This document shows, in pieces, positions 1 to 36,790 of a stretch of DNA of 36,790 bases. The notes under the pieces are model-generated. The model had not been told where the DNA came from. It searched no databases and saw only the letters and a list, made by a program, of their open reading frames with translations. How positions within the stretch are numbered: the stretch's first letter is position 1; each line of letters opens with the position of its first letter. The stretch comes from a virus: IMG/VR virus record IMGVR_UViG_3300028198_000008, positions 1-36,790 of that record, one strand, 5' to 3'. Both the position numbers and the translations under genes were made by a program.

Positions 1-137
1 CGGGGCAGATGCAGGCGCAGCAGGACCGGGACCGTGTCATGGAAGAACGCGAACGGGCAGATCAATCCAGGGCAATGAAGGCGGATATATTCAATACAGC
101 CCCAGGGCACACAATCGGCCCGACTATCGCTGACGGG
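1..137. repeat. Terminal overlap, left copy (circular genome closure)
   Basis: This stretch matches 36654-36790 base for base except one position: A at 89 and T at 36742. The reading frame of the virion gene continues from the right end into the left end, so the contig represents a closed circle or a circularly permuted genome of about 36,653 bp. The substitution changes an ATA codon to ATT, both isoleucine, which fits natural variation in the sampled phage population better than random error. Confidence 0.95.
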
Positions 138-1790
138 ACACCGCTGAACCCGCCTCCTCCAGGCCCGATGGACGGGATGCCCGGCTTCGGAAGGGCCGAG
201 ATCAACCCGCCCGGCATGTCCGGTTTCGGCACGGCCAGTATCGTTGATGGTCCAGGCGCTGCGTCGGAAGCCATGAACCCTGCGGCTGGAGACGTTCAGG
301 GCGGGGACGTAGCGGAAGGGCTCGAACTTCCCAATCGCTATAGAACCACGGACGCGAATGGGTCTGACATATTCGATTTGGAACAGATCATAGCGGCGTT
401 TGCCTCTGCTGGACTTGACGCTCCAGACATGAGTCCGTATCTCGCAATCAATCAAGAAATATCCGGCCGATTTGACCAGTCCTTGGCGAATGCACGAGGT
501 GTCGCCCGTACACTCCTTGAAGGACCGGCAGGGGCGTGGGAACAGGGGCTTCGCACCTCACTTGGCGTATATGAAGCCAACGGATTGCTCCCGGCACCGA
601 TGCTGGCCTCTATGCGGACACAGCTTGAAGATATTGCGTCACTTCCGCAAGAAGAGAAAGAAGCACGACTGGGGCAGTTATTGCATCAGTTGACCGGGGA
701 TGCAGCACCAGACCCCGTGATCGCCAGACCGGGGTCCATGCTGGTTGAGAGTGATTATCCAGGGGCAACCCGAAAGATCACGACACTTGGCGAAGAAGAG
801 CTGACAGCACAAGAACAGGCGCTCGAAGCCTATGCGAATAGGCTTTATCCAGACCATGAAGGGCCGAATGCGCGTTCGCTCTTGACTGACGAAGACATCC
901 TTGCATACAACACGAGACAGGCAAACCTAAGAGATAATAGCGGGGGGGGGCTTTACTGGACGGACACCGGGGCATTCACGCGCGATAAAAATGGCGACTT
1001 CGTCCCCGCACTTGGCCCAGAAGGAAACCAACTACAGCCACGGGATACGTCTGCCGTAATATCTTCTTTGTCTCCATCTATGAGTCCCGACTATAAGTCG
1101 GCCATCGGAAGAGCCATTCTAAATTCTCCAGGCACTCGTCGCGAGTCTCTGGTCGATGAATTCAATAGAGCGTGGGAGAGCGCAGAGAGCACTGGAGATC
1201 GATCAGGACTGAATGATCTGATCAGATACGCGGCGATAGAAACGGAAAACGTGGCAAACAAGGAACGCATCGTTGGGCGCATGGCAACGGTGAATAGCCT
1301 CCGAGATGTACGGGAGACACTTAGGAGGTATAGCAGAAAGGGCCCAGACGGCAAGACGGTTGAACTTCCCACTGGTTGGCTTTTTGGCGTCATGGAGAAC
1401 CTGCACAGAAAGGTTGGCATGAGCACAGACGTTCGATATGTTGAGCTTGCCAATAGGCTTATGGGAACGCTTATCAATTATAGAAGAGCAGCCACTGGTG
1501 TGCAGTTCGGTCAGCTTGAATCTGATCAGTATAAATCGATGTTCCCAAACTATGGAAATCTTGCAGAAGTCAATGAGTCGTTAATTAATGGATTGCTCGA
1601 TGAGATGGATTCATACGATTCTACATATTGGGTACACAAACTAGGCGCAGAGGGTGCAGCATTGATTGGGATGGTAGATCGTCCCGGTGTTATCCCGGAA
1701 GTCTTGTCATGGGCAGAGATAGAGGCCCAAGAGGCCCAAGAGGCCCAAGATGCCAAATATCTATCGGATGCGGCAGAAATGGGTCGATAG
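3..1790 (+). CDS. Internal virion protein, 3' part of a gene spanning the contig ends
   Basis: This is the bulk of a gene whose true start is at 36464; joined across the closure it encodes about 659 residues. The N-terminus, seen at the right end, is alanine-rich and helical with a GQAWGGAVQGIGNTI segment, a pattern common in podovirus structural and ejection proteins. The middle is glycine/proline-rich (residues 90-140 of the joined protein) and the rest is mostly helical, without a catalytic motif I recognise. It ends with a short EAQ repeat at 1719-1748. Its place between the tail-type protein ending at 36464 and the 801-aa membrane-active-looking protein suggests a T7 gp15- or P22 gp20-like ejection role; this is inference from order. 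A run of nine Gs lies at 942-950. The region around 1300-1700 is AT-richer than the neighbours. Confidence 0.8.
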   Translation, partial: GQMQAQQDRDRVMEERERADQSRAMKADIFNTAPGHTIGPTIADGTPLNPPPPGPMDGMPGFGRAEINPPGMSGFGTASIVDGPGAASEAMNPAAGDVQGGDVAEGLELPNRYRTTDANGSDIFDLEQIIAAFASAGLDAPDMSPYLAINQEISGRFDQSLANARGVARTLLEGPAGAWEQGLRTSLGVYEANGLLPAPMLASMRTQLEDIASLPQEEKEARLGQLLHQLTGDAAPDPVIARPGSMLVESDYPGATRKITTLGEEELTAQEQALEAYANRLYPDHEGPNARSLLTDEDILAYNTRQANLRDNSGGGLYWTDTGAFTRDKNGDFVPALGPEGNQLQPRDTSAVISSLSPSMSPDYKSAIGRAILNSPGTRRESLVDEFNRAWESAESTGDRSGLNDLIRYAAIETENVANKERIVGRMATVNSLRDVRETLRRYSRKGPDGKTVELPTGWLFGVMENLHRKVGMSTDVRYVELANRLMGTLINYRRAATGVQFGQLESDQYKSMFPNYGNLAEVNESLINGLLDEMDSYDSTYWVHKLGAEGAALIGMVDRPGVIPEVLSWAEIEAQEAQEAQDAKYLSDAAEMGR

Positions 1791-1816
1791 CCTCTTCTAC
1801 CTAAGAGAAAAAAACC

Positions 1817-4222
1817 ATGCAGGATCAGCCAAAGCCACAGTCCACCGGTCCAGTAAAGATGGTCGATAAGAATGGGGTAGCCAAGTGGGTGGCCCCAGAA
1901 AACGTCGAACCCTGGATGTCTAAATATGGATTAACTGTGGTGGACGACGAACCCTCCCCTGGGATGCGTCCAGAAACCGCCGAAGAGTCGGAATGGACAG
2001 ATCATGTGGTCCCCACGGCACTCCGCGTAGTGCCTGCGATTGCGGGGGCAGCGGTTGGGAGTTTACTGGGTCCATTCGGAACAGCAGCGGGTGGGGCCGG
2101 AGGCGCATCATTGGGCGAGTATCTGGCCCAGAAATATGAAGTGCCAGGGGAAAATGACGTAAACCTCGCGCAAGTCGGCGTGCAGGGTGTCTTAGGAGCC
2201 ATGCCGGTTGGGAAAATTGCGCAGATCCCTGGGATTCGTCAGGGAGCAAACCGTCTCGCGAGGACTGCCGCTGGTCGGGTGTTCGCGAAAAGCGCGACGG
2301 CATCGACGCCTGCGCAACGAGTTGTGCAACAGCTTCCCAGGACAATGGCAAAATCAACCGTAGAGGGGGCCGTCCTGGGGGGAGTATCGGGGGCACCGAC
2401 ACGTGCGGCAGCAGGACAGCCGACGACCATGGAAGACATCGTTCGCGATGTGGTTTATGGCGCGGCAGTTGGTGGGGCAGTGCCACTCGCAGGGAGGGGC
2501 GCTATACTAGCCAAAGATATCGGTGCCCGTGGTGTAGGGTGGGCTGCAAGGAATCCCGCAATAAATACTCTGGCATCGGGAGCCGTTAGCGCTGGTACTG
2601 GATATGTAGCGCGAAGCGGGGGTCCAGACTCAATAGCTGTAGGGGCGTATGGTGGATGGAAATTAGCCCAGACGGCATTGAACAAGCTGAAGAAATTGGG
2701 ACTTCCAGATACGCCCTCAGGGAAAGTAAAAGGATACAACAAATCGCCTGGGCAAATCCTAGAGGATATTGAGGAAGTAGCAAAGGCGTTTGAATCGATT
2801 GACTCTTTATCGGTTGATATACAAGCGGCTGACATGAAGAGATTTGCCGACGGGGTCGAGTATGTGCTTAGAAATGGAAAGACCGTTTCACCGAGTGCGA
2901 TGCGCCAATTGGATCGCGTAAAAGACATCATGCTCACGCCGAAGGCAAATGCGGCGTTGCAAAGAATGTCTGCTGATGAGTTTCTTGACGAAAATGGATT
3001 GATCGACATCGCGCTATTTACTGACGCCGAGGCGTTAAAATATCACAATACGCTAGCGGAGGCGATTGACTCGGCATCGAGAGCTGGTCGTCCCGTCACT
3101 GAAAAATGGCGTCAAGCGTTTGAGGGATTACGAGAGCGCGTCCAGTCCAACAGGAGTCGGGACTATGCCTCTGCGATGGATAGTCTGGTAGACCCATCTA
3201 TTGCAGACAGGGAAGCGTTTGAGTTGGCCCTCAAGGCCCTCCCAACGGCAATGCAGGGGGAGATACTCCAGAACGACCTCGCATTGATTAACACGCTGAG
3301 GAGAAATCTAGACCTATCTGGAGGGACTCTCGTGCAGGGCCAGGGAGCCGACAAGGAAGGTCTCGTAGAAATCCTTCGCTCCATGTCCCGTCCAATCAGG
3401 AAATCGATAGATCCAACCCCTCCCCGTGGTGGTGCGCCCGGAGATCCTAGCCACACCGTCCCAACGGAAGTGGCTATTCAAACTGGTCCAGGATCGGCTA
3501 CTTCGACAGCGGTTAATCCAGCAAACAGAGGTGGCACACTGGTTCCCGCTTCTCCGAAAACCTCGCTTGGGGAAACCGTTGAATCACTGAGAACGCCCGA
3601 CCAGAGTCAATTGCCGAATGCCCAAGTAATAAAACTGGCTAAGGGGGCATCCAGGTCAGGCTCGACCGTGCCACCAAAGGTGAATTACGACCAGTACAAG
3701 CCTGGCTCAGGCGCGGCCACCCCTGAAGTTGGGCGTCCAACGGGAACAGGGACACCGATAGCTCCTGGCGGGGAAGTCGTTCGTGATGCGGCAGAAGACG
3801 CGGTTTCCACGGTGGAATCTCGCGCTCAAGCACGCGGTGCCGCCCCGGAAGTCGCAAGCGTCAAACAACTCACTCCAGACAATATACGGGAACTGCTTTC
3901 AAACCGACCGGGATTGGATGCTGCGATTTTAGCGCAGAAGCTGGTGGGGAAACCGAAGATAGCTAACCCCCAGAACAAGCTACAGCCTGACTATGAGCGT
4001 TTCAGTCGATTGTACAAGGAGCTTTCGGGATCACCGCCAACCGAAGATAAACACTACTCACCTTCGCACGTGTTGGGTCTCTACTACGCTAGCGGGATGA
4101 ACAAAACCAAAGCGGAACGTAGCCTTATTAAGCGGATCATTACTGCCGTATTAAAGCAACCCGGCATGGGAAGCCAAGAATCGATTGATAGGCTCTTGGA
4201 CACGATGGAAAAGGCAGGCTAA
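1817..4222 (+). CDS. Large internal virion (DNA ejection) protein
   Basis: An 801-residue protein starting 26 bases after the previous gene, preceded by a purine-rich AGAGAAAAA ribosome site. Residues about 65-100 are a glycine/alanine-rich hydrophobic stretch (VPAIAGAAVGSLLGPFG), and a second one lies around 205-285. Such glycine-zipper segments are typical of ejection proteins that insert into the host envelope. The middle is helical and the C-terminal third begins with a proline/serine/threonine-rich linker (about 530-680). No lytic transglycosylase motif is apparent. It is encoded between the wrap-around virion protein and the fibre, the usual place for the third ejection protein of podoviruses. 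Homology cannot be shown from sequence alone; the functional call rests on position and composition. Confidence 0.7.
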   Translation: MQDQPKPQSTGPVKMVDKNGVAKWVAPENVEPWMSKYGLTVVDDEPSPGMRPETAEESEWTDHVVPTALRVVPAIAGAAVGSLLGPFGTAAGGAGGASLGEYLAQKYEVPGENDVNLAQVGVQGVLGAMPVGKIAQIPGIRQGANRLARTAAGRVFAKSATASTPAQRVVQQLPRTMAKSTVEGAVLGGVSGAPTRAAAGQPTTMEDIVRDVVYGAAVGGAVPLAGRGAILAKDIGARGVGWAARNPAINTLASGAVSAGTGYVARSGGPDSIAVGAYGGWKLAQTALNKLKKLGLPDTPSGKVKGYNKSPGQILEDIEEVAKAFESIDSLSVDIQAADMKRFADGVEYVLRNGKTVSPSAMRQLDRVKDIMLTPKANAALQRMSADEFLDENGLIDIALFTDAEALKYHNTLAEAIDSASRAGRPVTEKWRQAFEGLRERVQSNRSRDYASAMDSLVDPSIADREAFELALKALPTAMQGEILQNDLALINTLRRNLDLSGGTLVQGQGADKEGLVEILRSMSRPIRKSIDPTPPRGGAPGDPSHTVPTEVAIQTGPGSATSTAVNPANRGGTLVPASPKTSLGETVESLRTPDQSQLPNAQVIKLAKGASRSGSTVPPKVNYDQYKPGSGAATPEVGRPTGTGTPIAPGGEVVRDAAEDAVSTVESRAQARGAAPEVASVKQLTPDNIRELLSNRPGLDAAILAQKLVGKPKIANPQNKLQPDYERFSRLYKELSGSPPTEDKHYSPSHVLGLYYASGMNKTKAERSLIKRIITAVLKQPGMGSQESIDRLLDTMEKAG

Positions 4223-4225
4223 CAC

Positions 4226-6229
4226 ATGGCAGGCACACTGACCCCGACCCCGTATCAGACCGTCCTCGATGCCGATGGCGTGGCCGTGTCTGGGGCGAAG
4301 ATTACCACTACGGACACAGGCACGGGGGTTGCGGCGGCGACCTACACCAACGCGGCGTTGTCGGCTGCGAACACCAACCCGATTGTCGCGGACAGTGCTG
4401 GTCGGTATGTCGCCTATCTCCCGGCCGGGGCCAATTTCACCTTTGCGATCACGACCAGTGCCGGTGCGGCGATAGAGACACAGACCAATATCCAGGCCGT
4501 GCCGGGATCGTCAGTCAACCTCGACATCGAGGGCACGGTCGGCGTAGCGGTCACAGCCGGACAGGTGCTGTACCTCTCCAGTGCGGCTGAGTCCCCCGCC
4601 CTGACAGCCGGGAAGTGGTACCTGACAGACTCGGACGTTGCCGCGACCAGCACCACCCCGCAGAGCATCGGCGTGGCGGTGAGTGCCATAGCGATCAACA
4701 CCGCCGGCACCATCAGGTTGGCGGGTGAGGTCAACAGTGCCGGGACGGTCGTGGTCGGCACCACGTACTACGTCGGCGCGACACCGGGGGCCATTGTGTC
4801 ATCGGCTCCGGTTCTGTCACGGCAGGTGGGCGTGGGACTCACCACCTCCTCATTACTGCTCGCGGCGACAACAGCGGTAGTAGGGGCGTTGCCGAATCCC
4901 ATCACGCAGGATCTGCTGTTCACCGATAACACCTACGACATCGGGAAGTCGGGGGCCTCACGGCCCAGAGACGGATTCTTCAGTCGGAATGCCGTTGTGG
5001 GCGGGACGCTGAGCGTTAGCAGCACCGATGCGTCGTCTCTTGATGTGAGCGGCGGCTTGAACATTGGTAGTGGCAATGTCGCGCTCGTCGGCACGGACGG
5101 GAAGCTTAGTGGTCCGCTGAGTTCGACCATTATTGACGACCTTTCTGGAGCCAACCTGACCACGCTCAATGCCTCGAATGTTTCAAGTGGCACCTTGTCC
5201 GAGGCGCGTCTCCCGGCAGGAATATCAGTCGCGAAGGGTGGAACTGGTGTGGCGACACTTACGGCGAATAGTCTCCTGCTCGGCGCTGGAACGAGCGACG
5301 TGACATTTGCCGCACCGGGGACATCGGGAAACGTCCTCACGTCGAATGGAACTGTGTGGGCCAGCGCCGCACCCGCAACCATCACGTCACTCGATACCGG
5401 CACGGTTGCCTACGCGGGCAGAACGATCACAGTCGATACCGGCGGCGTGCTGAACATCGTCCTAGCCTCGTCGGCTGGTGACGATTTCACGGTCGATACA
5501 AGCAAATTTGTGGTCTCAGGCGACACGGGGTATATCGGCCTGGGAACTGCCGCGCCAGATTCGCCAATACACATTCTTTCTGCTGATGATCAACTTGGCC
5601 ATTTTAAGAGTTCTGACGGGACTACTTATATTCGGATTGGAGATAATGCAGGCAGTACGACATTAGGTACCGTTGGGGGGGATCTCAGAATTGGGGTGGG
5701 TGGCAGTACCATTGCATCGCCTTCATTGACTGTGAGTTCAGCAGGCAATGTGTCGATTACAGGGTCGCTGTCGAAAGGCTCTGGTTCTTTTAAAATCGAC
5801 CATCCGCTGCCAGCGAAGAATGCGACTCACCACCTGATCCACAGTTTTCTGGAATCGCCACGAGCAGGGCTTGTGTATTACGGTTCTACTACGCTGGTGG
5901 ATGGAAGCGCAACGGTTGACCTCGATGCGGATACGGGCATGTCCGCGGGGACATGGGTGCTGTTGTGTCGTGATGAGCAGGTCTATACGAGCAATGAGTC
6001 GGGTTTTGCGGCGGTGCGCGGATCGGTCAGCGGCAGCACCCTGACGATTGAGTGCGAAGAAGGCACTTGCGATGACACCGTGTCGTGGATGGTGGTGGCC
6101 GAACGGCAGGACCAGCACATACTCGAGACGAGTTGGACGGATGAGGACGGTCGTCCCATTCTTGAGCCGTTGAAACCACCAGATCCGCCAGACCCGGAGG
6201 AGGACGATGACGACGACGACCCCGCCTGA
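4226..6229 (+). CDS. Tail fibre / receptor-binding protein
   Basis: 667 residues beginning three bases after the previous stop. The N-terminal 60 residues (LTPTPYQTVLDADG...SGAKI) look like a beta-sandwich virion-attachment domain. The middle is Ser/Thr/Gly-rich beta-structured repeat sequence with motifs usual in phage fibres: ISVAKGGTGVATLTANSLLL (about 335-355) and YIGLGTAAPDSPIHI (about 437-451). From residue 518 comes GSFKIDHP, which opens a C-terminal domain known from fibre and secreted proteins. The protein ends in an acidic tail, EEDDDDDDPA. It is the last large structural gene before lysis, as usual for adhesins. DNA at about 5555-5720 is AT-richer with different codon use, which suggests exchange of a receptor-binding segment. 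Confidence 0.85.
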   Translation: MAGTLTPTPYQTVLDADGVAVSGAKITTTDTGTGVAAATYTNAALSAANTNPIVADSAGRYVAYLPAGANFTFAITTSAGAAIETQTNIQAVPGSSVNLDIEGTVGVAVTAGQVLYLSSAAESPALTAGKWYLTDSDVAATSTTPQSIGVAVSAIAINTAGTIRLAGEVNSAGTVVVGTTYYVGATPGAIVSSAPVLSRQVGVGLTTSSLLLAATTAVVGALPNPITQDLLFTDNTYDIGKSGASRPRDGFFSRNAVVGGTLSVSSTDASSLDVSGGLNIGSGNVALVGTDGKLSGPLSSTIIDDLSGANLTTLNASNVSSGTLSEARLPAGISVAKGGTGVATLTANSLLLGAGTSDVTFAAPGTSGNVLTSNGTVWASAAPATITSLDTGTVAYAGRTITVDTGGVLNIVLASSAGDDFTVDTSKFVVSGDTGYIGLGTAAPDSPIHILSADDQLGHFKSSDGTTYIRIGDNAGSTTLGTVGGDLRIGVGGSTIASPSLTVSSAGNVSITGSLSKGSGSFKIDHPLPAKNATHHLIHSFLESPRAGLVYYGSTTLVDGSATVDLDADTGMSAGTWVLLCRDEQVYTSNESGFAAVRGSVSGSTLTIECEEGTCDDTVSWMVVAERQDQHILETSWTDEDGRPILEPLKPPDPPDPEEDDDDDDPA

Positions 6230-6401
6230 ATTGACGACGAGTATTACGACCGACGATCTCTTGCGGCTCATCGGGAGCCAGACCGTGACCATTGCACGTC
6301 AAGGCGCAACCATCGCCAGCCAAGCCGCTCGCATCACTGAGCTGGATGATGCCGCGGCGAATCGTGTCACCACGACGGCGTTCGATTCTAGTGCGGCGTG
6401 A
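6207..6401 (+). CDS. Small coiled-coil protein overlapping the fibre gene end
   Basis: 64 residues, starting inside the fibre gene in another frame; the DNA for the fibre's acidic tail encodes a run of Thr here (MTTTTPPELTTSITTDDLL). The C-terminal half is a predicted amphipathic helix with heptad-like spacing (QTVTIARQGATIASQAARI). The stop overlaps the next start (GTGATG), so it is translationally coupled to the membrane protein. Function is unknown; fibre chaperone or lysis accessory would both fit the position. Confidence 0.65.
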   Translation: MTTTTPPELTTSITTDDLLRLIGSQTVTIARQGATIASQAARITELDDAAANRVTTTAFDSSAA

Positions 6402-6604
6402 TGGACATTCCGACCGAACTGATCGCGGTCGTCTCGCTCGTCGCAGGCTCTATCGTCTGGCTGATCCGGCTCGAAGGCCGGGTGAACACCCATGAGGCCA
6501 TTTGCACGGAGAGATATAGACAACTCCGCGAGCAGCACGTCGAAGCCCTGGACGAGATGCGGCTCATCGAGACCAAACTGGACGGTCTGATTCAACGTCT
6601 GTGA
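6401..6604 (+). CDS. Single-span membrane protein of the lysis cassette
   Basis: 67 residues. Residues 6-23 (LIAVVSLVAGSIVWLIRL) form one transmembrane helix. The remainder is charged and helical, with heptad-like pattern (REQHVEALDEMRLIETKLDG). This architecture, a short N-terminus, one helix and a coiled coil, fits an inner-membrane spanin subunit or a haemolysin XhlA-like accessory. The next gene is an endolysin, which supports a lysis role. ATG at 6401 overlaps the previous stop; a GTG three bases upstream is the alternative. No strong ribosome site, so translation is probably coupled. Confidence 0.65.
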   Translation: MDIPTELIAVVSLVAGSIVWLIRLEGRVNTHEAICTERYRQLREQHVEALDEMRLIETKLDGLIQRL

Positions 6605-6960
6605 TGCCCCTGGCCTATAAACACGGCGTGCGGATCGAACGTCGCACAATGGCGCTATCCCACATGGAATCGTGTGCCCTCGCCACGCAGGAGGAGCTGG
6701 GCTACCCTGACGTGCTGCTAGTGACGAGCGCGAACGACAGCCAGCACACGACCAACAGCCGGCATTACTCAGACGAGGCACTTGACTGGAGGACGAAGGG
6801 GCCATGGGAGAACTCCATGCGGTCCAGGGCCAAGAAGCTGCAATTCAGGAAGCGGTTTGCGGAGCTACTCGGAGACCGGTTTACGGTGATGCTGGAGGGC
6901 AGCGGGAAGGCACATGAGCATCTGCATTCGCAGGTCAAGAAAGGGAGGCGGTATCCATGA
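6604..6960 (+). CDS. Endolysin, M15-type peptidase
   Basis: 118 residues resembling zinc peptidases of the M15 (VanY / L-Ala-D-Glu endopeptidase) group. The signature S-R-H-x4-A-x-D is at residues 52-61 (His54 and Asp61 as zinc ligands), and HEHLHSQ at 104-110 supplies the third ligand and catalytic site. It would cut peptide bonds in peptidoglycan at the end of infection. There is no signal peptide, so export needs a holin; a holin-like protein is encoded two genes downstream. The start overlaps the previous stop (TGATG); GTG at 6601 is possible. Length is at the short end for phage M15 enzymes but all zinc-binding motifs are present. Confidence 0.82.
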   Translation: MPLAYKHGVRIERRTMALSHMESCALATQEELGYPDVLLVTSANDSQHTTNSRHYSDEALDWRTKGPWENSMRSRAKKLQFRKRFAELLGDRFTVMLEGSGKAHEHLHSQVKKGRRYP

Positions 6961-7088
6961 TCAAGAAGACCAAAGGCGGCTTCAAGGTCGTCAGCAAGAA
7001 GGGAAAAGCCCTGAGCAAGCCGGGGTTGAGCAAAGCTGCGGCGAAGAAGCGGTTGGCCCAGGTGGAGCATTTCAAGCGGCAGGGCTGA
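6957..7088 (+). CDS. 43-residue basic protein
   Basis: The ATG overlaps the endolysin stop by ATGA. The product is very basic (many Lys), beginning MIKKTKGGFKVVSKKGKAL and ending VEHFKRQG. Small proteins with the pattern GGFKVVSKK...LSKPGLSKAAAKKRL are recurrent in podovirus genomes; I know no function for them. Tight spacing inside the lysis cassette and a clean reading frame support it as a real gene. Confidence 0.75.
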   Translation: MIKKTKGGFKVVSKKGKALSKPGLSKAAAKKRLAQVEHFKRQG

Positions 7089-7188
7089 CGTGGTCAATCC
7101 GTTCACGTTGCTACGAATCTACGGCCGCATGAGCCGCGTGCTGGGGTTATTCCGGTCCGCGTTCGAGTCATACGAAAAGGAAGGATCT

Positions 7189-7386
7189 ATGAGTAAAAGC
7201 CTATTCACATCCAAGGCGTTTTGGACGAATTTCCTCGCCGCTGCCGTGGAGGTGACCGGCGCACTCTCGGGGGTGATTCCACCCGGTGCGCTCACGCTGC
7301 TCCTTGCCGGCTTCAACGTCGCGATTCGACTCGTCACGAAAGGGCCGGTGCATGTGCTGAACAGTGCGGCCCGTGACGACGAGTAA
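7189..7386 (+). CDS. Putative holin
   Basis: 65 residues from the ATG at 7189, which has a strong AAGGAAGG ribosome site. Residues about 10-30 (WTNFLAAAVEVTGALSGVI) and 33-48 (ALTLLLAGFNVAIRL) are hydrophobic segments, followed by VTKGPVHVLN. The pattern W-x-N...PPG...LL...N-x-x-x-R-x-x-T-K is familiar from small phage holins. In-frame GTG at 7090 would give a 98-residue form with a charged N-terminus; a dual-start holin is conceivable but I prefer the start with the ribosome site. It would permeabilise the inner membrane to release the endolysin. Confidence 0.72.
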   Translation: MSKSLFTSKAFWTNFLAAAVEVTGALSGVIPPGALTLLLAGFNVAIRLVTKGPVHVLNSAARDDE

Positions 7387-7681
7387 GCCTCGTGCGGTCA
7401 TCGCGCTGGTGGCGTTGCTGATTATCGCCCCCTCATGCGATGACCCGCCGCCAGTGGACGTAGACATCGCCGTCATGCGTCGGATGCTCGCTGAGCCGGA
7501 CTGGACGCCGGACGAGTGGGAACGGTGGTGCGACCCGCTCGGTGGTGGCGCGAGCCGGTGCCTGCTGGTTGTTGAACTGTCCTGCCCGCCCGACTGCGGG
7601 GTCTACGTGGCGATGCGCCAGAACCCATTAGCCCGCAGGCTCTCCTCGTCTGCTGCGGCCCTACGCTCGCCCACCCGGTAG
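7373..7681 (+). CDS. Lipoprotein, possible outer-membrane spanin
   Basis: About 102 residues from the GTG at 7373 (an in-frame GTG at 7364 is the alternative). It overlaps the holin-like gene end. A basic N-terminus (TTSKPR) precedes a hydrophobic core (AVIALVALLIIAPS) and a cysteine followed by DDPPPVDVD, as in lipoprotein signal peptides and the proline-rich start of Rz1-type spanins. The lipobox APSC is imperfect. Later it has four more cysteines (WCDPLGGGASRC, SCPPDC). The last codons lie in a 33-bp direct repeat shared with 8674-8706, so the C-terminus may have been changed by recombination. Confidence 0.55.
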   Translation: MTTSKPRAVIALVALLIIAPSCDDPPPVDVDIAVMRRMLAEPDWTPDEWERWCDPLGGGASRCLLVVELSCPPDCGVYVAMRQNPLARRLSSSAAALRSPTR

Positions 7682-7700
7682 GGTCCAGGCGTGCGAGCAG
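7668..7700. repeat. Direct repeat, copy 1, flanking the methyltransferase
   Basis: 33 bases that recur at 8674-8706 with two mismatches. Read leftward this copy encodes [11 protein letters not shown] and then a stop, the same residues as the end of the zinc ribbon at 8646-8801, but the frame has a stop shortly upstream. It therefore looks like a fragment of a duplicated zinc-ribbon gene. The two copies bracket the methyltransferase gene. Confidence 0.85.
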
Positions 7701-7722
7701 TCGGCCCTGACGCGCTACCGCA

Positions 7723-8649
7723 TCAGACAGCGAAGAGCGGCCCTGCTATCCCTTGATCGGCCATCTCCGCGTACTTCGGGTTCAGTTCGATGCCGACGAA
7801 CTCTCGCCCGTGTCTGGCGGCGACGATGCCGGTGGTGCCGCTCCCAGCGAAGGGGTCGAGGATGGTATCGCCTGCCCTACTCCCCGCCTTGATGCACGGC
7901 TCGACCAGCGCCATCGGGAACGTGGCGAAGTGGGCCTCGCTGAACGGCTGCGGGTTGATGGCCCAGACGTTGCGGAGGTTGCGCGTCCCTGAATACGTCG
8001 CGTAGTCAACCCCTCGCCGGTTCCCCTCGCGTGTCCCGCTTCCCTTCGCGGCCTGCGTGCCAGCGGGGAACGTGCCCTGCTCCCGCACCGCCTCCGCGTC
8101 GTAGTAGTACCGCGCCTGCTTCGTCAGCAGGAACACATGCTCATGGCTCTGGGTCGGGCGGTCGGTGCAACTCTCGGGCATGACGCTCCCCGCGTAGGAC
8201 GGGCAGAAACTCAGTCCCTTGGCCCAGATGATGTCGGAGCGGAGGTACCAGCCATCGGCCTGGAGCGCGAGTGCCACGCGGGCGGGGATCATGCACAGGT
8301 CTTTTTGCTTGAGCCCAGCGCCCTGATAGTCCATCTTGGGCTTATTGGATCTGTAGCGCCCTCCGTCCGCTGGCGCGGGCATATCCGGCCCGAAATTACC
8401 AGCGGGGCTGCTCGCGTAACTATCCCCCAGGTTGAGCCAGACCGTCCCATCGTCGCGCAGCACCCGCCGCACCTCGCGGAACACCGCGACCATCGTGGCG
8501 ATGAACGCCTCTGGCGTGGGCTCCAGGCCGATCTGACCCTCGACCCCATAGTCCCGCAGCCCCCAATACGGCGGGCTTGTCACCACGCACTGGACGCTCC
8601 CGGCGTCGAGGGTGGGGAGCACGTCGCGCACATTGCCTGTATGGATCAT
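7723..8649 (-). CDS. DNA methyltransferase (amino-group, N6-A or N4-C)
   Basis: 308 residues from the ATG at 8649, which overlaps the zinc-ribbon stop (ATGA). Catalytic motif IV is TSPPYW at residues 24-29. The SAM-binding motif [11 protein letters not shown], is at about 265-274, so motif IV precedes motif I: the permuted beta-class order. S-P-P-Y fits both N4-cytosine and some N6-adenine enzymes. A longer start at 8715 exists but would overlap the whole C-terminus of the zinc ribbon. It has no neighbouring restriction gene, so it is an orphan enzyme, likely protecting phage DNA or marking it. It is the last gene of the leftward early operon and is flanked by a 33-bp direct repeat, suggesting late acquisition. 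Confidence 0.9.
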
Positions 8650-8801
8650 GGCGTCTTCCCTCGTCCAGCGTCCCGCCCACCCGGTAACGTCCAGGCGTGC
8701 GAGCAGGTCACGCAATACATCTCCGACCGCCCGCCTGTGACGACCACCTCAGTCTGGTAGTCGCCACACTTGGGGCATCGTGGGCCGTCAAGGGGTCGCA
8801 C
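8646..8801 (-). CDS. Zinc-ribbon microprotein
   Basis: 51 residues with two knuckles: CPKCG near residue 9 and CVTC near residue 29, followed by [12 protein letters not shown] start overlaps the end of the upstream 70-residue gene and its stop overlaps the methyltransferase ATG, so all three are coupled. Probably binds nucleic acid or a protein partner. A truncated second copy of its C-terminus lies at 7668-7700. Confidence 0.75.
8674..8706. repeat. Direct repeat, copy 2
   Basis: Second copy of the 33-base repeat (see 7668-7700), inside the zinc-ribbon gene and coding for its [10 protein letters not shown] segment. The repeats share orientation, so homologous recombination between them would delete the methyltransferase together with one repeat copy. 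Confidence 0.85.
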
Positions 8802-9000
8802 GGGAGGTCACCGCCGGGGAATCGAGGATGGCATCGAGTGCGGCCATCTTCGCCAGCAGGTGTCGCGTCTCGGCCTCGTGACCACGCATCGCCGCGAGGT
8901 ACCCGGCCCGCTGCCCTTCAATCTCTGCCACGATGTTCGCGACCGTACGTCGCCCTGCGGGTTCCACGGCCTCTGGGGTATTCACTGCTGCAAGTGTCAT
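8788..9000 (-). CDS. Small helical protein, unknown function
   Basis: 70 residues starting MTLAAVNTPEAVEPAGRRT. The ATG at 9000 has a strong AGGAGGAGAG ribosome site about seven bases upstream, so I prefer it to the longer frame start at 9057. Most of the product (residues 17-60) looks like a single long helix with IVAEIEGQRAGYLAAMRGHE. No motif recognised. It lies between the VRR-NUC nuclease and the zinc ribbon, overlapping the latter's start. Confidence 0.75.
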   Translation of the reverse strand: MTLAAVNTPEAVEPAGRRTVANIVAEIEGQRAGYLAAMRGHEAETRHLLAKMAALDAILDSPAVTSRATP

Positions 9001-9073
9001 ATTCTCTCTCCTCCTGTGTGGTGCTGTGTGCCTACACGATGCGTCTACCAACGTCACGGTTGGAAGTCAGCAT

Positions 9074-9388
9074 TTACGTTGCGGTTTTGCTGACTTTCAA
9101 CCTGTCCCAATATTCGACCAGTTCTGCCGCCTGCGCGGGTGACTCCACGACCTCGACTGGCTCTCCCAGCCATGACTCATGCCACTCCCGTTCATCGTCG
9201 GTCAGCCGGCGACGAGAGGGCGAGAGCGAGCCGTCCTTTAGTTCCAGTAGATGTGTGCCGTGATAGCCGCAGACGAGGTCGGGGAAGCCGTCACCCACCC
9301 CGGCTGTAGAGAACACGGAGACACCGAGGTCGCGCAGCGTCTGCACAATCGCCACATGGTTCCCGTCGATGCGAGCGCGGCGTCTCAT
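9074..9388 (-). CDS. VRR-NUC-type nuclease
   Basis: 104 residues from the ATG at 9388, overlapping the upstream stop by four bases. It carries the compact PD-(D/E)xK core: GVGDGFPD (Asp37), then LLELKDG with Glu49 and Lys51. This is the VRR-NUC signature found in small phage nucleases, which cut branched or structured DNA. C-terminal SPSRRRLTDDEREWHESW is also typical of this family. A role in resolving replication or packaging intermediates is likely. The longer frame to 9532 has no good ribosome site and overlaps the upstream gene heavily. Confidence 0.85.
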   Translation of the reverse strand: MRRRARIDGNHVAIVQTLRDLGVSVFSTAGVGDGFPDLVCGYHGTHLLELKDGSLSPSRRRLTDDEREWHESWLGEPVEVVESPAQAAELVEYWDRLKVSKTAT

Positions 9389-9717
9389 GAAAACAAATTC
9401 TGAGCAGACGGCAGACCCTGTATGGCTGCGCGAATCGCGTCTGCTTCGATTCGAGCGGCTTTCCCATTCCGACATTGCATCGAACGCTTGTCTCCAAATG
9501 CACACGTCACCGAGAAATACACGGTGCCCCATCGCGCACGCTGTTTGATCGGATGATGCATTCTGCCGCAGCCCACACAGTCAGTCTGCATATGCATGTA
9601 CCGAGTAGCGCCATCATCGGCCTCGATGCGATGTCGTGGCCCATTCAGCCCCCCGCCAGTCTGAATGTAGAGATGAGGCAAAACCTCGTCCCATCGGTCG
9701 TCATCGAGAATACTCAT
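9385..9717 (-). CDS. Cysteine-containing protein, unknown
   Basis: 110 residues beginning MSILDDDRWDEVLPHLYIQT. A CVGCGRMHHP segment near residue 47, with later single cysteines (VTCAFG, MQC), suggests a zinc-binding site. The start overlaps the upstream membrane-protein stop by ATGA, and its own stop overlaps the nuclease start the same way. No family recognised. The C-terminus is helical (ARIEADAIRAAIQGL). Confidence 0.75.
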   Translation of the reverse strand: MSILDDDRWDEVLPHLYIQTGGGLNGPRHRIEADDGATRYMHMQTDCVGCGRMHHPIKQRARWGTVYFSVTCAFGDKRSMQCRNGKAARIEADAIRAAIQGLPSAQNLFS

Positions 9718-9836
9718 GGCCGTGACTCTCGATACGCTTCCCAGGCGAGATAGACCGCCAGCAGCGCGAGGAAGCCGAGTCCCCAGCCCACCACGAACCA
9801 CACCAATCGCAGGACCAGCTCAAGCGTTGCGTCCAT
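9714..9836 (-). CDS. 40-residue single-span membrane protein
   Basis: MDATLELVLRLVWFVVGWGL followed by GFLALLAVYLAWEAYRESRP: one strongly hydrophobic helix over about residues 6-31, short charged ends. The start overlaps the stop of the upstream gene (TAATG) and the stop overlaps the next start (ATGA), which strongly supports a real, coupled gene. Expressed from an early operon rather than the lysis cassette, so a host-membrane or exclusion function is as likely as lysis. Confidence 0.75.
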   Translation of the reverse strand: MDATLELVLRLVWFVVGWGLGFLALLAVYLAWEAYRESRP

Positions 9837-10210
9837 TACGACCTCTTGGATCGTGGCTGACCGCGATACGCGCTCGCGCCATCCCAGGACAGCTTGCCGT
9901 TTTTTTCCCGGCAGATGCGTGTGTGATCAGGGATAAACCGGGCCGACCGTTCCTCCCTATCAGCACATGCGACGATGCGATGTTCGATTTCGGTCAGCCA
10001 CTCGACCGGGTCGGCGGCGGTGCCTGAGAGGACCGCACGGCCTGACGCATCAACGGCAAAGCGATGACCATCCCGAGTCGAGCAGTGCCCCTGGGTCGTG
10101 CGGATGACATTCGCCTCGTAAAACTCGCGGACGGTAGTCGCCAAAATCCGACGCGCCTTGGGCGGGGACTTGGGGGGTGCCGTGGTCTTCGCGGTCCTCC
10201 GACGTGCCAT
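9836..10210 (-). CDS. Basic protein of early operon, unknown
   Basis: 124 residues from the ATG at 10210 (MARRRTAKTTAPPKSPPKAR), overlapping the upstream stop as TGATG. The first 25 residues are Arg/Lys/Pro-rich and probably disordered, fitting DNA or RNA contact. The remainder includes ATTVREFYEANVIRTTQGH and WLTEIEHRIVACADREE, a mixed alpha/beta region with no motif I recognise. A longer frame to 10279 is ignored because it invades the upstream gene. Confidence 0.7.
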   Translation of the reverse strand: MARRRTAKTTAPPKSPPKARRILATTVREFYEANVIRTTQGHCSTRDGHRFAVDASGRAVLSGTAADPVEWLTEIEHRIVACADREERSARFIPDHTRICREKNGKLSWDGASAYRGQPRSKRS

Positions 10211-10404
10211 CAATCGCCCCCCTCTCGGCCAGCGTCTTGATCGAGCATACGATGGGCAATATGCGCTCGCGTAAGACATGACCAGACCGTCTGCATACGG
10301 TCAGGGTCGCCCTGCTGTGTCAGCGTCGATCCCCAGCGGTGACCGTCATCTGGTGGCCCATGCGAAAGCAGCCGGCGGTAGGCGTCCAGGCGGTCCGTGC
10401 TCAT
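10210..10404 (-). CDS. Small unknown protein
   Basis: 64 residues, MSTDRLDAYRRLLSHGPPDD at the start, then a helical VWSCLTRAHIAHRMLDQDAG region. Start overlaps the stop of the regulator gene by four bases, stop overlaps the next start. No recognised domain; being second in the operon it would be co-expressed with the regulator. Confidence 0.7.
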   Translation of the reverse strand: MSTDRLDAYRRLLSHGPPDDGHRWGSTLTQQGDPDRMQTVWSCLTRAHIAHRMLDQDAGREGGD

Positions 10405-10610
10405 CGTGATCTCCGGGGCGCGTCCACGATGACCCGCCGCAGTTTGAGCTTTTTCAGAATCCGGTCGGAGCAGGCGCGGCGACCCCGGAGCAGGTCAGAA
10501 AAGTAACTCTCGCTGACCTGGAGCGCCAGGGACGCCCGAGTCTGGCTCCTGTGCTTGCTCACCAGCGCCTCCAGTCGGTCAGCCGGGTCAACGATCTTCA
10601 GGGTAGTCAT
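10401..10610 (-). CDS. Helix-turn-helix transcription regulator
   Basis: 69 residues. Residues about 26-46, RASLALQVSESYFSDLLRGR, match a Cro/CI-type (XRE) helix-turn-helix, with SESYFSDLLRG as the recognition helix, followed by a basic C-terminus. It has no dimerisation or cleavage domain, so it is Cro-sized. Its ATG is only six bases from a TATACT -10 box, so the transcript would be leaderless, as for lambda cI from PRM. It sits at the divergent control region and heads the leftward operon, so it probably represses one or both divergent promoters. The longer frame to 10694 runs through the promoter and is rejected. Confidence 0.82.
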   Translation of the reverse strand: MTTLKIVDPADRLEALVSKHRSQTRASLALQVSESYFSDLLRGRRACSDRILKKLKLRRVIVDAPRRSR

Positions 10611-10616
10611 GGGACG

Positions 10617-10628
10617 AGTATACACCAA
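10617..10628 (-). promoter_or_regulatory. Leftward promoter -10 with conserved operator block
   Basis: Leftward strand reads TTGGTGTATACT; TATACT (10617-10622) is a -10 box, and there is no good -35. Transcription would start at or next to the regulator ATG (10610). The same 12 bases occur at 22057-22068 in the other leftward promoter, and nowhere else that I noticed. This argues for a shared operator covering the -10. Confidence 0.7.
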
Positions 10629-10636
10629 TTCTGCTG

Positions 10637-10646
10637 ATTCGCGGAT
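10637..10646. promoter_or_regulatory. Imperfect palindrome between divergent promoters
   Basis: ATTCGCGGAT, symmetric at eight of ten positions, lies between the leftward -10 and the rightward -35. It could be an operator for the helix-turn-helix protein. Evidence is positional only. Confidence 0.35.
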
Positions 10647-10651
10647 AAGTA

Positions 10652-10680
10652 TTGACTCGCTACCGGGGAGCGTGTACCAT
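10652..10680 (+). promoter_or_regulatory. Rightward sigma70-type promoter for the replication genes
   Basis: TTGACT (-35, 10652-10657), a 17-base spacer, then TACCAT (-10, 10675-10680). The message would have about a 38-base leader containing an AAGGAGGA ribosome site at 10712-10719 before the ATG at 10725. It is the best matched promoter in this region. Confidence 0.75.
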
Positions 10681-10724
10681 CGTGACTCGTTCACCCGTTC
10701 ACATCCATTTCAAGGAGGACACAC

Positions 10725-11081
10725 ATGCCCGTCATCAGCACCGGAAAATACCTGAAACGTGAATCCGTCACCGCCGAGGGTGAGGTCCATAAAGTTATCA
10801 AGTGCGCCGAGGAGGAGATCAATTCCTCAGACGGCGGATCGGAAACCAAGTGGATTCTCTACCTGTCCGACCTGAAACCTTTAATCATGAACGCGACTAA
10901 CATTCGCAGGGCGGTCGCCGCCTTCGCCTCGTCCGAGACTGACACATGGCCGGGGAAGAAGATCGTGGTCTATGACGACGCGTCCGTCGAATTTGGCGGA
11001 AAAGTCGTCGGGGGCGTGCGCCTGCGGGCGGTCCCGGCCAAGGCCAAGAAGCCCACGTCCGTGGACGAGATTCCGTTCTAG
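10725..11081 (+). CDS. Probable single-stranded DNA-binding protein
   Basis: 118 residues. The sequence is beta-rich with GKYLKRESV, WILYLSDLKPLIMNATNIRR, TDTWPGKKIVVYDDASVEFG and GGVRLRAVP segments, a pattern of small phage DNA-binding-like proteins. It ends in DEIPF, almost the acidic DDDIPF tip by which bacterial SSB recruits repair and replication proteins. It is the first gene after the rightward promoter, with an ideal ribosome site, and is followed by a strong terminator, so it should be made in excess, as expected for SSB. A classical SSB OB-fold signature is not obvious, so the family is uncertain. Confidence 0.65.
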   Translation: MPVISTGKYLKRESVTAEGEVHKVIKCAEEEINSSDGGSETKWILYLSDLKPLIMNATNIRRAVAAFASSETDTWPGKKIVVYDDASVEFGGKVVGGVRLRAVPAKAKKPTSVDEIPF

Positions 11082-11092
11082 CGCTCAACCCT

Positions 11093-11133
11093 GGACCGGC
11101 CCTGCGCGATCAGGGTCGGTCCTTTTCCTTTTT
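11093..11133 (+). terminator. Rho-independent terminator after the SSB-like gene
   Basis: Arms GGACCGGCCCTG (11093-11104) and CAGGGTCGGTCC (11111-11122) form a 12-bp stem with one G-U pair and a six-base loop, followed by TTTTCCTTTTT. It is a textbook intrinsic terminator. Because the replication genes follow with no visible new promoter, it probably works as an attenuator with partial read-through. Confidence 0.92.
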
Positions 11134-11142
11134 GGGGGCCAC

Positions 11143-11796
11143 ATGGCGTCACCAATTGCATTCGACCCAGAGACGCACCAATACACCACCCCGAACGGCA
11201 CGGTCATCCCGTCCGTCACCCAGCGCATCACAGACGCGGGCCTGCTCGGCTCAGCGGCGAAATTCTACTCACCCGAGAGTGCAGCACGCGGCACCGCCAT
11301 CCACCAAGCGTGTGCCGACCGTGACCACGGCCTGGACGTATCGGACTTTCTCAAGGGCGAGTACGGCGGCTACCTCACGAGCTATATCAAATGGTTTGAG
11401 GTTGTCCAGCCGATATGGACCTCTATCGAGACACCACGATATTCGGCAAAGTACGGCACGGCGGGGACGGCCGACCGGGTCGGGACGTTCGCTGACGGGC
11501 AACCCATGGTCTGTGATCTAAAGTCCGGTGGACGGGCCTCGTGGCACTCGGTGCAATTAGCGCTCTACGACCTGATCCATGACGATCTGCCACCGCGCAA
11601 ACGCCGCCGTATCGTCCTCTATCTGAGAGCCAATGGACGCATGGCCCAGAGCGTCGAGTTTGCCAGTCCGTACGATTACACCCTGGCGCTCAATATGTGC
11701 GCCCCAACCCAGGAGACACCCGATGCCACAGATCACACCGACCCCGCCAGCACCCCAGACCCTGACGATGGACCTACGCCAGCGTCCGGGCATTGA
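11143..11796 (+). CDS. PD-(D/E)XK nuclease (RecB/Cas4-like exonuclease)
   Basis: 217 residues from the ATG at 11143, ten bases after the terminator; the longer frame from 10972 would read through the SSB-like gene and the terminator and is rejected. Core residues of the RecB-type nuclease fold are visible: GTAIH (His54), Glu96, GTADR (Asp111), CDLKSG (Asp125, Lys127) and Q138-L-A-L-Y. Such phage enzymes act as exonucleases in replication or recombination. The C-terminus is a low-complexity Asp/Thr/Pro tail (about 192-217), whose DNA overlaps the start of the next gene. Confidence 0.85.
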   Translation: MASPIAFDPETHQYTTPNGTVIPSVTQRITDAGLLGSAAKFYSPESAARGTAIHQACADRDHGLDVSDFLKGEYGGYLTSYIKWFEVVQPIWTSIETPRYSAKYGTAGTADRVGTFADGQPMVCDLKSGGRASWHSVQLALYDLIHDDLPPRKRRRIVLYLRANGRMAQSVEFASPYDYTLALNMCAPTQETPDATDHTDPASTPDPDDGPTPASGH

Positions 11797-12427
11797 GCGA
11801 CAAGCCCGCGACCTCCTGCTGCTGTCGGATGCAGTGGTGGTAACCTCGTCGGCGCAATCGGTCTCCGCGAGCGACTATCTCCAGAAGCTCCAGAAGCTGC
11901 GGAAGTTTCTGGTCGGCATCTACAAAGACGCCAAGCAGCCGCTCGCGCACGCCAAGAAGACCCTCGACGCACAGGAACACGCGCTCGTGGACCCGATCAA
12001 AGCGGTGGAGAAGGAGGTTATGGGTAAGATCCTGGCCTACACCCAAGCCACCAAATACCTGGAGACCCGGCGTCTTGCGGCCGAGACCGACCGGATGCTC
12101 GACGGGGAAGCACTCGTCCCCACGCCGCCCTCGACGCCGCCGCTAACACCGGGAATGCATCAGCGGTCCACCTACAGCGGCACGGTAGAGGATATGGAAG
12201 CTCTCGTGCTGAGTGTGGCCGCGCAGATTCTCATTACTCGGAGCAATGTGCCGGGCGTGACGCCTTGGTACTGGCTCACAACGGTCTGCAAACCCTCGCC
12301 GCAGGCCACGCTGAGTCTCCTGACGGTCTCTGCGCCTGACCTCAACGCCCTCGCCCGTGCCCTCAAGGATGATTTGGATGTGCCGGGCGTGGCGCTCAAG
12401 CACACCACGACACTTGTTTCGACATGA
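11723..12427 (+). CDS. Helical protein of recombination module, unknown
   Basis: 234 residues from ATG 11723, overlapping the nuclease gene by 74 bases; ATG 11768 (MDLRQRPG) is a plausible alternative. Residues about 45-130 are long helices with heptad character (DYLQKLQKLRKFLVGIYKDA, KKTLDAQEHALVDPIKAVEK). Proteins with this K-x-L-D...D-P-I...E...I-x-x-Y pattern often lie beside phage nucleases or RecT/Erf annealing proteins. I cannot assign an activity. After a Pro/Thr linker (about 135-148) comes a smaller C-terminal domain. Confidence 0.7.
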   Translation: MPQITPTPPAPQTLTMDLRQRPGIERQARDLLLLSDAVVVTSSAQSVSASDYLQKLQKLRKFLVGIYKDAKQPLAHAKKTLDAQEHALVDPIKAVEKEVMGKILAYTQATKYLETRRLAAETDRMLDGEALVPTPPSTPPLTPGMHQRSTYSGTVEDMEALVLSVAAQILITRSNVPGVTPWYWLTTVCKPSPQATLSLLTVSAPDLNALARALKDDLDVPGVALKHTTTLVST

Positions 12428-12516
12428 CGCAGAAACACCTGTTTGACTGCGTCCGCATCGTCCGCATCGTCCTAAACACGCTAAAACACGCTAAAACACA
12501 CGCTAAAACACGCTAA
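12424..12516 (+). CDS. Possible 30-residue ORF overlapping the tandem repeats
   Basis: The ATG overlaps the previous stop as ATGA and the frame runs MTQKHLFDCVRIVRIVLNTL, then a basic KHAKTHAKTR end encoded by the repeats. The coupling is the only argument for it. The repeats may be a DNA-level element and the ORF accidental. Confidence 0.25.
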   Translation: MTQKHLFDCVRIVRIVLNTLKHAKTHAKTR

Positions 12517-12532
12517 AACACGCTAAAACACG
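12471..12532. repeat. Iteron-like tandem repeats, candidate replication origin
   Basis: Six copies of CTAAAACACG or near matches: a degenerate copy at 12471-12480, exact copies at 12481-12490, 12503-12512, 12513-12522 and 12523-12532, and a copy with a two-base insertion at 12491-12502. A TCCGCATCG direct pair precedes them (12452-12460 and 12461-12469). The array is noncoding or barely coding, A-rich on one strand, and ends 13 bases before the primase-helicase gene, as do iterons of plasmid and phage origins. Confidence 0.7.
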
Positions 12533-12545
12533 CGCAGGGTAATAT

Positions 12546-14597
12546 ATGACATTCGCTGATCTGCTCTCTCGATTCGACGCGGTGCGGTCCACCGGGTCCG
12601 GCTACAGTGCGAGGTGCCCCGTGCATGAGGACCGCGTCTCTAGCCTCAGTATTTCCCAAGGTGACGACGGACGCGCTCTGATTCATTGTCACGCCGGTTG
12701 CAGTCTGGATGACCTGCTCATGACGCTCGGACTGAGCCTGTCGGACCTGTTTGATGATGACCCCGCGCCTGTGGCCCTGCCCACCCCGAGGCTGACCGCT
12801 GGGTCCAGTACGGAGGCTGTGACCTACGCTTACCATGACCTCGACGGGACGTTACTCCATGAGGTCGTCAAGGGGGCAGGCAAACAGTTCCGGCAGCGGC
12901 ATCCGACCCCCGAGGGCTGGGTCTGGAAGGCATCCGGTCGCCGTGTGCCGTATCGCTGGCCTGAGCTGGTGGGCCAGACCGAGGTGTTTATCTGTGAGGG
13001 CGAGAAGGACGTAGATTGTCTCTTCGACCACGGTCTGACGGCCACCTGCAACCTCGGCGGTGCGTCCAAGTGGCGGGCCGAGGAAACGGCCGCGCTGCTC
13101 GACCTGCACCCGGCACGGGTCTACATCATCCCCGATAATGACACCCCTGGTCGAAAGCACGCTGACAGTGTGCGGGAGCAGCTAACTGCTGCGGGACTGA
13201 CAGCCACGGTTGTGCCGCTCCCCGGACTACCGGCTCACGGCGATGCCAGCGACTGGTTCGCCGCCGGTGGCACGGTCGATGCGTTGCGGTCGCTGGCGGC
13301 TGACCCACCAGACCCTGAGGCGGTGATCGCCACGACCATCGAGGCGGTTGACATACTGACGGCCGAACAGGTGTTCAGCCGCTTGGGTGAGGATGCGTAC
13401 TCCCTGGACTACCCCACGCTGGGGGTGACGTTCTTGGTGTCGCATCTCCACCGTGACCGAGACGACCTGAAGTGTGAGCTGACGGTCAATACCACGCTCC
13501 CGCACGCCCGCACCGTTGACGGCACGTTACTGTGGACCGCCACCAATCTGAGCGCGGCCCGAACACGGGCTGGACTCGCCAAGGGGCTCGCCGCACGGTC
13601 GGGTGAGCCGAAGTGGGATTGGCTATCGGCCTTGGAACGCCTGTCGGTCCTCGTGAGTCGCGCCGAGGCCGAGGGGTCGAGCGAGATCCAACCGCTCGCA
13701 GACTACGACCTCCCCACGGACGACCCGGCCTGGACGATTGCCGGCCTGCCGATCCTGAAGGACCACCCGACGATCCTGTTCGGTGACGGGGGTGCGGCGA
13801 AGTCGTATCTCGCGCTGTATCTCGCTGGCACGATTGCCCGTCAAGTACCGACGATCTTCATTGATTTTGAATTCGAGCCAGAGGCGCACCGGGCCAGACT
13901 CCAACGTCTTTTTGGGGCCGCGATGCCGCAGGGGTTGCACTACGTCCGGTGTAGCCAGCCGCTCGTCACGGAGGTGGGGCGTCTGCAAAAATGGATGCTC
14001 GAATACGGGTGTCGATTCTGCGTGGTGGACTCGATTGCGTTCGCGCTCAATGGCCCGCCGGAATCGGCTGAGGTGGCGGCGGGCTTCTTCCGTTCGCTGC
14101 GGACCCTGAACGTGGGGTCGCTCAGTCTTGCCCACCAGACCAAGGGAGGCGACAACTCTGACAAGACGGTGTTCGGGTCGGCCTTCTATAACAACGGCGC
14201 TCGGAGCGTCTGGCATGTGCGACGGAATGACAATGAGGGGGCCGATTCATCAACCGTCGAGCTAGCCCTCTCCCACCGCAAGTCGAACACCGGCCAAAGG
14301 CTCTCGACCCGAGGCATTAAGTTGGACTTCGCCGGCACAACCACCACCGTTGACACATTCGACCTCGCTGGGAGCGCCGATCTGGCAACCACGCTACCTA
14401 TCTGGCAGCGGGTCAAGTCGCTGGTGTCGCATACCCCTATGACCGTTCCCCAGCTTGCGAGCGAGCTTGATGCTCGACCGGACTCCATCGCACGCACCGT
14501 GCGGAGGATGGATATATTCCGCAAAGACACGTCTGACAGGGTGTGCCTTACTGAGACCACACTAACAGCCCTTGAACCGGACGAAGAGCGATTCTGA
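12546..14597 (+). CDS. Primase-helicase
   Basis: 683 residues combining three modules. Residues 20-55 are a primase zinc finger: CPVH (Cys24, His27) and CHAGC (Cys48, Cys52). Residues about 143-235 are a TOPRIM domain with Glu151 in ICEGEKD and Asp197/Asp199 in IPDND. Residues about 390-600 are a RecA-like ATPase: Walker A GDGGAAKS (413-420), FIDFEFEPE, Walker B-like CVVDSIAFAL, and a LAHQTKG sensor segment. The C-terminus looks like a winged helix (TVPQLASELDARPDSIARTV). It would unwind the origin and prime synthesis for a host polymerase. Iteron-like repeats lie directly upstream. Confidence 0.92.
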   Translation: MTFADLLSRFDAVRSTGSGYSARCPVHEDRVSSLSISQGDDGRALIHCHAGCSLDDLLMTLGLSLSDLFDDDPAPVALPTPRLTAGSSTEAVTYAYHDLDGTLLHEVVKGAGKQFRQRHPTPEGWVWKASGRRVPYRWPELVGQTEVFICEGEKDVDCLFDHGLTATCNLGGASKWRAEETAALLDLHPARVYIIPDNDTPGRKHADSVREQLTAAGLTATVVPLPGLPAHGDASDWFAAGGTVDALRSLAADPPDPEAVIATTIEAVDILTAEQVFSRLGEDAYSLDYPTLGVTFLVSHLHRDRDDLKCELTVNTTLPHARTVDGTLLWTATNLSAARTRAGLAKGLAARSGEPKWDWLSALERLSVLVSRAEAEGSSEIQPLADYDLPTDDPAWTIAGLPILKDHPTILFGDGGAAKSYLALYLAGTIARQVPTIFIDFEFEPEAHRARLQRLFGAAMPQGLHYVRCSQPLVTEVGRLQKWMLEYGCRFCVVDSIAFALNGPPESAEVAAGFFRSLRTLNVGSLSLAHQTKGGDNSDKTVFGSAFYNNGARSVWHVRRNDNEGADSSTVELALSHRKSNTGQRLSTRGIKLDFAGTTTTVDTFDLAGSADLATTLPIWQRVKSLVSHTPMTVPQLASELDARPDSIARTVRRMDIFRKDTSDRVCLTETTLTALEPDEERF

Positions 14598-14599
14598 CT

Positions 14600-15589
14600 A
14601 TGGACATTCTCCTACTGCAACTCGACGGGAAACTCCCGAATCTGGCCCTGATGCGTTTGGCCGCGCATCACCGCTCCCAGCATGATCAGGTCATCCTGCG
14701 GCGATCAGGCAATCTGTCAGCCGTAGAACCCCACCTCGGAGATCCGGCATGGGATCAGGTGTATGCCTCGTTGATTTTTGAGCGCACGCGCCCTCTTGCT
14801 GAGCGGGTCCGTGTCATGTATCCCGATGCCCTCGTCGGGGGGACAGGCTATGACATTGGGCGGTCCCTGGAAGACATTGGCGTGCCGTCGTATGGTGCGA
14901 TGGATTATACCGATTACCCCCGATGGACCTCGTCGCTGGGATTCACGCAGCGCGGGTGTCGTCTCCGGTGTAGCTTTTGCGTGGTTCCCGTGAAGGAGGG
15001 GCGCGTGCGCGAGGAGCAGACGATTGACGATCTGTGGCGCGGTGACCCCTGGCCGCGTCACCTGTTGCTGCTGGACAATGATTTTTTTGGTCAGCCTCAC
15101 TGGGATCAACGGGTGCAGGAAATACAAGCGGGGCGCTTTAAGGTGTCATTTAATCAGGGGATCAATGCGCGGATGTTGACCGACGAAACCGCTGCGGCGA
15201 TTGGGAGCGTGGACTACCGTGATGACTCGATGAAAACGAAACGCATCTATACAGCATGGGACAACCAGAAGGACGAAGCGCGGCTCTTTAAGGGCCTTGA
15301 AGCCCTAATCAAGTACGGCGTGAAGCCCTCTCATATCATGGTGTATATCCTGATCGGGTATTGGCCTGGGGAAACCCACGCAGAACGAGATCACCGCAGG
15401 AAAAAGTTACGCGAGTTTGGATGCATACCCTATCCGATGCCCTACACGCGCACCGCTGAACTAGTGGGGTTCCAGCGGTGGGTGATCGGCGCATACGATA
15501 AGAGCGTGCCGTGGTCAGCGTGGTCCCGTGCGCGGTATCAGCCTGCAAATTTGCAATTGTATGCCCAAAAATCTGCCCTTCCGTTCTAA
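14600..15589 (+). CDS. Radical SAM enzyme
   Basis: 329 residues starting two bases after the primase-helicase stop, so in the same operon. GCRLRCSFC at 119-127 gives Cys120, Cys124 and Cys127, the CxxxCxxC motif that ligates a 4Fe-4S cluster for cleaving S-adenosylmethionine. The first 115 residues resemble a degenerate B12-binding/Rossmann-like domain (MDILLLQLDGKLPNLALMRL; PDALVGGTGYDIG), as in YgiQ/MiaB-related B12-type enzymes. After the motif come barrel-like strands: HLLLLDNDFFG, VSFNQGINARML, IMVYILIGYW. The substrate is unknown; co-transcription with replication genes favours nucleotide or nucleic acid modification. Confidence 0.85.
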   Translation: MDILLLQLDGKLPNLALMRLAAHHRSQHDQVILRRSGNLSAVEPHLGDPAWDQVYASLIFERTRPLAERVRVMYPDALVGGTGYDIGRSLEDIGVPSYGAMDYTDYPRWTSSLGFTQRGCRLRCSFCVVPVKEGRVREEQTIDDLWRGDPWPRHLLLLDNDFFGQPHWDQRVQEIQAGRFKVSFNQGINARMLTDETAAAIGSVDYRDDSMKTKRIYTAWDNQKDEARLFKGLEALIKYGVKPSHIMVYILIGYWPGETHAERDHRRKKLREFGCIPYPMPYTRTAELVGFQRWVIGAYDKSVPWSAWSRARYQPANLQLYAQKSALPF

Positions 15590-15881
15590 TCTCACCGAAA
15601 TTTCGACGGCATCTGCTATGCACGGTGAAAATAAAGTATCCGCTTATTACTCAACGACTTAGGGGATATTCCGCCGCACATCTGCGATTTTACGTCGAAA
15701 AGTCGGTTGGATTCTATCCGCCGACATTGGGAGAGGCGCACCATCGGGACCGGTCGGGACTTTGGTTTGGGACAAAGTCCCACCCCTGAGGGGTTGCACG
15801 GTTACAGTCGTATTCCGGGGGTGACGGTCGCCACATGAGCTACGTGCGTCCAGGTATGTTATACTAGCCGAGGAGGAATAT
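15590..15881. other. 292-base gap with tandem hairpins
   Basis: No convincing gene. A perfect 9-bp stem (GGGACTTTG at 15756-15764, CAAAGTCCC at 15773-15781, 8-base loop) is followed immediately by ACCCC-TGA-GGGGT (15782-15794). Neither has a T-tract. They may end or process the replication transcript or act at the DNA level. A promoter for the next gene lies at 15857-15865. Confidence 0.6.
15857..15865 (+). promoter_or_regulatory. Extended -10 promoter
   Basis: TGT followed by TATACT is an extended -10 box, with no recognisable -35. It lies 16 bases before the ATG at 15882, with GAGGAGGAA as ribosome site between. Likely starts a new transcription unit of small genes. Confidence 0.6.
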
Positions 15882-16211
15882 ATGGACGTAGATACACGCG
15901 GTCTGAAGGTGGGGAACATTAGCGTACCGATCTCGCCCGACATGGCAGCACGGGTCGCCGGTCGTGCGAGCAAACATAAGCAGACACTGACCGAAGCGGT
16001 AGACGCGCTGCTACTCCTGGCGTTTCGAGGTATCGACGCAGCCAGTATCGCCGGCAAAAAGCGTTGGGCCGGCACCACGGCAGCGGAGCGGTCGGACTTT
16101 GGACGCAAGGCTGTGGAGTCGAGATGGGCGAAACATCGTGATTTGCAGGGCGCGGACAAGGGCGGACAAGAGGCCGGACAAGAGCCTCAAAGTGACCAAA
16201 AACCCCTATGA
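15882..16211 (+). CDS. Possible ribbon-helix-helix-like regulator
   Basis: 109 residues. The N-terminal GNISVPISPDMAARVAGRAS followed by TLTEAVDALLLL resembles a strand-helix-helix DNA-binding fold. Residues about 55-90 (IAGKKRWAGTTAAERSDFGR and KAVESRWAKH) are basic and recall conserved short motifs in plasmid proteins that have AERS-x4-A-x-x-RW. It has a strong ribosome site and its own promoter. The C-terminus is polar and repetitive (GADKGGQEAGQEPQSDQ). Assigned only tentatively as a regulator. Confidence 0.65.
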   Translation: MDVDTRGLKVGNISVPISPDMAARVAGRASKHKQTLTEAVDALLLLAFRGIDAASIAGKKRWAGTTAAERSDFGRKAVESRWAKHRDLQGADKGGQEAGQEPQSDQKPL

Positions 16212-16354
16212 AACCAGCGCGGACAAGGTTTCTGGGCCGTGATTTCGGTGTTTCCAATAAACCCTTACAACGCAAGGGCTTACGATGTTTTCATAGGCCG
16301 GACGGACAACCACCTCCCCTTTAGGGGGAGGGTGGTGGAGGAGAGGGTGGCGAG

Positions 16355-16669
16355 ATGGGGTTCACGAAGATTTTTGATACTGAAGTACCTGATAACGCCT
16401 TGCACCTGTTGTTAAGCCTGGAGAATCGAGGTGTTCAGATCAGGATCGATCACGATGCGCTCACCATGAAGCCGATGTCTAAAATCACTGACTCTGATCG
16501 CCGGTTGATCAAGCAATACAGATCCCACATTATTCATTTAGTACGTGGCTGCGAGGAGCTGATACGACGTGAAGCGGTACAGGGAGGGTATCAACCACCC
16601 CCTCAGCGCGAGGGGCCGTCCGGCCGCTCTGCGGCGACCGAACAACCCCCGCGTCGAGGCCAGTCATGA
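16355..16669 (+). CDS. TubC N-terminal docking domain-like protein
   Basis: 104 residues. Residues 13-68 (NALHLLLSLENRGVQIRIDH...LTMKPMSKITDSDRRLIKQY...IIHLVRG) follow the pattern of TubC_N-like domains: a helix, a short strand pair, and LI...I..L. These occur in replication or phage proteins as well as in synthases. The C-terminus is a disordered Pro/Gln/Arg tail. An imperfect GC hairpin (about 16310-16333) precedes it. The stop overlaps the next start by ATGA. Function unknown. Confidence 0.65.
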   Translation: MGFTKIFDTEVPDNALHLLLSLENRGVQIRIDHDALTMKPMSKITDSDRRLIKQYRSHIIHLVRGCEELIRREAVQGGYQPPPQREGPSGRSAATEQPPRRGQS

Positions 16670-17070
16670 TTCGCCGGCATCCACTCGACGTGGGGGAGCC
16701 TGAGCCAGATTGGGGCCAGCGGAACGATGCCCCACGCGATCCTGACCCGGTGGTCGCCGTGCGGGCGGCTGAGCCAGACCCTGAGCCTGACTGGAAACGG
16801 TTGCGTGGTGACGGGTCCAAATTGGCGAAGAGGTCCAGGCCGGACCCACGTACCCCGTCAAACCCACAGAAACAGCCTCAGGAGCCACGGGCCGCGTTTA
16901 GCGACATGCTGCCCAGGGATATGCCCGGCGGGTTGATACGAAGGTCCAGAGAGCGTCTCGCGCCATCTAAACGGTCAGACCTCGAAGCGACGGAACTCGC
17001 TATGTTCTATAAGGAGCCAGCCTACGTGATTTTACAGCGTCGGAAGAACGACGGATGCTGGAGATGGTAA
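16666..17070 (+). CDS. Basic, proline-rich protein of unknown function
   Basis: 134 residues, starting at the ATGA overlap. The first 100 residues are rich in Pro, Asp and Arg with a repeated EPDPEPDW-like element, probably disordered. The C-terminal part (LEATELAMFYKEPAYVILQR followed by RKNDGCWRW) looks folded. No family recognised. Composition suggests a nucleic-acid or protein adaptor; this is inference. Confidence 0.55.
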   Translation: MIRRHPLDVGEPEPDWGQRNDAPRDPDPVVAVRAAEPDPEPDWKRLRGDGSKLAKRSRPDPRTPSNPQKQPQEPRAAFSDMLPRDMPGGLIRRSRERLAPSKRSDLEATELAMFYKEPAYVILQRRKNDGCWRW

Positions 17071-17074
17071 GCAT

Positions 17075-17332
17075 ATGAGCGACTGGTATGGCGTTGACAG
17101 CGGTAATGTGAGGCGGAGCGTGGAGGCAGACAACCACGTCCAAGCAGCGGTAAAGGCCACGGTCGAGCATATCCAGGATCACGGGCATGCGACTCCGGGT
17201 GTAGTTTACCGTGTTATTAAGGTCGGTGATGCGGATGGCGATGCGATGATCATGCTGTCCGAATTGGTACGGTCAGAGGGGGGGTTCGTTGACACGCCTG
17301 ACCCGCTGAATGAAGGAGATCCCACGAGATGA
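17075..17332 (+). CDS. Small unknown protein
   Basis: 85 residues, MSDWYGVDSGNVRRSVEADN at the start, then an HVQAAVKATVEHIQDHGH helix and a VVYRVIKVGDADGD strand pair. It follows the previous stop by four bases and its stop overlaps the next start by ATGA. No recognised domain; acidic overall. Confidence 0.65.
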   Translation: MSDWYGVDSGNVRRSVEADNHVQAAVKATVEHIQDHGHATPGVVYRVIKVGDADGDAMIMLSELVRSEGGFVDTPDPLNEGDPTR

Positions 17333-17613
17333 GCATCGCTTACCGAGACAAAGTGGCCGGGTTGTTCCGCGCATCGCCGGGCACCTGGATCGACGGTCTC
17401 ACCGTCGCCAGCCGAGGTGGGGCGTATGCCTGGCGCACCCGTGTTTCAGACTGCCGTGTCCAGCTTGGCATGGTGATTGAGAATCGGGTGAGGACGCTCC
17501 CGGACGGGAGGAGCAAGGTCAGCGAGTATATGTACACTCCGGCCGACGAGTTCGCCGTTGACCTCGCGGAAGCGGCCGCGATCCGGGCCGAGGCCAACGG
17601 CGACGTGCGTTAG
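17329..17613 (+). CDS. Winged-helix-like protein
   Basis: 94 residues. KVAGLFRASPGTWIDGLTVA, then YAWRTRVSDCRVQLGMVIEN and SKVSEYMYTP, follow the plan helix - recognition helix - wing seen in small phage proteins of the GG-x-A/YAWRTRVS type. It is likely a DNA-binding protein. It is the last gene of the short rightward operon; its stop overlaps the stop of a convergent zinc-ribbon gene. Confidence 0.7.
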   Translation: MSIAYRDKVAGLFRASPGTWIDGLTVASRGGAYAWRTRVSDCRVQLGMVIENRVRTLPDGRSKVSEYMYTPADEFAVDLAEAAAIRAEANGDVR

Positions 17614-17783
17614 TCCTGATCGTCTTGCATTTTCCAATCCGGCTCGTTGGTCCATCCGCAGGCTTCGCAGCACGCCAGCTCTCGGTTTGTCGCGCCGCAC
17701 GTCCACTCGACGGCGATGGCGTCACAGGCTGGGCACTCGTAGTCGTATTCGTCGTCCGGTGGGTCGAGGGGCGGTTCCGCCAT
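17610..17783 (-). CDS. Zinc-ribbon microprotein
   Basis: 57 residues from ATG 17783 with GGAGACACC upstream. Two knuckles, CPAC (17-20) and CEAC (39-42) preceded by another cysteine, with ACGW typical of zinc ribbons, and extra cysteine at residue 29. Acidic ends (DDEYDYE; MQDDQD). It is the last gene of the long leftward array and its stop overlaps the convergent stop. Confidence 0.75.
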   Translation of the reverse strand: MAEPPLDPPDDEYDYECPACDAIAVEWTCGATNRELACCEACGWTNEPDWKMQDDQD

Positions 17784-17802
17784 GGGTGGTGTCTCCTACG
17801 CT

Positions 17803-17916
17803 CTAGTTCTTCGAGTTGTTGGACTTTCCATAGACGGCCGTGCAGATCGCGCATGGTCGGCCGAGTAAAATCCCGTGCTGGCAGTGCCAGAAGTTAGCCT
17901 CCAGCTCAGTGGGCAT
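17803..17916 (-). CDS. 37-residue cysteine/histidine protein
   Basis: MPTELEANFWHCQHGILLGR followed by PCAICTAVYGKSNNSKN. WHCQHG...CAIC could form a single zinc site (C-x-H and C-x2-C). CAGGAAC lies upstream of ATG 17916, and the gene ends 19 bases before the next start. Short but consistent with the neighbouring microproteins. Confidence 0.6.
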   Translation of the reverse strand: MPTELEANFWHCQHGILLGRPCAICTAVYGKSNNSKN

Positions 17917-17973
17917 AATATGTTCCTGATGGGGTCGGGGGAGGCATCACCCCCCCCCTCGCCTCCCCTCGCC

Positions 17974-18114
17974 TTAGTTCTCGCGTTCCCTCGCCTCACA
18001 TCTCGCCTGCTCTCGCGTCCGATACACGCCGACCAGTACCTCGCCGTCCCATAACTGCCAGCCTGGGTCGCCCGTTGGATTCTCAAACAGCGCGAATATA
18101 TTAATGATTCTCAT
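17974..18114 (-). CDS. 46-residue protein
   Basis: MRIINIFALFENPTGDPGWQ, then LWDGEVLVGVYRTREQARCE and AREREN: a small beta-type fold with a charged helical end. ATG 18114 gives a complete frame. No family recognised. The gap after it (17917-17973) contains a run of nine Cs that could pair with nearby Gs. Confidence 0.6.
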   Translation of the reverse strand: MRIINIFALFENPTGDPGWQLWDGEVLVGVYRTREQARCEAREREN

Positions 18115-18137
18115 GGGCTGTGTCCTGTTTATCGCGT

Positions 18138-18473
18138 CTAGGATATGGTCGGAAAGTCCACCTCTACGTCGATCTCGATCTCCTCAAAAGCGGTCAACGT
18201 CTCAATCGCGGTGTCAAGACGCTCCGCCTTTTCACTGTCTTCACGGTGTTCTGGGATTCGGTCTCGGGATTCTTGTAACTCGTCGCGCAGGTCGATAATG
18301 ACTTCCTGGCCCCGCTGTAAATCGCTCAGTGCGTCCGCGAGTTGACTGGCTCGTGATGGGCGCCCATCGATCTTGGTCACTTCTGGGTTGGTCACGCCGA
18401 GATCGCGCAATGCCTTGCGGAGCTTTCGCGGGTCTTTACTGACCCACGAGCCGCTGATTTTATAGACCGACAT
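18138..18473 (-). CDS. Unknown protein with coiled-coil segment
   Basis: 111 residues from ATG 18473, with a GAGAGGTAAC ribosome site. It begins MSVYKISGSWVSKDPRKLRK, containing a helical RKLRKALRDLGV unit, then a long charged helix (DLQRGQEVIIDLRDELQESR). The acidic C-terminus ends IEIDVEVDFPTIS. The longer frame to 18671 enters the upstream gene and is rejected. No function assigned. Confidence 0.7.
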   Translation of the reverse strand: MSVYKISGSWVSKDPRKLRKALRDLGVTNPEVTKIDGRPSRASQLADALSDLQRGQEVIIDLRDELQESRDRIPEHREDSEKAERLDTAIETLTAFEEIEIDVEVDFPTIS

Positions 18474-18493
18474 GTTACCTCTCCTGTTTAATC

Positions 18494-18517
18494 GGGGGAG
18501 GACCGACGCCCTCCCCC
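18494..18517. promoter_or_regulatory. GC-rich stem-loop in intergenic gap
   Basis: GGGGGAGG (18494-18501) pairs perfectly with CCTCCCCC (18510-18517) around an eight-base loop. It sits between two leftward genes, without a T-tract, so RNA processing, stability or attenuation is more likely than termination. Confidence 0.65.
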
Positions 18518-18531
18518 TGTTCTGTATACGG

Positions 18532-18846
18532 CTACAACTCGGTGTCTGTGAGATACGCCTCGTAGGACGCCCGTGCGGCTCCTGCGGGAAATTCGCTGGG
18601 GCCGTGGTCGTTTTCGAGCAGCCACGCATGGGCCAGCGGTTCAGTGAGTGTCTGGTATCTGTCTGATTCACCCTGCACGCATGAGATCCTACCCAAAATG
18701 TAGCGTTGGCCGGCAGTTAGGAACAGGTGCTGGTACCGCCATTCGCGATAACTGTCACCGCCCGCGAATAACTTAGCCGAGGTTTGGTCGAACCAGCCGA
18801 TACTGTTGCCGTCGTCGTCGGTAATGTTGCGTCGTTCTCTGCTCAT
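18532..18846 (-). CDS. Small unknown protein
   Basis: 104 residues from ATG 18846, which has GGAGGCACACA upstream. Starts MSRERRNITDDDGNSIGWFD with SAKLFAGGDSYREW next, a beta-rich pattern. The C-terminus (HAWLLENDHGPSEFPAGAAR) is helical. No recognised domain. Confidence 0.7.
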   Translation of the reverse strand: MSRERRNITDDDGNSIGWFDQTSAKLFAGGDSYREWRYQHLFLTAGQRYILGRISCVQGESDRYQTLTEPLAHAWLLENDHGPSEFPAGAARASYEAYLTDTEL

Positions 18847-18878
18847 TGTGTGCCTCCTGGGTTGGGTTGGGGTGGGTG

Positions 18879-18962
18879 TCAAAATGCGAGCGCCAGCAGG
18901 GCGAGCATGGCGATCACGAGCGCCAGCAGCACGCCGTCTCTGAGCATGATCCAAATGCTCAT
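18879..18962 (-). CDS. 27-residue membrane peptide
   Basis: MSIWIMLRDGVLLALVIAML followed by ALLALAF. A single hydrophobic helix with almost no soluble part. Its ATG overlaps the upstream gene's stop (ATGA), as in other genes here, so it is probably translated. Phage membrane microproteins often affect host membrane processes; no specific role can be shown. Confidence 0.55.
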   Translation of the reverse strand: MSIWIMLRDGVLLALVIAMLALLALAF

Positions 18963-19171
18963 AGAATCCCCCGCCGTACGAGTGCCTGCATTCGTTCTTC
19001 CCAGTGACACGCCGTGCTAATCTCCCGCGTGGCGTGCCTGACGCTTTTTCGTGCTCGCCGCATCGTGGGATGGTCGATGCCCTTGTGCGCGGCAATCGTA
19101 TTGATCAACTCGTCAATCTCAAGCTGCTCTCTCGGGCTTAATTCGTCGTATCGGTTCTTTGTCGCGTTCAT
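18959..19171 (-). CDS. Small helical protein, unknown
   Basis: 70 residues, preceded by CAGGAGACGAT. MNATKNRYDELSPREQLEID followed by ELINTIAAHKGIDHPTMRRA looks like a helical bundle with a basic second half (RKSVRHATREI). It could bind nucleic acid; no family recognised. The upstream 91-base gap (19172-19262) holds no gene I can support. Confidence 0.65.
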   Translation of the reverse strand: MNATKNRYDELSPREQLEIDELINTIAAHKGIDHPTMRRARKSVRHATREISTACHWEERMQALVRRGIL

Positions 19172-19262
19172 ATCGTCTCCTGTTTGTGGGTGCGCTGTTC
19201 GGGGCTTATGCCGCTTCGATGGCTGCGGCTATCTGTTGTAGTGTTCTGTTTTCTCCCGTGGG

Positions 19263-19814
19263 TTACTTCGCACCGCACGCCCGGCGGATAGTCCAGTCAT
19301 CCGGGCTGAGCGGCTTGTCGTACCCCGTGAGCGTTTCGAGATGCTCAAGGGCATCCGCAAGCGCCTGACGCGCCGCGAGTACGCCATTCATGGCGTCGGC
19401 TGACCGGTCGAGCAACGCGGCATCGTTGCGCGCTTCCATCCGTTTATGATTGCGAGCGCGCCGGCCCTTGTAATACGCCGGGTTTAATCCCTCTATGGCG
19501 GTCGCGTCCAGCGGCTCAGCGGTTTCAAAGTGCCCCAGTAGGATGGTCACGCCACCATGCTGGTACGGTGCGTTGCGGACTTCCGCACGGTTGCTCCAAT
19601 AGGGCTCGTTTTCTAGGTGCGTCATGCCGTACTGGCGTCGGAGCCGCCAGTGCGCCTTCCCGCCGGGCAGTTTCGCGAGTATCCGCGTGGTGATCTGTTT
19701 GCCGTGCAAACCCTTGAGCGCCTCAAGTACGCGGTCGGGCGTCTCGGTTTCCGTGCCCTCGAAGATCAGCTCTGCTATATCGTTGCGTGTCCAGTGTGTT
19801 TTTGGAATGCTCAT
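19263..19814 (-). CDS. Unknown protein
   Basis: 183 residues, MSIPKTHWTRNDIAELIFEG at the start. TPDRVLEALKGLHGKQITTR and ILAKLPGGKAHWRLRRQYGM form a helix-rich, basic N-terminal half; the C-terminal part is a long helix (DAMNGVLAARQALADALEHL) followed by PLSPDDWTIRRACG. Upstream CCGGAGACAA serves as ribosome site. No domain recognised. Among the larger unknowns of the leftward array. Confidence 0.7.
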   Translation of the reverse strand: MSIPKTHWTRNDIAELIFEGTETETPDRVLEALKGLHGKQITTRILAKLPGGKAHWRLRRQYGMTHLENEPYWSNRAEVRNAPYQHGGVTILLGHFETAEPLDATAIEGLNPAYYKGRRARNHKRMEARNDAALLDRSADAMNGVLAARQALADALEHLETLTGYDKPLSPDDWTIRRACGAK

Positions 19815-19859
19815 GATTGATTGTCTCCGGTTCAGGTTGACGTGCTGGATCGGGTTCGA

Positions 19860-20243
19860 TTATGAGAACTGATACCGCCGCGTTCGTTCGGCCGTTTCTA
19901 CCCAATCCCCATATGACGTGACTACAAACCGGTCGCGTGCGGTGTCATACAAGACTGTCGGGTCGTACGTGTCGCCGGTATTGCAGTACAGCGCGGCAAT
20001 ATCCAAATGGTACGAGTCAATGTGCCGGTCACAGAAGATCGCTTCAATGCCGCATGTATCAAGTATGACGTTGCAGGCTTCGAGCATCTGATCCACGTCA
20101 CGCGGGGCACTGTACAATTGCGCGGCCCAACGTTCGACCGGGGCGAGCGTCAGCGGATCTGTGGTCCCATCTAGGATGCTCCGCAATTGCACGGCCGTGT
20201 CATGGTCCCAATAGCGTTCGAGTGTCTTTACCGTGGGTGTCAT
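19860..20243 (-). CDS. Unknown protein
   Basis: 127 residues from ATG 20243, overlapping the stop of the upstream gene (ATGA). Starts MTPTVKTLERYWDHDTAVQL; the middle DVDQMLEACNVILDTCGIEA is helical and the C-terminus (TYDPTVLYDTARDRFVVTSY, then GDWVE) is beta-type. Small early phage proteins of this style are common but functionally blank. Confidence 0.7.
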   Translation of the reverse strand: MTPTVKTLERYWDHDTAVQLRSILDGTTDPLTLAPVERWAAQLYSAPRDVDQMLEACNVILDTCGIEAIFCDRHIDSYHLDIAALYCNTGDTYDPTVLYDTARDRFVVTSYGDWVETAERTRRYQFS

Positions 20244-20452
20244 AGTGCGATCTCTCCCTTGCGTACCAGTTGCGTATAATGCGCGGCCCAATCTCTCGCC
20301 TCTCGCCATTCGTCCCGTGGCAGTAACTGTTCAGACTGGCTTGTTCCGTGAGATGCGCCTATCTTGGACATAAGCCGGTATCCGCGTGACCATTGCCCAG
20401 AGTGCCACCGCCGGCAGACATAATCGAGGCCGAACAAGCGTTCGGGATTCAT
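20240..20452 (-). CDS. Small unknown protein
   Basis: 70 residues, MNPERLFGLDYVCRRWHSGQ start, Arg/Trp-rich middle, C-terminal DEWREARDWAAHYTQLVRKG helix. Both ends overlap neighbouring genes by ATGA, which supports it strongly as a coupled gene. No domain recognised. Confidence 0.65.
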   Translation of the reverse strand: MNPERLFGLDYVCRRWHSGQWSRGYRLMSKIGASHGTSQSEQLLPRDEWREARDWAAHYTQLVRKGEIAL

Positions 20453-20742
20453 GATGGAAGCCTATCCTTGTGCCGATCCATCGGTCGGAAAACAATACCG
20501 CCATCGTCGTCCCGCGTGAAATATCCCGCGATGTAGCGCCCTTTATAGCGTGTACACGCTGGCACAGAAAACCACGTGTCGGCGTATCCCGTGGCATAGC
20601 ACGTTCGTCGAAGGTTCGTCCCGTTGATCGGGCAATTTTGAACCTTCGCATAAGGTCCGAGACAATCCATCATGCCGCTATTGCGCCATCCGATAGCGCC
20701 GTTCGACGTGGTAACGGGTTCGTCGGCGTAGAATTTTTGCAT
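20449..20742 (-). CDS. Unknown protein with YATGYADTWFSVPA motif
   Basis: 97 residues from ATG 20742 with GGAGGAGACACG upstream. The TCYATGYADTWFSVPACTRY segment and later KGRYIAGYFTRDDDGG are a pattern I associate with small proteins of phages and plasmids, of unknown function. Four cysteines are spaced MDC, NCP, TCY and ACT. The longer frame to 20838 crosses the hairpin and lacks a ribosome site. Confidence 0.7.
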   Translation of the reverse strand: MQKFYADEPVTTSNGAIGWRNSGMMDCLGPYAKVQNCPINGTNLRRTCYATGYADTWFSVPACTRYKGRYIAGYFTRDDDGGIVFRPMDRHKDRLPS

Positions 20743-20777
20743 CGTGTCTCCTCCGTGGTTCGAGTGTCCGATAATCC

Positions 20778-20797
20778 AGACGTGCCGAAGCACGTCT
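20778..20797 (-). promoter_or_regulatory. UUCG-capped stem-loop
   Basis: On the leftward transcript AGACGTGC and GCACGTCT form a perfect 8-bp stem closed by C(UUCG)G, an exceptionally stable tetraloop. It lies between genes at 20820 and 20742, with no following U-run, so it is better read as a barrier to decay or a processing site than as a terminator. Confidence 0.75.
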
Positions 20798-20819
20798 AGA
20801 TCCTCCGAGACTCGACCCG

Positions 20820-21362
20820 CTAGACGATAGCCCAGCACTCCACCCAGCCATCCACCCCGCGTGCGTACAGCGTGGCGTTCCCGTGATCATTTACAGCCAG
20901 CGCGTGGGACATATCAGCCGGTATCGCTTCATCTGTTGGGTGATTGTTCTCTCGGAGTCTCCAGCAGTACCCGTCGTACGACCCTTGCGTGGTGTCGTCA
21001 AACAGATCCTCGCACGGCCAGACTCCCAGATCGGACCCGTCGCCAGGATGCGCGCCGACATAGCAATAGTCGGGGACATAACTTTCCGCGAGCGGGATGA
21101 GTGTTTCGATCATCTCCATTTCAAGATGCGCAATATGTGCTGCTAACATGAGATAATCCGCATCCGCTGGATTGTCGCTGTCGGTAGCTTTATCGTCTGC
21201 CGCAATCCATTCATCCAGGCACCGCTGTACCTCGTCGCACGTCCGCCGATCTTCCGCCGACAGTCTGATACCGTTGAGTGCCGAGAGTAGCGCCGGCATC
21301 GTGTCTTGGACGCGCATGGTTCCATGGCTGATTGTGCCGAGTTCGAGTGTTATTGGTTTCAT
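20820..21362 (-). CDS. Unknown protein
   Basis: 180 residues, MKPITLELGTISHGTMRVQD start, with AAAGGACC upstream. The first 60 residues are helical (LLSALNGIRLSAEDRRTCDE), then acidic, then a Cys/Trp-rich part (CYVGAHPGDGSDLGVWPCED). It ends VDGWVECWAIV. No domain recognised. Shares an unusual leader sequence with the gene at 21460-21777. Confidence 0.68.
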   Translation of the reverse strand: MKPITLELGTISHGTMRVQDTMPALLSALNGIRLSAEDRRTCDEVQRCLDEWIAADDKATDSDNPADADYLMLAAHIAHLEMEMIETLIPLAESYVPDYCYVGAHPGDGSDLGVWPCEDLFDDTTQGSYDGYCWRLRENNHPTDEAIPADMSHALAVNDHGNATLYARGVDGWVECWAIV

Positions 21363-21508
21363 GTTTTGGTCCTTTGTGTGTGCGAGTTACCGGTTACGCT
21401 TGTATCGACAACCCAGTGATGCCGGCCCGCAGGCCGACACCACTCGAACGTCGATCCGGTTATACGCCTGGAGCTGTGTCGCGGTCCCGTTGGTCTTGTG
21501 CTGACCAT
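21359..21508 (-). CDS. Possible 49-residue protein
   Basis: The frame from ATG 21508 reads MVSTRPTGPRHSSRRITGST, then FEWCRPAGRHHWVVDTSVTG, and ends with an ATGA overlap at the 21362 start. It overlaps the end of the upstream 105-residue gene by 49 bases. Support is the coupling and the lack of any other gene in the gap; a competing frame ends at 21388 in the conserved leader. Confidence 0.35.
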   Translation of the reverse strand: MVSTRPTGPRHSSRRITGSTFEWCRPAGRHHWVVDTSVTGNSHTQRTKT

Positions 21509-21777
21509 ATCCCGTCCGGTGATGGAAACGGCGCGCCGTCAGCTAATCTGTCGATCTGATTTTGACTCACGGTCTCAACTCTCTTCGACGGGTGAAGCAC
21601 TCTCGGGGCGAGGTAATTATTAATGTGCTTCACCGTTGTTACACTGTGTCGCGTATCGGTGCGGAAGTATCCTATTGCGTAAACAGCTACAACCACTGGA
21701 GTGTCGTAGCTGTACAGGACCGTCCGGTCACCCATTGTGATCTCTGTCTGGTTGGGTCCGATGTTGCGTAGTTTCAT
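21460..21777 (-). CDS. Small phage protein of the MKLRNIGPNQTEI type
   Basis: 105 residues. MKLRNIGPNQTEITMGDRTV, then LYSYDTPVVVAVYAIGYFRT and SVTTVKHINNYL match a pattern frequent in small beta-rich phage proteins, without known function as far as I know. AAAGGACC is the ribosome site. The C-terminus is polar and may be disordered (SPDGIWSAQDQRDRDTAPGV). Confidence 0.75.
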   Translation of the reverse strand: MKLRNIGPNQTEITMGDRTVLYSYDTPVVVAVYAIGYFRTDTRHSVTTVKHINNYLAPRVLHPSKRVETVSQNQIDRLADGAPFPSPDGIWSAQDQRDRDTAPGV

Positions 21778-21801
21778 AGTCTTGGTCCTTTTTGGTGCGG
21801 G

Positions 21802-22008
21802 TTACCGGCCGCCGACTACCTTGAGCTGCTGCGGCGCTGTCTCTTCCAGGGTCTCGTGCAACTCTGCAACAGCGCCGCGTAGTGCAATCATCGTGTCGGC
21901 CGGCAGCATGGCCGAGAGTCTGTTGGCATCTGTGCTAACGCTCAGGTGATCGCCGTCCTGCATGACGAATACCCTTAGCTTTCCATCGCGTTCGAATGTG
22001 ATTTGCAT
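21802..22008 (-). CDS. First gene of the leftward array, unknown
   Basis: 68 residues from ATG 22008, with CGGAGGC upstream. MQITFERDGKLRVFVMQDGD is beta-type, and the C-terminal half (MIALRGAVAELHETLEETAP) is a helix. The promoter at 22057-22084 gives it a leader of about 40 bases. The longer frame to 22071 would start within the promoter and is rejected. Confidence 0.7.
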   Translation of the reverse strand: MQITFERDGKLRVFVMQDGDHLSVSTDANRLSAMLPADTMIALRGAVAELHETLEETAPQQLKVVGGR

Positions 22009-22418
22009 ATAGCCTCCGTGATTAAATGGCCGGCCCACTGCCGACCCGGTGCAACCAGTATACACCAACATCGCTGGTATGCAAGGCTTATCTTTAGGCT
22101 ATCTTCAGCCTATCTGTGCGGACATGTCCGCGTGGCTGTCCGCTTGTCCGCGTGCCCTGCTGCCTGCTAAGGTGAGTGCTCACTTATCAGGGCTTGAGCT
22201 AGGCCGGTGCGCTGTTAGGGTAAGCACTTGCTCACTATTCCAAATCCTTTTCCAACCGTTTTCGTTTTCAGATCCGAAAGCACTTCGAGATCCCCCTCCC
22301 CCCCCCCGTGACCCATATCCACATCGCGCAGCCTGAGACAGCACACGGAGCAAGCCACGCTGGAACCAGAGGAATCAAAGGATAGAATCAGGCTGGTATA
22401 TGGTAGAGTCTGAGCATC
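22009..22418. promoter_or_regulatory. Divergent control region between early array and late module
   Basis: 410 bases without a gene I can support. Contents: leftward promoter (22057-22084); hairpin TAGGCT-ATCTTC-AGCCTA (22095-22112); three GTCCGC elements (about 22127-22158); dyad GTGAGTGCTCAC (22172-22183) with a related TTGCTCACTATT at 22229-22240; a long C-run near 22290-22306. No clear rightward -35/-10 pair precedes the terminase gene, so late transcription may need an activator. Confidence 0.65.
22057..22084 (-). promoter_or_regulatory. Leftward promoter with shared operator block
   Basis: Leftward strand: TTGCAT (22079-22084), 16-base spacer, TATACT (22057-22062). The block TTGGTGTATACT (22057-22068) is identical to that at 10617-10628. 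A partial palindrome ACCAAC-ATC-GCTGGT spans 22064-22078, so an operator covering the -10/-35 spacer is likely. Confidence 0.7.
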
Positions 22419-23186
22419 ATGGGGGAGCCAGAAGAGGGTACACGGGTGAAGAGCGGACGGGGAGGCTACCGACCCGGGAGCGGGCGAAAACCGGGCAGTA
22501 CGGTAGCGAATGGGCGTGTGACCCCGTACAAGCCTGCGCGTGAGAAGGCGGAATTGCTGAGTCTCTGGCGTACGGAGGTCAGTAGGCAGTTTGAGACGTT
22601 GGTACAGGCCCAGATTCAATCGGCCCAGGGTGTGACGCATATGGTGGCGCGTGATGCGGCGGGACGATGGACAACGGTGACAGACCCGGATGTGATGGTG
22701 GAGCGGTTGAATGCGGGGGAACAGGCGTATCGGTTGTCGGCTGTGGCTCCGAATGCGACGTTGATTGGACAGATTATGGATCGGATGTTTGGGCAGGCGA
22801 AACAGACGATTGACCTGGATGTCAGTACAGAACCGTCGAGGTTGTCAGACCGGGAGTTGTCTGAATCGCTACAACGGTTGATGCAGAAGTTGTCCCCTGC
22901 GGCGTTACCGGCTGTGGATGTGGTGCCCGTGGAGGCTGAAACCTACGAAATAAACGAATTAAGTCCCCAGATTGACGCGCAAACCGACGAAATAAACGAA
23001 TTAAGTCCCGTGGGCGACGGTTTAGCGGTGGAGTGTGTATCGCCCACGACAAACGATACAAACGATACAAGCGATACAAACGATACAAGCGAGACACACG
23101 GGTTGAGGACGGTGGAGGAGATTCTGGCTGAGGCACGGGAGAGCGCGGCACGACGGGAGCGAGAGGACGAGTGGCCGGATGTCTGA
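22419..23186 (+). CDS. Terminase small subunit
   Basis: 255 residues. The N-terminal GYRPGSGRKPGS is the basic arm common at the start of small terminases, followed by a helical region (LLSLWRTEVSRQFETLVQAQ) that would recognise DNA. The C-terminal third is low complexity: a duplicated EINELSP unit and a TNDTNDTSDTNDTSE run encoded by nucleotide repeats. It overlaps the large subunit by eight bases. ATG 22419 has no clear ribosome site; GTG 22446, preceded by AGAAGAGGG, may be the true start and would give a more typical N-terminus. It selects phage DNA for packaging. Confidence 0.78.
   Translation: MGEPEEGTRVKSGRGGYRPGSGRKPGSTVANGRVTPYKPAREKAELLSLWRTEVSRQFETLVQAQIQSAQGVTHMVARDAAGRWTTVTDPDVMVERLNAGEQAYRLSAVAPNATLIGQIMDRMFGQAKQTIDLDVSTEPSRLSDRELSESLQRLMQKLSPAALPAVDVVPVEAETYEINELSPQIDAQTDEINELSPVGDGLAVECVSPTTNDTNDTSDTNDTSETHGLRTVEEILAEARESAARREREDEWPDV
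22945..23009. repeat. 23-base direct repeat inside the small terminase gene
   Basis: Two exact 23-base copies at 22945-22967 and 22987-23009, 42 bases apart, AT-richer than the gene around them. They encode a duplicated acidic EINELSP unit. In P22 the packaging site lies in the small terminase gene, so these are candidates for part of a pac site. Confidence 0.8.
23049..23093. repeat. Nine-base tandem repeats (ACAARCGAT)
   Basis: Five consecutive units of ACAAACGAT or ACAAGCGAT/G, coding for Thr-Asn/Ser-Asp triplets. The period is three codons, so copy number can change without frameshift. Located just after the 23-base repeats. Confidence 0.9.
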
Positions 23187-24618
23187 GTTGACCCTGGATG
23201 AACGGTTACGACTCGACGCCTTACATGCGGAGGCAGAACGTCGGACCACGTCACGCTTCTCAACGTTTTACCCGGACGGGGATGGTCCCCTCGCGAGGAC
23301 GCGGTACCAGAAACACCTCGACTTCTTTGCGGCGGGGACCACGAAAGAGCGGCTGTTTATGGCTGCGAACCGGGTCGGGAAGTCTGAGGCTGGGTCGTAT
23401 GAACTGACCTGTCACCTCACGGGCCTGTATCCCCATTGGTGGACGGGACGACGGTTTGACCACCCGGTCGAGTGTTGGGCGGTGGGGACAAACTCCCAGA
23501 CGACCCGCGATATTGTACAGGCGAAGCTCCTGGGGAGTGTCCAGGCTCCAGGGAGCGGGATGATTCCGGCCCACCTGATTGAGAAGACGATTACCGCACG
23601 CGGACTGGCCGGTGCGCTGGAAGGGGCACAAGTTCGCCATGTGAGCGGAGGACTAAGTCTCGTGGGATTAAAGACCTACGAACAGGGACGCCAATCCTTT
23701 GAGGGGACCGCGAAACACGTCATCTGGTGCGACGAGGAACCGCCGCAGGATTGCTACACGGAGATGCTCTATCGGACCATCACCACGCAGGGCATCATCA
23801 TGGTGACGTTTACCCCGCTCCAGGGAATGAGCGAGGTCGTCAAAGGCTTTCTGGAACCCGAATCCACTCTGTCAGCGAAGTTCAAGACGTTTATCCAGGC
23901 GGGCTGGCGAGATGTCCCCCACCTGGACGCCTCTGAGCGTGAGGCGTTGATGGCGACGACGCCGCCCTATCAGATTGCCGCCCGGACGGAGGGCGAACCG
24001 AGTCTGGGGTCTGGAGCCATCTACCCGATTGCCGAGCGCGAGATCCTGGTCCCCACGGCGACGATTCCCGAGACCTGGGCACGCTGCTACGCGATGGATG
24101 TGGGCTGGAACCGGACGGCCGTCGTCTGGGCCGCGAAAGACCCCGGTTCCGGGCAGCTGATCCTTTATGATGAGCACTACCGGGGCCAAGGGGAACCCGC
24201 GTCCCATGCCGAGGCGATTAAGGCCCGAGGCGCATGGGTACGCGGGGTGATCGACCCGGCGAGTGCGGGCAGCAACCAAGTCGATGGGCGAGCGTTGATT
24301 GATATCTACGGGCGCATGGGCCTGCGCCTGGAACCCGCCCAGAACACCGTGGAGGCCGGATTAACCCAGACCTGGAACCTGTTGGTGTCGGGTCGTCTGG
24401 TGGTCCAAGAGCATTTGAGTAACTGGCGCAGCGAGTTTCGGAAGTATCATCGCGACGAACAAGGGCGTATTGTAAAGGTGGCTGACCATCTCATGGATGC
24501 CACACGGTATCTGGTGATGAGTGGGCAGAATGCCTTGCGACCACCGCCCAGGCCGTCACAGGCCACGCGGGGGCACGCGGTGGGGACCACGGCATCGACA
24601 GACTGGATGGGTGCATGA
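23179..24618 (+). CDS. Terminase large subunit
   Basis: 479 residues with ATPase and nuclease domains. Walker A: AANRVGKS at 62-69 (Lys68). Walker B: VIWCDEE, Asp185, Glu186. Coupling motif: VTFTPLQG. Nuclease acidic triad: Asp307 in MDVGWN, Asp359 in VIDPAS, and Asp436 or Asp440 in ADHLMDA. It pumps DNA into the procapsid through the portal and cuts it. Full length and intact. Overlaps both neighbours (eight bases upstream, ATGA downstream with the portal gene). Confidence 0.95.
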   Translation: MSELTLDERLRLDALHAEAERRTTSRFSTFYPDGDGPLARTRYQKHLDFFAAGTTKERLFMAANRVGKSEAGSYELTCHLTGLYPHWWTGRRFDHPVECWAVGTNSQTTRDIVQAKLLGSVQAPGSGMIPAHLIEKTITARGLAGALEGAQVRHVSGGLSLVGLKTYEQGRQSFEGTAKHVIWCDEEPPQDCYTEMLYRTITTQGIIMVTFTPLQGMSEVVKGFLEPESTLSAKFKTFIQAGWRDVPHLDASEREALMATTPPYQIAARTEGEPSLGSGAIYPIAEREILVPTATIPETWARCYAMDVGWNRTAVVWAAKDPGSGQLILYDEHYRGQGEPASHAEAIKARGAWVRGVIDPASAGSNQVDGRALIDIYGRMGLRLEPAQNTVEAGLTQTWNLLVSGRLVVQEHLSNWRSEFRKYHRDEQGRIVKVADHLMDATRYLVMSGQNALRPPPRPSQATRGHAVGTTASTDWMGA

Positions 24619-27095
24619 CGAGTGATATGGTGCAGGCGTTGGACCGCTTCAAAGTCGGGTCGGATGCCGACATTGACCAGCGCAAACGTGAGGTCGATGC
24701 GCTCAGATTCCAGGTGCCCGAGTTCTGCTGGCCGACCGAGGTCAAAGACCAGCGCAAGCCGCAGATCATCGGCGGGGTGGCTATTCCACAACGGCCGATG
24801 CTGAGTATTCCCAGTCTCGACCACCCCATCCAGCTCGTGCTCAACGCCGAAAAGGGCGCACATCTAGGCGTGGGCATCCACCCGCTCAGCGATGATGCCG
24901 AAGAAGAGACCGCCGAAGTGCTCCAGGGGCTCTATCGACGGATTGAGGTCCAAAGTCGCGCCAGTTTGGCCCGGTCCTGGGCGTTTGAGCGGGCCGTGAA
25001 AGCCGGTCGGGGCTATTACCGTGTCGTGACCGAGCCTGACCCCGACAGTGACGACGCCTATGACCAGAAAATCGTCATCAAGCGCATTCTCCAGCAGGGG
25101 AGTGTCGTCTTGGACCCGTTTGCCCAGGAAGCCGACTGCTCAGACGGCGAGTGGGCCTTTGTGGTCAACGACATGCCGTGGGAGAGCTACAAACGACGGT
25201 ATCCCAAGTCTGCGATGGCTGCGTACAGCGAGGAAGAACTCTCGGCAGTCGGGATTTCCACGCCGTCCTGGGTCTCGGGCGATGAAGGCGCGTCCAGAGC
25301 GGTCCGGGTCGCTGAATACTACCGCCTGGAGTACACCCACTCGCGGAAAGTGCTGCTTGATGACGGCTCAGAGGCCGATGAGGATGACATTCCCGAGGGA
25401 CGCACCGCCCGAGAAGGCGCTGAGGCCCGCGACCGGATGGAAAGCACGCCGACCCTCTACTGGAGCACGATTAACGCCGTGGAGGAGCTGGAACCGAAAC
25501 AGGAGATGGACGGGCGCTATATCCCAGTCATTCCGGTCATCGGGCGCGAACTGATTCCGTTCGAGCAGGACCGACGCTTTGTGGGGATGATTGAGCCGAA
25601 CAAAGACGCCGTGCGTCTGCTCAATTATGCCTCGTCGTCGGCCGTCGAGATGGCGAGTCTGGAGACCAAAGCGCCCTACATGATGGTCGAAGGCCAGGAA
25701 GAGGGCCACGAGCAGGAATGGCAACTCGCCAACGTGCGGAACTTCCCGTATCTGCGCTATAGCCCGGTCAGCCTCAATGGTGTTGCCGCCCCACCCCCGC
25801 AACGCACGCAGGTGGACGCCTCACGGCTGGGGCCGAGCATGTTGCTGCTCCAGCAGGCGAGGGAATTTATCCATGAAGGCACCGGGGCGTTTGAATCCGC
25901 GCTGGGACAGGAAACCACGAGTGCGAAGTCTGGGAAGGCCATTCTCGCACTGCAAAACCAGCACGACAGCGGCAGCAGCCATTTTATCGACAATTTGGCC
26001 GAAATCAGCCTGACCTACGAGGCCAAGGTCGTCTTGGACCTGATTCCGCACATTTATGACCGTCCTGGCCGGATCGCACGCATTCTCGACCTGGAAGATG
26101 AAGCCAAAACGGTCATGTTGAACGCGCCATTTCGGCGTGACCCGGGTACACAACGCCCTATTCCCGCCGGACCCCCCGCACTGGGTCCAGGGGGACCGAT
26201 GGGCAACGGAGGGCCACCGATGGGTCCGGCCGGACCCCCGATGCGCCCCGGCGCGGCCCTCGTGCCTCCTGGGGCACCGCCGATGGGACCGGGTGGTCCG
26301 CCTATGGCTCCCGGTGGCCCTCCGATGCCACCAGGGATGCACAGAATGCCCGATGGCAGCATGATGCCGGGCGCACAGCATCCGCGCAACGCTGTCGAGC
26401 ACTACGACCTGAAAAAAGGGCGCTACGGCATCACCGTCACGATTGGACGCAGCTACAAGAGCCGACGTGAAGAGGGTGCGGACGAGATGGGACAGTTGTT
26501 CCGGGCAAATCCCAGCCTGTTCCCGATTTTGGGCGATATTTACCTCAAATTCCGTGATTTCCCCGGTCATCTGGAAGCTTCAGAGCGCGTCAAGAAGATG
26601 CTGCCGCCGCCCTTGCAGGATGAGGCAGACGGGCCAGATCCTCAGATGCTCCAGCAGCAGATCCAAGAATCTGGACAAATGGTCGAGCAGCTCACCAAGG
26701 CGCTGGACGAAAAGACCCAACTGATCGAGCAGGAGGGGCAGAAGCTCCAGGCGCAGGCGCAACGGTCGCAGATGGACAATCAAGCCAAGATCGAAATCGA
26801 GCGGATGCGTATCGAGATCGAGCGGATGCGGAACGAGACCGAATTGACCATCACGGCCATGAAAATCAAGGCTGATGAGGCCGAGGCTAAGCTCAAGTCC
26901 GACACGCGGCTTGCAGAATCCGAACTGTCGAGCAATACCAAGATGCTGCACGATGTCACCGAACACGAGCACATTGAGGAAATGGCCGCGAGAGACACGA
27001 TGAACGAGGTCGCTAAAGAGGTCCGAGAGACCGAGGCAAACCAGCCGGCGACGGTGCTGTCGATTGATATGACGCCGATTGATGAGGGTCAGTGA
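24615..27095 (+). CDS. Portal protein, P22-like, with collagen-like insert
   Basis: 826 residues. The N-terminal 450 residues follow the P22-type portal plan (GYYRVVTEPDPDSDDAYDQK; VVLDPFAQEADCSDGEWAFV; MPWESYKRRYP). Twelve copies form the DNA entry vertex. Residues about 516-575 are a Gly/Pro/Met tract with GPPMGP and GGPP units, collagen-like in composition and unusual here. After it, from about 665 to 800, comes a long Gln/Glu-rich helix (EIERMRIEIERMRNETELTI), the counterpart of the P22 portal barrel. It is about 100 residues longer than the 725-residue P22 portal. Confidence 0.92.
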   Translation: MTSDMVQALDRFKVGSDADIDQRKREVDALRFQVPEFCWPTEVKDQRKPQIIGGVAIPQRPMLSIPSLDHPIQLVLNAEKGAHLGVGIHPLSDDAEEETAEVLQGLYRRIEVQSRASLARSWAFERAVKAGRGYYRVVTEPDPDSDDAYDQKIVIKRILQQGSVVLDPFAQEADCSDGEWAFVVNDMPWESYKRRYPKSAMAAYSEEELSAVGISTPSWVSGDEGASRAVRVAEYYRLEYTHSRKVLLDDGSEADEDDIPEGRTAREGAEARDRMESTPTLYWSTINAVEELEPKQEMDGRYIPVIPVIGRELIPFEQDRRFVGMIEPNKDAVRLLNYASSSAVEMASLETKAPYMMVEGQEEGHEQEWQLANVRNFPYLRYSPVSLNGVAAPPPQRTQVDASRLGPSMLLLQQAREFIHEGTGAFESALGQETTSAKSGKAILALQNQHDSGSSHFIDNLAEISLTYEAKVVLDLIPHIYDRPGRIARILDLEDEAKTVMLNAPFRRDPGTQRPIPAGPPALGPGGPMGNGGPPMGPAGPPMRPGAALVPPGAPPMGPGGPPMAPGGPPMPPGMHRMPDGSMMPGAQHPRNAVEHYDLKKGRYGITVTIGRSYKSRREEGADEMGQLFRANPSLFPILGDIYLKFRDFPGHLEASERVKKMLPPPLQDEADGPDPQMLQQQIQESGQMVEQLTKALDEKTQLIEQEGQKLQAQAQRSQMDNQAKIEIERMRIEIERMRNETELTITAMKIKADEAEAKLKSDTRLAESELSSNTKMLHDVTEHEHIEEMAARDTMNEVAKEVRETEANQPATVLSIDMTPIDEGQ

Positions 27096-27124
27096 TCGTC
27101 CCACGATAGGCAAATAGGGGAATC

Positions 27125-27253
27125 ATGGACATCAAGACCACCGCACCACCGAATTGCTGGTTTTGCGGGCGTCGAGTGACGCTAGATCGAGAATACTTGG
27201 CCTATCCGGCGTGTCACGACTGCGTACCTACGCTGCCGATTGACGGGGGGTAA
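27125..27253 (+). CDS. Zinc-ribbon microprotein between portal and scaffold
   Basis: 42 residues: MDIKTTAPPNCWFCGRRVTL followed by DREYLAYPACHDCVPTLPID. CWFCG and CHDC form a compact four-cysteine zinc site. TAGGGGAATC is a possible ribosome site. Placement inside the head operon is unusual for a zinc ribbon; it may be regulatory or a morphogenesis helper. Confidence 0.75.
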   Translation: MDIKTTAPPNCWFCGRRVTLDREYLAYPACHDCVPTLPIDGG

Positions 27254-27259
27254 GAAGAA

Positions 27260-27288
27260 TTGACTCGTCCAATCGAATATGTGATATT
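27260..27288 (+). promoter_or_regulatory. Promoter immediately before the scaffold gene
   Basis: TTGACT (27260-27265), 17-base spacer ending in TGT, then GATATT (27283-27288): -35 and extended -10. Transcription would begin about 27295, only about five bases before ATG 27300, so the mRNA would be nearly leaderless. The surrounding sequence is AT-rich, unlike its flanks. Confidence 0.6.
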
Positions 27289-27299
27289 TTTATTTAATT

Positions 27300-28226
27300 A
27301 TGGATACTGAGGCAGGGCAGGTCACGGACGGCGATATCACCATCGATTCCAACCACGAGACCGTGGAGCAGATCGAAACCGCCTTTCAGGACGATCCCCC
27401 GGTTGCCGACGCGCCCGACGCTGTTGAGGCGGTTGCCCCCGTTGAGGGCGATGTCCCCGAGACGCCCAAAAAGCGCAAACGACGCAGTGACCCGACCGAG
27501 GCCGTCAAGTCAGCCGTCGCGAAACAGCGCGAAGCCGAACGACGGGCGGCCGCTGCGGAATCGAGAGTGCAGGAACTCTCATCTGCATCCCCCGTGGCGC
27601 AACCAGCGGCGCAGCCCGAAGCAGCACCCGCACCACAGCCAGCGAGTTGGTCTCGGTTCAAAGAGATGCCTGGGGTGCCGCGACCGGACCAGTTTACGGC
27701 CTACGAAGACTACAGCATGGCCCTGGCCGAGTTTGTATCGGACGCCAAGCAAGGTGAGCAGCGTGCGGCTTATGAGCAACAGCAGATCGCACAGGAACAG
27801 CAGGTCCAACTCGACCGCTGGTCACAGACATTGAACGATGCGAGAGAGGCGAATCCCGCATTTGACGAGAGTCTCAATCTTGATACGCCGATGTCGCTGC
27901 CGATGCAGCACTTGGCAATGGAGAGCGAACAGGGGATCGGCATTCTCCAGTGGCTCTCTGCCCACCCAGATGACGCTCAGCGCATCTCCACGCTGCACCC
28001 GGCTGAAACCTACCGGGAAATGGGGAAATTGGAAGCCCGACTCGAAGCTGCCTCGTCCACCGAAAAAAGCGGCCCAGCCCGAGTCGTCAGTTCTGCGAAA
28101 GCTCCCATCAAGCCGCTGGGGACTTCGCCTCCCGTGGAAGACCCGTTTGAGATTACCGACGATTTGTCGATGGATGAACATTTCCGTCGCATGAACGCGG
28201 CAGATCGGCAAGCGGGTCGTCTGTAA
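27300..28226 (+). CDS. Scaffolding protein
   Basis: 308 residues, acidic N-terminus (MDTEAGQVTDGDITIDSNHE), basic cluster KKRKRRSDPTEAV, long helical regions (VAKQREAERRAAAAESRVQE; AAYEQQQIAQEQQVQLDRWS) and an Ala/Pro/Gln linker. This highly charged helical composition and position between portal and coat are typical for scaffold. It would direct coat assembly and leave before maturation. The C-terminus ends in a short helix (SMDEHFRRMNAADRQAG), where P22 scaffold has its coat-binding helix-turn-helix. There is no ribosome site at ATG 27300. Confidence 0.85.
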   Translation: MDTEAGQVTDGDITIDSNHETVEQIETAFQDDPPVADAPDAVEAVAPVEGDVPETPKKRKRRSDPTEAVKSAVAKQREAERRAAAAESRVQELSSASPVAQPAAQPEAAPAPQPASWSRFKEMPGVPRPDQFTAYEDYSMALAEFVSDAKQGEQRAAYEQQQIAQEQQVQLDRWSQTLNDAREANPAFDESLNLDTPMSLPMQHLAMESEQGIGILQWLSAHPDDAQRISTLHPAETYREMGKLEARLEAASSTEKSGPARVVSSAKAPIKPLGTSPPVEDPFEITDDLSMDEHFRRMNAADRQAGRL

Positions 28227-28243
28227 CCGGACAAGGATGACCA

Positions 28244-29482
28244 ATGGCTAATACCCTAGCGACACCATCCTGGACGACCAAGGAAGTCGCACGCGGCTTT
28301 ATCAACAAGCTCGTGTTCCTTGCGAATGTCAACAGGACGTATGACTCGCAGTATGAAATTGCCGGCGCGAAAGTCGGGAATACCGTCAATGCCCGACTGC
28401 CGCAGCGGTTTACCGTCACGGACGGTCAGGCGCTCCAGCTCCAGAACCTGTATGACCAGACCGTCCCGATCTCGCTGACGAATCAGAAGAACGTGGCGTT
28501 CGGCTACTCCAGTCAGCAGGCGACGACGGAACTGGACAACATTCGGACGCGGTATGTGGACCCCGGTTCTGAAGCCCTCGCGAATGCGGCTGAAGTGTTG
28601 GCGTTCAATGCCGTCTATCGGGACATCTACTCGTCTGTCGGCACGCCAGGAACCACGCCCAGCGCGACCCTGACGTATCTCCAGGCGGGTGTCAAACTGA
28701 CCGACCTCTCGACCCCGCTCAAGGGCCGTGTGGCCGTGTTGGATCCGTTGGCGATGAGCACGTTGGCGAACACCACCAGCTCGCTCTTTAACCCGACTGC
28801 CGTCATTGCGGAGAACTACGAAGAGGGGATGTTCGGACGGCGTCAACTCGGCGTGGACAAGTGGCTGCAAGATCCGGTGCGACCGACGCACACGACCGGC
28901 ACCTACACGGCCTCGACGCCGCTGGTGAACGGCGCGTCACAGACCGGTAGCACGATCAGCACGGACGGCTGGGCCTCAGGCGCAGCGACACTGAACAAAG
29001 GTGACGTGTTTACGATTGCTGGTGTGAACTCGGTTAACCCGCTGTCGTACTCGTCCACGGGACGGTTGCAGCAGTTTGTGGTCACCGCGACCACCTCTGA
29101 TGCGTCTGGTGCCATGGCGACGTTGCCGATTAGCCCCAGCATCATCACCTCTGGTCAGCTCCAGACGGTGGATGCCAGCCCGGCGAACAATGCGGTCATT
29201 ACCGTATTGGGCACCACGGCGGCAGCGGGTGGCACGTTGGCGACAACGACCAGTCCGCAGTCCTTTGTCTATCACCCCGACGCCTTCGCGTTCGTGATGG
29301 CCGACCTGATGAAGCCCGGTGCGGGCGCAGAGTCCACCACGGTGCGGTCGAAGTCTCTCGGATTCTCCATTCGCATGGTTGAGCAGTATCAAATCGGCAC
29401 GGACCAGAATCCCAGCCGACTCGATATCCTGATTGGCGCTGCGACTATCCAGGCGCGTCTCGCGTCCAGAGTGTGGGGTTAA
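28244..29482 (+). CDS. Major capsid (coat) protein, P22 type
   Basis: 412 residues, close to P22 coat (430). Begins MANTLATPSWTTKEVARGFI, with YEIAGAKVGNTVNARLPQRF near residue 38 and VPISLTNQKNVAFGYSSQQA near 72, matching the P22 coat family layout of an HK97 fold. Residues about 225-340 are a beta-rich Ser/Thr region that would match the inserted I-domain and its loops. It follows the scaffold by 17 bases. High expression is expected. Confidence 0.92.
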   Translation: MANTLATPSWTTKEVARGFINKLVFLANVNRTYDSQYEIAGAKVGNTVNARLPQRFTVTDGQALQLQNLYDQTVPISLTNQKNVAFGYSSQQATTELDNIRTRYVDPGSEALANAAEVLAFNAVYRDIYSSVGTPGTTPSATLTYLQAGVKLTDLSTPLKGRVAVLDPLAMSTLANTTSSLFNPTAVIAENYEEGMFGRRQLGVDKWLQDPVRPTHTTGTYTASTPLVNGASQTGSTISTDGWASGAATLNKGDVFTIAGVNSVNPLSYSSTGRLQQFVVTATTSDASGAMATLPISPSIITSGQLQTVDASPANNAVITVLGTTAAAGGTLATTTSPQSFVYHPDAFAFVMADLMKPGAGAESTTVRSKSLGFSIRMVEQYQIGTDQNPSRLDILIGAATIQARLASRVWG

Positions 29483-29484
29483 TC

Positions 29485-30117
29485 ATGGCACTAGTAACAA
29501 CGACACTCGCCTCAGCGGTCGCCGTCGATGACACGTCTATTGTCGTCGCCTCTGCGACCTCGTTTGATGCCGGACGCCTTGTCCTGGTAGACCAAGAGGT
29601 CATGCAGGTCGCCCAGAACTACTCGTCCGGTACCACCGTCGATGTGCTTCGGGGCGTCAACGGATCGGCCACGGTGGCCCACGTCATCACATCGAATGTG
29701 GTGCATGGGGACGCGACCGATTTCTCGACCGCCGCCTCGCAGGAGATCGTCGGCTATCAGGCGTCACGCGCCACCGTCGTCACTAGTGTGACGGCCACGG
29801 GATCGTTGACGCTTCCAGCCGCTGGCACGGACATGCGGGTCGTCCTCAACGGGACCAGCGTGATTGCGCTGACCGTCCCGGTCCCGACCAAGGACATGGA
29901 TGGCACCGTGCTGATGATCATCGGCAATGGGGTCGCAGCCCACACGATCACGTTCACGGGAGGACTGTCCGGCGCGGGCACCTCGTATGACGTGATCACG
30001 ACCAACTCGGCGGCTCCGATTGCTCTGCAAGCAGTCGCAGCCAACGGCCTGTGGAACTCGTTTGTGGCGACTCCGATGTCGGGGACGGTCACGAACATCA
30101 CAGGCGGCGTAGCGTAA
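29485..30117 (+). CDS. Head accessory/decoration-like protein
   Basis: 210 residues from ATG 29485, two bases after the coat stop. Sequence is beta-rich and Thr/Val/Ala-rich (MALVTTTLASAVAVDDTSIV; VLVDQEVMQVAQNYSSGTTV; DVLRGVNGSATVAHV). The second half (SLTLPAAGTDMRVVLNGTSV) reads like a separate beta-sandwich. No catalytic residues. Being directly after coat, a capsid-surface or stabilising protein is most probable, but the function is inferred from position. A likely terminator follows. Confidence 0.7.
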   Translation: MALVTTTLASAVAVDDTSIVVASATSFDAGRLVLVDQEVMQVAQNYSSGTTVDVLRGVNGSATVAHVITSNVVHGDATDFSTAASQEIVGYQASRATVVTSVTATGSLTLPAAGTDMRVVLNGTSVIALTVPVPTKDMDGTVLMIIGNGVAAHTITFTGGLSGAGTSYDVITTNSAAPIALQAVAANGLWNSFVATPMSGTVTNITGGVA

Positions 30118-30125
30118 TAACACGT

Positions 30126-30165
30126 AGGGGGGGGTCGTCTTGCACGCGGCCCCCTCCGCTTTTCC
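30126..30165 (+). terminator. Possible intrinsic terminator after the head genes
   Basis: A G-run starting at 30127 can pair with CCCCCT at 30150-30155, and CTTTT follows. The loop is long and stem register ambiguous, so read-through is likely. Position after coat and decoration genes suits dosage control. Confidence 0.45.
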
Positions 30166-30176
30166 ACGAGGCATAC

Positions 30177-30650
30177 ATGGCGATTGTCCACAATCCTGAG
30201 AGCGATTACTCCCGAGAGAACGAACGCTGGAATACCACGAAACAGCACGGCGGTTTTAACGCAAACGGATTTGAAGAGTATCCGTTGATGGTGTTCAAGG
30301 CGTTTGAACGAGACAACGGGAAGGTGATGTGCGGCGATCCGCTTGCGACAGTGGGTGATGCGGAAGGGGAAGCGTTTTCCCGTTCGTGTCAACTCGTGGT
30401 GCGAAACGACGAAGAGCGAGACAAGGCCGTGAAGGCTGGATGGTCTTTTGGTCCAGACACGGCTATTGAGAAGTACGAACACGACATGCGGTCGATTGCC
30501 GAGATTACCGCCCAGCGACACTTTGCTGAGCAGGGCAGCAGCGATCTCGCAAAAGCCGAAGCCAAACAGGCGGATGACGCGACCCATCGGCAGGTGCCGG
30601 AAGTGCCGGAGAAGCGGAAGCGCGGTCGTCCACGCAAAACAGGGGTATAG
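30177..30650 (+). CDS. Unknown virion-region protein
   Basis: 157 residues from ATG 30177; the longer frame at 30051 runs through the terminator and is rejected. The middle (YPLMVFKAFERDNGKVMCGD; CQLVVRNDEERDKAVKAGW) resembles short phage proteins where V-x-N-x-x-E...A...GW marks a compact domain. The C-terminus is a basic EKRKRGRPRKTGV, an AT-hook-like GRPRK end. It may bind packaged DNA or be an assembly helper. No firm family. Confidence 0.68.
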   Translation: MAIVHNPESDYSRENERWNTTKQHGGFNANGFEEYPLMVFKAFERDNGKVMCGDPLATVGDAEGEAFSRSCQLVVRNDEERDKAVKAGWSFGPDTAIEKYEHDMRSIAEITAQRHFAEQGSSDLAKAEAKQADDATHRQVPEVPEKRKRGRPRKTGV

Positions 30651-30653
30651 CAC

Positions 30654-30932
30654 ATGGCCCAAGCCAGCGGCACGTACAACAAGTCGGTCGTCATCACGAA
30701 GAGCGATACCGTCAATTTTGACGGCAGCACGTATAGCGCGAGTGCCTCAACCAAGGCGATTCCGGCTGATGCCCTCTTCGTGGGAGGTGCTGGTGTAGTG
30801 GTGGCGATCTTCGAGAACGGGAGTTCTGCGCCCTTTACAGTGCTTGCCGGCACGGTGCTGCCCTTGAAGTGTATTCGGGTGAACAGCACGAGTACGACAG
30901 CGACGTTGATGAATGCCTTGTATCAGGTCTAA
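30654..30932 (+). CDS. Small structural protein
   Basis: 92 residues, beta-rich: SVVITKSDTVNFDGSTYSAS and FTVLAGTVLPLKCIRVNSTS followed by LMNALYQV. The V-L-P-x-x-x-x-R-V-N-S-T-x-T-T-A...ALY ending recurs in small virion proteins encoded near coat genes in tailed phages. It starts three bases after the previous stop. Probably a minor head or connector component. Confidence 0.72.
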   Translation: MAQASGTYNKSVVITKSDTVNFDGSTYSASASTKAIPADALFVGGAGVVVAIFENGSSAPFTVLAGTVLPLKCIRVNSTSTTATLMNALYQV

Positions 30933-30934
30933 TC

Positions 30935-31669
30935 ATGACCGTCAGCGAACTGATCACCGCAAGCCTGCAAGACCTGCGCGTGTTGCAGGTGGGAGAGACC
31001 GCATCAGCGAATGACGCGGCCTACGGACTGTCTCGGCTCAATGACTGGATCGACAGCCTCGCGACTGAGGGGCTGACGGTTTATAGTCGTGCGCGGACGA
31101 TCTGGACGATCTCGACCGCGAGCAGTTACACCATTGGGACCGGTGGAGTCATTAACTGTGCGCGACCCACGGGTCCGACAGCGATTGACAACGTCGGGTT
31201 CCAAGACACGTCCGTCACGCCGACGATTGAATACAACCTTGGCCCTCCGCTGACTGAGGATGCCTATGACGGCATTCCTCAGAAGGCGTTGACCTCGGTC
31301 TATCCGCAGTCGGTCTATTACAACCCGACCTACGCATCTGGCCTGGGATTGATTTATCTCTGGCCGATCCCCACAAGCACCACGTTGCAGGGGGTCATTT
31401 ACACGCTCGTGCCGGTGAGTGAATTCTCAGCGATCAGCGACACGATTGCGCTGCCGCCTGGGTATCGCCGGTTCCTGCGGACCAATCTCGCCAAAGAACT
31501 CGCCAGTGCGTTCGACTCACCACTGACCCCTGACCTCCAACAAGCCGCCGCAGAGAGCAAGGGCGACATCAAGCGGGCGAACGAGCGGCTCAGCGATATG
31601 TCGTGTGGGGTCTCGGGATTGATCTTTGGAGGGGCTGGACCGCACTACAACATCTACAGTGACACGTAA
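30935..31669 (+). CDS. Tail accessory factor, P22 gp4-like
   Basis: 244 residues from ATG 30935. MTVSELITASLQDLRVLQVG and ANDAAYGLSRLNDWIDSLAT followed by EGLTVYSRARTIWTI are the hallmark N-terminus of adaptor/head-completion proteins in this family. LPPGYRRFLRTNLAKELASA in the C-terminal third is also typical. In P22 gp4 binds beneath the portal and seals the head. The stop overlaps the next start (TAATG). The longer frame from 30869 is rejected. Confidence 0.85.
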   Translation: MTVSELITASLQDLRVLQVGETASANDAAYGLSRLNDWIDSLATEGLTVYSRARTIWTISTASSYTIGTGGVINCARPTGPTAIDNVGFQDTSVTPTIEYNLGPPLTEDAYDGIPQKALTSVYPQSVYYNPTYASGLGLIYLWPIPTSTTLQGVIYTLVPVSEFSAISDTIALPPGYRRFLRTNLAKELASAFDSPLTPDLQQAAAESKGDIKRANERLSDMSCGVSGLIFGGAGPHYNIYSDT

Positions 31670-33141
31670 TGGCCCAGTATCCAGGTTTCATCTACGGGTC
31701 GAACGAGGACCAGAGTCCGTGGGCTGACTGCGAACGTACGGTCAACTGGTATCCAGAGCAGTCGCAGGCGTCGGCATCGCCCCATAGTGCGGCCCTCTAT
31801 CCGTGCCCAGGCTACGAAGCGTATGTCACCGTCAATGACCTGAATTGTCGCGCCTTGTTCGCGATGGCGGGGCGGTGTTATTCCGTCGTGGGTCCGCACG
31901 TCTACCAGATTTACGAGACAAACTCAGCGGCGGTCGTCACGAGTGGCACGGTCGTCAACGACCCGAATCCAGCCTCGATTGCGAGCAACGGAGACGCAGG
32001 CGGTCAGCTCCTCATTGGATCGGGTGGTAACGCCTACCTGCTCACCATCGCAAGCAATACGCTCAGCGCCAGCATCGGCACCCTCGCCGGCAAATGCACC
32101 ATGGTCGGCATGATTGATGGGTATTTCCTGTCCTTCGACTCAGCCGCCTCGAAATTCTACATTTCCGCCCTGAACAACGGCGCGAGCTGGGACGCCACGC
32201 AGTATGCCCAGCGCAGCATTGCCCCAGACCCCTGGAAAGCGATGGTCGTGGACGGCAACCGGCAGATTTGGCTGATTGGTGAGCAGACGGGCGAGGTCTG
32301 GTATGACGCCGGGACCAGCCCGTTCCCGTTCGCGCCTGTGCCGGGGTCAGTGTTCGGCTATGGCACGCCTGCGCCGTATTCGGTCAAGTTGGCTGACGAC
32401 ACGATGATCTGGCTCTCACAGACGGCAGAGGGGGCCGGGGTCGTGGTGGCGGCGACCGGGCTAGAACCACAGCGCATCAGTTCCTACGCTATCGAGACAG
32501 CCATCGCCGGGTATGCCCGCACGAGCACCATCACGGATGCCGAGGCCGTCGTCTACAGCGACCAGGGCCACACGTTCTACTGCCTCACGTTCCCCAGCGC
32601 GAATGCGACGTGGGTGTTCGACCTTGCGACGGGGTTGTGGCACGAGCGGGGTATCTGGGACAGTAGCGCCGGGGACTACGACCTGTGGGGTCCACGCAGC
32701 CACTGTTATGCGTTCGGACAGCATCTGGTGGGTGACCGCACCTCGGGCCTGATCTGCACGATGGACACGGATTACACCACTGAGTGCAATGGGGACGTGA
32801 TTCGCCGCGTGCGTGTCCCTCCGCCGTTGTGGCTTGGTCAGGGACGGCGGCTCTTCGTCTCGCGCCTGACCGTGCTGTTGGAGCCAGGACTGGGCACTGC
32901 GACAGGCCAAGGCGTGGACCCACAGATGATGATGCGGACCTCGACGGATCTGAAGCGGTGGAGCGCCACACAATTGGCCTCTGCGGGCAAACAAGGCGAG
33001 TTTAATACACGAGTCTACTGGACACGCCTCGCAAGCTCTGACCGCGTCTGGGTGCCTGAACTGTCGGTCGCAGACCCGATCCCGTGGCGTCTCGTCGGCG
33101 CGAATGTCGAGGGTCGGAATATCCAGGGTCCGAGAGGATGA
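31669..33141 (+). CDS. Tail hub / packaged-DNA stabilisation protein, P22 gp10-like
   Basis: 490 residues. The opening GFIYGSNEDQSPWADCERTV, then NWYPE, and the beta-propeller-like pattern (YSVVGPHVYQIY; GGQLLIGSGGNAYLLTIASN; YFLSFDSAASKFYISALNNG; TFYCLTFPSANATWVFDLAT then GLWHERG) are characteristic of P22 gp10-type proteins. They attach to the gp4-like factor and hold the tail fibre or needle. Coupled by TAATG to the preceding gene. Length close to P22 gp10 (472). Confidence 0.87.
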   Translation: MAQYPGFIYGSNEDQSPWADCERTVNWYPEQSQASASPHSAALYPCPGYEAYVTVNDLNCRALFAMAGRCYSVVGPHVYQIYETNSAAVVTSGTVVNDPNPASIASNGDAGGQLLIGSGGNAYLLTIASNTLSASIGTLAGKCTMVGMIDGYFLSFDSAASKFYISALNNGASWDATQYAQRSIAPDPWKAMVVDGNRQIWLIGEQTGEVWYDAGTSPFPFAPVPGSVFGYGTPAPYSVKLADDTMIWLSQTAEGAGVVVAATGLEPQRISSYAIETAIAGYARTSTITDAEAVVYSDQGHTFYCLTFPSANATWVFDLATGLWHERGIWDSSAGDYDLWGPRSHCYAFGQHLVGDRTSGLICTMDTDYTTECNGDVIRRVRVPPPLWLGQGRRLFVSRLTVLLEPGLGTATGQGVDPQMMMRTSTDLKRWSATQLASAGKQGEFNTRVYWTRLASSDRVWVPELSVADPIPWRLVGANVEGRNIQGPRG

Positions 33142-33144
33142 CAC

Positions 33145-33630
33145 ATGGAGCAACTCGCACCGACGCCGGCCATCGTGGTCGAGCAGAACGTGACGAATGG
33201 ACGGATTTCGGGACGGATTACGCTGCTGATGCGCTATTGGCTGCTCGCGCTGGCCGACCGGATCAATGCGACGACACACGTTTTGGCGAGCGCAAAGGCG
33301 TCCACACAAGCGGCGTCGATCAGCACCACGAGCTTCCCGATCCTGTCGGTGTCACCGGGGCTGTATCGTCTCTCGATGTCGGCACGAATCTCACGGGCGG
33401 CGACCACCAGCTCCTCCCTGATCGTGACGTTCGGCTGGACCTCCGGGGGAGTGAGTTGCACCACGGCGAGTCCCGCGATGACCGGCAACACGACCGCGAC
33501 GGTGTCGAGCCTGACAGTCCTGGCCCGCGTGGACGAGGCGACCGCGATCACCTATGCGACGACGTATGCCAGTGCGGGGGGCACGACGATGCAATACAGC
33601 CTGGACGTGTCTTGCGAACAGGTCGCGTGA
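33145..33630 (+). CDS. Minor tail-region structural protein
   Basis: 161 residues. A short helical part (LLMRYWLLALADRINATTHV) leads to a beta-sandwich-like Ser/Thr-rich domain (LSVSPGLYRLSMSARISRAA; TVSSLTVLARVDEATAITY). Placed after gp10-like gene with GTGA overlap into the next gene. Probably a tail or head-tail trimer component; no family name can be given. Confidence 0.68.
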   Translation: MEQLAPTPAIVVEQNVTNGRISGRITLLMRYWLLALADRINATTHVLASAKASTQAASISTTSFPILSVSPGLYRLSMSARISRAATTSSSLIVTFGWTSGGVSCTTASPAMTGNTTATVSSLTVLARVDEATAITYATTYASAGGTTMQYSLDVSCEQVA

Positions 33631-34412
33631 TTCGACCGGACATCCTCACGGTTCCTGAGTTTCGTGCTGGATCGATAATGCGCCGGACATGCGAGCCAGA
33701 AGACCTGAACCGCATTGCAAACGATCCAGAGGTTCGACCCTGGCTTGGGGGTGATGGACCGTTGGACTTCTCAACGGCGCTTGAAAACATCGACAACGTC
33801 GCCCTGGTGTCTGACGCTGGAGGGTTCGTCGGATTCGACCACGGCGCTGGCCGGTACGAGGTGCATTCTCTATTCTCTCCATCGCGACCGCGTCAATCAG
33901 CTGTTCACGCCATGCGAGATGCAGTCGTCTATATGTTCACATCGACGCCCTGTGTGGAACTGATCACGAAAGTGCCAACAGACAACCGAGCAGCACTCGG
34001 GCTTGCACGAATCGCAGGGTTTCAGAAGCGATTTGACGGCACCCGCAACTGGAGCCGAGATGTCGAGAAACAGATAGGGTTCTACGGACTCAATCTGGAC
34101 GCATGGGTATTGAGATCACGGGACGCCTTTCGACTGGGTCAATGGTTTCATACGGCGCTGGAGACACTGAAAACAGCTTCGCAATCTGCCGCCCATCCAG
34201 AAGATAAGGTACATGACCACATGGTTGGTGCGACTATCGCGATGCTCCAATCTGGCCTGTTATGGAAAGCCGTCTCCTTCTATAACCACTGGGCATCATG
34301 GGCCGGTTATGAATCTATCGACGTATTGAGCGAAAAACCCTTGGTCGTGGAATTTGACCACATGAGGATAGAGATTATGTCCGGCAGAATAGAGGTATTG
34401 TCATGCCAATAG
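33627..34412 (+). CDS. GNAT acetyltransferase-like protein of the virion module
   Basis: 261 residues from GTG 33627, overlapping the previous stop. Residues 1-135 follow the GNAT plan: FRAGSIMRRTCEPEDLNRIA, VALVSDAGGFVGFDHGAGRY, EVHSLFSPSRPRQSAVHAMR, then VPTDNRAALGLARIAGFQKR. The acetyl-CoA loop (usually R/Q-x-x-G-x-G/A) is degenerate here (RPRQSA), so catalysis is doubtful. The C-terminal half is helical and unrelated. GNAT-like proteins in podovirus structural clusters are often internal proteins. The track start at 33084 is rejected because it reads through two other genes. Confidence 0.7.
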   Translation: MIRPDILTVPEFRAGSIMRRTCEPEDLNRIANDPEVRPWLGGDGPLDFSTALENIDNVALVSDAGGFVGFDHGAGRYEVHSLFSPSRPRQSAVHAMRDAVVYMFTSTPCVELITKVPTDNRAALGLARIAGFQKRFDGTRNWSRDVEKQIGFYGLNLDAWVLRSRDAFRLGQWFHTALETLKTASQSAAHPEDKVHDHMVGATIAMLQSGLLWKAVSFYNHWASWAGYESIDVLSEKPLVVEFDHMRIEIMSGRIEVLSCQ

Positions 34413-34912
34413 GTACTGCTATATCTGGAATAGCTACTGGAGTAGGCATGCTTGGATCAGCCAAGATGCAGAGCGGTGCTGCCGGTCGAGGAGCACAACT
34501 CCAGACTGATGCGGCCAATCGGGCGGCTGAATTGCAGCGTCAGACAGCCGAGGACCAACTGGCCTACACGCGGAACCAAGCCCGCATCGACCGGGAGTCC
34601 AAGCAGTGGGCGGATCGACAGAACTACGGATTGTCCCGAGCGCAGGGCATGAATGATTTCTATCGATTCGGAGACAATGCGTTCAACACGCGAGCGTCCG
34701 AATTGTCACGGGGCCGTAGCGCAGACAAACGGTATGGGGCGAACCAGCGCCAATACAACGTGATGCGTCAGATGATGGGGATGCCCAACAAGGCGTTGTC
34801 GGCGTACGTCGAGCCAGATGCGTTGCGACTCACTGCGCCGGTCGTGCCCGACTATGTGGAAGACCCCACGGACTTTACTGATCCGAATGACCCCGCGAAC
34901 CGGCTGGTCTGA
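34403..34912 (+). CDS. Internal virion protein, small
   Basis: 169 residues overlapping the preceding gene by ten bases. The N-terminus is glycine-rich and hydrophobic (IGTAISGIATGVGMLGSAKM), as in membrane-active ejection proteins, followed by helices rich in Gln, Ala and Arg (AANRAAELQRQTAEDQLAYT). A small ejection protein (T7 gp14- or P22 gp7-like role) fits. Function inferred from composition and position. Confidence 0.7.
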   Translation: MPIGTAISGIATGVGMLGSAKMQSGAAGRGAQLQTDAANRAAELQRQTAEDQLAYTRNQARIDRESKQWADRQNYGLSRAQGMNDFYRFGDNAFNTRASELSRGRSADKRYGANQRQYNVMRQMMGMPNKALSAYVEPDALRLTAPVVPDYVEDPTDFTDPNDPANRLV

Positions 34913-34934
34913 CGAAAGCGTCGGGAGAAGACAT

Positions 34935-36464
34935 ATGGCTTATGAGAATTGGGAGTATTCTAGGGCGCTCAATGATGGGGAAAACATTAGACGGGCCTAT
35001 CTTGGGTACCTTGGGCGTGCGCCGAGCCAAGAAGAAATAGATGCGTATCTTGCGAATAGCATAGATGTGCCATCTGACATTAAAGATATTGCCAACTCAA
35101 ATGAGGCCCAGTTATACCGATTGCGGCCACCCGATGGATCAGTTCCATCTACTCCAGCCGGACCATCCGGTCGCACCGGTCAGGCACCTGGAGGCTTCGA
35201 CCAGACCAAGTGGGAATCTGACCACGACAGCATGAAGTATGCAGCCGGCGGATTTCTGGCTGGGCTAACTAAGCCGTCAGAAATCAAGGCCATGGTTGAG
35301 AGTGAGGCGTTTCAAGACCGATTCGGCGGCGCGACCTTCGACGGAAAAGACAAGATCAATTTCAACGGAATCGAAAGCGATGGCGTCCCGGTCTACGAAG
35401 TTGACGTGCTGATGCGTGCGGATCAAGCGGGTGACACCTCCGGGGGGTTCTGGTGGGGTGCCGGTTCGGGCGATAGTGTGTCATCTCCAGATCCGGGAGA
35501 CGAGATTCCTGACACTGGCGTTAGCGGGGATGGTGACATAGTCCCCTCCCAGAACCCTTTGTCAGCTCCCGTTCTGGCCCCGCCACCGAATACCTTTGGC
35601 ATGGGTCCAGGTGGCGGTGGCGGCACGATGGGGAATATGATCACCCCCTACAACCCGCTTGCGGCGTATAGCCCAGAAACCTATGTCCCACCAGATCCGT
35701 ATCGTCCGCCGTCCTATGCGGCTGCCACCCCGTATCAGCCTGGAACGTATGATGCCGCCGTTCCGTTTTCGCGTGATGAATACGTCGCGGCCACCCCGTT
35801 TGAGGCTCCGACCGCTGCGGACATGGCGGCAGACCCGTCCTATCAATTCCGGCTACAACAGGGGCAGGATGCCCTGGAACGAAGCGGGGCTGCACGCGGT
35901 GTGACGAATACCGGCGGCACGCTCAAGGACATCCTCGACTACGGACAGAACGCGGCGTCCCAGGAATATGGGAACGTCTATGGCCGGATGCGAGACACCT
36001 ACGACGCCAACGAGCGAAACCGGTTCAATGCCTATCAGGCGAATTACGGGAACGCGATGGACGCCTACGGGATGAACGAACGGAACCGATTCGGCGCATT
36101 TGGCGAGAATGAAAGGAACCGCGCTGGGGCCTACAACACCAATGAGGCCAACCGTGCGTCGGGGTTCGACAGGAACGTGCGTAATGCAGAGACCGCCTAT
36201 AACACCAATGCGGAGAACCGCTATCAAGCGTATACGACCAACGAAATGGCTCGGCTCAATGAGAACCAAACGGCTGAGCAACGACGCGCTGGTGCCTACA
36301 ACACGAACCTCAATGCGTATCAGAACCAGCAGAACTACGGACTGCGAGCGCAGGGACAACAATTCGATCAGGACTTCCGCAACTGGAACACGCAGTGGAA
36401 CCAGCAGCGGATGAATCAGAACGATAGGTTCAACCAGATGTACCAACTTGGTGGAGCACAGTAA
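34935..36464 (+). CDS. Tail/ejection protein with Asn-Arg-rich helical repeats
   Basis: 509 residues from ATG 34935 with a GGAGAAG ribosome site. Residues about 10-45 (EYSRALNDGENIRRAYLGYL, GRAPSQEEIDAYL) resemble DUF4214-like modules. Then comes a Gly/Pro region, tandem Pro/Tyr units (TPYQPGTYDAAVPF), and the familiar DPSYQFRLQQGQDALERSGA segment with GVTNTGGTLKDILDYGQNAA. The last 170 residues repeat an Y/F-x-x-NERNR or YNTNEANR unit about ten times. That combination is known from phage virion proteins near ejection genes. The stop overlaps the next start (TAATG). Confidence 0.8.
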   Translation: MAYENWEYSRALNDGENIRRAYLGYLGRAPSQEEIDAYLANSIDVPSDIKDIANSNEAQLYRLRPPDGSVPSTPAGPSGRTGQAPGGFDQTKWESDHDSMKYAAGGFLAGLTKPSEIKAMVESEAFQDRFGGATFDGKDKINFNGIESDGVPVYEVDVLMRADQAGDTSGGFWWGAGSGDSVSSPDPGDEIPDTGVSGDGDIVPSQNPLSAPVLAPPPNTFGMGPGGGGGTMGNMITPYNPLAAYSPETYVPPDPYRPPSYAAATPYQPGTYDAAVPFSRDEYVAATPFEAPTAADMAADPSYQFRLQQGQDALERSGAARGVTNTGGTLKDILDYGQNAASQEYGNVYGRMRDTYDANERNRFNAYQANYGNAMDAYGMNERNRFGAFGENERNRAGAYNTNEANRASGFDRNVRNAETAYNTNAENRYQAYTTNEMARLNENQTAEQRRAGAYNTNLNAYQNQQNYGLRAQGQQFDQDFRNWNTQWNQQRMNQNDRFNQMYQLGGAQ

Positions 36465-36790
36465 TGCCGTTTAGGTATACGCCCAACCAGAACCGCTACG
36501 TCGGATCCATTGCCGACCTGATGGGTCGTGGGAATGACGCGGAAGCCCAAGCCCTGATCGCCTCGGCCAATGCCCAGGCCCGAGCCGCCCAGGCCAGCGG
36601 ACAGGCGTGGGGCGGGGCCGTGCAGGGCATTGGCAATACCATCGCGGCGATACCGGGGCAGATGCAGGCGCAGCAGGACCGGGACCGTGTCATGGAAGAA
36701 CGCGAACGGGCAGATCAATCCAGGGCAATGAAGGCGGATATTTTCAATACAGCCCCAGGGCACACAATCGGCCCGACTATCGCTGACGGG
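36464..36790 (+). CDS. Internal virion protein, 5' part of the gene spanning the ends
   Basis: Start codon at 36464 overlapping the previous stop. The frame MPFRYTPNQNRYVGSIADLM goes on through an Ala-rich helix and continues in the same frame into 3-1790. Joined length is about 659 residues. See the entry at 3-1790 for the rest. A downstream M at position 9 is only an internal methionine. Confidence 0.9.
   Translation, partial: MPFRYTPNQNRYVGSIADLMGRGNDAEAQALIASANAQARAAQASGQAWGGAVQGIGNTIAAIPGQMQAQQDRDRVMEERERADQSRAMKADIFNTAPGHTIGPTIADG
36654..36790. repeat. Terminal overlap, right copy
   Basis: Repeats 1-137 with one substitution (T at 36742, A at 89). See the left copy. Confidence 0.95.

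What the first reader, a model, noticed from the sequence alone, without database searches (positions are those of the whole stretch)
7668..8706. Methyltransferase bracketed by a 33-bp direct repeat carrying a zinc-ribbon fragment
Repeats at 7668-7700 and 8674-8706 match with two mismatches. The outer copy codes for the same [11 protein letters not shown] end as the zinc-ribbon gene but the frame is broken just upstream, so it is a remnant. The methyltransferase lies between. This looks like insertion of the methyltransferase with duplication of the flank, or a past tandem duplication. Recombination between the repeats would delete the gene cleanly, giving a switchable module.
Basis: partly seen in the sequence, partly recalled or inferred. 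Interest (0 to 1): 0.7.

Follow-up and report, generated by a model that had tools for sequence, protein, structure and literature searches.

The report
Phage methyltransferase insertion with flank duplication
A phage has gained a single DNA-methyltransferase gene between two genes whose ends overlapped, and a 33-base stretch was duplicated so that both neighbours kept their ends; a sister phage without the gene shows the empty site with one copy.

Summary
7668-7700 and 8674-8706 match 31/33 and flank one complete N4/N6 DNA-methyltransferase gene (8649..7723, - strand). Leaving out one copy plus the 973 bp between gives a gap-free 395-bp alignment to it. Six more zinc-ribbon-bearing relatives also lack a methyltransferase 3' to the zinc ribbon, so gain is likelier than loss. 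In the sister, the zinc-ribbon gene and a convergent small gene overlap tail to tail by 21 bp inside a strong hairpin. In the window the outer copy keeps the small gene's end; the inner copy keeps the zinc ribbon, whose new tail comes from the insert and whose TGA overlaps the methyltransferase ATG. The 'remnant' is therefore the severed native end, not a decayed second zinc ribbon. 'Switchable module' is not shown: no population variants seen, no recombinase recognised. Deletion between short direct repeats remains plausible. Most likely a moron-type insertion by illegitimate recombination at a methyltransferase-rich variable slot beside the lysis genes.

The parts
7668..7700 (.). Outer copy of the 33-bp direct repeat. 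On + it holds the last codons and TAG stop (7679-7681) of the convergent small gene; on - it still encodes the old zinc-ribbon end [12 protein letters not shown].
8674..8706 (.). Inner copy of the 33-bp direct repeat, inside the intact zinc-ribbon gene.
7701..8673 (-). 973 bp absent from the sister phage; with one repeat copy the gain is 1006 bp. GC 66.4% against about 61% in the flanks.
7723..8649 (-). Complete N4/N6 DNA methyltransferase gene (PF01555, phrog_67), with motifs TSPPYW and DPFAGSGTT; highest GC3 (0.84) of 25 genes sampled.
8646..8801 (-). Small zinc-ribbon gene (51 aa). Its last eight residues (DAGRGKTP) come from the insert; its TGA overlaps the methyltransferase ATG (ATGA, 8649-8646).
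7364..7681 (+). Convergent small gene on the lysis side, possibly a spanin-like lipoprotein (no family match; inference from position and a hydrophobic N-terminus followed by Cys). Its end lies in the outer repeat copy.
7656..7706 (-). Strong hairpin formed by the outer copy and its flank (RNA -34.3 kcal/mol, z -4.6). The same hairpin is at the sister's empty site (z -4.7); the inner copy is weaker (z -1.7).
7090..7386 (+). Small gene of the lysis-side group (holin-like by position only), conserved in G001, G002 and G003; landmark for the site.
8788..9000 (-). Small gene upstream of the zinc ribbon. In G003 its N-terminal part is fused to another N4/N6 methyltransferase.

Best explanation
A moron-type gain of one gene. 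A methyltransferase with its own ribosome-binding leader entered at the junction where the leftward small-gene operon (ending in the zinc ribbon) met the rightward lysis genes tail to tail, with their ends overlapping by 21 bp inside a hairpin. The join duplicated 33 bp of the target, so each neighbour kept an intact end: the outer copy closes the lysis-side gene, the inner copy sits in the zinc ribbon, which gained a new eight-residue tail and an ATGA overlap with the methyltransferase. Shown: single-copy empty site, exact boundaries, intact genes, absence of the gene in relatives at this spot. Inferred: the direction (gain), the route (illegitimate recombination or template switching during phage replication, possibly favoured by the hairpin) and the role of the enzyme (methylating phage DNA to evade host restriction, the role usually proposed for solitary phage methyltransferases).
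For: Window 6435-7700 and 8674-9068 align to adjoining parts of L016 that share exactly the 33 bp; leaving out one copy plus insert gives 395 bp aligned with no gap. The native genes overlap by 21 bp in the sister. Six further zinc-ribbon-bearing records lack a methyltransferase 3' to the zinc ribbon. Insert richer in GC, methyltransferase with the highest GC3 sampled. Both copies share an A where the sister has G, which suits a local duplication. Thirteen loci with methyltransferase relatives lack this zinc ribbon, so the second copy probably did not come with the donor. Different methyltransferases recur at this slot in relatives.
Against: Only one relative is close enough to show an exact empty site, and it is a single metagenome contig. 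The donor is unknown (best viral matches about 53-56% identical). A 33-bp duplication is long for illegitimate joining, and no step of the mechanism was observed. Reads were not available, so an assembly error cannot be fully excluded, although the two copies differ at two bases.
Confidence: 0.75

Rival explanations
1. The occupied state is ancestral to the pair, and G001 lost the methyltransferase by recombination between the two 33-bp copies.
For: Such a deletion would give exactly the G001 sequence. Nearby, a 14-bp direct repeat brackets a gene present in G001 and absent in the window (about 0.1% by chance).
Against: Six other zinc-ribbon-bearing records lack a methyltransferase there, and the origin of the repeat would still need an insertion earlier. 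Insert composition is that of a newcomer.
Confidence: 0.15
2. A switchable module: within a population the gene is repeatedly deleted and regained through the repeats.
For: The anatomy permits clean deletion with both neighbours left intact.
Against: No population variants seen, no recombinase recognised; regain after deletion would need an outside donor. The only exact empty site is in a phage that is clearly divergent.
Confidence: 0.04
3. Site-specific integration of a cassette by an integrase acting in trans (attL/attR-like copies, or an integron-type cassette).
For: Insertion at the 3' end of a gene with an identity block that restores the end resembles integration into gene ends; a hairpin is present at the site.
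Against: No integrase in the proteins scanned; the motif is found nowhere else in the window; I saw no attC-type core motifs in the repeat or next to the methyltransferase stop (reading).
Confidence: 0.04
4. Remnant of a tandem duplication of the whole zinc-ribbon gene.
For: The outer copy encodes the zinc-ribbon C-terminus.
Against: No similarity beyond the 33 bp on either side; the outer [12 protein letters not shown] is the native end shared with the convergent gene; relatives were found with one such zinc ribbon each.
Confidence: 0.02

Closest known systems
Phage morons (single genes inserted between conserved phage genes; general knowledge)
   Same: One complete foreign gene between genes that adjoin in a relative, of different composition, with no transposase.
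   Different: No own promoter or canonical terminator found; the gene is on the operon's strand and coupled to the zinc ribbon; a 33-bp target duplication preserves two overlapping genes.
PeSL mobile regulatory cassettes of T4-like phages (Arbiol et al. 2010, Comeau et al. 2014; seen only as citations in PMC4503421, the papers are not held)
   Same: Repeated stem-loop sequences at gene borders linked to gene shuffling.
   Different: Here the stem-loop sequence occurs only at this one site, no promoter was found, and the copies arose with the insertion.
Integron gene cassettes in phages (PMC9892861)
   Same: Single genes gained as units, hairpin-type sites.
   Different: No integron integrase recognised, no attC core motifs seen.
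Solitary phage N4/N6 DNA methyltransferases (phrog_67; e.g. the genes of Methanoculleus virus Blf4 and Bordetella phage PHB04)
   Same: Same family, related at DNA level over parts of the gene.
   Different: Only about 53-56% identical to the best viral matches; different neighbours.

Membership tests
PF01555 N6/N4 DNA methyltransferase | Match over the family's curated cut-off | tested here: met
   162.7 bits against a cut-off of 26.7
PF01555 N6/N4 DNA methyltransferase | Catalytic and cofactor motifs present in an uninterrupted gene | tested here: met
   TSPPYW and DPFAGSGTT in a 308-aa open frame
PF01555 N6/N4 DNA methyltransferase | Methylates DNA at a defined site | not testable with these tools
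   needs expression and base mapping
Phage moron | Single gene absent from a relative in which the neighbours adjoin | tested here: met
Phage moron | Different base composition from the neighbours | tested here: met
   66.4% GC against about 61%; GC3 0.84, the highest of 25 genes; a modest difference
Phage moron | Own promoter and terminator | tested here: inconclusive
   none by consensus scan, which does not cover all promoter types; a small hairpin follows the stop
Transposon or insertion sequence | Transposase gene in the insert | tested here: not met
   the insert holds only the methyltransferase
Transposon or insertion sequence | Terminal inverted repeats | tested here: not met
   none reported at the insert ends
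Integron gene cassette | Integron integrase in the phage | tested here: inconclusive
   none among the proteins scanned; not every reading frame was scanned
Integron gene cassette | attC site after the gene | tested here: inconclusive
   hairpin present but no RYYYAAC/GTTRRRY core seen by eye; no dedicated attC search was run
PeSL-type shuffling cassette | The same stem-loop repeated at several gene borders | tested here: not met
   only the two copies in the window

The most novel reading that the evidence does not exclude
Single genes in this phage group are gained and lost through a recurrent process that leaves direct target duplications of variable length (33 bp and 14 bp here), favoured at convergent hairpin junctions, which lets a gene be inserted where two genes overlap and later be removed cleanly.
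Probability: 0.12. Interest if true: 0.6.

Novelty: new member of a known kind. Interest (0 to 1): 0.4.

Why it matters
It is an unusually clean before/after pair for single-gene gain in an uncultivated phage. It shows how a gene can enter between overlapping, convergent genes without breaking either, because the junction is duplicated. It also marks the slot beside the lysis genes as one where methyltransferases of different families recur in relatives, which would fit repeated pressure from host restriction.

Tried and rejected
(1) The 20-base core of the repeat in viral contigs gave one match (L001), in an unrelated gene: chance. (2) Extension of the repeat into a longer decayed zinc-ribbon copy: gapped alignments no better than shuffles. 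(3) More occupied or empty sites through the zinc ribbon, the nuclease-like gene, the lysis-gene alignment and the holin-like alignment: only G001 is close; G003, G002 and others are distant. (4) Methyltransferase relatives in genome contigs: none confirmed. (5) Among 37 related records, three hold partial matches to other methyltransferases and the rest none. (6) Canonical promoters or terminators: none. (7) L129 and L130 as further junctions: L129 has another arrangement, L130 resembles G014. (8) Literature searches found no description of this arrangement; the two PeSL papers are not held, and PMC4503421 mentions no repeats in its deletion case.

Full report
What the window is. The window is a whole virus record of 36,790 bp whose ends overlap by 137 bp with one mismatch, so it is probably a complete genome. 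Terminase, portal and major head protein families are recognisable. Terminase relatives are numerous in viral contigs, while the best named phage, EBPR podovirus 1, is only 48% identical in the terminase.

The observation. The 33-bp direct repeat is real: 7668-7700 and 8674-8706, 31/33 identical, found only at these two places and not expected by chance. Similarity stops at the edges on both sides. Between the copies lies one complete methyltransferase gene on the - strand (8649..7723; PF01555, 162.7 bits; phrog_67; best sequence match among solved structures 2zie, a putative modification methylase).

The empty site. A search with the zinc-ribbon protein found one close relative, IMGVR_UViG_3300031646_000022 (L016 = G001, 21,136 bp). 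It is collinear with the window over most of its length. Window 6435-7700 aligns to L016 5349-4072 and window 8674-9068 to L016 4104-3720; the two alignments share L016 4072-4104, exactly one copy of the 33 bp. When one copy and the 973 bp between are left out of the window, the remaining 395 bp align to G001 without a gap (36 or 37 mismatches). No methyltransferase homologue is present in the 21 kb of G001 that is held; the rest of that genome is missing.

Anatomy of the site. In G001 the zinc-ribbon gene ends ...[12 protein letters not shown] and the convergent small gene ends ...RSPAR*; their 3' ends overlap by 21 bp. A simple insertion inside that overlap would cut at least one of them. 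In the window the outer copy keeps the end of the convergent gene (...RSPTR*) and, passively, the old zinc-ribbon end. The inner copy keeps the zinc ribbon, which now runs into the insert and ends ...[11 protein letters not shown]. Its TGA overlaps the ATG of the methyltransferase (ATGA, 8649-8646). The tail after the last cysteine pair varies among relatives, so a changed tail should be tolerated.

Hairpin. On the - strand the outer copy with its flank folds into a strong stem-loop (z -4.6), and so does the empty site of G001 (z -4.7); the inner copy is weaker (z -1.7), because part of one arm lies outside the duplicated 33 bp. The three positions that vary among the three copies are two in the loop and one that changes G-U to G-C. 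There is no U tract and no canonical terminator, so a role as a convergent terminator is only a suggestion. If it were one, weakening of the inner hairpin would allow read-through from the zinc ribbon into the methyltransferase; this is inference.

Direction. Besides G001, records with the zinc ribbon but no methyltransferase 3' to it are G002 and G003, L029 and L087 (L087 was not listed separately but has the same spacing), G011 and G014. This favours gain in the window's lineage. Composition agrees: the insert has 66.4% GC against about 61% nearby, and the methyltransferase has the highest GC3 of 25 genes sampled (0.84). Both copies share an A where G001 has G, which suits a local duplication. 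The 13 viral loci with methyltransferase relatives lack this zinc ribbon, so the second copy probably did not come with the donor.

A methyltransferase-rich slot. In G003, upstream of the zinc ribbon, lie a C5 methyltransferase (L104 16423..15392) and an N4/N6 methyltransferase whose N-terminus resembles the 8788-9000 protein of the window (L104 17687..16368). In G014 a Dam-type gene directly precedes the zinc ribbon. In G006 and G007 a Dam-type gene lies within about 0.45 kb of the holin-like gene. Different methyltransferases therefore recur at the end of this operon beside the lysis genes.

Mechanism. No integrase, transposase or homing endonuclease family was recognised among the proteins scanned, the insert has no terminal inverted repeats, and the repeat is not found at other sites. 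The simplest route is illegitimate recombination or template switching during phage replication, re-entering 33 bp behind the exit point, and kept because both genes survive. The phage encodes a protein of exonuclease families (11143-11793), which would fit annealing at short homologies; this is inference. Loss by recombination between the copies is possible: about 350 bp to the right, a 14-bp direct repeat brackets a gene present in G001 and absent in the window (about 0.1% by chance). Nothing here shows that the module switches within a population.

Verdict. Observation confirmed; insertion with flank duplication supported; switchable module not shown. A new and unusually clean example of a known kind of event.

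Noticed in passing
window 9055-9068; L016 3480-3774: A 14-bp direct repeat (13/14) brackets most of a 99-aa CxxC-containing gene in G001; the window has one copy and a short leftover frame (MLTSNR...), which looks like a deletion between the repeats.
   Followed up: partly
window 14600-15589: A radical SAM family gene (phrog_9298) is present in the window and absent from G001, with a clean join at the stop codon of the primase-like gene and only about 4 bp (TTCT) shared at the ends.
   Followed up: partly
L016 1906-2715: G001 carries a phosphoadenosine-phosphosulfate-reductase-like gene (phrog_424) where the window has about 36 bp (9827-9864).
   Followed up: partly
L104 16368-17687: In G003 the N-terminal part of the 8788-9000 small protein is fused to an N4/N6 DNA methyltransferase.
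   Followed up: no
G005 26427-26843 and G007 13489-13941: The Dam-type methyltransferase matches in these two relatives each contain one in-frame TGA: decayed genes, sequencing errors or recoding.
   Followed up: no
window 1-137 and 36654-36790: The two ends of the record overlap by 137 bp with one mismatch, as expected of a complete, circularly closed or terminally redundant genome.
   Followed up: no

Follow-up and report, generated by a model that had tools for sequence, protein, structure and literature searches.

Radical SAM genes are well known from viruses, and some viruses carry many of them. According to excerpts of the respective reports, one huge virus encodes 15 radical SAM genes (PMC9723712) and two Campylobacter phages encode 11 and 12 (PMC2853527), and a further report, in the part consulted, regards the function inferred for a particular viral gene of this kind as speculative (PMC9301287). 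The family considered here is already catalogued as phrog_9298. In the literature searched, consisting largely of papers accessible without subscription, no function for this family was found. Described enzymes similar to it in predicted structure include the 1,2-diol dehydratase AprD4, the methyl-coenzyme M reductase glutamine methylase MgmA and the methylthiotransferases MiaB, MtaB and RimO.

A radical SAM gene of the phrog_9298 family

The window, i.e. the whole stretch of 36,790 nucleotides of viral DNA analysed here, contains a radical SAM gene at 14600..15589 on the plus strand, which starts with ATG and encodes 329 amino acids. The preliminary description had recognised it by a CxxxCxxC motif at Cys120, Cys124 and Cys127, two bases after a replication helicase, and our analysis confirms a genuine radical SAM protein at this position. 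Specifically, residues 1-285 of 329 match positions 1-260 of 305 in the profile of phrog_9298 ('radical SAM domain protein', PHROGs v4, category other) with an E-value of 3.6e-46, and the three cysteines are invariant in all 92 members aligned. We saw no essential difference between the window protein and this family, which has no assigned function. The Pfam Radical_SAM model PF04055 reaches 26.3 bits with the window protein, just under its 29.5-bit cut-off, and is matched at E <= 0.01 by 69 of the 92 relatives.

The upstream neighbour (12546..14597, plus strand) is a conserved backbone gene for a primase-helicase of 683 amino acids, with profile matches to primase (Toprim) and AAA (AAA_25) domains. 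Only two bases (CT) separate its stop from the radical SAM start, which makes co-transcription of the two genes plausible; a simple scan of 12400-16000 found neither a promoter nor a plus-strand terminator. Downstream lies a small backbone gene (15882..16211, plus strand). The region between the two (window:15590-15881) has a low GC content (0.527) and a long predicted hairpin, the folding of which is non-significant against shuffled sequences (z -1.5). GC3 of the radical SAM gene is 0.655 versus 0.72-0.74 for three backbone genes. Among 11 close pairs of family members dN/dS ranges from 0.025 to 0.083 (median 0.059). Judging from these values phrog_9298 is under strong purifying selection, and the protein would be maintained as a working enzyme.

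Relatives were collected with a profile from a three-member alignment (A2), since an eight-member alignment (A1) was too diverged. With this profile, 599 candidate stretches of IMG/VR yielded at least 557 relatives and a set of 84,980 bacterial and archaeal species yielded 97, of which 80 were retained from each; a scan of viral contigs with the window protein alone gave no match. By tblastn, 14 of 50,697 phage records were matched, all below 60% identity, comprising Bacteroides, Phocaeicola, Oscillospiraceae and Marinitoga phages, Methanomassiliicoccales viruses and unassigned gut phages. One isolated carrier is Bacteroides phage LoVEphage (MW660583). Members are annotated as phrog_9298 in Methanomassiliicoccales viruses, and the label 'radical SAM domain protein' is also used in Bacteroides phages. 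For 20 relatives from bacterial genomes we looked for a TerL gene within 50 kb on the same contig, which was present in eight, weakly matched in one more and absent in 11; these counts are a lower bound, as one TerL family (phrog_2) was searched. Lentisphaerae bacterium WC36 carries three equal-scoring radical SAM copies on one chromosome (L108, L110, L111), each with a PAPS-type gene upstream. Three longer frames of 631-660 amino acids in bacterial genomes (G073:C5, G076:C32, G075:C1:401646-402641) contain a family relative, in pieces or with extra domains.

Besides the three cysteines, the polar residues E133, D159 and Q186 are invariant and K132, N160, R191, D221 and R266 nearly so, in members down to 26% identity. 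That such diverged proteins share these residues suggests one conserved reaction common to the family. Among the 92 members there are no further conserved cysteines and no Pfam domains other than Radical_SAM, and spore photoproduct lyase gave one weak match. PADLOC returned no match for the window protein or for one relative. An AlphaFold2 model built with the 92 sequences (pLDDT 95.8, pTM 0.90) predicts a Rossmann domain of the B12-binding type at about residues 1-108, a radical SAM barrel at about 109-301 and a short C-terminal tail. The N-terminal 'reduced B12-binding-type domain' of the preliminary description is thus right as to fold, with the model aligning over both domains to AprD4, MgmA, TsrM and OxsB, though the cobalamin motif DxHxxG is found in 0 of 92 members and none matches a B12-binding Pfam model. 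Several true cobalamin-dependent radical SAM enzymes likewise lack DxHxxG.

Empty and filled sites of a single-gene cargo

The radical SAM gene is accessory cargo, passed from phage to phage as one gene on its own. In the lineage of the window virus it is absent from 21 of 22 records with a related TerL, some of which are short fragments. One of the relatives without it, G002 (38,058 bases), shares 89% identity in TerL and 78% in the primase-helicase with the window virus and has the same flanking genes (the small downstream backbone gene is kept at 41%), with a 59-aa ORF in the radical SAM slot. A second, unrelated lineage lacks the gene in 18 of 20 records and carries it in two. In one carrier of this lineage, L039, the radical SAM gene is flanked by a 63-aa gene and by TerL, and start and stop codons overlap at each of the two boundaries. 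In the empty sites TerL directly follows the 63-aa gene at all eight readable junctions (L351, L352, L353, L354, L355, L356, L359, L360), and two other empty relatives have the same gene order by tblastn. The radical SAM gene is the only gene inserted in the filled sites. The two filled copies show a synonymous divergence of 1.79, compared with 0.24-0.90 in four neighbouring genes, and this high value suggests a separate gain or exchange of the gene. Two control markers, L030 DnaB and L016 c27, had too few viral relatives.

The insert in L039 (L039:8001-8972) is exactly one gene long. It carries ATGATCG at either end, a sign of possible recombination at start codons through short homology.

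The preliminary description had inferred a substrate, and a role during replication, from the position next to the helicase. This could not be upheld, as the slot is empty in the close, full-length relative G002 and the neighbours are quite different elsewhere in the family. Given the absence of the gene from most relatives in both lineages and the one-gene insertion sites, we rejected position as an argument for a role in replication. If a gene enters a phage alone, it probably also works alone, on something that any host provides. The pairs of empty and filled sites further indicate that this one gene is worth carrying by itself, and they make a plus/minus comparison of a single gene possible.

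Neighbouring genes and a possible substrate

Neighbours were compared across 166 loci, from which ten were dropped because the greedy ORF set held no radical SAM ORF; the remaining 156 were reduced to 129 at 90% identity. ORFs came from a simple caller that did not call frames below 60 aa, and some neighbours and anchors are spurious. Directly adjacent to the radical SAM gene (+-1), DNA methyltransferases occupy 24 of 249 slots versus 7.2 +- 2.3 for random plus-strand anchors in the same loci, and PP-loop 'PAPS reductases' occupy 10 of 249 versus 3.0 +- 1.3. None of 2000 random draws reached either observed count. C5 methyltransferases taken alone are more weakly enriched (7 versus 2.9, p 0.0165). 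All adjacent methyltransferase or PP-loop cases are on the same strand as the radical SAM gene, with an overlap of exactly 4 bases in 7 of 34. A Pfam scan of the first 150 of 166 adjacent genes placed N6_N4 (10), C5 (8), PAPS (8) and D12 (5) at the top, i.e. 31 matches. For 150 of 227 distant genes of the same loci, drawn at random, N6_N4 (2) and C5 (3) were seen among the 25 of 81 families listed. Assuming one further distant match each for D12 and PAPS (7 in total), Fisher tests of adjacent versus distant genes gave p 0.0014 for methyltransferases, 0.036 for PAPS and 4e-5 for both together. The link to DNA-modifying genes is a tendency, since a methyltransferase or PP-loop neighbour occurs at +-1 in 29 of 129 loci and within 8 kb in 70 of 129.

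Some of the PP-loop neighbours resemble DndC, SspD or BrxP. CGxH is the mark of CysH, and all 25 PP-loop neighbours lack it and have a CxxC pair (L147:5485-6249, L120:9032-10213, L154:7086-7931 and 22 others). The PAPS-type neighbours are for this reason probably not sulfate-assimilation enzymes, and 'cysH' calls in such phages may denote DndC/SspD-like proteins. On the other hand, in a PDB comparison the neighbour at L147 matched true PAPS reductases at 2e-4. Among eight PP-loop neighbours submitted to PADLOC, one matched DndC at 3.8e-76, four matched SspD at E 5e-5 or better and three matched mainly BrxP, one of them weakly (0.0041). DndC is described, in the part of the source consulted, as a PP-loop enzyme with a 4Fe-4S centre on three cysteines (PMC10853773).

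Our tentative preference, held with less than even confidence, is that the enzyme acts on nucleic acid, with phage DNA or its nucleotides as the likeliest candidate. It is the DNA-modifying neighbours, with methyltransferases of three unrelated kinds (N6/N4, C5, D12) and DndC/SspD-like PP-loop proteins, that favour this substrate. The DNA-related role proposed in the preliminary description thus loses the helicase position as an argument but gains another in this significant adjacency across the family. Neighbours of such unrelated chemistries fit a common purpose, the alteration of DNA as an escape from nucleases, better than they fit one pathway. However, the C5, N6 and N4 methyltransferase neighbours imply no common product, no nucleic-acid-binding appendage is visible in the model, and members are no more than mildly basic (median charge +1.6 per 100 residues versus +0.4 for other ORFs).

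Also against this reading, the sole other DNA-modification gene found in the window, an N6/N4 methyltransferase (7723..8715, minus strand; PF01555, E 2e-47), is not adjacent to the radical SAM gene but 5.9 kb away. G002 also has an N6/N4 methyltransferase, at 17271-17498 on the minus strand. We rejected the idea that the two genes are linked in the window virus, as G002 has such a methyltransferase without the radical SAM gene. The second-lineage carriers G023 and G024 have no N6/N4 methyltransferase, which likewise speaks against the nucleic-acid reading. Across 50 records (67 minus 18, plus L269), N6/N4 methyltransferases were matched at E <= 0.001 in 13 of 27 carriers versus 2 of 23 non-carriers, a comparison that we gave no weight, as the carrier contigs are for the most part far longer.

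The adjacency might also have no functional meaning, with unrelated cargo genes gathering in the same permissive regions; if so, the nucleic-acid inference would be undone. The radical SAM gene is itself cargo, and methyltransferase and cysH genes are, according to an excerpt of one report, among the commonest viral accessory genes (PMC9301287). The enrichment, however, is specific to the methyltransferase and PP-loop families and sharper at +-1 than farther away in the same loci, and we regard this explanation, which overlaps with those considered below, as possible but on the unlikely side.

Returning to the preferred reading, our best guess is that the window gene encodes a self-sufficient, mobile nucleic-acid-modifying enzyme. 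The gene of this active enzyme would pass between phages as a single-gene accessory cassette. By what is known of the superfamily, a [4Fe-4S] cluster on Cys120/124/127 would cleave SAM with electrons from the host; a substrate lodged between barrel and Rossmann-type N-domain would then react with the 5'-deoxyadenosyl radical. The enzyme would work without a phage partner, on a substrate offered by any infected cell, and the benefit may lie in protection of the phage genome. A more specific proposal, which we consider doubtful, is that phrog_9298 proteins are radical SAM enzymes that work without partners and modify DNA once it has been replicated, as the radical counterpart of the orphan phage DNA methyltransferases that they tend to adjoin, and are carried as one-gene cassettes by phages of many bacteria and archaea that thereby evade host nucleases.

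Comparison with described radical SAM enzymes

Foldseek found one PDB match to the model at E <= 0.001, namely MgmA (9ccb; 3.9e-8), and a PDB sequence search with the window protein gave nothing sensible. The best PDB row with the A3 profile, a designed pentatricopeptide repeat protein (E 9.4e-8), was rejected since the hit arises from a weak 57-residue match repeated four times, with E >10 for every repeat. Among the structures listed by VIA-align, the model aligns over both domains to AprD4 (6fd2; Z 18.6, 295 residues, 3.9 A), MgmA (18.6, 284, 3.9 A), MtaB (17.8, 275, 3.2 A), TsrM (17.6, 294, 3.9 A), MiaB (17.5, 276, 3.3 A), RimO (16.8, 275, 3.7 A) and OxsB (16.7, 313, 4.7 A), and over the barrel only to QueE (Z 9.8) and viperin (Z 9.1). 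The preliminary description had held that likeness to an enzyme with a substrate other than nucleic acids would speak against its reading. The nearly tied best matches fall on both sides, with an aminoglycoside (AprD4), a protein (MgmA), tryptophan (TsrM) and a ribosomal protein (RimO) as substrates on the one and tRNA (MiaB and MtaB) on the other; these substrates were taken from entry titles except that of MtaB, which we take to be tRNA.

The tied top score of AprD4 raises the possibility that the family modifies a small host metabolite, a cofactor or a free nucleotide, as an AprD4-like dehydratase or similar enzyme encoded by a metabolic accessory gene. AprD4 shares 16% identity with the window protein but is longer, with 453 versus 329 residues. 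The compact size of the window protein and its lack of auxiliary Fe-S cysteines and of a nucleic-acid-binding tail would suit such a substrate, and viral radical SAM genes are counted among metabolic accessory genes in the consulted part of one report (PMC9301287). The enriched neighbours, however, are DNA-modifying enzymes, and no sugar or cofactor family recurs among the 25 Pfam families listed for 150 adjacent genes. On balance we find a small-molecule substrate rather unlikely.

Modification of host or phage tRNA or of the ribosome in the manner of MiaB, MtaB and RimO, so as to tune translation during infection, appears unlikely. In addition to the structural similarity over about 275 residues, the window protein has a CxxxCxxCxVP stretch, with a CxVPxxxG after the cluster that resembles MiaB, and 37 of 92 members give weak MiaB/RimO subfamily matches at E <= 0.01 (best 2e-4). 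The score of 16.9 bits is nevertheless far under the curated cut-off of 251. Methylthiotransferases hold a second Fe-S cluster on three N-terminal cysteines and end in a TRAM domain, whereas phrog_9298 members have no second conserved cysteine set for a sulfur-donating cluster, no TRAM domain was found in the 92 members, and the match to MiaB stops at residue 301 of 329.

That the enzyme modifies a protein, e.g. a host enzyme or defence protein, is highly improbable despite the Foldseek match, as the MgmA model matches 1 of 92 members (E 0.0027) and no common protein partner recurs next to the gene besides the methyltransferase and PP-loop clusters (ORFs <60 aa not called). MgmA is longer (417 residues) and cobalamin-dependent, and its NCBIfam model TIGR04014 is absent from the matches of the window protein.

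MiaB, QueE and YgiQ had been named beforehand as points of comparison, and unlike MiaB, QueE and the queuosine-type phage enzymes have only the radical SAM core in common with the window protein, with no B12-type N-domain aligned. The absence of a queuosine-pathway partner, pointed out in the preliminary description, was borne out by searches of the window for QueC, TGT and a PAPS-type PP-loop gene, which gave no match in this possibly incomplete record. YgiQ is a long protein with YgiQ-specific Pfam domains; these were not matched by the window protein, which has PF04055 as its only Pfam match. The thymidine hypermodification pathway of phage M6 reportedly includes a radical SAM enzyme, and the proposed novelty of a radical SAM enzyme acting on the bases of phage DNA is therefore doubtful. 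What is new is the single-gene mobility seen at empty sites and the enrichment beside DNA-modifying genes, in a large family of at least 557 IMG/VR relatives that appears strongly constrained and is still without an assigned function. Should DNA be the substrate, DNA modification would gain a radical-based route that needs a single gene, and where a DndC/SspD-like PP-loop neighbour is present the product could carry sulfur.
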